Assembly: GCF_004363295.1 (NCBI RefSeq)
Contig: NZ_SNYQ01000005.1
Coordinates: 62,001 to 126,000 of the forward strand
Reading direction: 5' to 3'
Origin: Mesocricetibacter intestinalis
Lineage (GTDB): Bacteria > Pseudomonadota > Gammaproteobacteria > Enterobacterales > Pasteurellaceae
DNA length: 64,000 nucleotides
Every line of letters starts with the position of its first letter. The first letter of the stretch is position 1. A program made the translations under genes and the position numbers. Shown here in pieces: positions 1-64,000 of the stretch. A model generated the notes under the pieces. It had not been told where the DNA came from, did no database searches, and saw nothing but the letters and a program-made list of their open reading frames with translations.

Positions 1-372
1 GGTAAGAACGTTCATTTATCCGGCGGTGTAGGTATTGGCGGCGTACTGGAACCCTTACAGGCCAACCCGACCATTATCGGCGATAATTGCTTTATCGGCG
101 CCCGCTCCGAAGTGGTGGAAGGGGTGATCGTCGAAGACGGTTGTGTAATTTCCATGGGCGTGTTTATCGGCCAATCGACCAAAATTTATGATCGTGAAAC
201 CGGCGAAATTTTTTACGGTCGCGTACCTGCAGGTTCCGTTGTGGTTTCAGGCTCATTACCTTCAAAAGACGGAAAATACAGTCTTTATTGCGCGGTGATC
301 GTGAAAAAAGTCGATGCGAAAACTCTGGGTAAAGTGGGCATTAACGAATTATTGCGTAGTATTGAGGAATAA
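1..372 (+). CDS. dapD: 2,3,4,5-tetrahydropyridine-2,6-dicarboxylate N-succinyltransferase, C-terminal part
   Basis: Partial gene: the reading frame is open from base 1 and the start lies outside the window. The visible 123 residues begin [18 protein letters not shown] and continue through turns of a left-handed beta-helix ([26 protein letters not shown]), the hexapeptide-repeat fold of DapD. The C-terminal domain ends [13 protein letters not shown], typical of the family. DapD succinylates tetrahydrodipicolinate in the cytoplasm, a step of the diaminopimelate/lysine pathway that feeds peptidoglycan. dapB, an earlier enzyme of the same pathway, is also in this window at 45335. A long imperfect hairpin follows the stop codon, so this is probably the end of its transcript. 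Confidence 0.95.
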
Positions 373-379
373 GGGGATT

Positions 380-420
380 AACAGGCTAAATTCCATCTAG
401 GCGGTGAATTTACGCCTGTT
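380..420 (+). terminator. hairpin after dapD, likely terminator
   Basis: AACAGGC-TAAATTC (380-393) pairs with GAATTTA-c-GCCTGTT (406-420), with one bulged base. The following T tract is interrupted (TTTGATCTTTAT), so termination may be partial. The rest of 421-644 shows no gene. It is AT-rich and must hold the promoter of the lipoprotein gene. Confidence 0.5.
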
Positions 421-644
421 TGATCTTTATGCGTTTAAAATCAATCGTTCTCTGTAATATAGATTGAAAATCAATGGGTTAAATAATGTGTAAGCCTATT
501 CTGCGGTTTTTTGTAAGGATTTATCGTTAAAAGTAAATAAAAAATGATTCCTTTTAATGGCGTCTTAGCATAAACTTAGCCCGCCGAACACATTAGTTGT
601 TTTAGCATTTTCATATTTATACATTACTCATTTAGGAGCAACCA

Positions 645-1301
645 ATGAAAAAATCAGTATTAGCAGCATTAGTGTTAGGAACAACATTAGCATTGACTGC
701 ATGTGATCAAGCCAAAGAGCAAACATCTCAGAAAGTTGAAGAAGCAAAAGCAAGTGTCGCTAAAGCGCAGGATGCGGTTGCTGATGCAGCGAAAGATGTT
801 AAAGACGCCACTGTGGAAAAAGCAAAAGAAATGAAAGACGCTACTGTGGCTAAAGCGGAAGAATTAAAACAAGCCGCTTCCGAAAAAGCAGCGGAAGCTA
901 AAGAAGCTGCGGTAGAAGCAAAAGATGCGGCAGCAGCGAAAGCGGAAGAATTAAAACAGGCCGCTTCCGAAAAAGCGGCGGAAGCTAAAGAAGCTGCAGT
1001 AGAAGCGAAAGATGCGGCAGCAGCTAAAATGGAAGAGCTAAAACAGTCCGCTTCCGAAAAAGCGGCGGAAGCTAAAGAAGCTGCGGTAGAAGCGAAAGAT
1101 GCGGCAGCAGCTAAAATGGAAGAGTTAAAACAGTCCGCTTCCGAAAAAGCGGCGGAAACTAAAGAAGCTGCGGTAGAAACTAAAGATGCAGCAGCTGAGA
1201 AAGCGGCTGAAGTCAGAGACGCGGCGGCAGAAAAAGTAAGCCAAGCAGCTGATGCGGTTTCTGAAAAAGCGCAGGAAGTAAAAGAAGAAGCTGCTAAATA
1301 A
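645..1301 (+). CDS. Ala/Lys/Glu-rich repeat lipoprotein
   Basis: 218 residues. The N-terminus is a lipoprotein signal peptide (MKKSVLAALVLGTTLALTAC) with lipobox LTAC, so the mature protein should be acylated on Cys20 and membrane-anchored. Almost all the rest is made of A, K, E, D, Q and S in an amphipathic helical pattern. A 29-residue unit (KAEELKQAASEKAAEAKEAA...) occurs four times in tandem at about residues 70-185, followed by shorter degenerate copies. The pattern resembles LEA/apolipoprotein-like helices; no enzymatic motif is present. The ATG has a clear AGGAG site (about 633). It stands alone between two terminators. A structural or stress-protective surface lipoprotein is the best guess, but I do not recognise a named family. 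Confidence 0.8.
   Translation: MKKSVLAALVLGTTLALTACDQAKEQTSQKVEEAKASVAKAQDAVADAAKDVKDATVEKAKEMKDATVAKAEELKQAASEKAAEAKEAAVEAKDAAAAKAEELKQAASEKAAEAKEAAVEAKDAAAAKMEELKQSASEKAAEAKEAAVEAKDAAAAKMEELKQSASEKAAETKEAAVETKDAAAEKAAEVRDAAAEKVSQAADAVSEKAQEVKEEAAK
852..1199 (+). repeat. four 87-bp tandem coding repeats
   Basis: The unit beginning AAAGCGGAAGAATTAAAAC starts at 852 and 939, and a variant beginning AAAATGGAAGAG starts at 1026 and 1113. The spacing is exactly 87 bp each time, so the frame is kept. Copies 3 and 4 share A-to-M and A-to-S substitutions not found in copies 1 and 2, so they arose from a later duplication. Copy number is probably variable between strains. Confidence 0.9.
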
Positions 1302-1344
1302 TAGGAGCGGATTAGGTTTTACTTAGTCCTTATCTTCCAAACGC

Positions 1345-1378
1345 ACGACCGCCTTAATTAACAGGCGGTCGTTTTTTA
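1345..1378 (+). terminator. rho-independent terminator after lipoprotein gene
   Basis: Perfect stem CGACCGCC (1346-1353) / GGCGGTCG (1364-1371) with a 10-base loop, followed by six T residues. Confidence 0.9.
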
Positions 1379-1402
1379 TTGTAAGGAATGAGAGAAAAAG
1401 CG

Positions 1403-1669
1403 ATGTTATGCGCAATTTATAAAAGCAAGAAAAAGGCCGGAGCTTATTTATACGTTCCGCAGCGAGATAATTTTGAAGAGGTGCCTGAAAGCCTGATGCA
1501 GGCTTTCGGTCGTCCGTATTTCGTTATGTTGTTTAATTTAGCCGGGCATAAACAACTGATTCGCATCAGCAATCGAGAGGTTATGGAACGGCTGCGGGAA
1601 CAGGGCTTTTACCTGCAGTTGCCGCAACAGGAGGACGGTTTGTTCAATTCCTTAACCGCCATTCGCTGA
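1403..1669 (+). CDS. ycgL: YcgL family protein
   Basis: 88 residues from MLCAIYKSKKKAGAYLYVP, matching the conserved start of the small YcgL family (PF05166) of gamma-proteobacteria. The conserved GRPYFVMLFNL segment is also present. Function is unknown in the family. I chose the ATG at 1403 because family members begin MLCAIYKS. An in-frame ATG at 1388 would add five residues but has its AAGGA only one base away. The gene lies between the lipoprotein terminator and the tyrP promoter and appears monocistronic. Confidence 0.85.
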   Translation: MLCAIYKSKKKAGAYLYVPQRDNFEEVPESLMQAFGRPYFVMLFNLAGHKQLIRISNREVMERLREQGFYLQLPQQEDGLFNSLTAIR

Positions 1670-1739
1670 TTTTAGAAAAAGTGAGTTTTCCGAAAAGCGT
1701 ATCGGAACGATGGTGGGAAGGTTCCAATCGCCTATTTTT

Positions 1740-1800
1740 TGTAAATAATTAGAAACAGGCGTAAAAATAAAATTACATTCAGTAAAAAATAAGCTACAAT
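1740..1800 (+). promoter_or_regulatory. tyrP promoter with possible TyrR box
   Basis: A -35 TTACAT (1773-1778) and -10 TACAAT (1795-1800) are separated by 16 bases. Just upstream, TGTAAA-N6-GAAACA (1740-1757) matches the TyrR box TGTAAA-N6-TTTACA in the left half and at 4 of 6 bases in the right. TyrR control of tyrP is established in E. coli; its use here is inference. Confidence 0.55.
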
Positions 1801-1833
1801 GCCGGAACCTTTAATTGTAAGTTGAGGAAGACT

Positions 1834-3048
1834 ATGAATAAGACCTTAGGCAGCACCTTAATCGTTGCGGGCACCACTATCGGCGGAGGTATGCTTGCCA
1901 TGCCTTTAACTTCCGCCGGCATCGGTTTCGGTTTTACCGTATTTTTACTGATTGCATTATGGCTATTGCTTTCTTTTGCCGCTCTGTTGTTTGTGGAACT
2001 GTATCAAAATGCCGAGGCGGATGCGGGTATCGGCACCCTGGCGGAAAAATACTACGGCACCTTCGGTCGGGTACTCGCCACGGCGGTATTATTGATTTTT
2101 TTATATGCGCTGGTCGCCGCCTATGTCGCGGGCGGAAGCTCCCTGCTTTCCGTGCTGCTACCGACCATTCAAGATAAGCAGACCACTTCCCGGGTCGCCG
2201 GCGTGCTATTCACCTTGTTTTTCGGTTCCTTTATCGTGTTGGGAACCAGCAGCGTAGATAAAGCCAATCGTATTCTTTTCTTTACAAAATTTCTGTTTTT
2301 TATTTTGGTGCTGTTTTTATTATTACCAAAGGTTCAGGTGGATAATTTGTTTGAAATGCCGATTGATAATGCACTTATTATTGCGGCAAGCCCGATTTTC
2401 TTTACCGCCTTCGGCTTTCACGGTTCTATTCCGAGCTTGAATAAATATCTGGACGGAAATATCGGCGCCTTGCGGATTTCCATTCTGGCGGGCAGCCTAA
2501 TCCCTTTAATCGCCTATATTATTTGGCAGTTGGCCACTCACGGCGTACTTAGTCAGGGAGCGTTTCTGGAAATTCTGAAACAGGATCCGACCCTGAACGG
2601 CCTGATTACCGCAACCAGTGCGATTACCGGCAGTGAATATATAGGTGTTGCGGTACGTATTTTCTCTGCATTGGCATTGATCACTTCCTTTCTGGGAGTG
2701 GCGCTCGGCTTATTCGAATGTTTGGAAGACTTACTGAAACGGGTGCATTTGCCTACCAACAGAATCTCTCTCGGCATTCTAACCTTTTTACCGCCGATGT
2801 TGTTCGCATTGTTCTATCCGGAAGGATTTATTCTCGCTTTAGGTTATGCGGGACAAATGTTTGCCTTTTATGCCATTGTGTTGCCGATAGCCATGGTCTG
2901 GAAATTGCGTCGGCAATATCCGGATCTGCCTTACCGGGTTATGGGCGGTAAACCAATGTTGGTTGCCGTGCTGATTATCGGTATCGGCATTGTTATGGTT
3001 CCTTTCTTGGTTCAGGCGGGTTATCTGCCGGGCGTATTCAGCGGATAA
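1834..3048 (+). CDS. tyrP: tyrosine-specific permease (TyrP/Mtr family)
   Basis: 404 residues, almost entirely hydrophobic, with about 11 membrane segments. It opens MNKTLGSTLIVAGTTIGGGMLAMPL, the glycine-rich first helix typical of the HAAAP aromatic amino acid permeases TyrP, Mtr and TnaB. FHGSIPSLNKYL is a further family segment. It imports aromatic amino acids, most likely tyrosine, with protons across the inner membrane. A TTG at 1822 is in frame, but it overlaps the GAGGA ribosome site (1824-1828) that serves the ATG at 1834, so I start at 1834. TyrP rather than Mtr is inferred from overall resemblance and from the possible TyrR box. Confidence 0.85.
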   Translation: MNKTLGSTLIVAGTTIGGGMLAMPLTSAGIGFGFTVFLLIALWLLLSFAALLFVELYQNAEADAGIGTLAEKYYGTFGRVLATAVLLIFLYALVAAYVAGGSSLLSVLLPTIQDKQTTSRVAGVLFTLFFGSFIVLGTSSVDKANRILFFTKFLFFILVLFLLLPKVQVDNLFEMPIDNALIIAASPIFFTAFGFHGSIPSLNKYLDGNIGALRISILAGSLIPLIAYIIWQLATHGVLSQGAFLEILKQDPTLNGLITATSAITGSEYIGVAVRIFSALALITSFLGVALGLFECLEDLLKRVHLPTNRISLGILTFLPPMLFALFYPEGFILALGYAGQMFAFYAIVLPIAMVWKLRRQYPDLPYRVMGGKPMLVAVLIIGIGIVMVPFLVQAGYLPGVFSG

Positions 3049-3083
3049 CCTCGGTATTTGTGAGGTTAGCGCCGAATTCCCAC

Positions 3084-3995
3084 TTATTCGCTTTCCTCCG
3101 GCTGCTGTTTACGGTATTGGCCGGGGGTGAGCTGATAATACTTTTTGAAGGCTTTGCCGAAATTGGTTTCGGATTGAAATCCGCAGTTTAATGCGATTGC
3201 CAGAATGGACTGTTGGGAATGGCGCAGTAAACGAGCCGCTTTTTGCAAACGGATATGATTGACAAAACCATGGGGGCTGATCCCTATTTGCTGGCTGAAA
3301 AGGCGCATTAGCTGCGCTCTGGAAACGCCGGCAGTTTGACAAAGCGCGGCGATATTCCAGTTTTTTTCCGGATTGCCGATAACGGCGGAAATTACATTAG
3401 ATAATCGTTTATCGCGTAAGCCGTTGAGCAGACCGTTGAGTTGGGCTTTATCCTGTTTCAGGTAGGTTCGGATCAATAAGGTTAGCAGTACGCTGAGCAG
3501 GGCATCGGTAATATTAGCGGAACCGAGCTGCGCGCTTAGGGCTTCCTTTTTCAGTATATTAAGCAGGGGTTGTAATGCGGCTTCCTGCAAATTCAATACC
3601 ACCACTTCCGGCAGATTATTAAAGAGTTCGGAGTTTTTATCGTAGCTGAAGTTGGCGCAGAATAGGCTAATATCCGGTGTGCCGTAACCGGTTTTTTTTA
3701 GCGTGAAGGCGCCGTTGGCAAGGATTTCCGGCGGTGAAGCCTGATGATAGCCGGGGCGATGACTAAGGCTATGCCCTAATGAACGCGGAAAAAACACTAT
3801 ATCGCCGCTTTTTAGGCGCAGGGGTTTTTCCACACCGTCCATTTGCAGATAACCGTTACCCTGGGAAACGATATGCACCATTCCTTGGGCAAAGCGCTGT
3901 TCATGGCGGATATACCAAGCCTCTTGCAACAGACATTGCACATTGATGCTGCCTGATATCTGAGCAAGACGAATAAGATTATCAAGAATATCCAT
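3084..3995 (-). CDS. rclR: AraC-family regulator, RclR-like (reactive chlorine sensor)
   Basis: 303 residues: an N-terminal cupin-type sensing domain (about 5-130) and a C-terminal AraC double helix-turn-helix (about 205-295, with ISPHGFVNHIRLQKAARLL and the FGKAFKKYYQLTPGQYR signature). In E. coli RclR, Cys21 and Cys89 sense HOCl. Here Cys21 is at the identical position, and Cys113 in LFCANF lies where the second cysteine is expected from local resemblance. It sits directly downstream of rclC on the same strand and divergent from rclA, the E. coli rcl partners in a rearranged order. It should activate the rcl promoters after oxidation. The assignment depends on context plus the two cysteines. 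Confidence 0.85.
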   Translation of the reverse strand: MDILDNLIRLAQISGSINVQCLLQEAWYIRHEQRFAQGMVHIVSQGNGYLQMDGVEKPLRLKSGDIVFFPRSLGHSLSHRPGYHQASPPEILANGAFTLKKTGYGTPDISLFCANFSYDKNSELFNNLPEVVVLNLQEAALQPLLNILKKEALSAQLGSANITDALLSVLLTLLIRTYLKQDKAQLNGLLNGLRDKRLSNVISAVIGNPEKNWNIAALCQTAGVSRAQLMRLFSQQIGISPHGFVNHIRLQKAARLLRHSQQSILAIALNCGFQSETNFGKAFKKYYQLTPGQYRKQQPEESE

Positions 3996-4049
3996 AGCTT
4001 GTATCTCATAAAAAAACAGGGAGCGAACCCCCTGTTATCGGTTGTATTC

Positions 4050-4676
4050 TTATCCGACGGATTTTCTGGCCAGAATTCGGTTTGCACATTCCGCCGCTGC
4101 GGTTAAGCCGCCCGCCATCATAATAATATCCTTGATAATCAAGCGCCCGGCAGCGGAAAGGTAAGGAAAGCCGTAATTTGGCGTCGGCAGATCACCGCCT
4201 AAATTGGGCACCCAGGTTTCGGGCGTGGTTATCAGGAAGGAAAGTGTAACTATAGACATACCAAAGGTCAATAATCCTCCGATTAGGCCGATATTAGGAT
4301 TCCAGATCCCCATAAGCGTCAGAATGCCGATACTTACAATGACTACCCCCAGACCGTAAGAGAAGGTATAGGTTCCGTTTTGTTTATGCCAGTCGATATT
4401 TTTCTGCACCATTTTACCTTCGGGATTTTTATGTAAAACGTACTCTTTCACCATTTCACCCTTTTCATTCGGTGCATATTTATCGCTGTTATTATAAAAA
4501 AAGCTCATAAAAGGACTGTTGGCCACAAAGTGAGCGATACCGTCGGCTTCGTACTGAAAGGCCTTTAAGCCTCCGATCCAGGCCATTACGATAAAAATGG
4601 CGATACGGATAAAATTAATAAAATTACGTTGCCAAGGCGCGATAATCCGGGCGATAAATTCCAGTAAAGCTTGCAT
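4050..4676 (-). CDS. rclC: RclC-like inner membrane protein (YkgB, DUF417)
   Basis: 208 residues with four hydrophobic segments (about 22-40, 105-125, 127-150 and 172-190) and a conserved hydrophilic loop. IRIAIFIVMAWIGGLKAFQYEADGI and the C-terminal FPYLSAAGRLIIKDIIMMAG are the hallmark of the YkgB/RclC (DUF417) family. RclC is required for HOCl resistance in E. coli; its biochemical role is not known. The gene starts the minus-strand pair rclC-rclR (54-base gap). Its strong AAGGAGT ribosome site lies within the region shared with rclA. Confidence 0.88.
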   Translation of the reverse strand: MQALLEFIARIIAPWQRNFINFIRIAIFIVMAWIGGLKAFQYEADGIAHFVANSPFMSFFYNNSDKYAPNEKGEMVKEYVLHKNPEGKMVQKNIDWHKQNGTYTFSYGLGVVIVSIGILTLMGIWNPNIGLIGGLLTFGMSIVTLSFLITTPETWVPNLGGDLPTPNYGFPYLSAAGRLIIKDIIMMAGGLTAAAECANRILARKSVG

Positions 4677-5051
4677 AGATGACTCCTTAAATTAATGATA
4701 TGACGAATTCAACGAATTCAACATGATTCTAAGGGAATCCTCTTGTCGCCATTGGATAATTCGTATCAATTTCTCCATAAATCCGCTCATTGAAAGAGAA
4801 AGAATTTAAACCGAGTTAAATTTTGAGCGGGTATCGGCTTTGGGGGCTAAAAGTGCGGTCAAAAAATCGATATTTTTATTTATTGCGATATTTTTAGCTT
4901 ATGAGCAAATCAAATTTTTTAGCGTAATACTAGAGTATTTTAATGAAAAAATGAGATCTTTTAACGGATTTAACCCTATAAAAATCTCTATAATAAGAGG
5001 GTATGAGTTCGAACATGAGCTAATTTTGTTCCAGTTTAAGAGGAAAATAAT
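4677..5051. promoter_or_regulatory. divergent rclC/rclA control region
   Basis: 375 bases without a convincing gene. It holds a tandem 9-bp direct repeat ACGAATTCA x2 (4703-4720) close to rclC and one uptake signal AAGTGCGGT (4851). A good -10 TATAAT (4989-4994) lies 58 bases before rclA, but its -35 is poor, as expected for an activator-dependent promoter. RclR would be the natural activator. The operator itself cannot be identified here; the direct repeat is only a candidate. Confidence 0.6.
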
Positions 5052-6368
5052 ATGCAGCATTATGATTTAATCGTAATTGGTTTCGGTAAGGCCGGAAAAA
5101 CCCTGGCGGCTAAGTTGGGTTCTCAGGGAAAAAAGGTGGCGATTATCGAAAAAAGCGACAAGATGTACGGCGGAACCTGTATTAATATCGGTTGTATTCC
5201 GACCAAAACCTTAATTGTTGCGGCGGAGCGGGGAGATGACTTTTCCACCGCCATGGCGACCAAAAACCAGGTAACCGACAGACTGCGCAATAAAAATTTG
5301 GCCGCATTCAGCGCTCATGCCGATGTTTATACCGCACAGGCCCGTTTTATCAGTAATAAAATCATTGAAATCAGCGCCGCAAACGGTGAGCGCAAACAGC
5401 TTGAAGGCGAAATTATCCTGATTAATACCGGAGCGGTTTCCGTTCAGTTGCCCATTGAAGGATTGGCGACGAGCAAAAACGTATTTGACAGCACCGGCAT
5501 TCAGCAATTGAGCGAACAACCGAAGCGGTTGGGGATTATCGGTGGCGGTAATATCGGACTGGAATTTGCCGGCCTCTATGCCAGACTCGGCTCAGAGGTG
5601 AGAGTGTTTGATCCGAACCCGCGTATTTTAATGCGTGAAGAAGAAAAATTTTCGGCGTTGGCTCAGGAATATATGAGCCAGCAAAAGGTGAATTTCGAGT
5701 TGAACAGCCGTGTTCAGAAGGTCTTTAATCGGGGCGAGCAAGTGGTGGTGCAAACCGAAGAGGCGGAATTTACCTTTGATGCGCTTTTGTACGCCACCGG
5801 GCGTAAACCGAACACTGCGGATTTAGGCTTGGAAAATACCGAGATAAAATTAACTCACAGAGGAGCCATCGAGGTTAATGAATTTTGTGAAAGCTCGGTA
5901 AAAAACGTTTTTGCCGCCGGTGATGTCAACGGAGGCTTACAGTTTACCTATGTATCCTTAGACGATTTCCGCATCATCTCTAATTATCTGCAGGGTAAAA
6001 CCGATTATTCCCTCAAACAGCGTCAAAACGTACCCTATACTTTATTTATGGATCCGCCTTTCTCGCGGGTTGGACTGAATGAAGATGAGGCGAAAAAAGC
6101 GGGTATTAATTATGCGAGTAAGGAAATCCCATTGGCGGCCATGCCGCGCGCCCATGTTAACGGCGATTTGCGGGGGCTGTTTAAAGTGCTGGTGGATCCG
6201 GAAAGCAAACGGATTTTAGGGGCGACCTTGTTCGGAGCGGAATCCGCCGAGTTAATCAATCTGATTACCTTGGCGATGAATTGCGATATTCCCTACACTC
6301 GACTGCAAAGCCAGATTTTCACCCATCCGACCATGGCGGAAAACTTTAACGATTTATTTGCTATTTAA
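5052..6368 (+). CDS. rclA: RclA, HOCl-resistance flavin disulfide reductase
   Basis: 438 residues (E. coli RclA has 441). An N-terminal FAD-binding motif (VIGFGKAGKTLA) is followed by redox-active CINIGC (Cys43/Cys48) in the GGTCINIGCIPTKTL context. A central NAD(P)H motif GIIGGGNIGLEFAG, the FAD contact VFAAGDVNGGLQFTY and a C-terminal dimer domain ending IFTHPTMAENFNDLF complete it. E. coli RclA is a Cu(II) reductase that protects against hypochlorous acid. Its downstream neighbours here are two copper proteins, which fits that activity. The start has AAGAGGA 8 bases upstream. It is divergent from rclC-rclR. Confidence 0.93.
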   Translation: MQHYDLIVIGFGKAGKTLAAKLGSQGKKVAIIEKSDKMYGGTCINIGCIPTKTLIVAAERGDDFSTAMATKNQVTDRLRNKNLAAFSAHADVYTAQARFISNKIIEISAANGERKQLEGEIILINTGAVSVQLPIEGLATSKNVFDSTGIQQLSEQPKRLGIIGGGNIGLEFAGLYARLGSEVRVFDPNPRILMREEEKFSALAQEYMSQQKVNFELNSRVQKVFNRGEQVVVQTEEAEFTFDALLYATGRKPNTADLGLENTEIKLTHRGAIEVNEFCESSVKNVFAAGDVNGGLQFTYVSLDDFRIISNYLQGKTDYSLKQRQNVPYTLFMDPPFSRVGLNEDEAKKAGINYASKEIPLAAMPRAHVNGDLRGLFKVLVDPESKRILGATLFGAESAELINLITLAMNCDIPYTRLQSQIFTHPTMAENFNDLFAI

Positions 6369-6508
6369 TGCGGCTGCTTTAAGCGGCCTTTAAAGACAAA
6401 CAACAGAATTAAGCCGGCGGGCATTTCAGATTCTTTAAATTACGCCTTGACTCTCACCTTAGGGCAAGGTTTATCTTAAGCACAATTTATTTGTATTAAG
6501 GAGAGAAT

Positions 6509-6970
6509 ATGAAATTGCCCGCTGAATTTTTATCTAAAACCGGTCTGCTCTGCAGCTTATTGTTCGCTGCGACGGTACAGGCCGCACAGGTTGAGCTTTG
6601 GAAGGATCCGAATTGCGGTTGCTGCTTGGAATGGGCAAAGCATATGGAACAAAACGGCTTTGAAGTAAAGATACATAATAGCGGCAATGAGGAACAGCGA
6701 GCGGCCTTAGGAATAACCCCTAAATATGGTTCCTGCCATACGGCGACCGTTGAAGGCTACGCATTGGAAGGTCATGTACCTGCGGCGGAAGTTAAGCGTT
6801 TATTACGGGAAAAACCCGATGCGTTGGGACTGGCGGTGCCGGCAATGCCGGTGGGGTCGCCGGGCATGGATAACCCTTATTATCAGGGACGTCAAGACCC
6901 TTATGAGGTACTCTTGTTGCAGAAAGACGGCTCCAGTTCGGTTTATCAGTCCTATCCGGAGAAAAAATAA
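6509..6970 (+). CDS. periplasmic DUF411 (CopG-like) copper-binding protein
   Basis: 153 residues with a signal peptide (about 1-25, cleaved after VQAA). The mature part starts [19 protein letters not shown], the CGCC metal motif of DUF411. It also has [26 protein letters not shown] and the [12 protein letters not shown] segment, which are the other DUF411 signatures. The family is associated with copper resistance clusters and is thought to bind Cu(I) in the periplasm. Its stop overlaps the start of the multicopper oxidase by one base (TAATG), so the two are translationally coupled. With rclA upstream this makes a copper/hypochlorite unit. Confidence 0.88.
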
Positions 6971-8520
6971 TGCAACGTCGTGATTTTATTAAATATTCCG
7001 CCGCTTTCGCCGCCGCTTCCGGATTACCGTTATTTTCCGCTCCGCTGTTTGCGCGCGAGCGTGCCTTATTACCTATTCCCCCGTTATTAGAAGCGGATGC
7101 GGCGGGAAATATCAATCTTTCGATTCAGGCGGGCCTATCCGCTTTTTTAGCCGGCAAACAAACGCCGACCTGGGGTTATAACGGCGCCTTACTTGGCCCT
7201 GCGCTTAAAGCCAAGGCCGGTCAGAATTTAAGGGTGATGATTAATAATCGTCTGGATCAACCTTCTACCTTGCACTGGCACGGCTTAGAAATCGGCGGTG
7301 AAGCGGACGGCGGGCCGCAGGCGGTGATTGCGCCTCAGCAGCAGCGGGAAGTGAAGTTCAGGGTTGATCAGGCGGCGGCAACCTGTTGGTTTCACCCGCA
7401 TACCCATCATCAAACCGGTTATCAGGTCGCTATGGGGCTGGGCGGTTTATTTATTATTGAAGACGAATTCAGCCGCGGGCTTAAGTTGCCGGAGCGGTGG
7501 GGAATAGATGATGTTCCGCTGATCTTGCAAGATAAGCGCTTTGATCCGCAGGGAAACATCGACTATAAGTTGGACGTAATGACGGCGGCGGTCGGCTGGT
7601 TCGGCGATGTGATGCTGACCAACGGCAGCCTCTATCCTAAACATATTGCACCTAAGGGATGGTTGCGTTTACGCCTGCTAAACGGTTGCAACGCCCGCTC
7701 CTTACGTCTGGCCGCCAGCGACGGCCGGCCCATATATGTAATTGCAGGCGACGGCGGTTTTCTGCCCGAACCTGTTGCGGTGCAGGAACTTTCGCTGCTT
7801 ATGGGCGAACGCTTTGAGGTACTGCTCGATTGTTCCGACGGCAAAGCCTTTGATTTGCTCAGCTTACCGGTTCATCAAATGGGGATGAATATGGCGCCTT
7901 TTGATCAACCTCTTGCGCTGTTAAGTATCGAAACCGGGCTAATGCCGGGGACGGGCCGCTTGCCGGACAGCTTGATTAGCCTACCGCCGTTGCCGGTAAC
8001 GGATAATCTGCCGGTTCGCCACCTGAAGCTAGAGATGGATCAAAAACTGGATCACCAGGGTATGATGGCGCTAATGGCTCGCTATGGTCAACAAGCCATG
8101 CAGCAGGGGCATCATATGCACCATATGCATCATATGCAGGGACAAGATGCCATGGCAACGGAAGAGGTGCAGATTATGGGCGCCAACCGTATTAACGGAC
8201 AAAGTTTTTCTATGCATGAACCGATGTTTGATGTGAAAGTGGGACAATATGAAAAATGGATTATTTCCGGTACCGGCGATATGATGCTGCATCCTTTCCA
8301 TATTCATGGCACTCAGTTCCGTATTTTGACGGAAAACGGGCAAACACCTTTGCCCCATCGTCGCGGTCGCAAGGATATCGTTAAGGTGGAGGGCGGTGTC
8401 AGCGAGGTTCTGGTGCAGTTTAAGCATAAAGCGGATAAGGCCAACGCTTATATGGCTCATTGTCATTTACTCGAGCATGAAGATACGGGAATGATGATGT
8501 CCTTTACCGTGAGTAAATAG
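6970..8520 (+). CDS. Tat-exported multicopper oxidase (CueO/SufI type)
   Basis: 516 residues. It begins [18 protein letters not shown], a twin-arginine signal. The four copper clusters are intact: [25 protein letters not shown] and the C-terminal [13 protein letters not shown], whose Cys and axial Met make the type 1 site. A Met/His-rich insert ([17 protein letters not shown], about residue 376-395) resembles the methionine-rich copper region of CueO. It should oxidise Cu(I) to Cu(II) in the periplasm using O2. Coupled to the DUF411 gene. I call it CueO-like on motif grounds but leave the symbol empty because several family names are used. Confidence 0.93.
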
Positions 8521-8898
8521 TCTACGGCAGTTTAGTAATAGGGGCGGTAAATCCGGTGAGAGGGTTTATCGCCTCAAAAGTGCGGTCATTTTACACCGAG
8601 TTTTTTTATCCGTTTTTGTCAATTCCCGCTCAATACTTACAATTCATACTGGCAACGATTTTTCCCCGCTTATCTGCCGAATTTTATATCCGAGCGGATT
8701 TTTTCCGCTCCGGTTTGCCTTTGATAAAAGGAAAGGGATAAAAAGCATTTTTTGTAAGGTTATCCGCCGAATTATCTGTTAGAATAATTCTCATTACGGA
8801 AACTGATAGATGTCATATTCCGAGGCCGGAGCGAATATTCGGAATAAGGATTTAGACCGGAAGCTCCCCCTTATTTCCTTGATTATTTAGGTTTGTTT
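8521..8898. other. gene-free spacer between copper and TMAO loci
   Basis: 378 bases. It contains one uptake signal AAGTGCGGT (8578) and a palindrome AGAATAATTCT (8781-8791) within a weak Fur-like stretch. A 61-codon open frame at 8556 has no ribosome site and overlaps the uptake signal, so I do not call it a gene. No haem motif CxxCH is encoded here in any frame I read, so the cytochrome that follows is not the tail of a longer gene. Confidence 0.6.
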
Positions 8899-9510
8899 AT
8901 GGTGAAAAAATTTTCTGTCGTATTGGGGCTGATCGTCTTTTTTATTTCTTACGCTCAGGCATCGCAGCAGGAGCAGCTTTACTCTTTTGAGCCCGTCGAA
9001 TTATTTGCCGATAAAAATTTAACCCAGCCTGTGGGGCGACTTGAAGCCGGGGCGCCGATTCGAATATTACAATCTGTAGCGGAGGCAGAGCAGGTGGAAA
9101 TTACCGCCTGGCGCAAAACAAAAGGGTTCGGCCGAATTTGGTATCATGATTTTGCTAAACAGATTACGAATGCGGTTTTCACTAAGGAATTTATGCGCGA
9201 TAAGGCGCAATATCAGATTCTGGAAAGCCGAGAAGATCCTCTAACCGGCTTGCAGTGGCAGAAGGTGCGGCTATCGGTTTGGATGGCTAAAACCGATGTC
9301 AGCAATGATCTCGGCAGCTTCTGGCAAGAAACCCAACAAAGTTTTAAAAGCGAGTGCAGCGTCTGCCACAAACAAAGAGATCCTAAAATGCATGATGCCA
9401 ATGAATGGATCGCCGTTTTTAACGGGATGGTAGGATTTACCGATCTGGATGAAGAAGATGCCAAAAAAGTGTTACGTTATTTACAGATGAATGCTTCCGA
9501 TGCGCAATAA
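8899..9510 (+). CDS. periplasmic monohaem c-type cytochrome resembling the TorC/TorY C-terminal domain
   Basis: About 203 residues: a signal peptide (MVKKFSVVLGLIVFFISYAQA), a domain resembling the C-terminal part of TorC/TorY, and a single haem motif CSVCH near residue 155 followed by a conserved helix (DANEWIAVFNGMVGF). Standard TorC/TorY are pentahaem membrane quinol oxidases of about 370-390 residues with an N-terminal tetrahaem NapC-like part. Here that part is entirely absent. The signal peptide is intact, so this is a free-standing gene, not a fragment. It likely passes electrons to the reductase encoded next. Start uncertain: ATG 8899, TTG 8893 or GTG 8902. Confidence 0.75.
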   Translation: MVKKFSVVLGLIVFFISYAQASQQEQLYSFEPVELFADKNLTQPVGRLEAGAPIRILQSVAEAEQVEITAWRKTKGFGRIWYHDFAKQITNAVFTKEFMRDKAQYQILESREDPLTGLQWQKVRLSVWMAKTDVSNDLGSFWQETQQSFKSECSVCHKQRDPKMHDANEWIAVFNGMVGFTDLDEEDAKKVLRYLQMNASDAQ

Positions 9511-9658
9511 AAAGGTTCCGCACCCGTACGCGAAAAATCTATAACTTATGCCGCCGGGGGGATTTGGCCGCTTGAGGAAGGTGGCGAATAAGGGGATCTA
9601 TTTTTGATTTCAGCCGGAATAAATTTTACCCGCCGGCGCTATATATAAGGAAAATATT

Positions 9659-12127
9659 ATGCACCAATCACGCCGCCGTTTTTTAAAAAATATCAGTTTG
9701 ATGGCAACCGCCGTCGCAATCCCTGATTTTCTTGTTGCACGTAAAGCATTTGCCGAGAGTCCGAGGGAAGAGTGGAAAATTTCCGGCTCACATTGGGGAG
9801 CAATCCGGGCTAAGATTGTGAACGGGCGGATTGCGGAAATTAAGCCCTTTGAATACGATAAATACCCGACGGAAATGATTAAGGGAATTAAAGGGCTGAT
9901 TTACAGCGAAGCGCGAATCCGTTATCCGATGGTACGTCTGGATTGGCTGAAGAATCGCCACAATAGCGATAAAACCCGGCGCGGAGATAACCGCTTTGTC
10001 CGTGTCAGTTGGGACGAAGCCCTAGATTTGTTCTATCAGGAACTGGAGCGCATTCAACAGAATTACGGCCCTTGGGCGTTACATCTCGGCAATGTGGGCT
10101 GGCGTTCCACCGGTCAGCTGCACAGCTGCGGTAATCATATGCTGCGAGCCATAGGAATGCACGGACATAGTGTGGGAACCTTGGGCGATTATTCCACCGG
10201 CGCGGGGCAAACCATTCTTCCTTATGTTTTGGGGTCTACCGAGGTGTATTCGCAGGGAACTTCTTGGGAAATTATTCTGCGCGAAAGCCAAAATATTATT
10301 TTCTGGGCGACGGATCCCGTGAAAAATCTACAAGTAGGTTGGAATTGCGAAACCCATGAGGCCTATGCCTATATGGAACAGCTGAAACAAAAAGTAGCGG
10401 CCAAAGAAATTAATGTGATTTCCATCGATCCGGTGCAAAGTAAAACCCAAAACTACCTGGGGTGCGAACAGCTTTATATTAACCCTCAGACCGATGTAGC
10501 CTTTATGCTGGCAATCGCCCATACGCTGTATAAGGAAAACCTCTACGATAAAGAATTTATTGATGTCTATACCCTTGGCTTCGAGAAGTTTGTGCCTTAT
10601 CTGTTGGGTGAAACCGAAGATAAAGTGGAGAAAACGGCGGAGTGGGCGGAGAAAATCTGCGGCGTTCAAGCGGATAAAATTCGTGAATTTGCCCGTATGC
10701 TGGCAGGAAAACGTACTCAACTGATTTTCGGCTGGGCGATTCAGCGTCAGCAACATGGCGAACAGCCGTATTGGATGGGGGCGGTACTGGCATCGATGCT
10801 CGGTCAAATCGGTTTGCCGGGCGGCGGGATCAGCTATGCGCACCATTATAGTTCTATCGGGGTGCCTGAATCCGGCGCTTCTATGCCGGGCGCTTTCCCG
10901 TCCAATATCGACGAAGGGCAGGAACCTAAGTATAACAATAAGGATTACCGGGGATATTCGGAAGCCATTCCGGTGGCTCGTGCTACAGATTCTTTGCTGC
11001 ATAGCGGGGAGACAATTAATTATAACGGTAGAAAAATCCGATATGCCCCTTACCGCATGGCGGTTTTTTCCGGTTGTAACCAGTGGCACCGTCAATCGGA
11101 TCATAATAAGATGAAACTTGCTTTCCGCGCTCTGGAAACCGTGGTTTCGATTAACTATAGCTGGACGGCGACCTGTCGTTTCTCGGATATAGTATTGCCG
11201 GCCTGTACTCCTTTTGAACGGAACGATATCGATGCCTACGGTTCCTATAGCAACCGCGGTGTGATTGCGATGCAGCAACTGGTCGAACCCTTATATGAAT
11301 CCCGTTCCGACTTTGAAATTTTCAAAGGCCTGTGCCGTCGCTTCGGTAAAGAACAGGAATATTGCCGAGGCATGAATGAAATGCAATGGCTGGAAAAATT
11401 ATATAACGACTGCCGGCGTGAAAATCGCGCGAAAAAATTCGATATGCCGGAATTTGCCGAGTTCTGGCGCAAGGGGTACGTTTTATTTCCGGCGGGCCGA
11501 CCTTGGGTACGCCATGCGGACTTTCGCGAAGATCCGGAATTACACGCCCTTGGCACCCCTTCCGGTTTTATTGAGATTTTCAGTCAAAAGATCGCTTCTT
11601 ATGCCTATCAGGATTGTAAAGGACATCCGATGTGGTTTGAGAAAGCCGAACGCTCTCATGGCGGGCCGAAATCGGATAAGTTTCCTTTCTGGTTGCAGTC
11701 CGTCCATCCGGATAAGCGCTTGCACTCTCAGCTTTGCGAATCTAAAGAATTAAGAGAAAGTTACAGTGTTCAGGGGCGTGAACCGCTTTATATGAATCCG
11801 CAAGATGCCCAGGCTCTTGGTATCCGGGACGGTGATCTGGTGCGTGTTTTCAATGACCGGGGACAACTGCTCGCCGGTGCCGTTTTATCGGATAATTTTG
11901 CCCGCGGCGTAGTGCGTTTGCAGGAGGGCGCCTGGTATTCGCCGGCGGATGAAACTGTGGGCGCCATAGATACTTACGGCGATCCTAATACGCTGACGTT
12001 GGATATCGGCAGTTCCGAATTGGCACAGGCGGTGTGTGTAAGCACCTGTTTGGTGAAGGTCGAAAAATTTAGCGGTACGGCGCCGCAGCCGAACGGATTT
12101 AACGGCCCGGTGGAGGTCGCGCGTTAA
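9659..12127 (+). CDS. torA: periplasmic molybdoenzyme, TMAO/S-oxide reductase (TorA/TorZ family)
   Basis: 822 residues. Twin-arginine signal ([19 protein letters not shown]), then the four-domain bis-MGD fold of the DMSO reductase family without an N-terminal iron-sulphur cluster. GDYSTGAGQ places the molybdenum-ligand serine at about residue 179. It reduces TMAO or related S-/N-oxides as a terminal acceptor in anaerobic respiration. It is flanked by its cytochrome and its chaperone. TorA, TorZ and the methionine-sulfoxide reductase MtsZ of Haemophilus are close relatives, so the substrate is not settled from sequence; the symbol marks family level. AAGG lies 8 bases before the ATG. Confidence 0.85.
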
Positions 12128-12711
12128 TGGAAGGGCTTAGTATCCGCGAGCGGAGTTTTATTTATACTTGGTTTGTCAGCCTGCTCGGACGGGAACTGTC
12201 CGAATCTCAGCTGCAACAAATAAAATCCGGTGTTTTCGAACCGCTCTTTACGTTTATGCAAGAATTAGGCTTTCAGGAAAAAATACAAAGCCTGCAGCAA
12301 GCATTTGATGCCTGTATGGCATTGGAATATCCGCATCTTGAGCTGGCGGCGGATTATGCCCAGTTGTTTTTACTGGAAGGCGAGCTCAGCGCCTTACCTT
12401 ATGCTTCGGCCTATTTAACGGAGGCGGAAACGGAATCTCATCTTAAGGGGCTGGAACATTATTTGCTTAAGTTGGAACTGATGCCGAATAGGGAATATCA
12501 TGAGCCCGTCGATCATCTCTGTATTTATTTGGAAGTATTGATTCATTTACTGGAAAGGGACGAGCAGGAAGCCCGCCGCTTTGCCGAAGACTATATTTTC
12601 AGCTGGTTACCGACCTTGGTAGGCAAACTGAATGAAAAAAAACGCAAGAATAGCTTTTATGCGCTGTTAGTTAACCTGTTGTTTGATTTTATCCGCAGGG
12701 ATCTTTCCTGA
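12127..12711 (+). CDS. torD: TorD-family molybdoenzyme chaperone
   Basis: 194 residues, all-helical. The family signature EPVDHLCIYLEVLIHLL is present at about residues 124-140, preceded by a conserved YASAYLTE segment. TorD binds the Tat signal and apoenzyme of its partner reductase in the cytoplasm and assists molybdopterin insertion before export. Its ATG shares one base with the reductase stop (TAATG), so expression is coupled. A hairpin (12732-12748) ends the operon. Confidence 0.9.
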   Translation: MEGLSIRERSFIYTWFVSLLGRELSESQLQQIKSGVFEPLFTFMQELGFQEKIQSLQQAFDACMALEYPHLELAADYAQLFLLEGELSALPYASAYLTEAETESHLKGLEHYLLKLELMPNREYHEPVDHLCIYLEVLIHLLERDEQEARRFAEDYIFSWLPTLVGKLNEKKRKNSFYALLVNLLFDFIRRDLS

Positions 12712-12731
12712 ATTAGCCGCTTATTACAATC

Positions 12732-12752
12732 GGGGGCGGGAAGCCCCCTTAT
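12732..12752 (+). terminator. terminator after torD
   Basis: GGGGGC (12732-12737) / GCCCCC (12743-12748) with a five-base loop, then TTATTT. It lies between the convergent torD and ATP-grasp genes. Confidence 0.7.
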
Positions 12753-13592
12753 TTAGTTTGTGTTCAGGGCTTCTAGAATGGCATCGGCGAATCTTGCCGT
12801 AGCCCCCGAATCCGTGTGTAAATACAGCGCAGGCTCGATCAGTTCGAGTTCATTTAACACGAAATCTTCTCCGATTAGGGTAGCGTCAACTCTTGCGTAG
12901 AAGGGGATTTCAGCTAACTGCCGCAATACCTGCTCGGCTTGGGCGATAATAGCCGCTTGCGGCCGGACAGGTATAATTTGTACGCCATAGGCGGAATTGG
13001 CGCGGAAGTCTCCTTGTTTAGGCAAGCGGCAAACTCCGTGGCTGAATTTTCCGCGTAGAAAGATCAGACTGGTTTCTCCGTTTTGGGCGACTTCAGGCAT
13101 ATAGGGCTGAATAATCACTCCCTGCGGATAAGTGCTCAGATCCTGTGGCAATTCCTCTGCCTGTAAGCGGATAACCCCTTTGCCGCTTTGCCCGATGGCG
13201 GGTTTCAGAACGATATCATGCCAGCCGCGGGCAGCCACTTTTTCGCGGAGGCGGGGAGCTTCCCCTTTTATACTTAGGCTCGGAATAATAGAAATACCTT
13301 TAGTTTGCAGATCGCACAAATAGTTTTTATTCATATTCCAGCGCATCATTTCCGGCGGATTCAGAAAACGGCATCCCCGCGCCGCCAGCCTTTCAATCCA
13401 GTTTTCAAATTGCTGCGGCTGTTCGGCGTAATCCCAAGCGCATAGGGGCAGGATAGCTTCGGCTTGCGTTACTTTCTGCCAGGGTTCGAAACTGCAATTC
13501 AGGCCCTTTTGACGTAATAACTCCGCTAGAGGGCGCAGATTTTCCGGTGCTTCGGGATAAAGGTTGCAGGTCGTGATAACAAGGTGTTGCAT
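12753..13592 (-). CDS. ATP-grasp fold protein of unknown substrate
   Basis: 279 residues from MQHLVITTCNLYPEAPENL. A pre-ATP-grasp domain is followed by the ATP-grasp core with DIVLKPAIGQSGKGVIRL (nucleotide-binding loop), a QPYMPEV strand and the metal-binding end YARVDATLIGEDFVLNELELIEPALYL. This resembles glutathione-synthetase/RimK-like ligases, which join a carboxylate to an amine via acyl-phosphate. The substrate cannot be inferred. An upstream in-frame extension to 13745 would run back through the hairpin and the cupredoxin gene, so I start at 13592. It is last in the minus-strand iron-transport cluster. Confidence 0.75.
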   Translation of the reverse strand: MQHLVITTCNLYPEAPENLRPLAELLRQKGLNCSFEPWQKVTQAEAILPLCAWDYAEQPQQFENWIERLAARGCRFLNPPEMMRWNMNKNYLCDLQTKGISIIPSLSIKGEAPRLREKVAARGWHDIVLKPAIGQSGKGVIRLQAEELPQDLSTYPQGVIIQPYMPEVAQNGETSLIFLRGKFSHGVCRLPKQGDFRANSAYGVQIIPVRPQAAIIAQAEQVLRQLAEIPFYARVDATLIGEDFVLNELELIEPALYLHTDSGATARFADAILEALNTN

Positions 13593-13610
13593 AGGTGCTT
13601 TAATAGGTTG

Positions 13611-13631
13611 CCCCTTCCGGAGAGGAAGGGG
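13611..13631 (-). other. intercistronic hairpin
   Basis: CCCCTTCC / GGAAGGGG perfect 8-bp stem with a five-base loop, in the 49-base gap between the cupredoxin and ATP-grasp genes. No T tract follows on the minus strand, so it may stabilise or attenuate the mRNA instead of ending it. Confidence 0.6.
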
Positions 13632-13641
13632 ATAAGTTGAA

Positions 13642-14076
13642 TTATTGAACCTGCTCCATATATTCGGCCAGGCGTCCTTTATTTTCCGTAGCGCGTTTTT
13701 CCAGTTTATCCACTTCTTTCTGGGCGGCTTCTTTATTGACCGCATTGCCCACTTGAATAATCCCGCTCATATTCATCATGCGATGCGGCGGGCAAATATA
13801 AACGTACAGTCCTTCTTTATTTAGGGTAAGGGTAAATTCTTCGTCTTCTTTCGATAGGAATTTATCCACGCCTTCGGGCAAGGCTCTGCTTTGTACCCAA
13901 TGGCCTTTATGGGTCGGTTTAAAGGTTACGGTATCGCCGATTTCCGCTTTCAGATAACCGGGTTCGAAAACCATACTGCCGTCTTTACCGTTATTCAGCA
14001 TTTTCACTTCATGATTAGCCGCAAAGGCGGAAGCCGAACATACAATTAATGCGGCGCTTAATAGGATTTTTTTCAT
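13642..14076 (-). CDS. periplasmic cupredoxin (pseudoazurin-like)
   Basis: 144 residues with a cleavable signal peptide (about 1-19, ending SAFA). The mature protein has the plastocyanin/azurin fold with all four type 1 copper ligands visible: His in THKGHWVQS, then Cys, His and Met in YICPPHRMMNMSGIIQVG. A charged C-terminal helix of about 30 residues (KEAAQKEVDKLEKRATENK) goes beyond the minimal domain. Pseudoazurins are soluble electron carriers. This one overlaps the ABC ATPase gene by four bases (ATGA), so it is made together with an iron-type importer. A role in redox handling of the imported metal is possible but not shown. Confidence 0.85.
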   Translation of the reverse strand: MKKILLSAALIVCSASAFAANHEVKMLNNGKDGSMVFEPGYLKAEIGDTVTFKPTHKGHWVQSRALPEGVDKFLSKEDEEFTLTLNKEGLYVYICPPHRMMNMSGIIQVGNAVNKEAAQKEVDKLEKRATENKGRLAEYMEQVQ

Positions 14077-14867
14077 GCTTTATTCTCCCTTGGATTTTGC
14101 TTATAGGATTTGCGCAGCGGGCGGATAACCGGCGAGCCGTTGCAATCATATAAAATTTCAATATCTACTTTGTACAGTTTGCTGATCAGTTCCGGCTGCA
14201 ATACTTGTCGGGCCGGTCCCAATCCCTGTATTTTGCCTTCTCCGAGCAGGATAATGCAATCGGAAAATTGAGCGGCAAGGCTAAGATCATGCAATACCAT
14301 TAAAGTGATCAGATTATTGCGGCGAGTATAATCGCAAACATGTTCCAGCAGGTTGATCTGATGGTGCATATCCAATGCGCTGACCGGTTCGTCCAACATC
14401 AGCATTTGCGGGTTGCGCAGCAACACCTGAGCAAACATTACCATCTGGCGCTGACCGCCGCTCAGACGCATTACGTCCTTATGGGCCAAATGGGCGATAT
14501 TCAGTTTTTCCATCATCTCGGCGGCTTCGCGCAGCAGTTCATCCCCCACATGCATATGTAATGCGTCCAGCCGACCGAGTAAAATTACTTCAAGTGCGGT
14601 TAGAGAGGCCTCGACTTGGGTATCCTGCGGCATATAGCCGATACGTTTACGCCAGCTCAATAACGAACGCCGGCTCAGTAATTCCGTACCGTAATAAATA
14701 TGCCCCTGATAGGCTACCTCGCCAAAAATCGTCTTAAGCATAGAGGATTTGCCGGCTCCGTTAGGACCCAGAATAGAATAAATTTTTCCCTGTTCCAGAT
14801 TAAGATTAATGCGATCCGCTACTTTTTGAGTACCGCGTTGAATGGTTAAATTTTCTAAGCGTAACAT
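14073..14867 (-). CDS. ABC importer ATPase (iron/siderophore/cobalamin type)
   Basis: 264 residues with Walker A (GPNGAGKSS), Q-loop (MPQDTQ), ABC signature (LSGGQRQMVMFAQVLL), Walker B (MLMLDEPVSALD) and H-loop (VLHDLSLA). It is the cytoplasmic ATPase partner of the FecCD-type permease just upstream (four-base gap) and belongs to the FepC/FecE/BtuD group. The last bases overlap the cupredoxin start. Confidence 0.92.
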   Translation of the reverse strand: MLRLENLTIQRGTQKVADRINLNLEQGKIYSILGPNGAGKSSMLKTIFGEVAYQGHIYYGTELLSRRSLLSWRKRIGYMPQDTQVEASLTALEVILLGRLDALHMHVGDELLREAAEMMEKLNIAHLAHKDVMRLSGGQRQMVMFAQVLLRNPQMLMLDEPVSALDMHHQINLLEHVCDYTRRNNLITLMVLHDLSLAAQFSDCIILLGEGKIQGLGPARQVLQPELISKLYKVDIEILYDCNGSPVIRPLRKSYKQNPRENKA

Positions 14868-14871
14868 TTGG

Positions 14872-15912
14872 TTATCCCCGTTTACTCAGCACAATCCAGA
14901 AGAAGAAAGGGACACCGACAAAGGAGGTAATAATACCTACCGGGAAAAGTGCGCCCGGAATAATAATCTTTGAAAGTACCGAAGCGATGGATAAAAATGC
15001 CGCTCCCACCAGCATTGCACCGGGCAGGAAAAAACGCTGATCTTCGCCCAGCAGCATTCGCGCCACATGGGGCGCTACCAGCCCGATAAAGCCGATAATA
15101 CCAACAAAACTGATTGCCGTTGCGGTCATTACGGCGACGATAATCAGGGTTTTCAAACGCAGCAGTTGCAGGTTGATTCCCAGGCTGAGAGCACGTTCTT
15201 CGCCCAGGCGAAGTGCGGTCAGTTTCCATACGTCTTTAGATAATAAAAAGACGCTGATACTGGTAACCACCGCAGCAATAATTAAATGCTCCCAGGTGGA
15301 TTTGGTTAAGCTACCGAATAGCCAGAACAGAATCTGCTGTGAAATTTCCGGAGCGGCGATAAACTGAATCAGGGAAAGCATGGACTGGAACAGGAACAGT
15401 AGAGCGATTCCCACCAATACCAGCATAGCGGAACTGAAACGCCGCATGGAAGCGAATACAAATAAAATGGCGGAGGCCAAAATGGTCATGACAAAGGCGC
15501 CGGCGGGTACTGCAAAGGCGGAAGGTAAACCGAAGCCGCCGAAGGCAATTACTGCGGAAGCGCCTAAGCCTGCCGCCGCTGCCAGACCGAGGGTATAGGG
15601 GCTGGCCATGGGGTTATTCAGCAGGGTTTGAATTTCCGCCCCGCCCACACCCAGTGCAGCCCCGACCACTAACGCCATTAGCGCCATGGGTAAACGCAGA
15701 TCATAGACGATAACGCTAGTGGTGGTTTCCACATCGTCTAAACGCAACAAAGCGCGGACCACTTCTTCCAGCGGCAACATGGAAGGGCCGGTAACTATAT
15801 CAAATACCAGCCCGATAATACTCAGGGCTAGAAAACCTATAACCACGAGCCAGCGTTTACGCTCTAGCGCACGCTGGCTGCGGATAATATGTTCGACTTT
15901 TGCGGAAGCCAT
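14872..15912 (-). CDS. ABC importer permease, FecCD family
   Basis: 346 residues, about ten membrane segments. LRLPMALMALVVGAALGVGGAEIQTLLNNPMASPYTLGLAAAAGLGA is the FecCD/BtuC signature, and GFIGLVAPHVARMLLGEDQRFFLPGAMLVGA is the coupling region that contacts the ATPase. As a homodimer it forms the inner-membrane channel. Its start overlaps the stop of the binding-protein gene by one base. Two uptake signals lie in or near this operon (14592, 15211). Confidence 0.92.
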   Translation of the reverse strand: MASAKVEHIIRSQRALERKRWLVVIGFLALSIIGLVFDIVTGPSMLPLEEVVRALLRLDDVETTTSVIVYDLRLPMALMALVVGAALGVGGAEIQTLLNNPMASPYTLGLAAAAGLGASAVIAFGGFGLPSAFAVPAGAFVMTILASAILFVFASMRRFSSAMLVLVGIALLFLFQSMLSLIQFIAAPEISQQILFWLFGSLTKSTWEHLIIAAVVTSISVFLLSKDVWKLTALRLGEERALSLGINLQLLRLKTLIIVAVMTATAISFVGIIGFIGLVAPHVARMLLGEDQRFFLPGAMLVGAAFLSIASVLSKIIIPGALFPVGIITSFVGVPFFFWIVLSKRG

Positions 15913-17027
15913 TATTTATTCTCTGGATAGAGATAGAAGGTACCTTGCGGAACAATCGGCAGGTTTTTGCGATAGAATTCCTCGTAGGTTTTAGTCGGAT
16001 CTAAGTCGGCGAATAGTTCCGGATAAACGGCTTTCGCAACGAACTGAATGGAAGCGCTGTCGGAAAGGGTACGGGAATTGGCATGGTAGGCGCCGTATAG
16101 ACGATTGGATTTAATCGCCGGCAGTTCGGACCAACCCGGACGAGCTTTGAAGCCCTTCAGGCGTTTTTCCGCTTCCGATTCTTCGATATTAAAGCCCATT
16201 ACCATGGCTTCCGGATTTTTCTTTAGTTCGGTTTCGCGCCCGGTAATAATTACTACATCAGGCTTGGCGGCCAATACCAGTTCCGGATTAATCGGGCTGT
16301 AGAATTCTACCGCATTTTTGGCGATATTATCCGCACCGATCAGATTCAGCATGGAACCCCACATACTTTTACCGAAGGTAAAACTGAACTCTTTCGGCCC
16401 TTTGTTACCGAATTCCACATAGACTTTCGGTTTCGGCGGATTGGCTTTCGCAATGCGATCCTGAATGTCTTTCACAACCGCTTTATATTCTTCATTCAGC
16501 TGTTTAGCTTTCTCTTCATTGCCGGTTAGCACGCCGATAATTTCTGTGGATTTTACATGTTTATCCAGGGTTTGAGCCAGATAATCGATGACCACAACGG
16601 GAATACCCGCAGTTTCCAGAGGCTCAAGATCGGAATCCAACGCCTGATATTGCCAGTCGGACAGTACCACCAGATCCGGTTTTAAGGCCAGAATTTTTTC
16701 GATGGAGAAGGTACCGACTTCCACTTCACCCACATCTTCCAGTTGGTTCAGGCGCGGAACGGCTTTACTGAAGGCTTCCCAGCTGGTGGGCGCCCAGTCG
16801 CTCCATACCGCTTTGGAAAAGCCGACGATATTATCAAAGGATTTCACTCCGGCGATCGCCATATAATCTTGATAGTTAAAGGCGAGTACCACACGTTTGG
16901 CCGGAACATCAACGGTTACCGTACGATCGATAACATCGGTTAATTCCACTTTTTTAGCCAGTGCGGAGGTGCTGAAAGCAAGCAGAGAGGCAAGGGCAAG
17001 AGCGCCGAGTTTAAATTGTTTTGGCAT
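15912..17027 (-). CDS. periplasmic substrate-binding protein of an iron-type ABC importer
   Basis: 371 residues. Signal peptide (MPKQFKLGALALASLLAFSTSALA) without a lipobox cysteine, so soluble and periplasmic. It has the TroA/FecB-like two-lobe fold: DVPAKRVVLAF, then IEKILALKPDLVVLSDWQY, the linking helix, and a second lobe with NPELVLAAKPDVVIITG. It delivers ferric siderophore, haem or another metal chelate to the permease. The exact ligand is not evident. First gene of a five-gene minus-strand operon. Fur- and FNR-like sites upstream suggest iron and oxygen control. Confidence 0.88.
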   Translation of the reverse strand: MPKQFKLGALALASLLAFSTSALAKKVELTDVIDRTVTVDVPAKRVVLAFNYQDYMAIAGVKSFDNIVGFSKAVWSDWAPTSWEAFSKAVPRLNQLEDVGEVEVGTFSIEKILALKPDLVVLSDWQYQALDSDLEPLETAGIPVVVIDYLAQTLDKHVKSTEIIGVLTGNEEKAKQLNEEYKAVVKDIQDRIAKANPPKPKVYVEFGNKGPKEFSFTFGKSMWGSMLNLIGADNIAKNAVEFYSPINPELVLAAKPDVVIITGRETELKKNPEAMVMGFNIEESEAEKRLKGFKARPGWSELPAIKSNRLYGAYHANSRTLSDSASIQFVAKAVYPELFADLDPTKTYEEFYRKNLPIVPQGTFYLYPENK

Positions 17028-17045
17028 ATTGGAGATTCCTTTTTA

Positions 17046-17064
17046 AAATGAGAATGATTCTTTG
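17046..17064 (-). promoter_or_regulatory. Fur box-like site upstream of the iron transporter
   Basis: ATGAGAATGATTCTTT has the GAGAATGATTCT core common in Fur sites and lies 19-37 bases before the binding-protein start. Fur with ferrous iron would repress from this place. Confidence 0.7.
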
Positions 17065-17126
17065 TTATGCTAAAAAATTAAAAGAGCTTTGGCAAGTGGG
17101 ATATAAGATGAAATGGGAAAATTAGC

Positions 17127-17140
17127 TTGATATAAATCAG
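17127..17140 (-). promoter_or_regulatory. FNR-like site
   Basis: TTGATATAAATCAG matches the FNR consensus TTGAT-N4-ATCAA at 9 of 10 fixed bases. It lies about 100 bases before the iron transporter start, beyond the Fur-like site, a suitable place for anaerobic activation. Confidence 0.5.
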
Positions 17141-17197
17141 AAAATACATAGATTTAGGTCTCTAGCGGCCGGTTTTCGGGCGCTTTGCACCTTAATT

Positions 17198-17247
17198 CGT
17201 GCCGAAGCCGTCCTCCTCATAAGGTAAAGTGCGGTTCTTTCGGCACG
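17198..17247 (-). terminator. inverted repeat downstream of tesB
   Basis: CGTGCCGAA (17198-17206) and TTCGGCACG (17239-17247) are perfect inverted copies, with an uptake signal AAGTGCGGT (17227) in the loop. It follows tesB on the minus strand; no clear T tract, so termination is only likely. Confidence 0.4.
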
Positions 17248-17261
17248 GATTTTCGCGGCGC

Positions 17262-18125
17262 TTAGCTCTGCTTGAAACGGATTAATCCTTCCTGTTGGGT
17301 CGTAGCGATCAACCGCCCTTGGCTGTCGAAAATTTGCCCGCGCGATAAGCCTCTGCCGCCATAAGCGTTATTGCTTTCAATGGCATAAAGCAGCCATTGA
17401 TTTAAATCGAAAGGGCGGTGAAACCAGATACTGTGGTCAATGGTCGCAACCTTTAATCCGGGTTGCAGAAATCCGGTGGCATGGGGATGCAGTGCGGTCA
17501 GCAGCGGATGAAAATCCGAAAAGTAAGCCAGCAGGCACTGAGCGATAGCCGGCGAAGAGGGTACCCGACCTTTAGCTTTTACCCAGATATATTGTTGCGG
17601 CGGCAGTTTCAGCCCTTGCAACGGGTTGTTTATATATTTGGTGCGGATATCAAAAGGGCGCTCGGCAGTGAATTTACTGCGCAGCGGTTCGGGAATATGG
17701 GCGGCCAGTTTATTGATCATCTGGCTTTCCGCAATAAAGCTGTCGGGAGCGCCCATATCGGGCATACTTGCCTGATGCTCAAAACCTTGCTCTTGTTTCT
17801 GAAAGGAAGCGGTAATATGGCAGATGGCTTCGTTATGCTGAATGGCTTTGACTCTCAGCGCACTGAAACTTTTGCCTTCGCGTAGAATTTCAACATCATA
17901 AATAATAGGGTGATGGCTGTCGCCGGGAGATAGAAAATAAGCATGGCAGGAATGCAGGCTTCGTTCCTGCGGCGCCACCTGAATAGCGGCGGAAAGCGCC
18001 TGGGCAACCACCTGTCCGCCGAATACCTGAGGAAGTCCGATATCCTGGCTATCGCCGCGAAACAGCATTTTATCCAGCCGTTCCAGTTGCAACAGATTAA
18101 TTAAATTTTGTAATACTTCAGACAT
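17262..18125 (-). CDS. tesB: acyl-CoA thioesterase II
   Basis: 287 residues, the usual TesB length (E. coli 286). It is a double hot-dog fold: the first half has DIGLPQVFGGQVVAQALSAA and HSCHAYFLSPGDSHHPIIYDVE, the second has ATIDHSIWFHRPFDLNQWLLYAIESNNAYGGRGLSRGQIF. The catalytic Asp/Thr/Gln region near DHSIWFHR is intact. It hydrolyses medium- and long-chain acyl-CoA to free fatty acid and CoA in the cytoplasm. Monocistronic, transcribed away from the 4.5S RNA gene. Confidence 0.95.
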   Translation of the reverse strand: MSEVLQNLINLLQLERLDKMLFRGDSQDIGLPQVFGGQVVAQALSAAIQVAPQERSLHSCHAYFLSPGDSHHPIIYDVEILREGKSFSALRVKAIQHNEAICHITASFQKQEQGFEHQASMPDMGAPDSFIAESQMINKLAAHIPEPLRSKFTAERPFDIRTKYINNPLQGLKLPPQQYIWVKAKGRVPSSPAIAQCLLAYFSDFHPLLTALHPHATGFLQPGLKVATIDHSIWFHRPFDLNQWLLYAIESNNAYGGRGLSRGQIFDSQGRLIATTQQEGLIRFKQS

Positions 18126-18194
18126 ATATTCACCTTATTTATTTAGCCGGCTGCATAATCTTTGCACGTTTAAACCCCAACCGAGGATAAAGAT

Positions 18195-18223
18195 TTGCAA
18201 TCTTGCACGCCTTATAGCATAAT
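18195..18223 (+). promoter_or_regulatory. promoter of the 4.5S RNA gene
   Basis: -35 TTGCAA (18195-18200) and -10 CATAAT (18218-18223) with 17-base spacing. Transcription would start about 20 bases before the mature 5' end, consistent with a leader removed by RNase P as in E. coli. Confidence 0.6.
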
Positions 18224-18251
18224 CCGGTCGTTGGTTTTTCGCCAACTCAAT

Positions 18252-18365
18252 GGAAACCTTTTCGGTCCCTCGCAATGGTGTCCGGTTTACCCGGTCAGGT
18301 TCGGAAGAAAGCAGCCAAAGTCGGAATTTCCGTGTGCCGAGATTCAGCCGGGAAGGTTTCCACCC
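18252..18365 (+). ncRNA. ffs: 4.5S RNA of the signal recognition particle
   Basis: About 114 nt. The central part has the universal SRP domain IV loop (GTCAGGTTCGGAAGAAAGCA, then GCCAAAG), and GTGTGCCGAGATTCAGCCGG matches the E. coli 3' side. The ends GGAAACC (18252) and GGTTTCC (18355-18361) pair to close the rod. It binds Ffh to form the bacterial SRP for co-translational membrane targeting. Located between divergent tesB and the 3' end of cydC. Confidence 0.95.
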
Positions 18366-18390
18366 TCACTTTTCCACAAACTTCCTCCGC

Positions 18391-20139
18391 TTAAATTCTT
18401 TCCGTCAAAGCTTTAAATACGCCCTGCGGTTTTGCTCGCAAATGTTCATAGCTGCCTTGTTCGATTAGTTTGGCTTCATCAATAATCATAATTCGATCGA
18501 ATTGTTCGATTTGCGATAATCTATGGGTAATCATCACTAAGGTTTTATCCCGGCAATGGGCAAAGATCAGTTTTAGCATCTTATATTCGGTTTCCCGATC
18601 CAAACCTTCGGTGGGTTCGTCCAATAGCAGAATAGGGGAGGAATTGAGCAAAATACGCGCTAATCCCAAACGGCGGCGTTCACCGCCGGAAAGCGGACGT
18701 CCGCCGTCGCCGAGCCATAGATCCAGCCCCTCATCGGCGATTAAATGAGATAATCCCGTTTGTTCCAGCACTTGATACATGGTCTGTTCTTGAATAGGCG
18801 CTTGGGCGGCAATTTGCAGGTTGTTGCGCAGGGTATCGCTGAAAATATGTACCCGCTGGCTGAGCAGGCCGATTTGGCTGCGTAAAAAAGCTTCGCTGTA
18901 AGCGCAGAGCGGTTGTCCCGCCAGTAAAATTTCGCCTTGATTAGGGTCGTAATTTCTAACCAGAAGTTGCAGAATGCTGGACTTACCGCTGCCGGTTTTA
19001 CCCAGAACGGCAATTTTTTCACCCTTGTTAATTTCCAGATTCAGTTCCTTGACTGCCGCCGCGGTATGACCCGGATAACAAAATGTTACACCCTGTAACT
19101 GTATTAATACGGGCGAATTTCGGGTATGTTCCCGGTTCTGAGAAAGAGCGGTCAGATTTCCATCGAATTTTACTAATGGCGCTTGTTGTTCCAGTTCGTT
19201 TAAACGCTGCGCCGAGGCAACGATTTGGCCGATATGCAGAAAGGCCGCACCGATAGGCATTAAAATTTCAAAGGCGGATAGGGCGGCGAAAGTAAATAAA
19301 GCGATAAATGCGGCTTTATATTCGCCGGATCCCAGTTCTGCATCTGCCGCAAACCATAGGGTGAGAGCCAGCATCAGACCGTTGGCAAACAGCAAGATAG
19401 CACTGGATAATCCGGATAAATTGGCCTCCTGCCGCTGATAGGATTGCCATTCCTTTTCCGTTTGTTGCAGGCGGGATTTAAGCTTATCTTCCGCATTAAA
19501 CAGCACCAGTTCGGCCTGAGACTGAATAAATTCGATAAAACCGGTGCGGTAGTCGGAACGGGAACGGGTTAGGCGGTCGCCGAAAGCGGTACCCAAACGG
19601 TAAAAAACCGTGGGAATCACCATTAGCAGTAATAGCAGACTAAGGCTGATAAACAGCGCCAGGGGAAGATGAATAAAGGCCAGTCCGATACCTATGCAGG
19701 CGATCACCGTAAGCGCGCTGAAAAAAGGTGCAATCAGGCGTAAATAAAGGGTATCCAGGGTATCTACGTCGGCCACCAAACGGTTGAGCAGATCGGCATT
19801 ACGGTAGCGGTTTAATACCGCCGGGCTAAGGGGAATTATTTTGCTGAAAATGCGTACCCGCAGCTTGGCTAAAATGCGAAAAGTGGCATCATGAGTAACT
19901 ATTTTTTCAAAATAGCGGGCGACGGTTCTGCCGATGGCCAGCCCGCGTACGCTGGCCGAAGGATAAAAGAAGTTAAACAGGCTGCCGATACCGGCGATCG
20001 CCGTCGCCGCCAGAAACCAACCGGATAAGGTCAGCAAGCCGATACTGGAGGCTAGTCCGGCAATCATCAGCACAATACCGAAAATAAGCGGGAAACGGGC
20101 GTGGTTAAATAGTTTCAGATAAGGAAGCAGAGAACGCAT
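18391..20139 (-). CDS. cydC: heterodimeric thiol exporter ABC protein CydC
   Basis: 582 residues (E. coli 573): six membrane helices in the first 310 residues, then an ATPase domain with Walker A GKTGSGKSS, signature LSGGERRRLGLARILL and Walker B ILLLDEPTEGLD. With CydD it exports glutathione and cysteine to the periplasm and is needed to assemble cytochrome bd. Its ATG overlaps the cydD stop (TAATG). No cydAB gene lies in this window. The gene ends 25 bases from the 3' end of ffs, tail to tail. Confidence 0.93.
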   Translation of the reverse strand: MRSLLPYLKLFNHARFPLIFGIVLMIAGLASSIGLLTLSGWFLAATAIAGIGSLFNFFYPSASVRGLAIGRTVARYFEKIVTHDATFRILAKLRVRIFSKIIPLSPAVLNRYRNADLLNRLVADVDTLDTLYLRLIAPFFSALTVIACIGIGLAFIHLPLALFISLSLLLLLMVIPTVFYRLGTAFGDRLTRSRSDYRTGFIEFIQSQAELVLFNAEDKLKSRLQQTEKEWQSYQRQEANLSGLSSAILLFANGLMLALTLWFAADAELGSGEYKAAFIALFTFAALSAFEILMPIGAAFLHIGQIVASAQRLNELEQQAPLVKFDGNLTALSQNREHTRNSPVLIQLQGVTFCYPGHTAAAVKELNLEINKGEKIAVLGKTGSGKSSILQLLVRNYDPNQGEILLAGQPLCAYSEAFLRSQIGLLSQRVHIFSDTLRNNLQIAAQAPIQEQTMYQVLEQTGLSHLIADEGLDLWLGDGGRPLSGGERRRLGLARILLNSSPILLLDEPTEGLDRETEYKMLKLIFAHCRDKTLVMITHRLSQIEQFDRIMIIDEAKLIEQGSYEHLRAKPQGVFKALTERI

Positions 20140-21902
20140 TAATTAATATCCTGTACTCGTTGTGCCAGCAGTTCGGCAAAAAAACCTTGTTGTTTTAATT
20201 GATCGAAATTACCTTGTTGAAGGATTTCGCCCTGTCGCATAACCAAAATCTGATCACTATGTTTCAGATCTTCAATTCGGTGGGTAACCATTAAAGTGGT
20301 ACTGTTCTCGCCGATTTGATTTAGCGCCTGCAATACCTGATTTTCCGAACGGGCGTCCAGACTGGCGGTAGGCTCGTCCAGTAGCAGTAAGCGTCCATTG
20401 CGCAGCAGGGCGCGGGCAATGGCAAGACGCTGTGCCTGACCCACGGAAAGTCCTATGCCGCCTTCTTGAATCTGATAGTCGAGCCCCAATTTATCGGTAA
20501 ACTCCCGCGCGTTGGCGCGGGTAAGCGCTTGCTCTATTTGCTCTTCGTCCGGATTAATATCGCCGAGCAATAGATTATCACGGATTGTTCCCTGCAATAA
20601 CAGCGGGTTTTGCCCTACCCAGGCAATATGGCGGCGCCATTGTTCCGGGTTAAGCTGTTGCAGTTCCTCACCGTTTACCTTTAGGCTGCCCTGATAAGGG
20701 AGAAAGCCGAGTAACAGATTTATCAGCGAACTTTTACCGGCCCCGCTTTGCCCGACCAGCGCAGTATGGCTGCCCGCCGGCAAGCAAAAGTTTAAGGCTT
20801 TGGTAAGCGGGCTTCCTTGGCTTGATAGCACCACCAGATTTTCCGCTTTTATTTCTATGTGATGCTGTAGGGTCGGGGGAACCTCCGCACCGCCTTGTTC
20901 CAGGGGAGAATCCTGTTCCAGAAAATCGACAATGGCATCCGCCGCACCTATAGCGGCCGCACGATCATGGTAATAGGTACCGAGATCGCGCAGCGGCTGG
21001 TAGAATTCCGGAGCCAGAATCAGGCAGAAGAAACCCGCAAACAGGGTTACCGAAGTGCCGTAGGAACCAAAATTCATCTGACCGAGAAAACTGAAGCCGA
21101 AATATACCGCCATAATCGCAATGGAAATCGCAGTGAAAAACTCCAATACGGCGGAAGAAAGAAAGGCGACTTTCAATACGTCCATGGTGGTTTTGCGATA
21201 ATCTTCCGTGCTTTTTTCAATATGCCGGGTTTGCGCTTCGGTTTGGTTAAACAAACGCAGGGTTTCCAGACCGCTCAGACGATCTAAAAACTGCGCGCTT
21301 AAACGGGCTAGGGTCGCCATATTTTTTTGGCTGCTGTCAGCAGCGGCAATACCGACCAGAATCATAAAAATCGGTACCAGCGGTGCGGTAAGCATTAGGA
21401 TCAAACCCGCCGCCCAGTTAATTGGAAACACGGCGATGAGAATCACCAAGGGTGTAATGACCGAAAGCAGCTGCTGCGGTAGGTAACGGGCATAGAAATT
21501 ATGCAGATTTTCCACCTGTTCCAGCATAATGCTAGCCCAGCTCCCCGCCGGCTGATTTTGTACCGCCGCCGGGCCGATACGCTGAATCTTAGCTAAGATT
21601 TGACGGCGTAGGATATTGCGCAGTTGACGGCCGCAGTTAAAGCCGATTCTTTCTCGCTGCCATAGGATTAGAGCGCGCAATCCGAAACCCGCCATCAGCC
21701 CGATAAAATAAGGCAGCAGGGCATTGCGATCGGCATCGCTCATAATCAGTTCATGTAATAATTTTGCCAGCAGCCAGGTTTGTGCAACCAGGATAAGAGA
21801 TGAGGCGGCGGCAAGTAAAATATTTAGGCGGAATAAAGGGTTAATCGGCGTTTGTTGCTCTTTTAGCCAGCGGAACAGGTATTTCTGACGGGATTTTTGC
21901 AT
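20139..21902 (-). CDS. cydD: heterodimeric thiol exporter ABC protein CydD
   Basis: 587 residues (E. coli 588) from MQKSRQKYLFRWLKEQQ. A longer in-frame start at 21956 falls inside the trxB terminator, so I start at 21902. Membrane domain first, then Walker A GQSGAGKSS, signature LSVGQAQRLAIARALL (a Val replaces the first Gly of LSGGQ, as often seen in CydD) and Walker B LLLLDEPTASLD. Partner of CydC in reductant export. Confidence 0.93.
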   Translation of the reverse strand: MQKSRQKYLFRWLKEQQTPINPLFRLNILLAAASSLILVAQTWLLAKLLHELIMSDADRNALLPYFIGLMAGFGLRALILWQRERIGFNCGRQLRNILRRQILAKIQRIGPAAVQNQPAGSWASIMLEQVENLHNFYARYLPQQLLSVITPLVILIAVFPINWAAGLILMLTAPLVPIFMILVGIAAADSSQKNMATLARLSAQFLDRLSGLETLRLFNQTEAQTRHIEKSTEDYRKTTMDVLKVAFLSSAVLEFFTAISIAIMAVYFGFSFLGQMNFGSYGTSVTLFAGFFCLILAPEFYQPLRDLGTYYHDRAAAIGAADAIVDFLEQDSPLEQGGAEVPPTLQHHIEIKAENLVVLSSQGSPLTKALNFCLPAGSHTALVGQSGAGKSSLINLLLGFLPYQGSLKVNGEELQQLNPEQWRRHIAWVGQNPLLLQGTIRDNLLLGDINPDEEQIEQALTRANAREFTDKLGLDYQIQEGGIGLSVGQAQRLAIARALLRNGRLLLLDEPTASLDARSENQVLQALNQIGENSTTLMVTHRIEDLKHSDQILVMRQGEILQQGNFDQLKQQGFFAELLAQRVQDIN

Positions 21903-21950
21903 AATATCTTCGATATATTGATTCAGGAATTGAGCGCAAAAGAAAAGTAA

Positions 21951-21976
21951 CGGCACGAAAACGGATTTTCGTGCCG
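21951..21976 (-). terminator. terminator after trxB
   Basis: CGGCACGAAAA / TTTTCGTGCCG perfect 11-bp stem with a four-base loop, followed on the minus strand by TTACTTTTCTTTT. Separates trxB from cydDC. Confidence 0.75.
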
Positions 21977-21988
21977 ATTAAAGCTTGT

Positions 21989-22990
<1,002 letters not shown>

Positions 22991-23028
22991 CTATACTGAG
23001 TAGTGGCGCTTATTATAGGGCGTTATAG

Positions 23029-23886
23029 TTAGTACAACAAGGAGTAAAGTAAGCGCCGGTATTTGTTGGTTACCGGGTCGTTGTTGCCGATAGCGGAAAG
23101 TATGGATAAAAACTGTTGTTTTACTTCGCCGTTTTGCGCGTTCAGATCCTGCTTTAAAAGGGAGAATAATAAATCCAGCGCTTCCTCGTTACGGTTGGCC
23201 TGATGTAATTGAATCGCCAGTTTCAGGGCGATTTCCGGGCTTGGTTTTTTAGCATAATCCTGTTGCAATTGCTGGATTTCAGGGGTATCCGCGGCTTTAA
23301 TTAACAATTCGATTTGTGCTTGCAGTCCCTGCCAACGGCTGTCCCGATCCTGTAGGGGTATTTTCTGCAGAATTTCGGTGGCGGGTTCGGTTTTCTGCAT
23401 GGCAATATAGGTTTCCGCATACAGCAGGGCGATATCGCTGTTTTTATGATCGGAAAGCTCCCAGGCTTCTTTCAGCAACGGCAGAGCGGCATCGTAATTT
23501 TCCGCCTGTAGGTAATCCAGGGCAAGGTTATATTTAATTTCTTCCTCTTTCGGTAGAATTTGGCTTAACCGCTGTTTTAGCTGTTCGGCCGGGAGTTCCC
23601 CTTGGAAAGCATCTACCGCTTGCGCTTCCTTGAACAAATAAGTGGTCGGTAGGCTATTGATCCGAAATTGCATGGCGATCATACGTTCGTTTTCGCAGTT
23701 GACTTTCGCCAGGATAAACTGTCCCTGATATTGCTGCGCATAGTTGCTTAAAAGTGCGGTGAATTCGGTGGAAGTTTTATCACCCGGCGCATAAAAAACC
23801 AGAACCAGCGGGGTTTGCAGGGAGAGCTGCAAGGTTTCATTCAGATTTTGTTCGTTAATTTCAATAATATTTTCTGTTGCGTTCAT
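23029..23886 (-). CDS. cnoX: chaperedoxin CnoX (YbbN), thioredoxin-like plus TPR
   Basis: 285 residues from MNATENIIEI; a longer frame to 23952 has no support. The thioredoxin-like domain (about 1-110) is followed by TPR-like helices to the end (KYRRLLYSLLY matches the E. coli C-terminus). In E. coli the active-site region reads SQHC. Here it is DKTS (APGDKTSTEF), so no cysteine remains at that place. The second functional cysteine (Cys63 in E. coli, in AKVNCENE here) is kept. CnoX is a holdase switched on by HOCl chlorination that hands clients to GroEL/ES. That suits the rcl locus nearby, though regulation is unknown. Confidence 0.88.
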   Translation of the reverse strand: MNATENIIEINEQNLNETLQLSLQTPLVLVFYAPGDKTSTEFTALLSNYAQQYQGQFILAKVNCENERMIAMQFRINSLPTTYLFKEAQAVDAFQGELPAEQLKQRLSQILPKEEEIKYNLALDYLQAENYDAALPLLKEAWELSDHKNSDIALLYAETYIAMQKTEPATEILQKIPLQDRDSRWQGLQAQIELLIKAADTPEIQQLQQDYAKKPSPEIALKLAIQLHQANRNEEALDLLFSLLKQDLNAQNGEVKQQFLSILSAIGNNDPVTNKYRRLLYSLLY

Positions 23887-23928
23887 AAAAATCTCTTTTG
23901 TAGCGGCTGAAGAATGGGAGCGATTGTA

Positions 23929-23965
23929 ACAAAAAAATACGGAGAATTTCAAAATTCTCCGTATT
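23929..23965 (-). terminator. terminator after pgtP
   Basis: AATACGGAGAATTT (23936-23949) and AAATTCTCCGTATT (23952-23965) form a perfect 14-bp inverted repeat. On the minus strand it is followed by a run of seven T. Confidence 0.9.
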
Positions 23966-23990
23966 CGTTAATTGCCTGATCCCTTAAGGA

Positions 23991-25349
23991 TTAATTATTT
24001 TCAGCGGCTTGCAGACGTTTTTTCTTCTCAATTCGCATCACGCCCAAATGGGTCATGTAGCAGCAGAAGATACAACCGGCGACGGCAAATAACAGCAGGT
24101 AGAATCCTGCGTCCCAACCGAAACGTTCGGCCAGGATACCGAATAATGCGGTTCCGGAGAAACTGCCGAGCACATAGCTTAACAAGCCGCGTAAACCTGT
24201 TGCCGAACCCGCCGCAAAGGAAGGTACCAGTTCGATGGTTTGTAGGGAGGAAAGGAACATCGGAACATAGATTAAACAACCGATAACCCCAGCCCCTATA
24301 GTAACTGTCAACAGATCGCTGCCGCCCCAGTAAGCGAACATCGCCGCTCCGACCCCGATTAAGGTGATGATGGCCAGCGGCATACGGCGCCCTTTAAAGT
24401 ATGTATCGGTCAGCCATCCGGCCAATAAGGTGGAAGGAATGGCCGCCCATTCGAAGATGGCGAATGCGGCGGACATTTCACCCTTGGTGAAACCTTTTGT
24501 TTCCAACAGGTATAAAGGCAACCAGGTGAGTACGCCGAAACGGATCATATAGGTGAAGACATCGATAAAGGATACGAACCAGACGTTGATATCTTTCATA
24601 ATATAGTCGCGAAAGATTTCCCAAGTGGTCAGATTAACGTTTTCCTCTTTGGTTACGATCAGTTCTTCTTGTTCCGTTCCCAGAATTTTACTGGTTGGCG
24701 GTAAGCCTTCATTATAGGTACGTCCGGTACCGAACAGATAGAAGATCAGGGCGACGATCGCGGCGATAGCGGTAGGCACCACAAAATGCGCGCTTTGCCA
24801 ATGTTCATTTCCCAGCCAGGCGATACTGGCGCCGGCGATAGGAGCAACCAAACCGCCGCCCACATTGTGCGAGATATTAAACATGGCGGTGGTTACGCCG
24901 CGAGATTTACGCGGGAACCAGCTTGCCAGTACCACATAGGCCGGCCCGGCGCCCATTCCTTGGAAGATCCCGTTCAGAATACAGAGGAATAGGAAAGCCC
25001 AGAAAGAAGCGCTGAATCCCATCATTAGGTTGACCAGTGCGGACATCAGCAGACCGAAAATCATAAAATGCTTCGGATTGGATTTGTCGGCAAAAGCGGA
25101 CATAAATCCCTTACTGACACCATAAACGATTAGCATAGTACCGGAAATAAACCCGATATCTTTTTTACTGAAACCGAATTCACTGATTAATTCGGGTGAA
25201 GAGAGCAAAAAGTTGTTACGCAGAATATAGTAGGCGGCATAGCCGATAAAAATACCGAATAAAGCATGCCATCTTAAACGATTGTAACGTTCTCTGATTT
25301 CCGTTTCCGGAACCGGCGCACCGGGATTGGAGCGTAAAAATGAAATCAT
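23991..25349 (-). CDS. pgtP: phosphoglycerate transporter, organophosphate:phosphate antiporter family
   Basis: 452 residues, 12 membrane segments, major facilitator superfamily of the GlpT/UhpT group: RWHALFGIFIGYAAYYILRNNF near the N-terminus and GMGAGPAYVVLASWFPRKSRGVTTAMFNISHNVGGGLVAP, the family signature. GlpT, UhpT and PgtP are close. The PgtP call rests on the adjacent divergent pgtCBA regulators, the arrangement known from Salmonella. It would take up 2- and 3-phosphoglycerate and phosphoenolpyruvate in exchange for phosphate. Confidence 0.88.
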   Translation of the reverse strand: MISFLRSNPGAPVPETEIRERYNRLRWHALFGIFIGYAAYYILRNNFLLSSPELISEFGFSKKDIGFISGTMLIVYGVSKGFMSAFADKSNPKHFMIFGLLMSALVNLMMGFSASFWAFLFLCILNGIFQGMGAGPAYVVLASWFPRKSRGVTTAMFNISHNVGGGLVAPIAGASIAWLGNEHWQSAHFVVPTAIAAIVALIFYLFGTGRTYNEGLPPTSKILGTEQEELIVTKEENVNLTTWEIFRDYIMKDINVWFVSFIDVFTYMIRFGVLTWLPLYLLETKGFTKGEMSAAFAIFEWAAIPSTLLAGWLTDTYFKGRRMPLAIITLIGVGAAMFAYWGGSDLLTVTIGAGVIGCLIYVPMFLSSLQTIELVPSFAAGSATGLRGLLSYVLGSFSGTALFGILAERFGWDAGFYLLLFAVAGCIFCCYMTHLGVMRIEKKKRLQAAENN

Positions 25350-25596
25350 AATTAGTTCTCATGGGTTAGGTTAAATTACAGTGAAATATTTCTTAAAGAA
25401 GAAATTCGAAGCTATGTTAATATGCCCGTAATAAAATTCAATTCATTGAAAAATAAGTTAAAACTGACGCAATTCAGCTTTTTTTGAGTCGCAAATGACA
25501 CATTTTTGCCGATTTTTTTCGCGCTTTTGCGGAAAGACGGGGAATTGAGGCAAAAGCAGGCTATTTGCGCCATAAGCAGATTAAATACTTTTTCTG

Positions 25597-25620
25597 AATT
25601 TGTGATTTAGATCACAATTT
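25597..25620 (+). promoter_or_regulatory. CRP binding site in the pgtP/pgtC control region
   Basis: TGTGATTTAGATCACA (25601-25616) is an exact TGTGA-N6-TCACA with AATT/AATT flanks. It ends only 17 bases before the pgtC ATG, too close to activate a pgtC promoter in the usual way. It may repress pgtCBA or serve another promoter. The rest of 25350-25596 has no gene. Confidence 0.8.
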
Positions 25621-25632
25621 AAAGAGGTGAAG

Positions 25633-26856
25633 ATGAAAGTAACAGGGTTGATTAAATGGTTTTTATGTGCGGTTTGGACGACGGCTTATGCCGCACCGCA
25701 GGAATTGGTGGTGGCGACTACTTTTTCACCGGACACGGCGAATAATATTATTCAGCGCTGGCAAATGGAATTTCCCGAGCGCAAAGTCCGTTTGATTAAC
25801 CGAACTTCGGCTTCGTTGGAGCGCTTGCTTAATCAACGCAATATGGAACGTATCGATTTAATTTTAAGCTCGTCGCCTTTTTTATTTCAGGCTTTGCAGG
25901 ATAAGCGCCAGTTGGCGGAATTACCTGCGGAGTTGCAAAATACCAGCGATCTGATTCCCCCGGCATTAAGAAGCACGACCACGACACCGGCATTTTCCGG
26001 TTACGGGATTCTGTACAATAAAAAGCTATTGCAGGAGCGCCATTTGCCTTTACCTACGGATTGGCACAGTCTGTTTCAGCCGGGTTATTATAACGGCTTG
26101 TTGATGACATCGCCTTCCCGTTCGGGAACCAATCATATTATGTTGGAAATGTTATTGCAGCAAAAAGGCTGGCAACGAGGCTGGGCGACTATCTTGAATC
26201 TGGGGGCGAATCTGTCGGTGATTTCCTCGCGTAGTTTTAATGTTGCCGACCGTATTAAAATGGGCGGTGCCGTGGCGGGTATCAGTATCGACTCCTATGG
26301 GGGCAATGCGGATAGCGAATTAGGTTTTGTTTATTTTCCCACCTCCGTCGCTTCGCCCACATTTATCGCCGTGCATAAAGACAGCTTGCAGCCCCGTGCC
26401 GCCGCAGAATTAATCGCTTTTCTGCAAAGTCCCAAAGGGCAAAAGATTGTAGCGGCGCCGAATATCGCTAAATTTCCGATCCAGGGGCTGGCGCCGGGTA
26501 ATATTCTTTATCCGCAGCAACAAAAGCTCTTGGCGCAACCGCCGTTGGATCACGAATTGTTGTTGTCGCGTCAGCAGGTGGTGGAACGTTTATTTGATAC
26601 GGCGGTTACCTTCAGATTAACTCAGCTGAAAGAAGTGTGGGGTTTAATTTACCAGAAGGAACAAAAAACTTCGCAAAAATTAACCGCACTTCGGCAGCTG
26701 CTGCTCGAGGTTCCGATTACGGAAGAACAGCTCCGAGATCCCCTTTATTTAAAGCGTTTCAGCCAGGATAAAAATTTTGCCTCGGAACAGGAACAGCAAT
26801 GGTCCGAGTTTTTTCGCCGTCGCCTCAGCCTTGTGCTAAGCGGTTTGGGAGAATAG
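25633..26856 (+). CDS. pgtC: phosphoglycerate sensing periplasmic protein
   Basis: 407 residues from MKVTGLIKWFLCAVWTTAYA (signal peptide). The mature part resembles an extracellular solute-binding protein: LVVATTFSPDTANNIIQRWQMEF, GYGILYNKKLLQERHLPLPTDW, and a C-terminal helical part. In Salmonella PgtC works with the sensor kinase PgtB to detect phosphoglycerates and induce pgtP. AGAGG 6 bases upstream supports the ATG at 25633 over a GTG at 25627. The first gene of pgtCBA, two bases before pgtB. Confidence 0.87.
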   Translation: MKVTGLIKWFLCAVWTTAYAAPQELVVATTFSPDTANNIIQRWQMEFPERKVRLINRTSASLERLLNQRNMERIDLILSSSPFLFQALQDKRQLAELPAELQNTSDLIPPALRSTTTTPAFSGYGILYNKKLLQERHLPLPTDWHSLFQPGYYNGLLMTSPSRSGTNHIMLEMLLQQKGWQRGWATILNLGANLSVISSRSFNVADRIKMGGAVAGISIDSYGGNADSELGFVYFPTSVASPTFIAVHKDSLQPRAAAELIAFLQSPKGQKIVAAPNIAKFPIQGLAPGNILYPQQQKLLAQPPLDHELLLSRQQVVERLFDTAVTFRLTQLKEVWGLIYQKEQKTSQKLTALRQLLLEVPITEEQLRDPLYLKRFSQDKNFASEQEQQWSEFFRRRLSLVLSGLGE

Positions 26857-26858
26857 CA

Positions 26859-28766
26859 ATGAACGGTAAAAAAAGAATTACCCATATTTTAAGATACGCT
26901 TTTGCGGTAGGGTTGTTTTTTACTTTTCTGATCGGGGTTGTCAGCCTGCTTTCATGGTATCAGCAAACCAAACAGGTGAATTATATTCTGCAGGATTACT
27001 TTCCGAAAACGAATTTAATTTTAAAGTTGGAAGAGGATATTAACGGCTTTATCAGCGAACTGGATCGCTTTGCCTTGATTAAAAATAATTCTGCCCGACA
27101 GCAGGCATTTAAACAGCTTAATTTGCAGTTGTCCGATATAGAAAATCTGATTGCACGCTTATCCGATGCGGAATACGCACGTATTTTTCCTGAAAATCTG
27201 AATGGGTTAAGGGAACTGGTGGATAATATTAATCGCAATATTCTGCACGCTTTGCAGCTCGAACAGGAAAGACAGGCGCTCATTACCAAAATACAATGGC
27301 AGCATGATGATTTTAATAATGAATTTATTGCGTTATTACAAGAACTTAATTGGCAGCAAGTAAATTTTTCCGAACAAAGCCGATATGCCGGAAATCGCCT
27401 ATGGGTAACCTTACAGAATGAATTGCAGACCCTTTATTCTCTGGCCAAAACGGAAGAACAGATAAAGAGCGAATTGTTGCAGTTTTTGTATCAATCGGAT
27501 CAATCGAACAAAGATAAAGAATATGAGAAAAGCAAGCGCCTGATCCGCATGTTGTACCCGCACAATATGCCGGCGGCCCGCGCCAGCATAGTCCCCTTGC
27601 AACAAATGATCGAATCTATGGTCGCGATGCTTGATTCCGACGAGGGGATTGATAATCTGGTCGCCAATTTTCGTCGCTATCAGGCTTCGGTACTGGAAAC
27701 AAAAGTAAACAAGGATAAACGTCTGGAATCCCTTAAACAGGTAACGGATAAACTATTTGCCAAATACACTACAAAATTTACCCGCTTAAATCAGCAACTG
27801 GAAAAACAGACTCGGTTGAGCGGTTTGATTATCGGGGGGATCTTGATTCTTTCCTTAGCGTTTATCTGGGGATTTAATCGCTTTTACATCAAACTGAATC
27901 TAACCCGCAGATTCGAACAACTGATTGATTCGGTAAAAAGATTAAACCGCGGCGACGAGGAGCTTGCCCTTAACTTTGAAGGTAAGGATGAAATTTCGCA
28001 ACTGAATAAATTATTGCAATCCCATTCCGAGCTGATTAAAGAACGGCAGCGAATTGAAGAAAACCTGCGCAATACCCAAAACGAACTGATTCAGACCGCA
28101 AAATTTGCAGTTGTAGGGCAGACCATGACCACCTTGGCTCATGAAATTAATCAGCCCTTAAATGCCATTTCCATTTATCTGTTCGGCTTAAAAAAATTTA
28201 TACAGGGACAGGATTATTCCAATGCGCTGGATTATACGGATAAAATCACCCGCCTGAGTAACAGAATCGGCAATATTATTAAAGGATTGCGCCAGTTTAG
28301 CAAGCGTCATGATCAGCGAGAGCTGGAACAGGTGGATATCGCCGAGGCGGTGAATGAAGCCTGGGCATTGTTGGAATTTCGTCATCGTCCTTTGCGGGCG
28401 CAGCTAAGTTTGAAGGGCAATGGAATGGTAGCGGCAAATAAAGGATTGTTGGAACAGATCCTGGTGAATCTGTTTACCAATTCGTTGGAAGCCTGCCGCA
28501 ACACCCCGAAAATCCATATAGAGGTTATAAGGGACGAAACTTCCGTCAGCATAAGGATTAAAGATAACGGAGAGGGATGGGGAACGGAATCCGTCGATAA
28601 ATTATTACAGCCGTTTTATACCAATAAAAACGTTGGGTTAGGCTTGGGGTTAACCATTTGTCAGCGTATTATGCAGCAGTTTGGCGGACGGCTTTTCCTC
28701 GCTTCGGATTTAACTAAAAGTGCGGTGGTTATTTTGAATTTTCCGTACCTCAATTCACAGGAATAA
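26859..28766 (+). CDS. pgtB: phosphoglycerate-responsive sensor histidine kinase
   Basis: 635 residues. Membrane helices near 12-32 and about 330-350 enclose a long helical periplasmic domain. Then come a HAMP-like linker (RLNRGDEELALNFEGKDEISQL), the H-box TLAHEINQPLNAIS with the phospho-accepting histidine, the N-box NLFTNSLEACRN, and G-boxes DNGEGW and GLGLGLTICQRI. It is expected to phosphorylate PgtA when PgtC reports ligand. The ATG at 26859 follows the pgtC stop directly; a longer frame into pgtC is not needed. An uptake signal lies in the last codons (28718). Confidence 0.9.
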   Translation: MNGKKRITHILRYAFAVGLFFTFLIGVVSLLSWYQQTKQVNYILQDYFPKTNLILKLEEDINGFISELDRFALIKNNSARQQAFKQLNLQLSDIENLIARLSDAEYARIFPENLNGLRELVDNINRNILHALQLEQERQALITKIQWQHDDFNNEFIALLQELNWQQVNFSEQSRYAGNRLWVTLQNELQTLYSLAKTEEQIKSELLQFLYQSDQSNKDKEYEKSKRLIRMLYPHNMPAARASIVPLQQMIESMVAMLDSDEGIDNLVANFRRYQASVLETKVNKDKRLESLKQVTDKLFAKYTTKFTRLNQQLEKQTRLSGLIIGGILILSLAFIWGFNRFYIKLNLTRRFEQLIDSVKRLNRGDEELALNFEGKDEISQLNKLLQSHSELIKERQRIEENLRNTQNELIQTAKFAVVGQTMTTLAHEINQPLNAISIYLFGLKKFIQGQDYSNALDYTDKITRLSNRIGNIIKGLRQFSKRHDQRELEQVDIAEAVNEAWALLEFRHRPLRAQLSLKGNGMVAANKGLLEQILVNLFTNSLEACRNTPKIHIEVIRDETSVSIRIKDNGEGWGTESVDKLLQPFYTNKNVGLGLGLTICQRIMQQFGGRLFLASDLTKSAVVILNFPYLNSQE

Positions 28767-28768
28767 TT

Positions 28769-30016
28769 ATGGCAGAGAAAGAGCAGATATTTTTAGTCGA
28801 TGATGATCAGGACGTATTGGATGCCTACTGCGCCTTGTTGGAAATGGAAGGCTATGCGCCCCAAGCTTTTACCGATCCGCAACAGGCGCTTGATGCCCTA
28901 GAGCCGGACTGGCCGGGCGTAGTGGTCAGCGATATCTATATGCCGGTCTTATCGGGCTGGCAGTTATTACAAGATATTCGGGATAAGGATAAACATTTAC
29001 CGGTGATTCTGATTACAGGTCATGGCGATGTACCCATGGCCATAGAAGCGATGCAACAGGGCGCCTTTTATTTTATTGAAAAGCCCGTTGAACCGGAGCG
29101 ACTGTTAACCCAAATCCGCCAGGCTTTGCTGCAACGGCGCCGCTATTTATCCCTTAAAAGCTCGCAGCAACAGGAACTGGAATTACAATTTATCGGGCGC
29201 AGCAGCTGGATTAAGCAGTTAAGAGCCTATTTACAGCAGCTGGCGGAAACGGATCTACCGGTATTTATTTTCGGCCAGCCCGGTAGCGGTAGAAGCTTAA
29301 CCGCCCGTTATCTGTATAAATTATCTCAGCCCCGTTTCAGCACCTGTAAAACTCTGGAACTGCTCTCCGATTATGATGATGAACAGTTACAGCAATATTT
29401 GGCGGGTTTAGCCGAAGGTGTGCTGATTATTAAAAATATTGAACATCTGAGCGAAGCGGCGCAAAAAGTGCTGACCCAATATATTCATTACGCCGATTCC
29501 AAACTACGGATTATCGCCCTCAGCCGCTATTCCCCTCAGCAATTGCTGACGGAATCCAAATTGCTGCCGGAACTGTTCTATGCTTTTTCCCTAACCTGCA
29601 TAGAATGTATTCCCTTGTCCCGTCGTCCCGCAGATATCGAAGTATTGTTCCGGCATTATCTGGAATTAACCTGCCGCAAGTTGAATAAACGCAAGCCCCA
29701 GATTAACGCCGATTTTATTAAAAAACTTACGGCTCAACCCTGGCCGGGCAACATTACCCAACTGATTCATACCGCCGAACTCTATGCCGTGGGCGTGCGA
29801 GTACGCAACGAAGATCTGCATTTTATCCCGGAACGACAGGACGGCCTGTCGCTGGATAACCGCATTGATGAATACGAGAAAAAAGTCATTACCGATGTAC
29901 TGGATATGTTTCAGGGCAAAATTAACGACGCAGCGGCCTATTTACAGATCCCGCGCAAAAAATTGTATTTAAGAATGAAAAAATACGCCCTGAATAAAGC
30001 GGATTATAAAGAGTAA
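28769..30016 (+). CDS. pgtA: phosphoglycerate transport response regulator
   Basis: 415 residues: receiver domain (FLVDDDQDVLDAYCALL, phospho-acceptor Asp in VVVSDIYMPVLSG near residue 54, Lys in FIEKPVEPERLL), an AAA+ domain, and a C-terminal Fis-type helix-turn-helix (INDAAAYLQIPRKKLYLRMKKY). The AAA+ part has a Walker A-like GQPGSGRS, but I cannot find the sigma54-contacting GAFTGA loop, and the Walker B region is VLIIKNIE. It is therefore probably not a sigma54 activator but acts at an ordinary promoter, for example of pgtP. Confidence 0.9.
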   Translation: MAEKEQIFLVDDDQDVLDAYCALLEMEGYAPQAFTDPQQALDALEPDWPGVVVSDIYMPVLSGWQLLQDIRDKDKHLPVILITGHGDVPMAIEAMQQGAFYFIEKPVEPERLLTQIRQALLQRRRYLSLKSSQQQELELQFIGRSSWIKQLRAYLQQLAETDLPVFIFGQPGSGRSLTARYLYKLSQPRFSTCKTLELLSDYDDEQLQQYLAGLAEGVLIIKNIEHLSEAAQKVLTQYIHYADSKLRIIALSRYSPQQLLTESKLLPELFYAFSLTCIECIPLSRRPADIEVLFRHYLELTCRKLNKRKPQINADFIKKLTAQPWPGNITQLIHTAELYAVGVRVRNEDLHFIPERQDGLSLDNRIDEYEKKVITDVLDMFQGKINDAAAYLQIPRKKLYLRMKKYALNKADYKE

Positions 30017-30053
30017 AAGACAACACCGACAAAATACAAGAGTAGAATAAATT

Positions 30054-30083
30054 TACGGACGCCCAATGCGTCCGTATTTTTTT
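30054..30083 (+). terminator. terminator after pgtA
   Basis: TACGGACGC (30054-30062) / GCGTCCGTA (30068-30076), loop CCAAT, then seven T. Confidence 0.93.
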
Positions 30084-30329
30084 GTCGAAAAAATTTTATA
30101 AATCGCACATAACACAAAAAAACTTATCAATTTTTGACCGCACTTTTAGCTAACTGCACCTAACGCGCCGATATGGAAGAAAAATATTTTTAAATACAAC
30201 CGGCCTATATTAAAAAATTTGAACTCGCTCAAATACTTAATAAAAAAGTTAGGGTAGAATTTGTTTGTAGGCCTAGAACATTGTTCAGATTGATGAATAA
30301 ATTTATGACAACCGGTTAATGGATAACTA
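30084..30329 (+). promoter_or_regulatory. region upstream of the cas operon
   Basis: No gene seen. It contains one uptake signal in reverse orientation (30137-30145), the last one before an 8.6-kb stretch without any. A -10-like TAGAAT lies at 30255-30260, without a convincing -35. The cas operon promoter should be here. Confidence 0.45.
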
Positions 30330-32864
30330 ATGAAAACAAAAACTTTTATCGCACATATTCGTAAAACGGATAAAGCGGAACAATCCGTTGCCATCCATCT
30401 TACCGAAACCGCCGCGATTGCCCGCGAATTGGCGACTAAGCTGGATTTGCCCGAAGCGGGCGAGTTGCTTGGCTTGATGCACGACTTTGGCAAATATTCC
30501 AAGAAATTTCAAAAAAGAATACATAAGAATAATGGTTTGGAATTTTATGATTTTGATGAAGATGCTGGCACTGATGATCACGACACCAATAAACCAGACC
30601 ACTCGACAGCAGGGGCTCAATGGATTTACCGCCGTCTGAAAAAGTTTGGCGCGCAAAACGGCATCGGCGAATTGGTCGGGCAGATACTGGGCTTGTGCAT
30701 TGCCTCGCATCACGGCGTTGGGTTGATTGACTGCTTAAACTCCGAAGGCGAAGCGGTTTGGTTGAAGCGTTTTCAAAGAGATGATGTGCTCACGCATTTG
30801 GCCGAATGTGAGCAAAATGCCGATGAAACAATCAAGCGGCAGGCGGATGGTTTGGCAGATAAGGCTTTGATTGACCAAGTGATGAATGTGCTCAAACCCA
30901 TTGTGCGGCCAATGGTTGATTCTTTTCAGAAGGAGCGTCCGGCAGGAAAGATTAAAACTTCTCATAAAATTGAAGAATTCTATCTGGGCTGTCTAACCCG
31001 CTTTTTATTCAGCTGCCTGATTGATGCCGATCGCATCAACAGTGCGGATTTTGAACGCGAAGCGCAAAAGGATTTACGCCGCTTGACTCAAAAGCCGAAT
31101 TGGCAGGAAGTGATAGAGAAGCTCGAAATCCATTTAGCCGATTTTGAGATTCGTTACCCGATTGACCAAATCCGCCGTGATATATCCGATGCCTGTCTGC
31201 AACGAGCCGCCGATCCTCAGGGAATTTACACCCTTAGCGTGCCGACCGGCGGCGGCAAAACGCTGGCGAGCCTGCGCTATGCCTTGCATCATGCACAAAA
31301 GCACAATCTTGACCGCATTATCTACATCATTCCTTATACTTCCATTATTGACCAAAATGCCGAATCGGTACGCAAGATTTATTGTTTAAACCCAAAAGAT
31401 AATGGCGATTCGTGCCGCGTATGTTCGGAATGTCAAAAATGGGTGTTGGAACACCATTCCAACCTTGAGCCCGAAAAACAAAACTGGCAAGACAAGTTAC
31501 TTTCCGAAAACTGGGATAAGCCGATTGTGTTTACCACCATGGTGCAGTTTCTCGATGCCTGGTTCGGCGGTGGCACGCGTGGTGCGCGTCATATCCACCC
31601 GATGACCAAGAGCGTGCTGATTTTTGACGAAATCCAAACTCTGCCGGTGAAATGCGTGCATTTGTTCTGTAACACATTGAATTGGTTAGCTAAATTCGGT
31701 AAATCCAGTGCCATATTATGCACTGCTACCCAGCCGTTGCTCAATAAGCTGCCCAAATCGGAATTCGGCGAGTTAAAGTTAGCGGAAAATGCCGAGATTA
31801 TGGGAGACGAGCAAGAAAAAAGAAAGCTGTTCGACGATTTATCGCGCGTGGAAATCCTCTATCAACCCAAAGCCGGCGGTTGGTCGGTAGAGGAAGCGGG
31901 CGGGTTTCTATTGGAACAGTATCAAGCTTTCTCAAGCTGTCTATTTATTGTAAATACAAAAGAATGGGCTAAAGATTTGTATCAATACTGCCAAAAGCAA
32001 AACGTATCATCTGAAGCCTTGTTTCATCTCAGCACCAACCAATGTTCGGCACACCGTAAAATCATTTTTGATGAAATCAAAGGCCGTCTGAAAAACAAAC
32101 AGCCCGTGATTTGCATCAGCACCCAGTTAATCGAAGCCGGTGTGGATATTTCCATGGCTTGTGTGATTCGGGCTTTGGGGGGATTGGATTCTATTGCCCA
32201 AGCGGCGGGGCGTTGTAATCGTCATGGTGAAAAAGAAGGTAAAGGGCAGGTTTATGTACTGAATTTACAAGAGACTAATTTAGCACGGATATTGCCCGAT
32301 ATTTATCAAGGTCAAGTCCATGCTGAACGCATATTGCGCGAATTTGCCGGACAGGATATTTTACAACCTACCGCCATGCAGCGATATTTCCAATATTATT
32401 TTTACAATCGCAGCGGTGAGATGAGCTATGCGGTTAAAGACAGCGCTTCAGGTAGTCTACTGGATTGGCTTTCCGACAATTCTTCAAATGTTTATGCGGC
32501 GAAAAACAATCGAAGAAGTAAGCCGTTTCCGCTCTTGATGCAGTCATTCAAAAGCGCGGGACAGGCTTTCCAAGCCATTGATGCGCCGACCCGTGCCCTG
32601 ATTGTGCCATACGGCGAAGGCAGGGAGTTGATTGCTTCGCTTTGCGGAGAATGGGAACCAAAAAAAATGTACTGCAAATTGGCAAAGGCACAACGGTATA
32701 GTGTGAACGTTTTTCCAAATGTGTGGAAACAACTGGAAGCACAGCAAGCCCTGCAAGAAGTGCAAGCAGGTTCGGGTATTTACTATTTGAAAGATGGGCA
32801 TTACACCGATGAATACGGCTTGTCGGTTGATAAAGTCGGTATTATGCCTACATATAATTTTTAG
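30330..32864 (+). CDS. cas3: CRISPR-associated nuclease/helicase Cas3 (type I-C)
   Basis: 844 residues. N-terminal HD nuclease domain with HLTETAAIARELA, LMHDFGKYSKKFQ (HD pair) and ASHHG. Then a superfamily 2 helicase: Walker A VPTGGGKTLASLRYAL (about residues 303-318), IFDEIQ as motif II, TATQP as motif III, ISTQLIEAGVDISM and QAAGRCNRHGE as motifs V and VI. It is recruited by Cascade to unwind and degrade target DNA. It carries two Neisseria uptake sequence cores (30631 and 32081) and starts the cas operon. Confidence 0.97.
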   Translation: MKTKTFIAHIRKTDKAEQSVAIHLTETAAIARELATKLDLPEAGELLGLMHDFGKYSKKFQKRIHKNNGLEFYDFDEDAGTDDHDTNKPDHSTAGAQWIYRRLKKFGAQNGIGELVGQILGLCIASHHGVGLIDCLNSEGEAVWLKRFQRDDVLTHLAECEQNADETIKRQADGLADKALIDQVMNVLKPIVRPMVDSFQKERPAGKIKTSHKIEEFYLGCLTRFLFSCLIDADRINSADFEREAQKDLRRLTQKPNWQEVIEKLEIHLADFEIRYPIDQIRRDISDACLQRAADPQGIYTLSVPTGGGKTLASLRYALHHAQKHNLDRIIYIIPYTSIIDQNAESVRKIYCLNPKDNGDSCRVCSECQKWVLEHHSNLEPEKQNWQDKLLSENWDKPIVFTTMVQFLDAWFGGGTRGARHIHPMTKSVLIFDEIQTLPVKCVHLFCNTLNWLAKFGKSSAILCTATQPLLNKLPKSEFGELKLAENAEIMGDEQEKRKLFDDLSRVEILYQPKAGGWSVEEAGGFLLEQYQAFSSCLFIVNTKEWAKDLYQYCQKQNVSSEALFHLSTNQCSAHRKIIFDEIKGRLKNKQPVICISTQLIEAGVDISMACVIRALGGLDSIAQAAGRCNRHGEKEGKGQVYVLNLQETNLARILPDIYQGQVHAERILREFAGQDILQPTAMQRYFQYYFYNRSGEMSYAVKDSASGSLLDWLSDNSSNVYAAKNNRRSKPFPLLMQSFKSAGQAFQAIDAPTRALIVPYGEGRELIASLCGEWEPKKMYCKLAKAQRYSVNVFPNVWKQLEAQQALQEVQAGSGIYYLKDGHYTDEYGLSVDKVGIMPTYNF
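30631..30640 (+). repeat. Neisseria DNA uptake sequence core (in cas3)
   Basis: Exact GCCGTCTGAA, the 10-mer core of the Neisseria DUS, inside a Pasteurellaceae genome. First of six in the cas3-cas4 segment. Confidence 0.9.
32081..32092 (+). repeat. Neisseria DNA uptake sequence, AG-DUS form (in cas3)
   Basis: Exact 12-mer AGGCCGTCTGAA. Confidence 0.93.
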
Positions 32865-32874
32865 AAGGAGCAAT

Positions 32875-33612
32875 ATGAACAGCACAATTACTTTCCGCGT
32901 TTGGGGACGGCAGGCGTTGTTTACTGACCCGGTTACTAAAATAGGCGGAGAAAAATTCAGCTATCAAGTGCCGACCTATGAGGCGATAAAAGGTATTTTG
33001 AAAAGCATTTACTGGAAACCCACACTGATTTGGCATATCGATAAAATTCGGGTAATGAAACCGATTCGTACCCAGAGTAAATCCACCAAACCTTTGGATT
33101 GGAACGGTGGCAATACGCTGGCGATTTACACCTTTCTGCAAGATGTAGAATACCAGGTACAGGCGCATTTTACCTGGAACGAATATTGGGATGAGCTGAA
33201 AAACGACCGTAATTTAGGCAAACATATGGCTATTGCGGAAAGAATGCTGGAACGTGGCGGGCGGCAGGATATTTTCTTGGGTACGCGCGATTGTCAAGGC
33301 TATGTGGAGCCGTGCGAGTTCGGTAGCCCAAGTCGAGACGGCAAAGCCGGCTTTTACGATGACATCGATAATCTCGATTTCGGGCTAATGTTTCACAGCT
33401 TTGGCTATCCCGAAGAAACGGGTAAACACGAATTAATTAGCCGTTTTTGGCAGGCCAATATGCAGTATGGCGTGATTGAATTCCCAAGCGTAAACGATAA
33501 TACAGGCCGTCTGAAAACCCGCTTTATTCGCAACATGCAGCCTGAAAAACCATTCAAACGCGGCGAAAACGTGAAGCCTGTGGAAGATGAAGCCAAGGAG
33601 TTGGGATTATGA
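32875..33612 (+). CDS. cas5c: Cas5c (Cas5d), crRNA-processing subunit of type I-C Cascade
   Basis: 245 residues from MNSTITFRVWGRQALFTDPVTK, with AGAAGGAG just upstream. A longer frame overlapping cas3 is unlikely. The Cas5 N-terminal RRM (VPTYEAIKGILKSIYWKP) is followed by GKHMAIAERMLERGG. Its adjacent Lys-His corresponds to the catalytic pair of type I-C Cas5, which replaces Cas6 and cuts pre-crRNA in the repeat hairpin. No cas6 is present, as expected for this subtype. Overlaps cas8c by four bases (ATGA). Confidence 0.95.
   Translation: MNSTITFRVWGRQALFTDPVTKIGGEKFSYQVPTYEAIKGILKSIYWKPTLIWHIDKIRVMKPIRTQSKSTKPLDWNGGNTLAIYTFLQDVEYQVQAHFTWNEYWDELKNDRNLGKHMAIAERMLERGGRQDIFLGTRDCQGYVEPCEFGSPSRDGKAGFYDDIDNLDFGLMFHSFGYPEETGKHELISRFWQANMQYGVIEFPSVNDNTGRLKTRFIRNMQPEKPFKRGENVKPVEDEAKELGL
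33504..33515 (+). repeat. Neisseria DNA uptake sequence, AG-DUS form (in cas5c)
   Basis: Exact 12-mer AGGCCGTCTGAA. Confidence 0.93.
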
Positions 33613-35669
33613 GTTGGATGCAGAAATTGTATCGGACGTATAACGAAGTTGAGAAAAGCGCCGATTTGTCAGATTTAGATAAAGCAAACCTTGCGCCGTT
33701 ATGGCATAGCCCACAGACTGCACATATCAACATTACATTAGATGGTGATGGAAATTTTATTTCTGCAAGAGTATTAAGCGATAAACCTATTGTGATGTTG
33801 CCTGTAACTGAAAATTCTGAAGGGCGTACAAGTGGTCTAGCTCCACACGCTTTGGCAGATAGCTTGCAGTATATTGCTAAGGATTTGAGACTTACCTATA
33901 CCGCAGAAATAACGAAAGAAGTAGAAGGGAAAAACGGAAAAAGGAAAACAGTTAAAGAGAAAAAAGAAGATTTTATTTTTAATCTCTATTCCGAACAGCT
34001 AGATAAATGGTGTACCTATACGGATAATTCTAAAATTTTGGCTATACAAAAATATGTGCATAAAGGCAATGTTTTAGCAGATTTGATTAAAGCCAAGGTT
34101 GTTCCAACAAACGAGCAAGGAGATTTGTTAGATAACTGGATTGAAAAAGAAAATCAAGGGCATCCCAAGCCTGAACTATTCAACGTACTAGCTAAAGAGA
34201 AAGGTAAATTTGAAATACGTAAAGCGCTTGTTATTTGGTCAGTTGAGCTTCCCAATGATTTAACACCTGAAACATGGAAGGATAAAGCCATTCAACAAAG
34301 TTGGGGAGAATATTATCAAAGCACATTGGATAGCCAATTTTGTATGATGATAGGCGAAGAACAGAAGATACGTGAAAGCCACCCGGCCAAACTAACCTAT
34401 ACAGGTGATAAAGCCAAGTTGATTTCTGCAAACGATAAAGATGGCTATACCTTTAGAGGTCGTTTTGAAACAGCTAATCAGGCAAGCAGTATTTCTGCGG
34501 AAGTTTCCCATAAATCACATGCAGCATTGCGCTGGCTGATTGGCCGTCAAGGCATCCGCAACGGCGATCAAGTTACCGTTGCATGGGCGATCAGCGGCAA
34601 AGAAATCCCTTCGCCGATGCAAGATACGTTCGAGGAAATCGACTGGGACAATCTGGATACTAGCGCGGTTGAAGAAGCCGAAGCCAATATGCCGTCTGAA
34701 AACGAAACCGGTGTCGACTGGTCAGTTAATATCGGGCAGCAAGCCGCCGCTATTATTAAAAAGAAACTGCACGGCTACAAAAAAGAGCTGAAAGAGCATG
34801 AGCAGATTTCACTGTTGATGCTGGATTCCGCTACGCCGGGTCGCATGGCATTGAGCTATTACCAAGAGTTTCTGCCCGTTGATTATTTTGCTAATCTGGA
34901 TGCGTGGATAGACCATTTTTCTTGGTATCAACGCCACAGCATAGAAAAGCCGAAGGGTAAAAAAACAGATAAGCAAACCCTTTGGGCATTCGTGCCGCCG
35001 TCGCCGGCTGCCATCGGCTATGCCGTTTACGGACAGGCATTGAGCGATACCCTGAAAAAACAGCTCTATGCCCGCCTGCTGCCAGTGATTGCCGGCGGAA
35101 AAAATGTACTGATTCCTTATGATTTGGTGCAACAGAGTTTTCAGACGGCCTGCAATCCCAACGGCAGCGAACATTGGGAATGGGAACGCAACATCGGCGT
35201 CGCCTGTGCCTTATACAAAGGCTGGCGCGCCCGTCATCAAAATCCATCACAACGGAGAACTTACTCTATGAGTTTAGATATGGAAAACCGCTCACGCGAT
35301 TATTTGTACGGTAGACTGCTGGCTATCGCCGAAAACATTGAATCCTACGCACTTTATTTAGCGGAGGAAAAACGTGCCACTACTGCCGAGCGTTATATGC
35401 AGCGCTTTGCTGAACACCCATTCAGCACTTGGCGCAATATTGAACTGGCGTTGAAACCCTATCAAGACCGCTTGCGCAGTCGTGGCAAAGATACGGGCAC
35501 GCAAGCCATCGGCGAAATTATGGAGCTGTTCCAAAGCAATGATTTTATCTGCGACGACAAATTAAGCGGCGAGTTTCTTCTTGGTTATCATTGCCAAAAA
35601 ATGGAAATCAACCGCCAAATTGTCGAGCGCAAAGCTGCCAAGCAAAAGAAAACCGAAACCGCTAAATAA
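33609..35669 (+). CDS. cas8c: Cas8c (Csd1), large subunit of type I-C Cascade
   Basis: 686 residues, of the Csd1 family. SHKSHAALRWLIGRQGIRNGDQVTVAW and the TPGRMALSYYQEF segment are typical. The large subunit recognises the PAM and contacts Cas3. The gene is compositionally mosaic: about 33650-34510 is AT-rich (for example 16 G/C in the 60 bases of 33961-34020), and from about 34520 on it is GC-rich (34 in 34561-34620). The Neisseria uptake sequences at 34689 and 35140 are both in the GC-rich part. The last 133 residues can also be made separately as Cas11c. Confidence 0.95.
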   Translation: MSWMQKLYRTYNEVEKSADLSDLDKANLAPLWHSPQTAHINITLDGDGNFISARVLSDKPIVMLPVTENSEGRTSGLAPHALADSLQYIAKDLRLTYTAEITKEVEGKNGKRKTVKEKKEDFIFNLYSEQLDKWCTYTDNSKILAIQKYVHKGNVLADLIKAKVVPTNEQGDLLDNWIEKENQGHPKPELFNVLAKEKGKFEIRKALVIWSVELPNDLTPETWKDKAIQQSWGEYYQSTLDSQFCMMIGEEQKIRESHPAKLTYTGDKAKLISANDKDGYTFRGRFETANQASSISAEVSHKSHAALRWLIGRQGIRNGDQVTVAWAISGKEIPSPMQDTFEEIDWDNLDTSAVEEAEANMPSENETGVDWSVNIGQQAAAIIKKKLHGYKKELKEHEQISLLMLDSATPGRMALSYYQEFLPVDYFANLDAWIDHFSWYQRHSIEKPKGKKTDKQTLWAFVPPSPAAIGYAVYGQALSDTLKKQLYARLLPVIAGGKNVLIPYDLVQQSFQTACNPNGSEHWEWERNIGVACALYKGWRARHQNPSQRRTYSMSLDMENRSRDYLYGRLLAIAENIESYALYLAEEKRATTAERYMQRFAEHPFSTWRNIELALKPYQDRLRSRGKDTGTQAIGEIMELFQSNDFICDDKLSGEFLLGYHCQKMEINRQIVERKAAKQKKTETAK
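34689..34700 (+). repeat. Neisseria DNA uptake sequence, AT-DUS form (in cas8c)
   Basis: Exact 12-mer ATGCCGTCTGAA, the form used by N. meningitidis and N. gonorrhoeae. Confidence 0.93.
35140..35151 (-). repeat. Neisseria DNA uptake sequence, AG-DUS form (in cas8c)
   Basis: TTCAGACGGCCT on the plus strand, the exact complement of AGGCCGTCTGAA. Confidence 0.93.
35268..35669 (+). CDS. cas11c: Cas11c small subunit from an internal start within cas8c
   Basis: In frame with cas8c, an ATG at 35268 (MSLDMENRSRDYLYGRLLA) would give 133 residues ending at the cas8c stop. It has its own ribosome site, GGAG at 35254-35257, ten bases upstream. Internal translation of a helical small subunit (Cas11c) from the 3' part of cas8c is established for type I-C systems. 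The predicted product is all-helical and of the expected size. No separate cas11 gene exists in the operon. Confidence 0.75.
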   Translation: MSLDMENRSRDYLYGRLLAIAENIESYALYLAEEKRATTAERYMQRFAEHPFSTWRNIELALKPYQDRLRSRGKDTGTQAIGEIMELFQSNDFICDDKLSGEFLLGYHCQKMEINRQIVERKAAKQKKTETAK

Positions 35670-35694
35670 CCCAAAACATTGAAAGGAAAACAAC

Positions 35695-36543
35695 ATGAGC
35701 TTAACCAAAAAAATCGACTTTGCCCTGATTCTTAAAGTTACCAACGCCAATCCCAACGGTGACCCCTTAAACGGCAACCGCCCGCGCGCCGACTTCCAAG
35801 GCTTCGGCGAAATGACAGATGTATGCCTGAAACGCAAAATCCGTGATCGCCTGCAAGACAGCGGCGAAAGTATTTTCGTACAGTCCGACGAAAAGAAAAC
35901 CGACGGCATGACCAGCCTTGCCAATCGCGCCAAAGACAAAGAAGTTGGCTTGGGGGCAGACGCATTTAATGCCAAAAAAGCCAATAAAGACCAAACCACC
36001 AAACAAGCTTGTGAAAAATGGCTGGACGTGCGCAGTTTCGGTCAAGTATTCGCCTTCGGCAAAAGCGATGAAGGCGCAGGCGTATCGATTGCTGTACGCG
36101 GCCCTGTAACTATCCAATCGGCATTCAGCGTCGAGCCGGTCAATATCACCAGCACGCAAATCACTAAAAGCGTGAGCGGTGAAGACCCTAAGGAAGGTAA
36201 AAATAAAAGTTCCGACACCATGGGCATGAAACACCGCGTGGATAGCGGCATTTACGTCGCCTTCGGCGCCATGTCGCCGCAGCTTGCCGAACGCACTGGC
36301 TTTTCTGACACCGATGCCGACAAAATCAAAACCGTGTTAACCAAACTGTTTGAAGGCGATGCCTCATCCGCCCGCCCCGAAGGCAGCATGCAAGTGCTGA
36401 AACTGATTTGGTGGGAACACAACTGCAAAGCAGGGCAATATTCATCCGCCAAAGTGCATGGCAGCCTGAAAGTCAATGCAGACGGCAGTTATGAATTAAA
36501 TAATTTCGACGGCTTGGTTCCTGCCGAGATTGACGGCTTCTAA
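35695..36543 (+). CDS. cas7c: Cas7c (Csd2), backbone subunit of type I-C Cascade
   Basis: 282 residues. The Csd2/Cas7 opening KIDFALILKVTNANPNGDP and NRPRADFQGFGEMTDVCLKRKIRDRL are diagnostic. VSIAVRGPVTIQSAFSVEPVNITSTQITKSV is the conserved thumb region, and MGMKHRVDSGIYVAFGAMSPQLA follows. Several copies coat the crRNA spacer. AAAGGAAAAC precedes the ATG. The gene is immediately followed by cas4 with no gap. Confidence 0.96.
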   Translation: MSLTKKIDFALILKVTNANPNGDPLNGNRPRADFQGFGEMTDVCLKRKIRDRLQDSGESIFVQSDEKKTDGMTSLANRAKDKEVGLGADAFNAKKANKDQTTKQACEKWLDVRSFGQVFAFGKSDEGAGVSIAVRGPVTIQSAFSVEPVNITSTQITKSVSGEDPKEGKNKSSDTMGMKHRVDSGIYVAFGAMSPQLAERTGFSDTDADKIKTVLTKLFEGDASSARPEGSMQVLKLIWWEHNCKAGQYSSAKVHGSLKVNADGSYELNNFDGLVPAEIDGF

Positions 36544-37212
36544 ATGGCGGGAGATTTACAAAATTCCGCAGCAAACCCACTGCTTGCAGGCGCGGGGGAA
36601 CGGGATTTGCCCACTGTTTCCCTCTCCGCATTGCAACACTACGCCTTCTGCCCGCGCCAATGCGCGTTGATTCACAACGAGCAGGCGTGGGTGGAGAACT
36701 ACCTCACCGCGCAGGGGCGTTCGCTACACGAGCTGGTGGATTCGGGCGAGCCGGAAACACGCAAAGGTGTGCGCTTCGAGCGCAGCGTGCATGTGTCGGC
36801 GCAGCGGTTGGGCATCAGCGGCATTGTCGATATGGTTGAACATGATTTGGTTTCAGGCAGCCTGAAACCGGTGGAATATAAACGCGGCAAGCCAAAGCCC
36901 GAGCCGTTCGACGAAATCCAGCTTTGCGCGCAGGCGCTGTGTTTGGAAGAAATGACCGGGCAAACCATCGCTGAGGGCGCGCTGTGGTATATGCAAACTC
37001 GCCACCGCGTGCTGGTGGTGTTTTCAGACGGCCTTAGAGCGCAAACGCTGGCCGTTATCGCCCAAGTGCGCGAACTCTTGGCAAGCGGGCAAACCCCGCC
37101 GCCGGTGTACGGCAAACGCTGCAAAGCCTGCTCGCTGGTGGAAATTTGCCAGCCGAAGTTGTTGGAGAAGGATAGGTCGGCGAGGTATGTGGAGGGGTTG
37201 TTTGGGGAGTGA
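36544..37212 (+). CDS. cas4: Cas4, PAM-selecting exonuclease of adaptation
   Basis: 222 residues. Iron-sulphur cysteines are present: CPRQC (Cys36/Cys40) near the N-terminus and CKAC-x5-C near the C-terminus. RecB-type nuclease motifs GIVDMVEH, VEYKRGK and QLCAQALCLEE are intact. Cas4 trims prespacers and fixes the PAM for Cas1-Cas2. Its ATG follows the cas7 stop directly. The gene is GC-rich (35 G/C of 60 at 36901-36960) and has a reverse AG-DUS at 37023. Also present is TTCAGGCAGCCTGAA (about 36857-36871), a palindrome containing AGGCAGCCTGAA, a Kingella-type DUS dialect. In the usual order cas1 would follow; here another gene intervenes. Confidence 0.96.
   Translation: MAGDLQNSAANPLLAGAGERDLPTVSLSALQHYAFCPRQCALIHNEQAWVENYLTAQGRSLHELVDSGEPETRKGVRFERSVHVSAQRLGISGIVDMVEHDLVSGSLKPVEYKRGKPKPEPFDEIQLCAQALCLEEMTGQTIAEGALWYMQTRHRVLVVFSDGLRAQTLAVIAQVRELLASGQTPPPVYGKRCKACSLVEICQPKLLEKDRSARYVEGLFGE
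37023..37034 (-). repeat. Neisseria DNA uptake sequence, AG-DUS form (in cas4)
   Basis: TTCAGACGGCCT, the exact complement of AGGCCGTCTGAA. Last of the six, 175 bases before the DUF1643 gene. Confidence 0.93.
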
Positions 37213-37775
37213 GAGTTTTAAATCAATATATGGCAGTGAAATTTATGGAATACAATATAGACGTATACGAAATTGATGAAACCAATAAATATCGTTTTGC
37301 TCTTGGTAGTTTATCAGAGAAAACTTTATTTGTTTTTGGTGTAAATCCAAGTACAGCAGATGACAAAAAACCTGATAACACAATTAAAAAGGTGATGGGG
37401 TTTGCAGAAAAGAATGGATATAAAAGTTTTATGATGCTTAATTTATATCCACAAAGAGCTACTAACCCCAATAAATTATCAAATGAAATAGATAGAATGA
37501 TGATGAATAAAAATCTCGAAGTTATTTTGCACCTTCTATCTTTAAAAAAAGAAGCTGATATTTTATTGGCTTGGGGTGGATTGATATTTTCCCGTTCATA
37601 TTTGCCTTTATGTTTGAAAGAAATTTACCAGTCCATTAAAGATTATTCGTTAAATTTTTATAGGATTGGTGATTTTTTAAAATCTGGACAGCCACGACAT
37701 CCTTTGTATGCAGGATATAAACAAGAGTTTCAAGTAGTAGATATGGATAAATATTTGCAGGAATTTAACATCTGA
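37209..37775 (+). CDS. DUF1643 protein embedded in the cas operon
   Basis: Up to 188 residues; a GTG start at 37209 overlaps the cas4 stop, and an ATG at 37230 is an alternative. All DUF1643 landmarks are present: GVNPSTADDKKPDNTIKKVMGFA, MMLNLYPQRATNP and GQPRHPLYAGY. Function of the family is unknown. The gene is AT-rich (16 G/C of 60 at 37501-37560), in sharp contrast to cas4. Its stop overlaps the cas1 ATG by one base (TGATG), so it is cotranscribed and coupled with cas1. It has no place in a standard type I-C operon. It could be a passenger, a defence accessory or an adaptation factor. Confidence 0.85.
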   Translation: MRVLNQYMAVKFMEYNIDVYEIDETNKYRFALGSLSEKTLFVFGVNPSTADDKKPDNTIKKVMGFAEKNGYKSFMMLNLYPQRATNPNKLSNEIDRMMMNKNLEVILHLLSLKKEADILLAWGGLIFSRSYLPLCLKEIYQSIKDYSLNFYRIGDFLKSGQPRHPLYAGYKQEFQVVDMDKYLQEFNI

Positions 37776-38788
37776 TGCGCAAACTGCAAAATACGCTGTA
37801 TATCACCACGCAGGGCAGTTATCTGCATAAGGAGCGGGAAACGCTGGTGGTGGAGCAGGATAAGAAGAAAGTGGCGCAGTTGCCGGTGCATTCCATCGGG
37901 CATATTTTTTGTTTCGGCAATGTGCTGGTGTCGCCGTTTTTGATGGGGTTTTGTGGCGAAAACAATGTGAATCTGGCATTTTTTAGCGAAAACGGACATT
38001 TTTTAGGGCGGTTGCAGGGGCGGCAAAGCGGTAATGTTTTATTACGACGGGCACAGTATAAACAATCTGAACAAAATCCCATGCCTATTGCGCGCAATAT
38101 TATTGCTGCCAAAATTCAAGCGTCTAAACGAGTTCTACAGCGGCAAATCCGCAATTATGGCGATAATCAGGCTATTCAATCGGCAATCAAAGCATTAAAT
38201 AGTTCATTAATTCAGCTTAAGCGGGCGGATAATTTGGAACGGGTTCGAGGTATTGAAGGTGATGCGGCGGCACGTTATTTTGCTGTGTTTGGGCTGTTAA
38301 TAAAAGAGAGTAGCGGTTTTCGGTTTGACGGCCGTAACCGCCGCCCGCCAAGAGATGGTGTTAACGCATTGTTATCGTTTTTATATAGCATTTTGGGCAA
38401 AGACATCAGTGGCGCACTGCAAGGCGTGGGTTTGGACCCGCAAGTGGGGTTTCTACACGCCGATCGCCCAGGGCGCGATAGTCTTGCTCAGGATATTCTG
38501 GAAGAATTTCGTGCCTGGTGGGCGGATAGAATGGTGTTATCCCTAATAAACCGAGGGCAAATTAAACCTCAGGATTTTACTTTTGAAGCGGGCGGCGCCG
38601 TAAATATGAAAGAGGATGTACGCAAATTACTGTTCCGAACCTTACAAGAGAAAAAGCAGGAAAAAGTCCGTCATCCGTTTTTAGATGAAGAAGTAGAAAT
38701 AGGCTTATTGCCCTATATTCAAGCAATGTTGCTAGCACGGCATTTGCGAGGGGACTTAGCGGAATATCCGCCATTTTTGATGCGCTAA
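37775..38788 (+). CDS. cas1: Cas1 integrase (type I-C)
   Basis: 337 residues. N-terminal beta domain (LYITTQGSYLHKERETLVV), then the helical catalytic domain with RGIEGDAAARYF (catalytic Glu), DPQVGFLHADRPGRDSLAQDILEEFR (catalytic His and Asp) and the metal site nearby. With Cas2 it integrates new spacers next to the leader. No Neisseria uptake sequence was found in this gene. Translation is coupled to the DUF1643 gene before it. A Pasteurellaceae uptake signal (38794) lies just after the stop. Confidence 0.96.
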   Translation: MRKLQNTLYITTQGSYLHKERETLVVEQDKKKVAQLPVHSIGHIFCFGNVLVSPFLMGFCGENNVNLAFFSENGHFLGRLQGRQSGNVLLRRAQYKQSEQNPMPIARNIIAAKIQASKRVLQRQIRNYGDNQAIQSAIKALNSSLIQLKRADNLERVRGIEGDAAARYFAVFGLLIKESSGFRFDGRNRRPPRDGVNALLSFLYSILGKDISGALQGVGLDPQVGFLHADRPGRDSLAQDILEEFRAWWADRMVLSLINRGQIKPQDFTFEAGGAVNMKEDVRKLLFRTLQEKKQEKVRHPFLDEEVEIGLLPYIQAMLLARHLRGDLAEYPPFLMR

Positions 38789-38836
38789 GGCTAAAGTGCG
38801 GTCTAAATTTTTATATTTTTTAAGGAGTAAGCCCCG

Positions 38837-39130
38837 ATGCTAATGTTGATTACCTATGACGTATCCTCTACAAGCGAAGGTGCCGAACGTCGCCTGCGAC
38901 AAATCGCTAAACATTGTTTGGATTATGGTATACGTGCACAATATTCTGTTTTTGAATGTGATGTTACGCCTGATCAATGGGTGGTATTAAAAGATAAATT
39001 GTTAAAGACCTATGATCCCGATTGCGACAGCTTACGTTTCTATCATTTGGGTAGCAAATGGCGTAGTAAAGTGGAACATCACGGAGCAAAACCCGCAGTG
39101 GATATATTTAAAGATATATTGATTTTGTAA
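38837..39130 (+). CDS. cas2: Cas2 (type I-C)
   Basis: 97 residues, ferredoxin-like fold. It begins MLMLITYDVSSTSEGAERRLRQIAKHCLDYGIRAQYSVFEC, with the conserved Asp in the first strand. It bridges two Cas1 dimers in the adaptation complex. AAGGAG lies 9 bases before the ATG at 38837. A 48-base gap from cas1 carries the uptake signal AAGTGCGGT. Confidence 0.96.
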   Translation: MLMLITYDVSSTSEGAERRLRQIAKHCLDYGIRAQYSVFECDVTPDQWVVLKDKLLKTYDPDCDSLRFYHLGSKWRSKVEHHGAKPAVDIFKDILIL

Positions 39131-39320
39131 ATCGCTAACCTATGGTTATCATTAAAAAGCCGGTAGGTTAGCGATGGTAAAAAGTTCTTTAACAATCAGG
39201 ATATTATAAAAATTTAGTATAGTAATATGCCTATGCTATACTGCTTATCACTTCCTATATTTAGGGTTAGCGAATCAGGGGCGATAAAGCCTGATAGCAT
39301 AAGGCTTTAAAATATAGGGA
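39131..39320 (+). promoter_or_regulatory. CRISPR leader
   Basis: AT-rich, 190 bases between cas2 and the first repeat. A perfect 12-bp inverted repeat ATCGCTAACCTA (39131-39142) / TAGGTTAGCGAT (39164-39175) starts at the cas2 stop. A third partial copy, GGTTAGCGA, follows near 39265. A second inverted pair is AGTATAG (39216-39222) / CTATACT (39236-39242). The repeat strand ends in TTGAAAC on the plus strand and the conserved repeats are at this end, so this is the leader side. Confidence 0.75.
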
Positions 39321-40737
39321 GCAGCCGCCTTCGGGCGGCTGTGTGTTGAAACAGCTGCGTAAGTAATAGCACGACACAATCCATTTGCAGCCGCCTTCGG
39401 GCGGCTGTGTGTTGAAACAGCCTCGAAATGAGCGGAAAGCTGATGGTGGAGGCAGCCGCCTTCGGGCGGCTGTGTGTTGAAACCTCCGAATATTAAAACC
39501 CAACTGGCGATGATGTTGCAGCCGCCTTCGGGCGGCTGTGTGTTGAAACGTCATTAGTCATATCTTTGCAACTGGATTTATTGACGCAGCCGCCTTCGGG
39601 CGGCTGTGTGTTGAAACACATCTGAGCGGGTCAGTGCACGGTAGCTATTTAGCAGCCGCCTTCGGGCGGCTGTGTGTTGAAACTGATAAAAGAATTAAAT
39701 CTGAAATTGATGGTTTGCAGCCGCCTTCGGGCGGCTGTGTGTTGAAACGGATAACCGCGGCTTTGAGGCGGATATGTTAGAGTGCAGCCGCCTTCGGGCG
39801 GCTGTGTGTTGAAACATCTTCATCTTCAAAGACTTCTTCTTGAATTTCTCGCAGCCGCCTTCGGGCGGCTGTGTGTTGAAACACTCACAAAATAAGCACA
39901 CAGCGCATTACGACTGGCAGCTGCCTTCGTGCAGCTATGTGTTGAAACACTATTTCGGCTCATAGATAATGCGCATCGGAAAGCAGCTGCCTTCGCGCAG
40001 CTGTGTGTTGAAACGCAAAGAACAGAAAAAAATGCTCCATTTTTGCAATAGCAGCTGCCTTCGCGCAGCTGTGTGTTGAAACAAGCCCTCCTACCGGAAA
40101 TTTGTCAGGGGGAAGGCAGCTGCCTTCGCGCAGCTGTGTGTTGAAACCCGGACGATGAGACTTACATTGAGGCAAAAAAAGCAGCTGCCTTCGCGCAGCT
40201 GTGTGTTGAAACTGGTGGAGTTGATTTGATTGTAGGTGTCAACGATGCAGCTGCCTTCGCGCAGCTGTGTGTTGAAACCATGTATCCCTGGTAAACTGGC
40301 CTACGCCAATCGGCAGCCGCCTTCGGGCGGCTGTGTGTTGAAACTCGTTCTATTCGTTCATACATCTTACGGGCAAGGCAGCTGCCTTCGGGCGGCTGTG
40401 TGTTGAAACTGCCGCTATTTCCGCATCGATTAAATCTTGCGTGCAGCTGCCTTCGCGTAGCTGTGTGTTGAAACACCCCGTGCATCGAGCAATAAGGCGA
40501 CCAACTCACGCAGTTGCCTTCGCGCAGATGTGTGTTGAAACTGTAGTGGGTAAGCCAACCATTGCTCAAACCATGCAGCTGCCTTTGCGCAGCTGTGTGT
40601 TGAAACCTGGTCGCAATTAAGCAAAGAGATTCATGCTGCGCAGCTGCCTTCGGGCGGCTGTGTGTTGAAACTGGTTGTCGGTTTAGGCGTGCGTTATATG
40701 CTTGGGCAGCCGCCTTCGCGCAGCTGTGTATTGAAAC
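39321..40737 (+). CRISPR. type I-C CRISPR array, 22 repeats and 21 spacers
   Basis: 32-base repeats start at 39321, 39387, 39452, 39518, 39586, 39652, 39717, 39784, 39851, 39917, 39983, 40051, 40116, 40181, 40247, 40313, 40378, 40443, 40510, 40575, 40640 and 40706. Spacers are 33-36 bases. Repeats 1-9 are identical: arms CAGCCGCC / GGCGGCTG around a TTCG loop, then TGTGTTGAAAC. Repeats 11-15 form a second family with arms CAGCTGC / GCAGCTG. Repeat 16 is the first type. Repeats 17 and 21 join a second-family left arm to a first-family right arm, and 22 the reverse. Repeats 10, 18, 19 and 20 carry single changes. Degeneration at the far end supports leader-proximal growth. No spacer visibly matches another part of this window. 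Confidence 0.98.
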
Positions 40738-40947
40738 AAGTGTTTTGCAAATTTAAGGGCTACTGAGTATAAACCAAACCTTAACCTCGCCGCTTATTTA
40801 TAACCCCTTATACGTTGTTATGCCTTTTTCGCTTAAATTAAAATAAAGCGGAATTTGTAATAGTTAAAAATCATAAATTTTTGACCGCACTTTGGTTGAA
40901 AGCGCGTTATAATTCAGAGGTGATTTCTAAGCAGACAGGAGTAAGCG
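40738..40947. other. spacer between the CRISPR array and selD
   Basis: No gene. It contains a reverse uptake signal (40884-40892) shortly before selD. The ribosome site GACAGGAG precedes the selD ATG. Confidence 0.6.
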
Positions 40948-42030
40948 ATGTCCGATGTAAATAATCTTCAGAAAGCATTAAATGACACGGTGGCGGATAC
41001 GGTGCGGTTGACACAGTATAGCCACGGTGCCGGTTGCGGCTGTAAAATTTCGCCGAAGGTACTGGAACGGATTCTGCATACGGAAATGGAAAAATTTGCC
41101 GATCCCCATTTGCTGGTGGGTAACGAAACCAAAGATGATGCGGCGGTTTATGATATAGGTCAGGGAATCGGGATTATCAGCACCACCGATTTTTTTATGC
41201 CGATCGTGGACGATCCCTTTGATTTCGGGCGTATTGCGGCAACAAATGCGATCAGCGATATTTTTGCTATGGGTGGTAAACCCATTATGGCGATTGCGAT
41301 TTTAGGTTTTCCGATTAAATTGTTGCCGCCGGAAGTGGCGCAGCGTATTGTGGACGGCGGTCGCTTTGCCTGTCAGCAGGCGGGAATATCCCTTGCCGGC
41401 GGACATTCCATCGATGCGCCGGAACCGATTTTCGGGTTGGCGGTAACAGGTATTATCAGCACCGATAAAGTGAAGAAAAATGCTTCTGCGCAGGCGGGTT
41501 GTAAGCTGTATCTGACCAAACCTTTAGGAATCGGGGTATTAACCACGGCGGAAAAACAGGGTAAATTAAAAGCGGAACATCGCGGTTTGGCGACTGAAAC
41601 CATGTGTCAAATGAACAGCATAGGTACGGCATTTGCCGAGATTGAGGGCGTAACGGCGATGACCGATGTTACGGGCTTCGGTTTATTAGGACATTTAAGC
41701 GAAATTTGCGAAGGCTCAGATTTAATCGCTGAGGTTTATTTTGATAAAATAAAAACCCTGGACGGCGTACTGTACTATATTGAAAAGGGCTGTCAGCCGG
41801 GCGGAACCAAGCGTAATTTCGATAGCTACGGTCATAAAATCGCTCCGCTGACCGATCTTCAGAAAGCGGTACTTTGCGATCCGCAAACTTCCGGCGGCTT
41901 ACTAATTGCGGTAACGGCGGAGGGCGAAGCTCAGGTGATGCAAACCGCGCAAAATGCCGGAATTCAGCTGTATGAAGTGGGGGCGTTGCGGCAAAAAACG
42001 GATGAAGATTATCTGATCCGAGTGATTTAA
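40948..42030 (+). CDS. selD: selenide, water dikinase
   Basis: 360 residues. It makes selenophosphate from selenide and ATP for selenocysteine and selenouridine synthesis. The active-site loop reads [10 protein letters not shown] with an ordinary Cys codon (TGC, near residue 30) where Haemophilus influenzae SelD has selenocysteine (TGA). The AIR-synthetase-type motifs are present: [48 protein letters not shown] and [13 protein letters not shown] terminator follows at 42045. Confidence 0.96.
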
Positions 42031-42044
42031 GGACTAACGAACCT

Positions 42045-42071
42045 CGCCCCGTTTAATAGCGGGGCGTTTTT
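42045..42071 (+). terminator. terminator after selD
   Basis: CGCCCCG (42045-42051) / CGGGGCG (42060-42066), eight-base loop, then five T. Confidence 0.9.
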
Positions 42072-42114
42072 GATCTATGATTTTTATTTTTAATACGGAA
42101 CCACTGAGAAAAGT

Positions 42115-42175
42115 GGGGCGACGCTGAGAAATCTTATCGCCCCTTACTGAAAAATTTCGATTTCTATGCTAGAAT
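42115..42175 (+). promoter_or_regulatory. hairpin and promoter before ribH
   Basis: GGGGCGA (42115-42121) / TCGCCCC (42137-42143) forms a stem without a T tract. A -10 TAGAAT (42170-42175) follows, with an upstream TG (extended -10). I see no FMN riboswitch fold here. Confidence 0.4.
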
Positions 42176-42214
42176 TGCCGCCCGATTATTCCGTTTATTT
42201 TGATAGGAAAAAAT

Positions 42215-42688
42215 ATGAAAGTATTAGAAGGCGTATTAGCCGCACCGAATGCAAGAATTGCCGTTGTTGTGGCGCGTTTTAACAGTTTTATTAATGACAG
42301 TCTGGTGGACGGCGCTATTGATGCGTTGAAACGGGTCGGTCAGGTGAAAGATGAAAATATTACCCTGGTACGAGTACCGGGCGCTTATGAATTACCTTTA
42401 GCGGTACGTCGTTTGGCGGACAGCAAGCAATATGATGCGATCGTCGCTTTGGGCACCGTTATTCGCGGCGGTACGGCGCATTTTGAATATGTCGCCGGCG
42501 AAGCGAGCAGCGGTTTGGGCCAGGTAGCGATGCAGGCCGAAATTCCGGTGGCATTCGGCGTACTCACCACCGAAAATATTGAACAGGCGATTGAACGTGC
42601 CGGTACCAAAGCGGGTAATAAAGGGGCCGAAGCCGCTTTAGTCGCTCTGGAAATGGTAAATTTGCTGGCACAGATTAAATCGGCTTAA
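42215..42688 (+). CDS. ribH: 6,7-dimethyl-8-ribityllumazine synthase
   Basis: 157 residues from [41 protein letters not shown] and [29 protein letters not shown] carry the substrate-binding and catalytic His region. It is the penultimate enzyme of riboflavin synthesis and forms a 60-mer in many bacteria. AGGAAA precedes the ATG at 42215. Followed after 12 bases by nusB, the classic ribH-nusB pair. Confidence 0.97.
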
Positions 42689-42700
42689 TAGTGGTAGTCT

Positions 42701-43138
42701 ATGACAGAACAAGTAAAAAAAGTAAAAAGAACCTCTTCGCGTCGACGGGCGAGAGAATGCGCGGTACAGGCATTGTATTCCTGGTATATATCTAAAAATC
42801 CGGTGGAAATGGTTGAATTGGCCTTTATTACCGATCAGGATATGGAAGGGGTGGATATGGCGTATTTCCGCAAACTTTTCCGTCAGACCGCGGAGCATGC
42901 GGAAGATATCGATGGAACCATGGCGTCTTTTCTCGACCGCAGCACCGATGAGCTGGATCCTATTGAACGGGCTATTCTGCGCCTGGCTACCTATGAACTG
43001 AAATATGAAGCCGATGTGCCTTATAAAGTGGTGATTAACGAAGCCATTGAAGTGGCCAAAACCTTTGGTGCGGAAGAAAGCCACAAATATATTAACGGTG
43101 TGCTGGATAAAATCGCACCGGCCTTATCCCGTAAGTAA
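42701..43138 (+). CDS. nusB: transcription antitermination factor NusB
   Basis: 145 residues, all-helical. [20 protein letters not shown] at the N-terminus binds boxA RNA with Nus[55 protein letters not shown] is the strongly conserved C-terminal half. It promotes rRNA operon antitermination. Part of ribH-nusB-thiL-pgpA. Confidence 0.98.
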
Positions 43139-43153
43139 GGAACGGTGAAGGCT

Positions 43154-44152
43154 ATGAGTGAGGGCGAATTTGATTTAATCCGGCGTTATTTTTCGACGGC
43201 CGGCAAGGCTTCCCGAGCGGAAGTTATTCTTTCCATCGGCGATGACTGCGCCCTCACCAAACTCCAACCCCATCAAACCTTGGCGATTACCACCGATACC
43301 ATGGTGGAAAATTCCCATTTCTATCCCGATATAGCTCCCTATGATCTCGCCTATAAAGCGGTAGCCACCAATTTAAGCGATCTTGCTGCAATGGGTGCCG
43401 AGCCGGCTTGGATTTCTCTGGCGCTCACTTTGCCGAGGGTCGATTCCTCTTGGTTGAGCGAGTTTAGTCGCGGCTTATTCGATATTCTTGATCGTTATAA
43501 TGTCGCCCTAATCGGCGGCGATACCACTCAGGGTAAACTGACAACGGTAACCATTACCGCTCAGGGGATTTTAAATCAGGATTATGCTTTGCGTCGCGAT
43601 CAGGCTCAGGTCGGAGATTTCATTTATGTATCCGGTACTCTGGGGGACGGGTTAGCGGGATTCCATCTTTTGCGCGCCATGCAGCAGGGGGAAAAAAGGG
43701 CACTTGATTCCGACCGGGATTTTTTAATTCGACGCAATTTTCACCCTCAACCTCGGGTTGAACTGGGCCTCTGCCTGGCACGGCATCGGTTGGCAAATGC
43801 CGCTATTGATTTATCCGATGGATTAGGCGGTGATCTCGGTCATATTTTGGCTCGTAGCAGAGTAAGCGCAGAAATTGATTTGGATCAGTTGCCGCTGTCC
43901 GAGCCTTTGTTGCGCCTATACGGACGCGAACAGGCGGAATTACTGGGCATACAGGGCGGCGAGGATTACGAACTCTGCTTTACCGTATCTCCTTCTCGAC
44001 AAGCGGAATTGGATCGGCATCTGGCGCAATTACAGGTGCCTTATCGCCGTATCGGTCGTATCCTGCCGGCCCATTCATCACCAGAAATTACTTTTATACG
44101 TGGTGGTAAAAGGCTTGATATAGAAGTTACCGGGTTCGAACATTTCAAATAG
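43154..44152 (+). CDS. thiL: thiamine-monophosphate kinase
   Basis: 332 residues. It phosphorylates thiamine phosphate to thiamine diphosphate. SIGDDCALTKL, ATNLSDLAAMGAEPAWISLALTLP, GGDTTQGKLTTVTITAQG, AIDLSDGLGGDLGHI and QGGEDYELCFTV are the family's ATP- and Mg-binding motifs. The ATG at 43154 gives MSEGEFDLIRRYF, matching the E. coli start MACGEF; a GTG at 43145 is an alternative. Confidence 0.96.
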   Translation: MSEGEFDLIRRYFSTAGKASRAEVILSIGDDCALTKLQPHQTLAITTDTMVENSHFYPDIAPYDLAYKAVATNLSDLAAMGAEPAWISLALTLPRVDSSWLSEFSRGLFDILDRYNVALIGGDTTQGKLTTVTITAQGILNQDYALRRDQAQVGDFIYVSGTLGDGLAGFHLLRAMQQGEKRALDSDRDFLIRRNFHPQPRVELGLCLARHRLANAAIDLSDGLGGDLGHILARSRVSAEIDLDQLPLSEPLLRLYGREQAELLGIQGGEDYELCFTVSPSRQAELDRHLAQLQVPYRRIGRILPAHSSPEITFIRGGKRLDIEVTGFEHFK

Positions 44153-44161
44153 GACATAATT

Positions 44162-44659
44162 ATGACTGATCATCAGAATCCGTTGCGCCGACTGAGCTTG
44201 CGCAATCCCGTGCATTTTCTTGCTCTGGGATTGGGCTCGGGGCTGATTTCTCCGGCACCGGGAACTTGGGGCAGTCTGGCCGGCTTGGTGATCGGCGCTT
44301 TATTACTGTCCTGTCTGGGGCAAAATCTATTCCTGATTTTGACCGCACTTTGTTTTGTGCTGGGTTGTTATCTCTGTCAGAAAACCGCCGATGATATGGG
44401 CGTACATGATCATGGGGCGATTGTTTGGGACGAGTTCGTCGGTATCTTTCTGGTACTCAGTGCCTTGCCCGAGCTTAGCCCTTTATGGTTGGCACTCGGC
44501 TTTATTCTGTTTCGTTTATTTGATATTACCAAGCCTTATCCGATTCGCTATTTCGACCGTAAATTAAGAAGCGGCTTCGGGATTATGATTGATGACCTAT
44601 TAGCGGCCTGCTTCAGCATTGTCCCGATCGTAATTTTGCGCCTGCTGATTAGCGCCTGA
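44162..44659 (+). CDS. pgpA: phosphatidylglycerophosphatase A
   Basis: 165 residues with hydrophobic segments. HFLALGLGSGLISPAPGTWGSLAGL and ADDMGVHDHGAIVWDEFVGIFL (acidic metal-binding motif) and FDITKPYPIRYFDRKLRSGFGIMIDDLLA identify PgpA. It makes phosphatidylglycerol at the inner membrane. Follows thiL by nine bases as in E. coli. An uptake signal is inside the coding region (44342). Confidence 0.96.
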   Translation: MTDHQNPLRRLSLRNPVHFLALGLGSGLISPAPGTWGSLAGLVIGALLLSCLGQNLFLILTALCFVLGCYLCQKTADDMGVHDHGAIVWDEFVGIFLVLSALPELSPLWLALGFILFRLFDITKPYPIRYFDRKLRSGFGIMIDDLLAACFSIVPIVILRLLISA

Positions 44660-44683
44660 GGTTCCTATGTTTAAGAAGGTTCT

Positions 44684-45316
44684 ATGTTTAATCTGATTAT
44701 TCTTCATTTTTTCGGTTTGGTAACTCCCGGCCCGGACTTTTTCTACGTAAGCCGTATGGCTGCGAGTAATTCGCGTCGCAATGCCGTTTGCGGGATTATC
44801 GGTATTACGCTGGGCGTCGCTTTCTGGGCGGCGGCGGCAATGTTGGGTTTAGCCCTTCTGTTCGCAACCACCCCTCTACTGCACGGCATCATTATGCTGC
44901 TCGGCGGCGGCTACCTTGCTTATTTAGGTCTTTCCGTATTAAGGAGTCGGAATACCACTACATTGGAGCAGCTTTCCGAGGGCGATTTAAATCGTACAAG
45001 CAGCATCCGCAAGGAAATTCTAAAAGGCTTGTTGGTGAATTTATCCAATGCTAAGGCGATTATTTATTTTGCCAGTGTAATGTCCTTGGTATTGGTGAAT
45101 ATCAGCGGACTCTGGCAGATACTGACGGCATTTTTAATTATCGTAACGGAAACCTTTGTTTATTTTTATTTAATCTCGGTTTTCTTTTCGCGCCCTTTTG
45201 CCAAACGCTTTTATTTACGTTATAACCGCTATATTGATATTGCCGCAGGTGTGATTTTTCTGCTTTTCGGCCTGTTTTTGGCCTATAGCGGTGTAATTGA
45301 AATATTTAATCGATAA
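44684..45316 (+). CDS. LysE/RhtB-family amino acid exporter
   Basis: 210 residues, six membrane segments. ILHFFGLVTPGPDFFYVSRMAASNSRRNAVCGIIGITLG is the LysE-family signature with the TPGPD motif, and GGGYLAYLGLSVLRS follows. RhtC/RhtB-type members export threonine or homoserine; the substrate here is unproven. AAGAAGG lies five bases before the ATG. It follows pgpA by 24 bases and is probably in the same transcript, and dapB follows. Confidence 0.88.
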   Translation: MFNLIILHFFGLVTPGPDFFYVSRMAASNSRRNAVCGIIGITLGVAFWAAAAMLGLALLFATTPLLHGIIMLLGGGYLAYLGLSVLRSRNTTTLEQLSEGDLNRTSSIRKEILKGLLVNLSNAKAIIYFASVMSLVLVNISGLWQILTAFLIIVTETFVYFYLISVFFSRPFAKRFYLRYNRYIDIAAGVIFLLFGLFLAYSGVIEIFNR

Positions 45317-46147
<831 letters not shown>

Positions 46148-46160
46148 GATCGTTGAATAT

Positions 46161-46194
46161 AACCGCCGCCGCGTCTTTTAAGGCGCGGTTTTTT
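46161..46194 (+). terminator. terminator after dapB
   Basis: CCGCG ... CGCGG stem in AACCGCCGCCGCG / GCGCGGTT, ending in TTTTTT. Confidence 0.7.
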
Positions 46195-46242
46195 ATGGGC
46201 ATAATAGACAAAGCTGTGGGAATTCCGCCCCTTGCGCCGCCT

Positions 46243-46500
46243 TTAGAGATCGATTTCCAGATCGCTTTCTAAGCGGCAGCAGCAAGGCAGAATTTCATCT
46301 TCCTGTAAAAAAGCCAGGGGCGGCTGCGGGTAGGATACCCGGCCTTTTTTCAGCCTGACCCGACAGGAACCGCAATAGCCGCTGCGGCATTGATATTCAT
46401 GCTGAATCCCCTGACGTTCTAAATTTTCCAGTAGTGAAAGATCCGCAGGGTTTTCAATGATCCGCCGGCTGCGGATTAAATGCACGAGATAAATCTTCAT
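46243..46500 (-). CDS. yfaE: 2Fe-2S ferredoxin YfaE (ribonucleotide reductase maintenance)
   Basis: 85 residues from MKIYLVHLIRSRRIIENP. Plant-type ferredoxin with CRSGYCGSC (C-x4-C-x2-C) and a fourth cysteine in the unusual LPCCCRL near the end. YfaE restores the diferric-tyrosyl radical cofactor of NrdB in E. coli. It follows nrdB on the minus strand, the same order as E. coli nrdA-nrdB-yfaE. A longer frame to 46545 overlaps an uptake signal pair and is rejected. Confidence 0.92.
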   Translation of the reverse strand: MKIYLVHLIRSRRIIENPADLSLLENLERQGIQHEYQCRSGYCGSCRVRLKKGRVSYPQPPLAFLQEDEILPCCCRLESDLEIDL

Positions 46501-46520
46501 TAAAAAAGTCGCTAAAAAAT

Positions 46521-46554
46521 AACCGCACTTTTGGGAATAAATCAAAGTGCGGTG
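46521..46554 (-). terminator. paired uptake signals between nrdB and yfaE
   Basis: ACCGCACTT (46522-46530) and AAGTGCGGT (46545-46553) are inverted copies that form a stem, followed on the minus strand by TTATTTTTT. It can act as a terminator or attenuator for nrdB, lowering yfaE expression. Confidence 0.6.
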
Positions 46555-46570
46555 GTTTTTAGGCGGATTT

Positions 46571-47701
46571 TTATAGATCGAAATCGTCGAAGTCTTTTGA
46601 ATCCAGTTTGGAATCTATCTGACCGACTAAATAAGAGCTGACTTCCACTTCCTGCGGCGCCACCTGCACATTATCGGAAACCAACCAGGCGTTAATCCAT
46701 GGGATCGGATTGGAACGCGCCTGGAAAGGGAGCGGAAGTCCGACCGCCTGCATACGGATATTGGTGATATATTCCACATATTGCACCAGAATATCCCGGT
46801 TCAGCCCGATCATCGAACCGTCTTTAAATAGATAATCCGCCCAGTCTTTTTCCTGTTCCGCCGCAGCGACGAATAAATCATAGGCTTCCTGTTTACATTC
46901 TTCGGCGATTTCCGCCATTTCCGGATCGTCCTGTCCGGCCGCCATAATATTTAAAATATGCTGGGTACCGGTTAAATGCAGCGCCTCATCGCGGGCGATA
47001 AATTTAATAATTTTCGCATTACCTTCCATAAGACGACGTTCGGCAAAGGCGAAGGAACAGGCGAAGGAAACATAGAAGCGAATGGCTTCCAGAGCGTTAA
47101 CGCTCATCAGACACAAATAGAGCTGGCGTTTCAGACTGCGCAAGGTTACTTTGCATTCTTTGCCGTCCACTTGGTAGGTGCCTTCACCATATAGGCTGTA
47201 AAGCTGGCTATCGCGGATCAAATCGTCATAATAAGCGGAAATATCCCGTGCGCGTTTAATAATTTCTTCGTTGGTAACGATATCGTCAAACACCACGGAA
47301 GGATCATTGACGATATTACGGATAATATGGGTATAAGAACGGGAATGAATGGTTTCGCTAAAGGTCCAGGTTTCAATCCAGGTTTCCAGCTCGGGAATAG
47401 ATACCAACGGCAGCAGCGCGACGTTCGGGCTGCGTCCCTGAATGGAATCCAACAGCGTCTGATATTTCAAGTTACTGATAAAAATATGTTTTTCGTGTTC
47501 CGGTAAGGCCGCATAGTCGATACGATCCTGCGACACGTCCACTTCTTCCGGCCGCCAGAAAAACGAAAGTTGTTTTTCAATCAGTTTTTCAAAGGTTTCG
47601 TATTTTTGCTGATCGTAACGAGCAACATTGACATTTTGACCGAAGAACATCGGTTCCAACAGCTGGTCGTTTTTATTTTGGGAAAAGGTTGTGTATGCCA
47701 T
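46571..47701 (-). CDS. nrdB: ribonucleoside-diphosphate reductase 1, beta subunit
   Basis: 376 residues from [22 protein letters not shown], exactly the E. coli NrdB length. Class Ia small subunit: iron ligands in [26 protein letters not shown] and [17 protein letters not shown], and the C-terminal tail that docks on NrdA (SKDFDDFDL). It holds the diferric-tyrosyl radical used for aerobic deoxynucleotide synthesis. The frame to 47722 upstream is not needed. Confidence 0.97.
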
Positions 47702-47997
47702 CAGGATACCTATAAAAATCAAAAAAACAGGACTGTATTCTACCTTAATTTCACGCTTTTATGAACAGCGAACAAGGCTCTTGTTGATTAAGAATTATTC
47801 TCAATAATTAATCAGGATAAATTTTCCTCCTACGAGTAAGGACCGATCGCCTAAATCAAAGGCCGGTAGCGGATTAAACCTGCGCTTTTCGCTAAACTCA
47901 GCCTAAAATTATAATAACAATAGGTTAGCAGTCCCTATTTTTCAGTTTCAGGGCGGATATAAATAGGGACGCAATATGCGTCCCTGAGTTTTTAGTT
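47702..47997 (-). promoter_or_regulatory. nrdA-nrdB intergenic region
   Basis: 296 bases. Near nrdA, AGGGACGC (47965-47972) / GCGTCCCT (47978-47985) with an AATAT loop forms a hairpin with a weak T tract (partial terminator). Near nrdB, GAATTATTCTCAATAATT (about 47791-47808) is Fur-like and may belong to a separate nrdB promoter. No gene. Confidence 0.45.
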
Positions 47998-50268
47998 TTA
48001 GATCTTACAAGCTCCGCCGGCACAGCCGTCATCAAGATCTTCTTGGGCGTCTTCGGCGCCGTCGCGGGTGTTTTGATAATAGAGCGTTTTCAAGCCGTAT
48101 TTATAAGCGGTTAGCAGGTCTTTTAGTAAGACTTTCATCGGCACTTTGCCCTCTTCAAAACGCTTCGGATCGTAATTGGTGTTGGCGGAAATCGCCTGAT
48201 CGACGAATTTCTGCATAATTCCGACTAAATGCAGGTAACCGTCCATATTTGGAATATCCCAGAGTAATTCGTAATTGTCGCCGAGGGTTTCGTAGTCCGG
48301 CACCACTTGTTTTAGAATACCGTCCTTAGAGGCTTTTACGCTGACATGGCCGCGCGGCGGTTCGATACCGTTGGTGGCGTTGGAAATTTGCGAGGAAGTT
48401 TCCGACGGCATTAAGGCGGTTAGGGTCGAGTTGCGCAGGCCGAATTCTTTGATTTGCGCGCGCAGGCTTTCCCAGTCGTAGTGCAACGGTTCTTGAGTTA
48501 AGCTGTCGATATCTTTTTTATAGGTATCTATCGGTAAAATTCCCTGTGCGTAGGTGGTTTCGTTAAAGTAGTCGCAAGGGCCGAGTTCTTTAGCCAGATT
48601 CATGGAGGCTTTTAATAAATAATACTGAATCGCTTCAAAGGTGCGGTGGGTCAGATCATTGGCGCTGCCGTCGGAATAGCGTACGCCGTTTTTCGCCAAA
48701 TAATAAGCATAGTTAATCACACCTATGCCGAGGGAACGGCGTCCCATGGAACCTTTGCGCGCCGCTTTAACCGGGTAGTCCTGATAGTCGAGCAAAGCGT
48801 CCAGGCCGCGTACGGCAAGATCGGCCAGTTCTTCCAACTCGTCCAGATTTTCCAGTTTGCCTAAGTTAAAGGCGGATAGAGTACATAGTGCGATTTCACC
48901 TTCTTCATCATGGAAATGCTGCAGAGGTTTGGTCGGCAATGCGATTTCCAAGCATAAATTGGATTGACGAACCGGCGCCACGGCAGGATCGAAAGGCGAG
49001 TGGGTATTGCAGTGATCCACGTTTTGAATATAAATTCGGCCGGTAGAGGCGCGTTCCTGCATAAGTAGGGAGAATAGTTCCGCCGCTTTTACTTTGCGCT
49101 GACGAATATTCGGATCCTGCTCGTATTTGGTATAGAGGCGTTCGAATTCTTCCTGATCGGCAAAAAAGGCGGTATAGAGCCCCGGTACGTCGGAGGGGCT
49201 GAATAGGGTGATTTCGCCGTTTTTAATTAAACGCTGATACATTAATTTATTCAGCTGTACGCCGTAATCCATATGACGAACACGGTTATCTTCCACGCCG
49301 CGGTTGTTTTTCAGTACCATCAGGCTTTCCACTTCCAGGTGCCAGATTGGGTAGTAAACCGTTGCCGCACCGCCGCGTACGCCGCCTTGAGAGCAGGATT
49401 TCACCGCCGTCTGGAAATGTTTATAGAAAGGAATACAGCCGGTATGGAAGGCTTCGCCGTTACGGATCGGGCTGCCGAGGGCGCGAATGGCGCCGGCATT
49501 AATGCCGATTCCCGCCCGCTGAGATACGTATTTAACAATGGCGGCGGCGGTGGCGTTAATGGAGTCCAGACTGTCGTCGCACTCGATTAATACGCAGGAA
49601 CTGAATTGGCGCGTCGGGGTACGCACGCCCGCCATAATAGGTGTAGGCAGGGAGATTTTAAAGGTGGAAGTCGCATTATAAAAACGACGAATATAGTCTA
49701 AGCGCGTTTCCGCCGGGTATTGGGAAAACAGGCTGGCGGCAACCAATAAGTACAGGAACTGGGCGGATTCATAGATTTCGCCGGTAACGCGGTTTTGTAC
49801 CAGATATTTACCTTCAAGCTGTTTTACCGCCGCATAGGAGAATGTCATATCCCGACTGTGTTCCAGATAGGTATCCATTTCATCCCATTCTTCCCGGCTG
49901 TAGTCGGTGAGTAAAGCCTGATCGTATTTTCCCATACGCACCAGTTTTTTTACATGTTCGTATAGGCGCGGCGGCTCGAAATGGCCGTAAGCTTTTTTAC
50001 GCAGGTGGAAAACCGCTAAGCGGGCGGCCAGATATTGGTAATCCGGCGCATCTTTGCTGATGAGATCCGCAGCGGCTTTGATAATGGTCTCATGAATATC
50101 GGAAGTACGGATCCCTTCATAGAACTGAATATGGGAACGCAGCTCTACCTGTGATACCGATACGTTTTCCAGCCCCTCGGCCGCCCAAGTGATGACGCGG
50201 TGGATTTTATCAAGATTGATAGGCTCCTTATTTCCGTCTCGCTTAGTTACCATCAATGCTTTATTCAT
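47998..50268 (-). CDS. nrdA: ribonucleoside-diphosphate reductase 1, alpha subunit
   Basis: 756 residues (E. coli 761) from MNKALMVTKRDGNKEPINLDKIHRVI. The N-terminal ATP cone controls activity. The catalytic barrel has NLCLEIALPT and MPSETSSQISNATNGIEPPRG, and the redox tail ends CAGGACKI. It reduces ribonucleoside diphosphates with NrdB. An ATG six bases upstream (50274) is possible, but the AAGGG ribosome site is better spaced for 50268. An NrdR box precedes the gene. Confidence 0.97.
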   Translation of the reverse strand: MNKALMVTKRDGNKEPINLDKIHRVITWAAEGLENVSVSQVELRSHIQFYEGIRTSDIHETIIKAAADLISKDAPDYQYLAARLAVFHLRKKAYGHFEPPRLYEHVKKLVRMGKYDQALLTDYSREEWDEMDTYLEHSRDMTFSYAAVKQLEGKYLVQNRVTGEIYESAQFLYLLVAASLFSQYPAETRLDYIRRFYNATSTFKISLPTPIMAGVRTPTRQFSSCVLIECDDSLDSINATAAAIVKYVSQRAGIGINAGAIRALGSPIRNGEAFHTGCIPFYKHFQTAVKSCSQGGVRGGAATVYYPIWHLEVESLMVLKNNRGVEDNRVRHMDYGVQLNKLMYQRLIKNGEITLFSPSDVPGLYTAFFADQEEFERLYTKYEQDPNIRQRKVKAAELFSLLMQERASTGRIYIQNVDHCNTHSPFDPAVAPVRQSNLCLEIALPTKPLQHFHDEEGEIALCTLSAFNLGKLENLDELEELADLAVRGLDALLDYQDYPVKAARKGSMGRRSLGIGVINYAYYLAKNGVRYSDGSANDLTHRTFEAIQYYLLKASMNLAKELGPCDYFNETTYAQGILPIDTYKKDIDSLTQEPLHYDWESLRAQIKEFGLRNSTLTALMPSETSSQISNATNGIEPPRGHVSVKASKDGILKQVVPDYETLGDNYELLWDIPNMDGYLHLVGIMQKFVDQAISANTNYDPKRFEEGKVPMKVLLKDLLTAYKYGLKTLYYQNTRDGAEDAQEDLDDGCAGGACKI

Positions 50269-50288
50269 AGACATTTCACCCTTAGAAA

Positions 50289-50304
50289 ACACAATATATA
50301 GAAG
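50289..50304 (-). promoter_or_regulatory. NrdR box upstream of nrdA
   Basis: ACACAATATATAGAAG matches the NrdR consensus acaCwAtATaTwGtgt at 13 of 16 positions. It lies 21 bases before the nrdA start. A partner box at the usual 31-bp distance is only faintly visible. Confidence 0.65.
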
Positions 50305-50390
50305 TTATAATTAAATTTGCTACAAGATAGAGGGTTGCGTCGTAAAATTCAAGCGTTAAATTTTTTGTACCTAATATTGACAGTCAATAA

Positions 50391-50606
50391 CTTATTTATA
50401 ATAAAAGGAAAATAATTTTTCTTGTTATCACCAATAAAAAACCTTCGAAATTTTGGCTGAAAAAGGGAGATGGGCTCCTGAGTGCAGAGGATAAAATTAG
50501 CATTTTTTTGAGATCTTATGAGTCGTGGTTGAAAGATCTTGAGTGCTTAAAAGAAAAAGCGAGTTCGCTTATTGCAGATGATAAAGAGCGGATAAAGGTC
50601 GGATAA
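50391..50606 (+). other. open frame without a standard start codon
   Basis: Between nrdA and the protease gene, a plus-strand frame is open for 71 codons up to TAA at 50604. It reads like a real small protein (NKKPSKFWLKKGDGLLSAED, then KISIFLRSYESWLKDLECLK) but has no ATG or GTG, and TTG only late. AAGG (50405-50408) precedes in-frame ATA/ATT codons at 50412/50415. It is either a gene using a rare start, a decayed gene, or chance. A strong hairpin terminator follows. Confidence 0.35.
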
Positions 50607-50616
50607 CGTGCGGATA

Positions 50617-50648
50617 AAAAAAGTGCGGTATTTTTTACCGCACTTTTT
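50617..50648. terminator. bidirectional terminator made of two inverted uptake signals
   Basis: AAAAAGTGCGGTA (50618-50630) / TACCGCACTTTTT (50636-50648) is a perfect 13-bp stem with a T loop. It contains AAGTGCGGT in both orientations and has A and T tails on either side. It ends the protease transcript on the minus strand and any plus-strand transcript from 50400. Confidence 0.85.
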
Positions 50649-50661
50649 GCTAAGCGAAGAA

Positions 50662-52041
50662 TTACTGAATTAACAGATAGAAGTTATTGCCGCCGCGCAT
50701 AATATTCAGCGCTATCACGGAAGGCGCTTCTTTCAGCAGAGCATTCAGCTGTTTGACATTTTCCGTTGTTCGACGGTTGACGCCGACAATAATATCGCCG
50801 GCTCTCAAACCGCGCTGTGCGGCAGGGGAGTTTGGACTGACTTTTGTAATCTCCACGCCCTTAAGGCCGTTTTTGTCATAATTATTCAGTATGGCGCCCT
50901 GGAGTGCCGGGATTAGGCTTTCGCTCGAAGCGGTTTGGGCATTATCGTCCGATTGTAGGGTTACACTGACGGTTTCCGTTTTACCGTCGCGTAAATAGGT
51001 GAGTTTCACTTCTTTACCTGCGCCGGAAGTGGCGATTTTCGCCCGCATTTCGGCAAAGCTGGAAATTTTCTGGCCGTTTAGCGCGATAATCACATCACCG
51101 GCTTTAATTCCCGCTTTATCCGCTGCGGAATTCGGAATGACTTCGCTGACAAAAGCGCCTTGTTGGGTATCCACATTAAAGGCCTTGGCTAAATCCGCAT
51201 TTAATTCGCCGCCTTTAATGCCGAGCATACCGCGGCGCACTTCACCGAATTCGATAATTTGCTGTACCAAATTGTTCGCCATATTGCTCGGAATGGCAAA
51301 GGCGATACCGGCATTGGTGCCGCTCGGGGAAATAATCGCCGTATTTATGCCGATTAACTCGCCCTTCAGATTCAGTAAGGGGCCGCCGGAGTTACCGCGG
51401 TTAACCGCCGCATCGGTCTGGATATAGTTTTCATAGTTGGCGCTGTCATAACCGGTGGAGCGCCCTAAGGCGGAAACGATCCCGGAGGTAACGGTCTGAC
51501 CCAAACCGAAAGGATTTCCGATGGCTACGGTAAAATCACCGACGCGTAATTTATCGCTGTCGGCAAATTTAACGGCGGTCAGATTTTTCGGTTTTTCCAG
51601 CTGTACCAAGGCTACGTCGGATTGTGCGTCTTTACCTATCACCTTACCTTTAAACTCCCGTCCGTCTTGTAGTTGAACGGTAATTTTATCCGCGCTGTCG
51701 ATAACATGATTATTGGTTAGCACATAGCCTTTGTCCGCATCAATAATTACACCGGAGCCGATACCTTTAAAGTTACGCGGTGCGGAAGGGCCGCCAAAGA
51801 AATCATCACCGAAGAAGAAACGAAATTCTTCCGGAATATTTTGGCTGCGGCTGCTGCTTTGTTGTTTACCTTCCACAGCAATAGATACCACGGCAGGTAA
51901 TACTTTCTCTAGCATAGGCGCCAGACTGGGTATGTTTTGATTATCAACGGCAACCGGCAATTCGGCCTGGCTGACCAGCGGGGTGGCTAATACGCTTAAA
52001 CCTAGGGCAATAGCGGTTAGAGCAAAATTTCTTTTTTTCAT
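50662..52041 (-). CDS. periplasmic serine protease, DegP/DegQ (HtrA) family
   Basis: 459 residues. Signal peptide (about 1-27, ALA-type end VSQA). Trypsin-like domain with the His in TNNHVIDSA, Asp in AQSDVALVQL and Ser in RGNSGGPLLNL. Two PDZ domains follow (about 265-350 and 375-455). Regulatory loop LA is short (QQSSSRSQNIPEEFRFFFGDDFF), and with the overall length this is closer to DegQ than to DegP. It degrades or refolds misfolded envelope proteins. Single gene, with a terminator after it. Confidence 0.93.
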   Translation of the reverse strand: MKKRNFALTAIALGLSVLATPLVSQAELPVAVDNQNIPSLAPMLEKVLPAVVSIAVEGKQQSSSRSQNIPEEFRFFFGDDFFGGPSAPRNFKGIGSGVIIDADKGYVLTNNHVIDSADKITVQLQDGREFKGKVIGKDAQSDVALVQLEKPKNLTAVKFADSDKLRVGDFTVAIGNPFGLGQTVTSGIVSALGRSTGYDSANYENYIQTDAAVNRGNSGGPLLNLKGELIGINTAIISPSGTNAGIAFAIPSNMANNLVQQIIEFGEVRRGMLGIKGGELNADLAKAFNVDTQQGAFVSEVIPNSAADKAGIKAGDVIIALNGQKISSFAEMRAKIATSGAGKEVKLTYLRDGKTETVSVTLQSDDNAQTASSESLIPALQGAILNNYDKNGLKGVEITKVSPNSPAAQRGLRAGDIIVGVNRRTTENVKQLNALLKEAPSVIALNIMRGGNNFYLLIQ

Positions 52042-52146
52042 CTTTTTTCCTTCAGATTAAGAGAATTTAATATGTTGTTAACGTAACCCTATGACAAGGA
52101 AAATATGGGAATGTTCAGAAAAATTCAATGCGGACGGGTAACAAAA

Positions 52147-52174
52147 AATGCGATCGGCGGTTTCCGATCGCATT
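52147..52174 (-). terminator. terminator after zapG
   Basis: AATGCGATCGG (52147-52157) / CCGATCGCATT (52164-52174) perfect 11-bp stem, followed on the minus strand by a T run. Confidence 0.9.
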
Positions 52175-52215
52175 GACAGAAGAAAAAAATAGCAAGATTA
52201 ATAACGGGGGAAAGC

Positions 52216-52644
52216 TTATCTTTCCGCCTTAAGAATGCCGGAAGAACCTTCCGAGTAGTCCCGAGGTTGATCTTCTTTTTTCTGAAGAGCCGGGCTGTCG
52301 GCGGCGCTATCCGGGGACTCTTCTTTTTCCTGCGCCGGTTGCACAAACAACAGTTTATCGCTGCTTTCCGGCAACAAACGGGCTGAGGATTGGGCCAGAT
52401 GGCGATATAATTTCTGATAGTCGTCCGCCATGGTTTTCAATAAGTCGGCGCTTTCGGAAAAATGTTTTTCCAGCTGCTGTTTCTGTGTATCCAGTTGCGC
52501 TTTTACTTGTTGTAACTCGGCTTCGGTTTTCACTTGTTTTTTCACCGAGCCCTTGGTCAGGCGTACTATCACATAGCCGATAATCAGCCCGAGCACTAAT
52601 CCGATAGCGGCGGCTTGCCACATTTGCGTCGTCCATACCTGCAT
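52216..52644 (-). CDS. zapG: cell envelope/division protein ZapG (YhcB, DUF1043)
   Basis: 142 residues: one N-terminal membrane helix (AAAIGLVLGLIIGYVIVRL), then a coiled coil (about 30-70). The conserved HFSESADLLKTMADDYQKLYRHLAQSSARLLPE is the YhcB signature. A disordered acidic tail follows. ZapG/YhcB links the divisome and envelope growth in enterobacteria. AAGGAG seven bases upstream supports the start. It faces rplM divergently, as yhcB does in E. coli. Confidence 0.92.
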   Translation of the reverse strand: MQVWTTQMWQAAAIGLVLGLIIGYVIVRLTKGSVKKQVKTEAELQQVKAQLDTQKQQLEKHFSESADLLKTMADDYQKLYRHLAQSSARLLPESSDKLLFVQPAQEKEESPDSAADSPALQKKEDQPRDYSEGSSGILKAER

Positions 52645-52967
52645 CTATAACTCCTTAGTTATGCCGAATAAAAATATCTTGATTATCATAACCTCAAAAA
52701 AATCCGTTGTCTTGCTCGCAATGCGCTTTCTTTGGCGTAGATCACAGATTTATCGGACACGAAGGCTTGATAAAACTTGATTTTTTCAGATAAAAAACTG
52801 GCGTTTTGGTTTGCACCTATGTATAATCACGCGACCCTGTGAATGTGTCGGATTCCCACCGCACATTATTTTTATCGGTATCATACTCGAAGGGGTAGCG
52901 ATGGCGATTAACGGTTGTGTTTAGATATAAACACTGGGTATTAATATTATTATTGGTAATTTAATTA
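52645..52967 (+). promoter_or_regulatory. promoter and leader of rplM-rpsI
   Basis: 323 bases. A perfect -10 TATAAT (52822-52827) is followed by a leader of about 135 nt with two inverted repeats: AATGTG / CACATT (about 52841-52868) and GTGTTTA (52917-52923) / TAAACAC (52928-52934), the latter 33 bases before the ATG. L13 represses its own operon by binding its mRNA leader in E. coli, and this structured leader suits that. No gene. Confidence 0.6.
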
Positions 52968-53396
52968 ATGAAAACTTTTGTAGCAAAACCGGAAACGGTT
53001 AAACGCGACTGGTATGTAGTTGATGCGACAGGTAAAACCTTAGGTCGTTTGGCTACCGAATTAGCCCGCCGCTTACGCGGTAAACATAAAGCCGAATACA
53101 CTCCGCACGTTGATACCGGCGATTACATCATCGTTATCAATGCGGATAAAATCAGTGTTACCGGCCGTAAAGAAAGCGATAAAATCTATTATTGGCATAC
53201 GGGCTATGTAGGCGGTATTAAACAGGCGACTTTCGCGGAAATGATTCAACGCCGTCCGGAAGCTGTGATTGAGATTGCAGTTAAAGGTATGTTGCCGAAA
53301 GGTCCATTAGGCCGTGCAATGTTCCGTAAATTAAAAGTGTATGCAGGTTCACAGCATGAACATGCAGCGCAGCAACCTCAAGTTTTAGACATCTAA
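52968..53396 (+). CDS. rplM: 50S ribosomal protein L13
   Basis: 142 residues, the E. coli length. [41 protein letters not shown] is the conserved start, followed by [10 protein letters not shown] and [20 protein letters not shown]. An early assembly protein of the large subunit. Start spacing to rpsI is 15 bases, the standard rplM-rpsI operon. Confidence 0.99.
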
Positions 53397-53411
53397 TCAC
53401 GGAGCAGAACA

Positions 53412-53804
53412 ATGGCAGAGAATCAAAACTACGGCACAGGTCGCCGCAAAAGCTCTTCAGCTCGTGTATTTATTAAACCGGGCAGTGGTAAAATCATTAT
53501 CAACCAGCGCGAGTTAGACGTGTATTTCGGTCGTGAAACATCACGCATGATCGTACGTCAGCCGTTAGAATTGGTTGAACTGGCTGAAAAACTTGACCTT
53601 TACATCACAGTAAAAGGCGGCGGTATTTCCGGTCAGGCGGGTGCTATTCGTCATGGTATTACCCGTGCATTAATCGAATATGATGAGACTTTACGTCCGG
53701 CTTTACGTGCCGCAGGTTTCGTAACCCGCGATGCTCGTCGGGTTGAACGTAAAAAAGTGGGTCTACGCAAAGCACGTCGTCGTCCACAGTTCTCCAAACG
53801 TTAA
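53412..53804 (+). CDS. rpsI: 30S ribosomal protein S9
   Basis: 130 residues. [23 protein letters not shown] at the N-terminus and the C-terminal tail [22 protein letters not shown], whose last Arg reaches the P-site tRNA. GGAGCAG upstream. A strong terminator follows. Confidence 0.99.
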
Positions 53805-53825
53805 TTTTTTACGTTATATTCACAA

Positions 53826-53859
53826 AATTGCAAGCGCTTATGGGCTTGCAATTTTTTTA
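53826..53859 (+). terminator. terminator after rpsI
   Basis: AATTGCAAGC (53826-53835) / GCTTGCAATT (53844-53853) with an eight-base loop, then T residues. Confidence 0.92.
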
Positions 53860-53907
53860 TGGGCGGAATTTGCCTTCGGGCTTAACTGCGGCGGAGCGGG
53901 CAGGGGA

Positions 53908-54444
53908 TCAAATTTCTTCAACCCGAAATTTACTTAAATCGATGCGATCTTCGGTGGCATAAAATTGTGCCAGCGCTTTGCGCAGTATTTCCGCTCTTTT
54001 CGGCAGACCCTTTTCGGCATAATGTTTTACCTGGGCATATACGGCTTGTTTAAAAGGTTGGCTATCGCCCGGATTACCGTTCAGATTATCTAAACTGGCA
54101 AAATAGCGAAAGCCTGCGGCTACGGACAGGATCCATTCGATTGCCTGAGGTTTTACTTCCACTTTTTCAAATTCGCGCTGTTGTTGCTGGTTGCGTCCGT
54201 CCGGTTCGTACCAGTAACCGAAATCTTCCAGTTGACGCCGTGCCGCTCCGGCAACCAGCCAATGAGCGATTTCATGCAGGGCGCTGCTGTAAAAGCCGCG
54301 GGCGAAATAAATGGCGTGGTAGGGTACCTTTTCATTGGCAGGGATATAGATGGGCTCTTCACCGCCTTTAACTAAGCGGGTATTGTAGTCCTGTGCAAAA
54401 CATTGGTTAAAAATATTGATGATATCATTCAGCCGGTGTTCCAT
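53908..54444 (-). CDS. epmC: elongation factor P hydroxylase EpmC (YfcM)
   Basis: 178 residues. FNTRLIKG-like DYNTRLVKGGEEPIYIPA, FARGFYSSALHEIAHWLVAGAARRQLEDFGYWYEPDGR with the metal-binding His/Glu set, and VEVKPQAIEWILSVAAGF are close to E. coli YfcM. It hydroxylates the lysylated Lys34 of EF-P. The partner genes epmA/epmB and efp are not in the window. An uptake signal lies just upstream (54485). Confidence 0.95.
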   Translation of the reverse strand: MEHRLNDIINIFNQCFAQDYNTRLVKGGEEPIYIPANEKVPYHAIYFARGFYSSALHEIAHWLVAGAARRQLEDFGYWYEPDGRNQQQQREFEKVEVKPQAIEWILSVAAGFRYFASLDNLNGNPGDSQPFKQAVYAQVKHYAEKGLPKRAEILRKALAQFYATEDRIDLSKFRVEEI

Positions 54445-54550
54445 ACCTATTCTCTTGTAACTAAAAAAAACTCGTGTGATTTTGACCGCACTTTGGGGCG
54501 AAGGGCATTATACGTTATTTCTCCGTTGGCAAGAATACACAAGCATACAA

Positions 54551-54579
54551 AAGGGGACGGATGATTAATCCGTCCCCTT
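54551..54579 (-). terminator. terminator after htpX
   Basis: AAGGGGACGGAT (54551-54562) / ATCCGTCCCCTT (54568-54579) perfect 12-bp stem. T residues flank it on both strands, more strongly on the plus strand. Confidence 0.8.
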
Positions 54580-54608
54580 GTTTTTTTGGGATTTGGTATT
54601 TAGCCCGC

Positions 54609-55478
54609 TTATTTTAAGCTGTCTGCATTTTTTAAGGCTTCGATGCGTTTTTCCAATGGCGGGTGGCTCATAAAGAGGGAAGCCAGTCCGCCCCGTTTGC
54701 CGTTGATGGCGAAAGCCGCCAGTTGCCCTTCCGTATGCTGAGGTTCGTGCAGGCTTTGTAAGCGCTGTAGCGCGGCAATCATTTTTTGTTTGCCCACCAG
54801 AGAAGCGGAACCCGCATCCGCTCTGAATTCACGATAACGGGAGAACCACATGGCGATAATGCTGGCCAGGAAACCGAATACCACCTCCAGTACCATGGAT
54901 ACCAGGAAATAGGTTCCGGAGCTGCCGGAGGATTCTTCATCGTTCTGGCGAGCGGATACCACCTGGGCGATCAGGCGCGAAATAAAGATAACGAAGGTGT
55001 TTAATACCCCTTGTAACAGGGTCATGGTTACCATATCGCCGTTTTTAATATGGCTGACTTCGTGAGCCAATACCGCTTCCGCTTCGTCGCGGGTCATTTT
55101 GTGCAATAAAGCGGTGCTGACGGCCACCAGTGAATTGTTTTTACTTGGCCCGGTGGCAAAGGCGTTAACATCTTCGGATTCATAAATCGCCACTTCGGGA
55201 TAAGGCAGACCGGCTCGTTCCGCCTGGGAATGCACCGTATTCAGCAGCCATTGTTCCGTTGCGTTTCTCGGCTGGTTGATCACCTGTGCGCCGACGGATC
55301 TTAATGCCATGCTTTTCGATAGCAGTAGAGAGATAATGGAACCGGTAAAACCGAACAGGGCGGCCATAATCAACAGACCGCCGGTTTGCTGCGCCTGAAT
55401 GCCGGTCAGGCTCAAAATAATATTGAAGACGACCAGCACGGCCATATTGGTTGCTAAGAATAACAATATTCTCATCAT
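54609..55478 (-). CDS. htpX: membrane zinc metalloprotease HtpX
   Basis: 289 residues (E. coli 293). Two N-terminal membrane helices, the zinc motif [13 protein letters not shown] (HExxH), two further hydrophobic helices, and [13 protein letters not shown] with the third zinc ligand Glu. The C-terminus has [15 protein letters not shown]. It degrades damaged inner-membrane proteins together with FtsH. Confidence 0.97.
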
Positions 55479-55592
55479 AGCGGGATTTTCCTTAATAAGA
55501 AGTGAGTGAAAGTTTCGTATTAAATGGTTACATAATTGTTAATTTCAAGGTCGACGCTTATTTTTATCTGCATAGTCTTATCTGCACAGTCA

Positions 55593-56660
55593 TTACCATA
55601 AGGACATTTGTTGCCGAGATGCGGTTTCCGGTAAATTAACATGCAGGCCGATAAGGCGTACGGAACGCCCTTGCGCGCGTTGCCAGACCTGTTGCAAGAG
55701 TTTGACAAAATTTTCCTGACAAAATTCAACCGCACTTTTATCCATAGTGGTGGTTTGAAAGTCATCGAATTTCAGTTTTACGCCGAGTTTACGTAAGCTT
55801 GATAAGGGCAGATCAGGCCGGCTATGGCGAATACGCCGCAGCAGATCGGGATAAAGTTTGTCTAACAGGGCGATGCCTTGTTGCAGTTCGCGGATATCCT
55901 GCGCTAATGTGGTTTCCACACCGATGGATTTCGCTTCGCGGCGGATGCAAATTTCTCTTTCATCGATCCCATGGCTGAATTGCCAGATTCTCAATCCCCA
56001 TTTACCGAATCGATTTAATAGGCGGTTGAGATCGGTTTTTTGCACGTCGGCACAGGTGCGTAACCCCATATCCAGAAGGCGTTGGCCGGTTACCTTACCG
56101 ACTCCGGGAATTTTATGCAGCGGCAGGGCGGCGACAAATTCAGCTACCTGTTCGGGAGCTATCACAAACATACCGTCGGGTTTATTTTGATCGGAGGCGA
56201 TTTTAGCTAAAAATTTCAACGGTGCAACGCCTGCCGAAGCGGTGAGCTGCAATTCGTCGAAAATAGTTCGCCTTATGGCCTGAGCTATCCAGGTGGCGGA
56301 GCCTTCGTGCAGGCGGCAATGGGTTACGTCCAGATAGGCTTCGTCCAGAGATATGGGTTCGATAATGTCCGTGTAACGGCGGAATATCTGATGAATCTGA
56401 CGGGAGACCTGTTTATACAGCGGCATATTGACCGGCAACAGAATTAAATTCGGGCAGCGTTTTAACGCCTGCACACTGGGCATAGCGCTATGCAGGCCGA
56501 ATTTGCGGGCGGGATAATTACAGGTGGTCAACACCCCTCTGTGTTGTGTGCTGCCGCCGACGGCAACGGGCTTATCCTTTAATGCGGGATTTTCCCGCAT
56601 TTCCACCGCGGCATAAAAGCAATCCATATCAATATGAATAATTTTACGTGTCTTCTGCAT
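55593..56660 (-). CDS. dinB: DNA polymerase IV
   Basis: 355 residues (E. coli 351). Y-family polymerase: RKIIHIDMDCFYAAVEMRENP with the first catalytic Asp, YSLDEAYLDVT-type ISLDEAYLDVT with the paired acidic residues, ASAGVAPLKFLAKIASDQNKPDG, and the helix-hairpin-helix LPLHKIPGVGKVTGQRLLDMG. It performs translesion and mutagenic synthesis. A LexA-like box lies upstream. The C-terminus, which binds the clamp, is present. Confidence 0.97.
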   Translation of the reverse strand: MQKTRKIIHIDMDCFYAAVEMRENPALKDKPVAVGGSTQHRGVLTTCNYPARKFGLHSAMPSVQALKRCPNLILLPVNMPLYKQVSRQIHQIFRRYTDIIEPISLDEAYLDVTHCRLHEGSATWIAQAIRRTIFDELQLTASAGVAPLKFLAKIASDQNKPDGMFVIAPEQVAEFVAALPLHKIPGVGKVTGQRLLDMGLRTCADVQKTDLNRLLNRFGKWGLRIWQFSHGIDEREICIRREAKSIGVETTLAQDIRELQQGIALLDKLYPDLLRRIRHSRPDLPLSSLRKLGVKLKFDDFQTTTMDKSAVEFCQENFVKLLQQVWQRAQGRSVRLIGLHVNLPETASRQQMSLW

Positions 56661-56704
56661 GTTAAAAAAAGTAGGATCAATATTGACCGCACTTTAGCAT
56701 AAAT

Positions 56705-56724
56705 ATATGTATAAATAAACAGTG
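56705..56724 (-). promoter_or_regulatory. LexA-like SOS box upstream of dinB
   Basis: ATGT-ataaataa-ACAG (56707-56722) matches the SOS consensus CTGT-N8-ACAG except for the first base. It lies about 46 bases before the dinB start, in the gap after ybjD. Confidence 0.6.
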
Positions 56725-56725
56725 A

Positions 56726-58285
56726 TTATATGTCCTGCGTCCGGGCTAGATTCAATACTTTAGAAAACAAACGCTTAAATAACAGGGGAATGGAATCTTT
56801 ACCGCGTTTTTCGATTTCATTCGAGAGCAAAATGGCTAAGTCCGGCTTTGAAGTGCGTTGAATGGCGCGCTGAATAATTTTGTTGACCGGATAGTTTCCG
56901 CCGGGTTTCCACTGGGCCAGACGGATAAATACATCGGAAAATCCTTGGCTATAAAAGAAATGCTCTATATCCGTTTTAGGCAGCAGGGTAAGCCTTTGAT
57001 GAGGGTGTTCGTTTGCACCTATCATGTCTTTGGCGATGGCGGCATATTTATGCCCGCTTTCATCGCCGTCGGTCAGCACATACCATTCGATTCCCATGGC
57101 TTGCGCATATTTGAGCAGAGGGCGCAGTCCGCATTGAGCAAATTCCACAATACGTATGCCTTCCGTGGCTAAATTAATTCCCAGCAGATTTGCCAGTTCG
57201 GATAAAATCCATACTTCCGTTTCACCTTCCACCAGTATCCACATACGGGAAAACAGTGCCAGACTGCGATTATGGTGAATATGAAAGCTCAGGCGGCGGA
57301 AATCTTCTTTGCTCAGTTCATGGCGGGACAATCGATAGGCTCTGGTGCGATCCGGATAACGTACCAGACGGCAGACAGTAGTGAGATCCGCGCGGGAAAT
57401 GAGTTCGACCGAGTTGGTGGTCAGAATGCGCTGAACCGGCAAATAATTCAGTAATTCCCAGACCATGGCCACCATACGCGGATGTAAGCGGTTTTCGAGA
57501 TCTTCCAGTAACAATATGGGGCGGACGTTATGGGCTTTATCCGAGGCGATATTTTCGTGCATAAACAAGCTGAACAGGCTGTGCTTCAGACGTTGTTGGA
57601 GCTGCTTGCTCTCGTCTTGCGCCAGTTTATAACAGAGGGATTGCAGCCGGTTCCAGAGCAGGGCGGGATCTTGGGAAAGTGCGGTGGGATCCAAGCGCTC
57701 GATAAAGTAATATTTCAGCAGTTCCGAAACCGCATAAAATTCTGCGCTTAATTCGTCCCTTTCATTTTTTTCTCTGGGTAAAGGGAGATTGCAAAGGGGC
57801 GGAACATTTAAGCGGGCATCCCTTAGGCGATATACGGGGTGTTGTTTCAGCAAAGCTTGAATCAAGGTTTCTGCCCGGGCGATATTCAGTTCGCCGCCCT
57901 GTTGATCTAAAAAAGAATAGCGGGTATGGATTTCTCCCTGTGGTTTTTTTTCACCGAAAACGCGCAGATACAGACGTCGGCTCCCTTCTTCGTAGGGGAA
58001 TAAGGCTTCGCTGAGTTGCCGGGTCAGGAGGCCGTGGTTTTTCTCTTCCTCCCTGCTTTCGAAAGTAAACAACAGCATAATCTCTTGCTTTTCCGCTGAC
58101 AGATGAAAATCTTTCGTGTTAAAGCGGTACAATTTTCCTTCAGGATTGAAAATGACCTGTAATGCCGACAGCAGGCTGGATTTTCCCCAGGAGTTTTCGC
58201 CAATCAGCACCATATTTGAACCTAGGCGCACGGATAATCGCTTAATTCCGCGAAATCCTGCAATATCCAATTGCCGCAAATACAT
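56726..58285 (-). CDS. ybjD: OLD-family ATP-dependent nuclease-like protein YbjD
   Basis: 519 residues. N-terminal ABC-type ATPase with LDIAGFRGIKRLSVRLGSNMVLIGENSWGKSSLLSALQ (Walker A GENSWGKSS) and PILLLEDLENRLHP (signature/Walker B region). A C-terminal TOPRIM domain follows: WILVEGETEVWIL and YVLTDGDESGHKYA. This is the OLD nuclease architecture of E. coli YbjD, next to lysO as in E. coli. A chromosomal, widely kept member of the family, not an obvious defence island gene; its role is unknown. Confidence 0.9.
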   Translation of the reverse strand: MYLRQLDIAGFRGIKRLSVRLGSNMVLIGENSWGKSSLLSALQVIFNPEGKLYRFNTKDFHLSAEKQEIMLLFTFESREEEKNHGLLTRQLSEALFPYEEGSRRLYLRVFGEKKPQGEIHTRYSFLDQQGGELNIARAETLIQALLKQHPVYRLRDARLNVPPLCNLPLPREKNERDELSAEFYAVSELLKYYFIERLDPTALSQDPALLWNRLQSLCYKLAQDESKQLQQRLKHSLFSLFMHENIASDKAHNVRPILLLEDLENRLHPRMVAMVWELLNYLPVQRILTTNSVELISRADLTTVCRLVRYPDRTRAYRLSRHELSKEDFRRLSFHIHHNRSLALFSRMWILVEGETEVWILSELANLLGINLATEGIRIVEFAQCGLRPLLKYAQAMGIEWYVLTDGDESGHKYAAIAKDMIGANEHPHQRLTLLPKTDIEHFFYSQGFSDVFIRLAQWKPGGNYPVNKIIQRAIQRTSKPDLAILLSNEIEKRGKDSIPLLFKRLFSKVLNLARTQDI

Positions 58286-58367
58286 GGCTCCTCCCTTTTC
58301 CGAACTATCTTAACTTATTGATCGTTGCTATACTGAACGGCAAATTTTTATCATAAAAGCGGATATT

Positions 58368-59273
58368 ATGGAAGGCTTGTTAATTGTTTTAATCCCGATG
58401 TTTGCGGGTTATCTGATTAAGATAAAAAGGCAGATTTTGCTACGACATATCAATCGGGTTTCAATGTTACTGTTGTATATTATTCTATTGCTGATGGGGA
58501 TTTCTCTGGGACAGCTAGATAATCTGGCGCAACAGTTGCCGATAATCGGAATTTCCGCCCTGACCTTCGCCTGCTTTACTCAGGGATTCAATCTTATCGG
58601 TTTGCTGAGTTACGATAAACTTTCGCCGCAGCCGCTGAAAAGGGCGGCGCAGCAAACGGGTTCTCGACTGAAGTTGTTATTCGATAGCTTTAAGCTGTGC
58701 GCCATGGTCGCATTAGGTTTTGTAGTCGGTTATTTTAGCAAGGGCATACTGTTTTTACCTTTCGGTACCAGTACTTATGTGCTGATTGCATTGATTTTTC
58801 TGGTGGGGATTCAGCTGCGTAATAACGGAATATCCTTGCGCGAGGTATTTTTCAATTCGCGCGGTATATATACCGGTTTGATTATGGTCGCCACCTCGTT
58901 GCTCGGCGGTATGGTCGCCGCACTGGTGTTAAATTTGCCCGTTGCGCAAGGGCTGGCGCTGGCTTCCGGGTTAGGCTGGTATTCATTATCCAGCGTAGTA
59001 CTCAATGACGCCTGGGGGCCGGTATTCGGCAGTATTGCCTTTGTTAATGATTTGTCGCGGGAAATTCTAAGCCTGTTTCTGATTCCTTTTCTGATGCCGA
59101 ATTATCGTTCCGCCGCCGTCGGCATTTCCGGCGCTACCGCACTGGATTGCACCCTGCCTGTGATTCAGCGTTCGGGAGGTATGGAAGTGGTTCCGCTGGC
59201 GATCAGTTTCGGTTTTGTTACCAATATTCTACCGCCCTTATTATTGGTGTTTTTTACTGCGCTTCCGTTGTAG
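58368..59273 (+). CDS. lysO: lysine exporter LysO (YbjE)
   Basis: 301 residues (E. coli 299), about eight membrane segments. GISLGQLDNLAQQLPIIG and GLGWYSLSSVVLNDAWGPVFGSIAFVNDLSREILSLFLIPFL are the conserved parts of the family. It exports lysine and its toxic analogues. In E. coli it is repressed by ArgP and lysine. Divergent from ybjD; the same pairing exists in E. coli. Confidence 0.93.
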   Translation: MEGLLIVLIPMFAGYLIKIKRQILLRHINRVSMLLLYIILLLMGISLGQLDNLAQQLPIIGISALTFACFTQGFNLIGLLSYDKLSPQPLKRAAQQTGSRLKLLFDSFKLCAMVALGFVVGYFSKGILFLPFGTSTYVLIALIFLVGIQLRNNGISLREVFFNSRGIYTGLIMVATSLLGGMVAALVLNLPVAQGLALASGLGWYSLSSVVLNDAWGPVFGSIAFVNDLSREILSLFLIPFLMPNYRSAAVGISGATALDCTLPVIQRSGGMEVVPLAISFGFVTNILPPLLLVFFTALPL

Positions 59274-59293
59274 GGGAAGCGCTAATTGATGCC

Positions 59294-60706
59294 TTATTCC
59301 TTTGGAGAAGGTAACAATAAGTCCAGCAATGTCGCCATAGCATCTCTTAATGCCTGCTCGCTTAAATCCCCGAAACCGAGGGAAAATAGTTTTCTGTCCT
59401 GATAATCGACTGGGTGAATTTTAATCCCTTGGGCTAATGCCCGGCGACAGAGCTCGGCGGCGGAAACTGGTTGGTGCAAAATTTCAATTAGCAGATAAAA
59501 GCCCGAATGTTCGCCGTAATAACGAATACTGTCCTTATAGGGTGCTAATAAGCGGCAGAGCAGTTCCATTTTTCGACGATAAATTTTTCTCATACGGTGA
59601 ATATGTTTTTCAAACTCTCCCTGCTGAATAAAATTCGCCAGGCGTTGTTGTTCAAAGCGGGAAACGGACGAGTGGAAAAATTCACAATATTGTTGGTAAG
59701 CTTTTAATAATGGCTTAGGCAGCACCATAAAGCTAATGCGTAAAGCCGGCATCAGCAATTTGGAAAAGGAGCCCAGATAGATCACCTTATGTTTAAAATC
59801 CAAGCTTTGCAGAGCCGGAATGGGGCGGCCTTTATAGCGAAATTCACTGTCATAATCATCTTCGATAATATAGCGATCCTGCGCCTGATTGGCCCAATCC
59901 AATAACTGTTGGCGCCGAGTAATGGATAAAACCTGCCCGAAAGGGTACAAATGAGAAGGGGTCAGATAGGCGATATTAATCTTATGGCGCTTTAGAAATT
60001 CAATATCAAACCAATCTTCTTCTTCGCTGACCGGTAATTTAACCACCTCTTTTTCATATAGGTTTAACAGTTTTTCCACTTTGGGGTAACCGAAGCTTTC
60101 CATGGCATAGATCATAGATTGCTGTGGGATATGGCGATTAAACAGCAGGATCAATTGTTGCAGACAGCCCTCCACGCCGGCGGCGATCACAATTTGTTGC
60201 GCATCGCAGTTTACCCCCCGCGATAAAGCCAAATAATGGGCTATTTGTTGGCGTAAGTTGGCATCCCCCTGTTTATCTCCCAAGCTGAGCAATTCCCGCC
60301 CTTGAGCATAAAAACAGCTGCGGGCGGCCTTGCGCCAGCTTTGCAGCGGAAAATGGCAGCTATCGATTCTATTCGGATCCAGATCGAATTTTAGCTTGGG
60401 TAAATCCTGAAAGTGCGGTACTTTCGGCGGAATTTTTGCCGAATTAAAATCCAGTTCCGCCTGAAAGCAGACAAAAAATCCCCGCCGCGTTTTAGATTCG
60501 ATATAGCCTTCCGCCTGTAGCTGCGTATAGGCGCTTTCCACCGTATTTTGGCTAATTTGTAAATATTCGCATAGGCGGCGTTTGGAAGGCAGGCGTTGAG
60601 CAAAATTCAGCCTCTGGCAGTGGATATCCGCTTTAATTTGCTCGTAGAGTTGCAAGTAGAGAGGCGTTCGGAGGGATTTATCCAGTGAATAGCTTAGTTT
60701 TTGCAT
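59294..60706 (-). CDS. pdxR: MocR-family activator of vitamin B6 synthesis, PdxR
   Basis: 470 residues. N-terminal GntR winged helix (PLYLQLYEQIKADIHCQRL, LPSKRRLCEYLQISQNTVESAYTQLQAEGYI) fused to a type I aminotransferase-like domain with the PLP lysine in YLGSFSKLLMPALRISFMVLP and EDDYDSEFRY. PdxR senses PLP and activates pdxST when PLP is low. The ATG at 60706 has GAGG seven bases upstream; another ATG at 60718 has none. Divergent from pdxST across a 101-base control region. Confidence 0.94.
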   Translation of the reverse strand: MQKLSYSLDKSLRTPLYLQLYEQIKADIHCQRLNFAQRLPSKRRLCEYLQISQNTVESAYTQLQAEGYIESKTRRGFFVCFQAELDFNSAKIPPKVPHFQDLPKLKFDLDPNRIDSCHFPLQSWRKAARSCFYAQGRELLSLGDKQGDANLRQQIAHYLALSRGVNCDAQQIVIAAGVEGCLQQLILLFNRHIPQQSMIYAMESFGYPKVEKLLNLYEKEVVKLPVSEEEDWFDIEFLKRHKINIAYLTPSHLYPFGQVLSITRRQQLLDWANQAQDRYIIEDDYDSEFRYKGRPIPALQSLDFKHKVIYLGSFSKLLMPALRISFMVLPKPLLKAYQQYCEFFHSSVSRFEQQRLANFIQQGEFEKHIHRMRKIYRRKMELLCRLLAPYKDSIRYYGEHSGFYLLIEILHQPVSAAELCRRALAQGIKIHPVDYQDRKLFSLGFGDLSEQALRDAMATLLDLLLPSPKE

Positions 60707-60807
60707 TTCTGACCTCATTAAATTTATTAATTCTGACCCTTTTAATCATACCTGAGCGAACACAAAATAGCGAAAGCGTTATTCATTAAACTTAGCAGGA
60801 GAGAAAA
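60707..60807. promoter_or_regulatory. pdxR/pdxST control region
   Basis: 101 AT-rich bases between the divergent pdxR and pdxS starts. PdxR sites are expected here; I cannot point to a clear direct repeat. AGGAG before pdxS is the ribosome site. Confidence 0.5.
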
Positions 60808-61695
60808 ATGACAATAATTACCGGATCGGAAGTGGTAAAACGGGGCATGGCGCAAATGCAGAAAGGCGGCGTGATTATGGATGTGGTAAATGCGGAGCAG
60901 GCGCGTATTGCGGAGGCCGCCGGTGCGGTAGCGGTAATGGCGTTGGAACGCGTTCCTTCCGATATCCGTGCTGCCGGCGGCGTGGCGCGTATGGCAAATC
61001 CGCAAATTGTGAAAGAAGTGATGAATGCGGTTTCTATTCCGGTAATGGCGAAAGCCCGAATCGGACATATTACGGAAGCGCGCATATTGGAATCGCTGGG
61101 GGTGGATTATATTGATGAAAGTGAAGTGCTTACCCCGGCGGATGAAGAATTTCATTTGTTGAAAAGCGAGTTTAAGGTTCCTTTTGTCTGCGGCTGTCGT
61201 GATTTGGGCGAAGCCTTACGCCGCATCGGCGAGGGGGCATCAATGCTACGTACCAAAGGTGAACCCGGCACCGGGAATATTGTGGAAGCAGTACGCCATA
61301 TGCGTAAAGTCAATAGCCAAATCCGCAAAGTAGCGGCCATGAGCGATGACGAACTAATGACCGAAGCAAAAAATCTTGCCGCCCCTTTTGAATTGTTGCA
61401 GCAAATCAAAACATTGGGGAAACTGCCGGTAGTGAATTTTGCCGCCGGAGGTGTGGCAACCCCTGCTGATGCCGCATTAATGATGGAACTCGGTGCGGAC
61501 GGTGTATTTGTCGGTTCCGGTATTTTTAAATCGGAAAACCCGGAAAAATTTGCCCGAGCTATTGTACAGGCCACCACCCATTATCGGGATTATGATTTAA
61601 TCGCCCGTTTATGTGAAGATTTGGGTGAACCCATGAAAGGACTGGAAATTTCCCGCCTGGCGCCGAATGAAAGAATGCAGGAGCGCGGTTGGTAA
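60808..61695 (+). CDS. pdxS: pyridoxal 5'-phosphate synthase subunit PdxS
   Basis: 295 residues, a (beta/alpha)8 barrel. [62 protein letters not shown] with the catalytic Lys, [34 protein letters not shown], and [31 protein letters not shown] are nearly invariant in the family. It forms PLP directly from ribose 5-phosphate, glyceraldehyde 3-phosphate and ammonia from PdxT. Confidence 0.98.
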
Positions 61696-61696
61696 G

Positions 61697-62311
61697 ATGG
61701 ATTATTCAGGTTTAAATATCGGCGTTCTTGCTCTACAAGGGGCGAGCGCCGAACATTTGCAACAGCTGCAAAGCTTGGGGGCAAAGGGAGTTGCAGTCAA
61801 AAAAGTTACTCAGCTGGCAGAATTGGACGGGCTGATCCTGCCCGGCGGAGAAAGCACCGCCATAGGCAAATTAATGGTGCAATACGGCTTTATCGACGCC
61901 ATACGCCGATTCGCCGCACAGGGCAAACCGATTTTCGGTACCTGTGCGGGCATGATCTTATTGGCTAAGGAGATTGAAGGCGGCGAACCGGCGCATTTGG
62001 GACTGATGGATATCAGTGTGCGGCGTAATGCTTTCGGCAGACAGACGGATAGTTTTCAGGCGGATATCGAAGTGGAAGGATTAAGTGCGCCTTTCCCGAG
62101 CGTATTTATCCGGGCGCCTTATATTCTTGGAACTCGTCAACAGGTACAAACATTGGCGGTTTTTAGCGGATATCCGGTATTGGCGCGCCAACAAAATTTA
62201 CTGGCATGTGCTTTTCACCCTGAATTAACAGCGGATAACCGCATTACCGATTTGTTTTTACAAATGGTTTGTCAGGCCGGAAAGGCAAAAATGCAAGGAA
62301 AAGCAAGCTAA
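61697..62311 (+). CDS. pdxT: pyridoxal 5'-phosphate synthase glutaminase subunit PdxT
   Basis: 204 residues from MDYSGLNIGVLALQGASAEH. Class I glutaminase: LPGGESTAIGKLM, GTCAGMILLAKE with the nucleophile Cys, and the catalytic His/Glu in CAFHPELTAD. It supplies ammonia to PdxS. The ATG is one base after the pdxS stop; an upstream frame from 61667 would overlap pdxS and is not needed. Confidence 0.97.
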   Translation: MDYSGLNIGVLALQGASAEHLQQLQSLGAKGVAVKKVTQLAELDGLILPGGESTAIGKLMVQYGFIDAIRRFAAQGKPIFGTCAGMILLAKEIEGGEPAHLGLMDISVRRNAFGRQTDSFQADIEVEGLSAPFPSVFIRAPYILGTRQQVQTLAVFSGYPVLARQQNLLACAFHPELTADNRITDLFLQMVCQAGKAKMQGKAS

Positions 62312-62453
62312 CCGGAACTATGCCGAAATAACCTTGTTGCAATAAAAATTAAAGGTCATCAAAAATTCTTCTTGAGAAATTATTCCGTTAAAATATCATC
62401 AGGTATAAAAAGTTAATACCAATTAATAAGAGATTATTTTAATGGAGAATACT

Positions 62454-62819
62454 ATGAAAGGCTTATTTACTATTGTTTTTATCGGTGCTTTGACTTGTTC
62501 TGCGGCAAATGCAAAACCTGTTAATAGTTTTGCTCAGGCCGTGGATAAAGTGATCGCTTCTATTGAAAAGAATCAGCTTTCTCCTCTGAAAACGGAATGT
62601 TTAATTTTTATGGAAAGCGAAGTCAATGATATTTACTATTTTGTTGATGTGAGGGAAAAACATGATGAAAAGTGCGGGGGAGCACCCTATACCGCGCCAA
62701 GATTAATGAGCTATGAGGTGAATAAAAAAACAGGCGAACTATGTACGGACAGTATTGTCTGGGCGGAGCGCTCAGGGGCGGAAGATCCTTATGCCTTTGT
62801 ATGTAACCCGATTAATTAA
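62454..62819 (+). CDS. small secreted protein of unknown function
   Basis: 121 residues from MKGLFTIVFIGALTCSAANA, a signal peptide. The mature part of about 101 residues has four cysteines (ECLIFME, EKCGGAP, GELCTDS, FVCNPIN), which could form two disulfides. GGAG at 62444-62447 supports the ATG at 62454 over 62442. AT-rich compared with pdxST. I do not recognise a family. It stands alone; the gaps on both sides show nothing else. Confidence 0.75.
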   Translation: MKGLFTIVFIGALTCSAANAKPVNSFAQAVDKVIASIEKNQLSPLKTECLIFMESEVNDIYYFVDVREKHDEKCGGAPYTAPRLMSYEVNKKTGELCTDSIVWAERSGAEDPYAFVCNPIN

Positions 62820-62908
62820 ATTTTTTATGCACAAGTAGTCGGCAATTGTATCTATTTTAATCTTTGGATTGAACTACTGTACTATTTGAGTAGATATATC
62901 GTATATAC

Positions 62909-62951
62909 TGTGATCTAAATCACAGACAGTTTATGATTTTTTAAGTAGGAT
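62909..62951 (+). promoter_or_regulatory. CRP-dependent class II promoter of the TM2 gene
   Basis: TGTGATCTAAATCACA (62909-62924) is an exact TGTGA-N6-TCACA palindrome. A -10-like TAGGAT (62946-62951) is placed so that the CRP centre would lie about 41.5 bases before the transcript start, the class II geometry. Confidence 0.7.
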
Positions 62952-62998
62952 TAATTTAAATTATTCACTTAAATTGAAAAATGGGACTGGAGTTCATT

Positions 62999-63346
62999 AT
63001 GGATGTAAAACAATTTGCTGAATCATATGTATTGGCTAATTCAGGTAATTTTCCTAACGATAAGATTTTCTTGTTGAAAGAAAAATTATCATCACTTCCT
63101 GAAGATAGACAAAATTCTATTCAGGCTGTAGGTTTGAAGAACCCGATAGTAACATTAATGCTATCTTTGTTTTTAGGAACATTAAGTATCGATCGTTTTT
63201 ATTTAGGAGATATTGGCCTAGGAATTTTAAAGATAGTATCTGTTTTATGTTTTGGTGTAGGTCTGATTTGGGTATTTTTAGACATATATTTTTGCTATAA
63301 AAAAACAAAAGAAATTAATTTTAACAAAATTATGCTAGTGGTGTAG
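62999..63346 (+). CDS. TM2 domain protein
   Basis: 115 residues from MDVKQFAESYVLANSGNFP. A hydrophilic helical N-terminus of about 45 residues is followed by two membrane helices joined by a short turn. NPIVTLMLSLFLGTLSIDRFYLGDIGLGILKI carries the DRFY signature of TM2 domains (PF05154). The function of bacterial TM2 proteins is unknown. GGAG six bases before the ATG at 62999 supports this start over 62981. AT-rich, single gene, probably under CRP. Confidence 0.85.
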   Translation: MDVKQFAESYVLANSGNFPNDKIFLLKEKLSSLPEDRQNSIQAVGLKNPIVTLMLSLFLGTLSIDRFYLGDIGLGILKIVSVLCFGVGLIWVFLDIYFCYKKTKEINFNKIMLVV

Positions 63347-63706
63347 AGCAAGCAATATTTTTAAAGAAACCCTTATTTAAGGTTTTTTTTATGATGTGAT
63401 GTTTTGAAAATTGCATTGCTATCCATTTAGCTAAGAGGAAATTGAAGCTATTAATCAGAATTGTGGTTGCAACGAGGGTTAACGGATTTGATTTTAGATT
63501 AGATAAATAGGCTCAGTCCGCCTTTGATTTTGGAGAGAAAAAAGCCCCTTAACATTTGGTTACGGGGCTTTAATCCTTCTACGGTTTAATCTTTTTACGG
63601 ATCATATAGGGCTTATTTACCGTATATTTACGTCATATTATTTTATAACGAAATCCTATAACACATTGATTTTATTACCGTAGTTATATCGATGTTATAT
63701 AATTTT
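63347..63706. other. gene-free region before ssrA
   Basis: 360 AT-rich bases. A weak hairpin with eight T (63366-63390) ends the TM2 gene. AAAGCCCC (63541-63548) / GGGGCTTT (63564-63571), followed on the minus strand by a T run, is a terminator for the ssrA transcript. I see no gene. Confidence 0.7.
63535..63571 (-). terminator. terminator downstream of ssrA
   Basis: AAAGCCCC / GGGGCTTT with a 15-base loop and six T on the minus strand, 136 bases past the mature tmRNA 3' end. Confidence 0.75.
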
Positions 63707-64000
63707 TGGTGGAGCTGGCGGGAGTTGAACCCGCGTCCGAAATTACTCTACCTTCAGCACTACACGTTTAGTCTGGTCTTTAATTTCATTTACCCACTGC
63801 GGACAGACACGCGACAGATAAACTAGCTTGATTCAATTTAACGCTTCGATCCTCAAGCGGAGGCTTCCACGCGATCTCGTTTGGGTTTGACTCCTCTTGA
63901 TCCCCGTCTTACGAGCGGAAGCTGGGGAGAGAAGGCTAAGAGCAGGTTATTAAGCTGCTAAAGCGTATTGTTCGTCGTTTGCGACTATTTTTTTGCGGTT
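63707..64000 (-). ncRNA. ssrA: transfer-messenger RNA, 3' part
   Basis: The minus strand ends in the tRNA-like part: GGTTCAACTCCCGCCAGCTC then CACCA, with CCA at 63707. The tag frame on the minus strand (63982 down to 63950) reads GCA AAC GAC GAA CAA TAC GCT TTA GCA GCT TAA, that is ANDEQYALAA. This equals the Haemophilus tag and differs from the E. coli ANDENYALAA by one residue. The 5' end lies beyond the window. It rescues stalled ribosomes. Confidence 0.97.

Follow-up and report, generated by a model that had tools for sequence, protein, structure and literature searches.

Neisserial DNA uptake sequences in a type I-C CRISPR-Cas operon of Mesocricetibacter intestinalis point to an operon pool probably shared by Neisseriaceae and Pasteurellaceae

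We analyzed a 64,000-nucleotide stretch of the Mesocricetibacter intestinalis genome (hereafter the window; positions are counted from its first nucleotide), in which a type I-C CRISPR-Cas operon of a Pasteurellaceae host carries DNA uptake sequences (DUS) of Neisseria. We consider it probable that this operon has a Neisseriaceae past and belongs to a pool shared by both families, whose members are recombined piecewise around a slot with rotating cargo. In the course of events that we propose, the part from cas3 to cas4 would have been resident in Neisseriaceae, where uptake-biased transformation would load it with DUS, and a descendant would then have entered the Pasteurellaceae host, either directly or via another member of that family. 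The I-C operons of the two families would form one common pool. Natural transformation is the likeliest route by which its DNA enters cells, and highly identical cas genes would let it recombine in both directions. In both families cas4 has the highest density of DUS, part of the loci on either side carry the Pasteurellaceae signal (USS) in cas1 or just ahead of it, and the slot genes, many of them apparently anti-phage, turn over faster than the cas4 and cas1 arms.

Operon organization and DUS content

The window holds a complete type I-C CRISPR-Cas operon, with seven cas genes and an adjoining array. Its features are the following.

30330–32864, plus strand: cas3, 844 aa (TIGR01587 and TIGR01596, above cut-off)
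32875–33612, plus strand: cas5c, 245 aa, start set at an inner ATG (TIGR01876)
33609–35669, plus strand: cas8c of the long lineage, 686 aa (TIGR01863)
35695–36543, plus strand: cas7c (TIGR02589)
36544–37212, plus strand: cas4, left arm of the cargo slot (TIGR00372)
37209–37775, plus strand: cargo gene of the cas4-cas1 slot, DUF1643, 188 aa (PF07799, E 8e-29; slot comparison)
37775–38788, plus strand: cas1c, right arm of the slot, without DUS, nearest to Rodentibacter (TIGR03640)
38794–38802, plus strand: Hin-USS directly after cas1 (exact-motif scan)
38837–39130, plus strand: cas2 (TIGR01573)
39321–40737, no strand assigned: CRISPR array, 22 repeats of 32 nt and 21 spacers (repeat scan)

All cas reading frames are intact. 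Subtype models scored above cut-off for Cas5c, Cas8c, Cas7c and Cas1c, and general models for Cas3, Cas4 and Cas2. The cargo reading frame shares 4 bases with cas4 and 1 base with cas1. The array is polarized: at the cas2 end nine repeats are identical, and those at the far end are mostly variants. Four of the 21 spacers were compared with phages: two gave weak matches to Pasteurella phages only (E 0.4), a third gave no phage match, and the fourth gave weak matches in 54 records, those listed being Klebsiella phages.

An exact scan for the DUS core GCCGTCTGAA returned six occurrences, all of them in cas3-cas4: 30631, 32083, 33506 and 34691 on the plus strand and 35140 and 37023 on the minus strand. 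The rest of the 64-kb window contains none. Both statements agree with the preliminary description of this DNA, in which three positions (32081, 33504 and 34689) refer to the starts of the 12-mers. Its dialect labels, four AG-DUS and one AT-DUS, were matched by the 12-mer scan; the remaining core, at 30631, has a CC prefix and thus is not a full dialect 12-mer. Exact 12-mers of the described dialects number four AG, one AT, one king and one sim in the operon. For dialects other than AT and AG we used the letters that we take to be theirs. Those of AT-DUS and AG-DUS come from the available text of PMC7371117, and the names of the other dialects from PMC3630211. The sites are listed below with the state of related loci (L numbers).

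30631–30640, plus strand: DUS core with CC prefix in cas3; the same site has the core in L019, L020 and L134
32081–32092, plus strand: AG-DUS in cas3; core at the same site in L014, L019, L020, L134 and L046
33504–33515, plus strand: AG-DUS in cas5; site common to both families, in AG, muc, sim and king forms
34689–34700, plus strand: AT-DUS in cas8, with an AT-prefixed core in L119 at what is estimated to be the same codon
35140–35151, minus strand: AG-DUS in cas8; relatives have AG, sim, king or eik at the same site
36852–36866, no strand assigned: overlapping AG-simDUS (minus) and AG-kingDUS (plus) in cas4; DUS of other dialects nearby in both families
37023–37034, minus strand: AG-DUS in cas4; many relatives have mucDUS at the same site

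Six cores compare with 0.06 expected, and none of 100 shuffles attained six. Conserved protein stretches contain several of the sites (FSDGL in cas4, FQTAC in cas8), and a king-like 11-mer in cas7 that recurs across many rows, which we excluded from the DUS counts, may reflect such conservation. Nevertheless, synonymous codon shuffling of the window's seven cas genes left a mean of 0.23 cores, with six attained in none of 300 shuffles. In 19 other Pasteurellaceae loci 32 motifs stood against 2.7 and 28 against 0.9, with 0 for the reversed motif. In addition, one aligned site codes different amino acids in different dialects. It is therefore extremely improbable that chance or the conservation of protein sequence produced the motifs; on both kinds of shuffle, chance and codon make-up were rejected as the source of the DUS.

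The 2.21-Mb host genome contains 13 DUS cores, compared to 4 for a reversed control pattern and to 3298, 2465 and 4058 cores in three Neisseria genomes. Six of the 13 lie in the window operon, so this whole-genome scan, which had been named beforehand as a test, revealed an uneven spread. Without a strong genome-wide excess, the DUS are passengers here and not the host's own signal. We also considered a contaminated or chimeric assembly of the contig or of its relatives, since the set includes drafts and MAGs and one of the MAGs, Moraxella L028, groups tightly with a MAG of Neisseria. However, the contig that bears the operon is 146 kb long and has USS near the operon on either side, the host genome is scored as 100% complete with 0.02 contamination, and DUS also occur in the operons of the single-contig genomes L020, L117 and L119. 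This explanation is scarcely credible.

DUS in related operons of both families

Related operons were compared in a set of 114 loci, from which 10 duplicate rows were dropped. Counts for the long type are based on 29 loci (20 Pasteurellaceae, 9 Neisseriaceae); they leave out the 29 of 114 loci that lack a window-like Cas8c as well as loci of the typical lineage, all of which were used for cas4, cas1 and the slot where present. In operons of both families DUS of several dialects occupy the same positions of the alignment, where the four outgroup loci have none. Across the 20 Pasteurellaceae hosts, the operon (176 kb in all) holds 39 of the 248 AG/AT-type cores and 34 of the 106 muc cores.

Of the seven cas genes, those with strict DUS in the long-type set are cas3, cas5, cas8 and cas4; cas7 has none in either family. 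The densest gene is cas4, with 1.67 per kb in Pasteurellaceae and 2.46 per kb in Neisseriaceae. The earlier division between cas3-cas4 and cas1-cas2 stands for the genes themselves, as none of the 29 cas1 and 29 cas2 genes contains a strict DUS. It does not extend to the sequence around them: strict DUS occur in the spacer between cas1 and cas2 of 7 Neisseriaceae loci out of 9 and 2 Pasteurellaceae loci out of 20, and the cas1 stretch holds four DUS across the 24 Neisseriaceae slot loci of the wider set.

Strict DUS are absent from cas4 in 18 of the 40 Pasteurellaceae slot loci. Compared to Neisseriaceae, DUS-bearing Pasteurellaceae cas4 genes show a median identity of 91.7% (n = 24) and DUS-free ones of 76.5% (n = 28), with a p-value of 2e-9. 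Since genomes without a I-C system also carry DUS (74 in one case), DUS import is not special to CRISPR.

Mixed ancestry of the operon

The window Cas3 is sister to the Cas3 of a Neisseria MAG with a support of 99, and its Cas4 is 93% identical to that of the same MAG; the Neisseria rows include MAGs (L019, L027), in which binning errors are possible. In the Cas3 and Cas8 trees, which are quick searches without a mixture model and without rows below 60% of the length, Pasteurellaceae and Neisseriaceae are intermixed. The AU test rejects a single Pasteurellaceae clade with p-values of 3e-60 (Cas3) and 2e-63 (Cas8). The proposed check on Cas3 and Cas4 turned up close Neisseriaceae relatives. Because, in addition, DUS are not evenly spread in the host, the segment from cas3 to cas4 very probably spent time in Neisseriaceae, as judged from these sequence comparisons. 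Vertical inheritance from a common ancestor is ruled out: the HemA of the window genome is only 41–44% identical to Neisseriaceae HemA, whereas operon DNA is up to 94% identical between the families over 1.4 kb.

Analysis in 240-bp segments showed a mosaic, with the nearest sequence now from a Neisseria, now from a Pasteurellaceae. Many segments are nearest to Actinobacillus sp. GY-402 (L020), a Pasteurellaceae whose operon has a DUS core at four of the six window sites and whose cas4 DNA is 90.8% identical to that of the window. This would fit a single old import from Neisseriaceae that spread afterwards only among Pasteurellaceae, with Actinobacillus or another relative as the source of the window copy, whose DUS would be decaying passengers. 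Such a history is difficult to reconcile with Pasteurellaceae operons that differ among themselves in DUS dialect, with the at least six (Cas3) and at least seven (Cas8) family changes that the starred tree branches force, and with the match of some Pasteurellaceae operons to a Neisseria at up to 94% DNA identity. We regard it as rather unlikely for the operon as a whole; it may hold for the last step into the window host. Among the DNA matches none was close enough for a direct Neisseria donor of the whole window operon: of the eight matches of at least 82% identity and at least 200 bases, five were to Pasteurellaceae, and the long ones reached 82–84%.

A conjugative or phage-like element could also have moved the operon between families instead of transformation. 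Other Pasteurellaceae have DUS-rich islands, and PMC7371117 describes neisserial ICEs that carry foreign dialects. Yet the nearest relative switches every few hundred bases, which fits piecewise homologous recombination. Flank synteny was compared within 5–10 kb beside each locus. Five neighboring proteins were scanned (a solute-binding protein, a histidine kinase, a response regulator and two AIR-synthase-like proteins), and none belongs to a mobile-element family. We consider transfer by such an element improbable.

USS in the window and in Neisseria copies

The host signal USS AAGTGCGGT occurs 22 times in the window and not once from 30146 to 38793, the longest gap between these sites; one copy begins 6 bp past the end of cas1. 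The absence of USS between 30145 and 38794, cited earlier in support of a foreign origin, is therefore real, but it is weak evidence. With 658 USS in the host genome about 2.6 are expected in the gap, and its Poisson probability of about 0.08 is not unusual.

The window cas1 and the stretch before it have no USS, and some Neisseria copies carry the Pasteurellaceae USS within or ahead of cas1. Eleven Neisseriaceae loci contain nine coding USS, compared to 0.57 by shuffling, and the motif has no excess in most of the genomes that host them. The same cas1 codon carries USS in 12 Pasteurellaceae and 7 Neisseriaceae loci. Among slot loci, exact USS in cas1 were found in 12 of 40 from Pasteurellaceae and 8 of 24 from Neisseriaceae. 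Allowing one mismatch at most, 4 of 40 and 8 of 24, respectively, have both a DUS and a USS in the 130 bp upstream of cas1; in L140 and L143 the two are side by side. Because some Neisseria copies have USS in or before cas1, traffic between the families probably ran both ways. The initial proposal that the interference module came from Neisseriaceae thus keeps its core, a Neisseriaceae past, and loses its simple one-way form, given the GY-402 segments, the mixed trees, the USS in Neisseria cas1 and the ordinary USS gap.

The cas4-cas1 cargo slot

Of the 114 loci 11 lack cas4 or cas1, and 93 were left after duplicate removal. A slot splits cas4 and cas1 in 40 of 52 Pasteurellaceae, 24 of 26 Neisseriaceae and 1 of 15 other loci. 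The slot genes change between loci, and many are of defense kinds: 19 of 57 cargo loci of the two families fall into clusters with a scanned member that matches a defense, restriction-modification or toxin-antitoxin model (of the 80 cargo ORFs, the scan covered mainly representatives of the clusters). Many others match no such model. With its conserved flanks and variable cargo, the slot is arranged like a defense hotspot and may be one. The titles and abstract openings listed from open-license papers contained no report of a cas4-cas1 defense slot or of DUS in Pasteurellaceae cas genes.

Among 70 between-family pairs whose two arms are each at least 90% identical, 69 have unrelated cargo and one has partly similar cargo; 14 of 55 cargo clusters occur in both families. 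These patterns suggest that cargo would be swapped by recombination in cas4 and cas1. Since cross-family pairs with the same cargo have arms that are only 71–89% alike, exchange via matching arms was not caught in the act. It is conceivable, at somewhat less than an even chance, that the stretch from cas4 (with DUS) to cas1 (with USS) serves the two families as an exchange port for defense genes, in which matching arms swap cargo. Tagged DNA would then enter competent cells of both families, and uptake signals would spread a shared, rotating anti-phage repertoire.

The window cargo itself, the DUF1643 protein, had no match in PADLOC and no credible relative among solved structures (best E 0.39). 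Its single-sequence structure model reached a mean pLDDT of 52, and among viral contigs two stretches fit a pattern and none was a relative. A defense role of this gene is presumptive, suggested by its place in the slot.

Discussion

Uptake signals are usually regarded as confining transformation to one family. Related operons that bear the signals of both families keep a trace of where they have been, and the order of hosts may be legible from changes of dialect at fixed sites. If the proposed working of the slot is right, unrelated mucosal bacteria would share anti-phage genes by way of natural transformation, and the cargo genes without a name, including DUF1643, would be candidates for new defense systems.

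Haemophilus-to-Neisseria transfers with uptake signals (autB/lav) were reportedly described by Kroll et al. in 1998. For autB, PMC5635059 puts the source's uptake sequence close to the borders of the transferred segment. As far as these accounts go, the likeness lies in the same two groups and in the involvement of the source's uptake signals. In contrast, the present case concerns a defense operon with the signals of both families at recurrent sites, and DUS inside Pasteurellaceae mark the opposite direction. The accessible portion of PMC7371117 uses the density of foreign DUS dialects to infer the earlier host of neisserial islands and proposes a similar method for Pasteurellaceae; the islands described there are ICEs within Neisseriaceae, whereas the window host stands outside that family. 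The functional I-C system of N. lactamica, as presented in the part of PMC10865793 available, is of the same subtype as the window operon; a term search of that main text gave no 'cas4', 'horizontal', 'Pasteurellaceae' or 'Haemophilus'. Finally, the core defense hotspots of P. aeruginosa, going by the available text of PMC10250203, apparently likewise hold variable defense genes at fixed places. Unlike in those hotspots, the flanks here are CRISPR adaptation genes, found in two families and with uptake signals inside.

Uptake signals in the window operon

The window operon comprises a complete type I-C gene set with a long Cas8c. It also carries one cargo gene:

DUF1643 gene, between cas4 and cas1

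The array has 22 repeats and 21 spacers. Nine identical repeats lie at the cas2 end and most repeats at the far end are variant, as expected if spacers are added at the cas2 end. Many of the far-half repeats (window 39321-40737) are changed on both sides of the stem; by eye, most pairing seems retained. The operon neighbours encode a solute-binding protein, a histidine kinase and a response regulator. AIR-synthase-like genes follow on the far side of the array; we take the first of these to be selD.

The preliminary description had placed neisserial DNA uptake sequences (DUS) in cas3-cas4. Six DUS cores were confirmed in the window, all in cas3-cas4 and none elsewhere in it. By 12-mer, four are AG-DUS and one AT-DUS, and the first core has a CC prefix. 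Also within cas4, at 36852-36866, a king 12-mer overlaps a sim 12-mer. Codon shuffling predicted 0.23 cores against the 6 observed, and 0 of 300 shuffles reached 6; the 2.21-Mb genome holds 13 cores versus 4 for the reversed motif. The Pasteurellaceae uptake signal (USS) had also been described as missing between 30145 and 38794. This gap is real, but given the genome's 658 USS, an 8.6-kb gap is about 8% probable.

Related operons in two families

Cas8c matches were found in 50 of 140 Pasteurellaceae and 30 of 83 Neisseriaceae genomes. By score and length we distinguished a long from a typical lineage; similar cas4, cas1 and cas2 genes accompany both. In gene trees from quick searches, the family label was unclustered for Cas3, Cas5 and Cas8 (8, 8 and 9 changes versus 9.0-9.1 in shuffles) and partly clustered for Cas7 (7 versus 8.6), Cas4 (12 versus 16.4) and Cas1 (10 versus 13.7). 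Tree constraint rejected a single Pasteurellaceae clade for both Cas3 and Cas8. Between families, operon DNA was up to 94% identical across 1.4 kb, and 91.5% across 5 kb; for the yardstick HemA, the window genome showed 60-72% identity to other Pasteurellaceae versus 41-44% to Neisseriaceae (31 genomes). One contig assigned to a Moraxella bin has cas3 and cas8 genes near those of a Neisseria MAG; either the binning is wrong or the operon pool extends to a third family.

DUS at fixed sites

We aligned 32 loci with long Cas8c (20 Pasteurellaceae, 11 Neisseriaceae and the Moraxella MAG). The same aligned places repeatedly bear DUS in both families, and none was present at these sites in four outgroup loci. 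Depending on the locus, the cas5 site holds an AG, muc, sim or king 12-mer, with amino acids changing to match, and the second cas8 site an AG, sim, king or eik 12-mer. Strict DUS numbered 13 in cas3, 6 in cas5, 12 in cas8 and 21 in cas4 for Pasteurellaceae, and 15, 11, 15 and 15 for Neisseriaceae, with 0 in cas7, cas1 and cas2 in both. The border is not clean, since the cas1-cas2 spacer bears strict DUS in Neisseriaceae (7 of 9 loci) and Pasteurellaceae (2 of 20) and, in a wider set, the cas1 stretch holds 4 DUS among 24 Neisseriaceae loci with a slot (a cas4-cas1 gap of more than 250 bp) and 0 among 52 Pasteurellaceae loci.

Origin of the window operon

Segment comparison, which covered all but one cas3 segment for lack of a row to compare, showed that the closest row switches along the operon. 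A Neisseria MAG (L019) is closest in parts of cas3, cas5, cas8, cas7 and cas4, and Actinobacillus sp. GY-402 in much of cas3, cas5, cas8 and cas7. Two further loci, L119 and L161, are closest in part of cas8 and part of cas4, respectively, and a Rodentibacter locus across cas2 and the greater part of cas1. Five genes next to the operon had no good match in the flanks of other loci as far as compared. The module had been proposed to come from Neisseriaceae. We therefore regard passage through Neisseriaceae as well supported, but not any particular last donor. For individual transfers, we infer both route and direction.

USS in Neisseriaceae operons

Eleven Neisseriaceae loci contain 9 coding USS versus 0.57 by shuffle, and 13 of the 303 USS in the 11 genomes sit in the operon. 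In most of these genomes the motif is about as frequent as its reversed control; G151 has 98 versus 16. One cas1 codon with USS is common to 7 Neisseriaceae and 12 Pasteurellaceae loci. The 130 bp upstream of cas1 were scanned for both signals, allowing at most one mismatch. USS occurred there in 17 of 40 slot and 8 of 12 tight (slotless) Pasteurellaceae loci, 9 of 24 slot and 0 of 2 tight Neisseriaceae loci, and 0 of 15 others; the corresponding numbers for the DUS core were 11, 0, 14, 1 and 0. Slot loci with both signals numbered 4 in Pasteurellaceae and 8 in Neisseriaceae. The window has no such element before cas1, which its cargo gene directly adjoins. We read the USS-bearing Neisseriaceae loci as probable reverse traffic, from Pasteurellaceae to Neisseriaceae.

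Cargo between cas4 and cas1

Slots were present at 40 of the 52 Pasteurellaceae loci and at 24 of the 26 from Neisseriaceae. Among 15 other loci there was one slot, in a Desulfobulbaceae MAG (L031, 14637-15476), and it holds a BRO-N gene. Cargo ORFs (at least 80 aa) occurred in 58 of 65 slot loci; the 80 ORFs formed 55 clusters, 14 common to both families. Scanned members matched AbiP2-type reverse transcriptase, OLD, SMODS cyclase with SLATT, DarTG, Shedu, AlwI and BsuBI/PstI restriction-modification, GmrSD, TIR effector, PD-T4-7, SLATT_5 and RhuM/PDC-S05; the remainder had HNH, PIN, NYN-LOTUS, Fic, Nmad2 or further domains, or no match. A 226-aa reverse-strand ORF recurs in slots of both families (L139, L158, L159), with a DUF1889 match below cut-off, and is possibly an insertion element.

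Among 70 between-family pairs with both arms (cas4 and cas1) at least 90% identical, cargo was unrelated in 69, partly alike in 1 and the same in 0, indicating that cargo turns over independently of the arms. Same-cargo pairs that were compared had arms 71-89% identical. Pasteurellaceae cas4 bore DUS in 22 of 40 slot versus 2 of 12 tight loci (Fisher p 0.024, a statistic that ignores kinship).

DUS elsewhere in Pasteurellaceae genomes

The 20 Pasteurellaceae hosts of the long operon have 248 AG/AT-type cores, 39 of them inside it, and 106 muc cores, 34 of them inside it. The long operon is thus a hot place for DUS cores, one among others. Control Pasteurellaceae without I-C held DUS cores in 15 of 20 genomes (0-74 per genome), so further neisserial imports exist. 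A block of about 60 kb with many DUS and USS in G038, a Pasteurellaceae genome without Cas8c match (contig 13, ~33-92 kb; L232, L233), represents either import or contamination. DUS-rich islands also occur in other Pasteurellaceae (L228, L229, L230, L231), and AAA_14/DUF4143 ATPases were found in 4 of 5 islands examined (10 proteins scanned in total). Beyond the window, such an ATPase gene with an internal DUS core lies on contig 5 of G000 (354-1657; L048). A relative in G045 is likewise associated with an inverted AT-DUS pair; downstream of the L048 gene, the AT-DUS and its inverted partner resemble a neisserial terminator.
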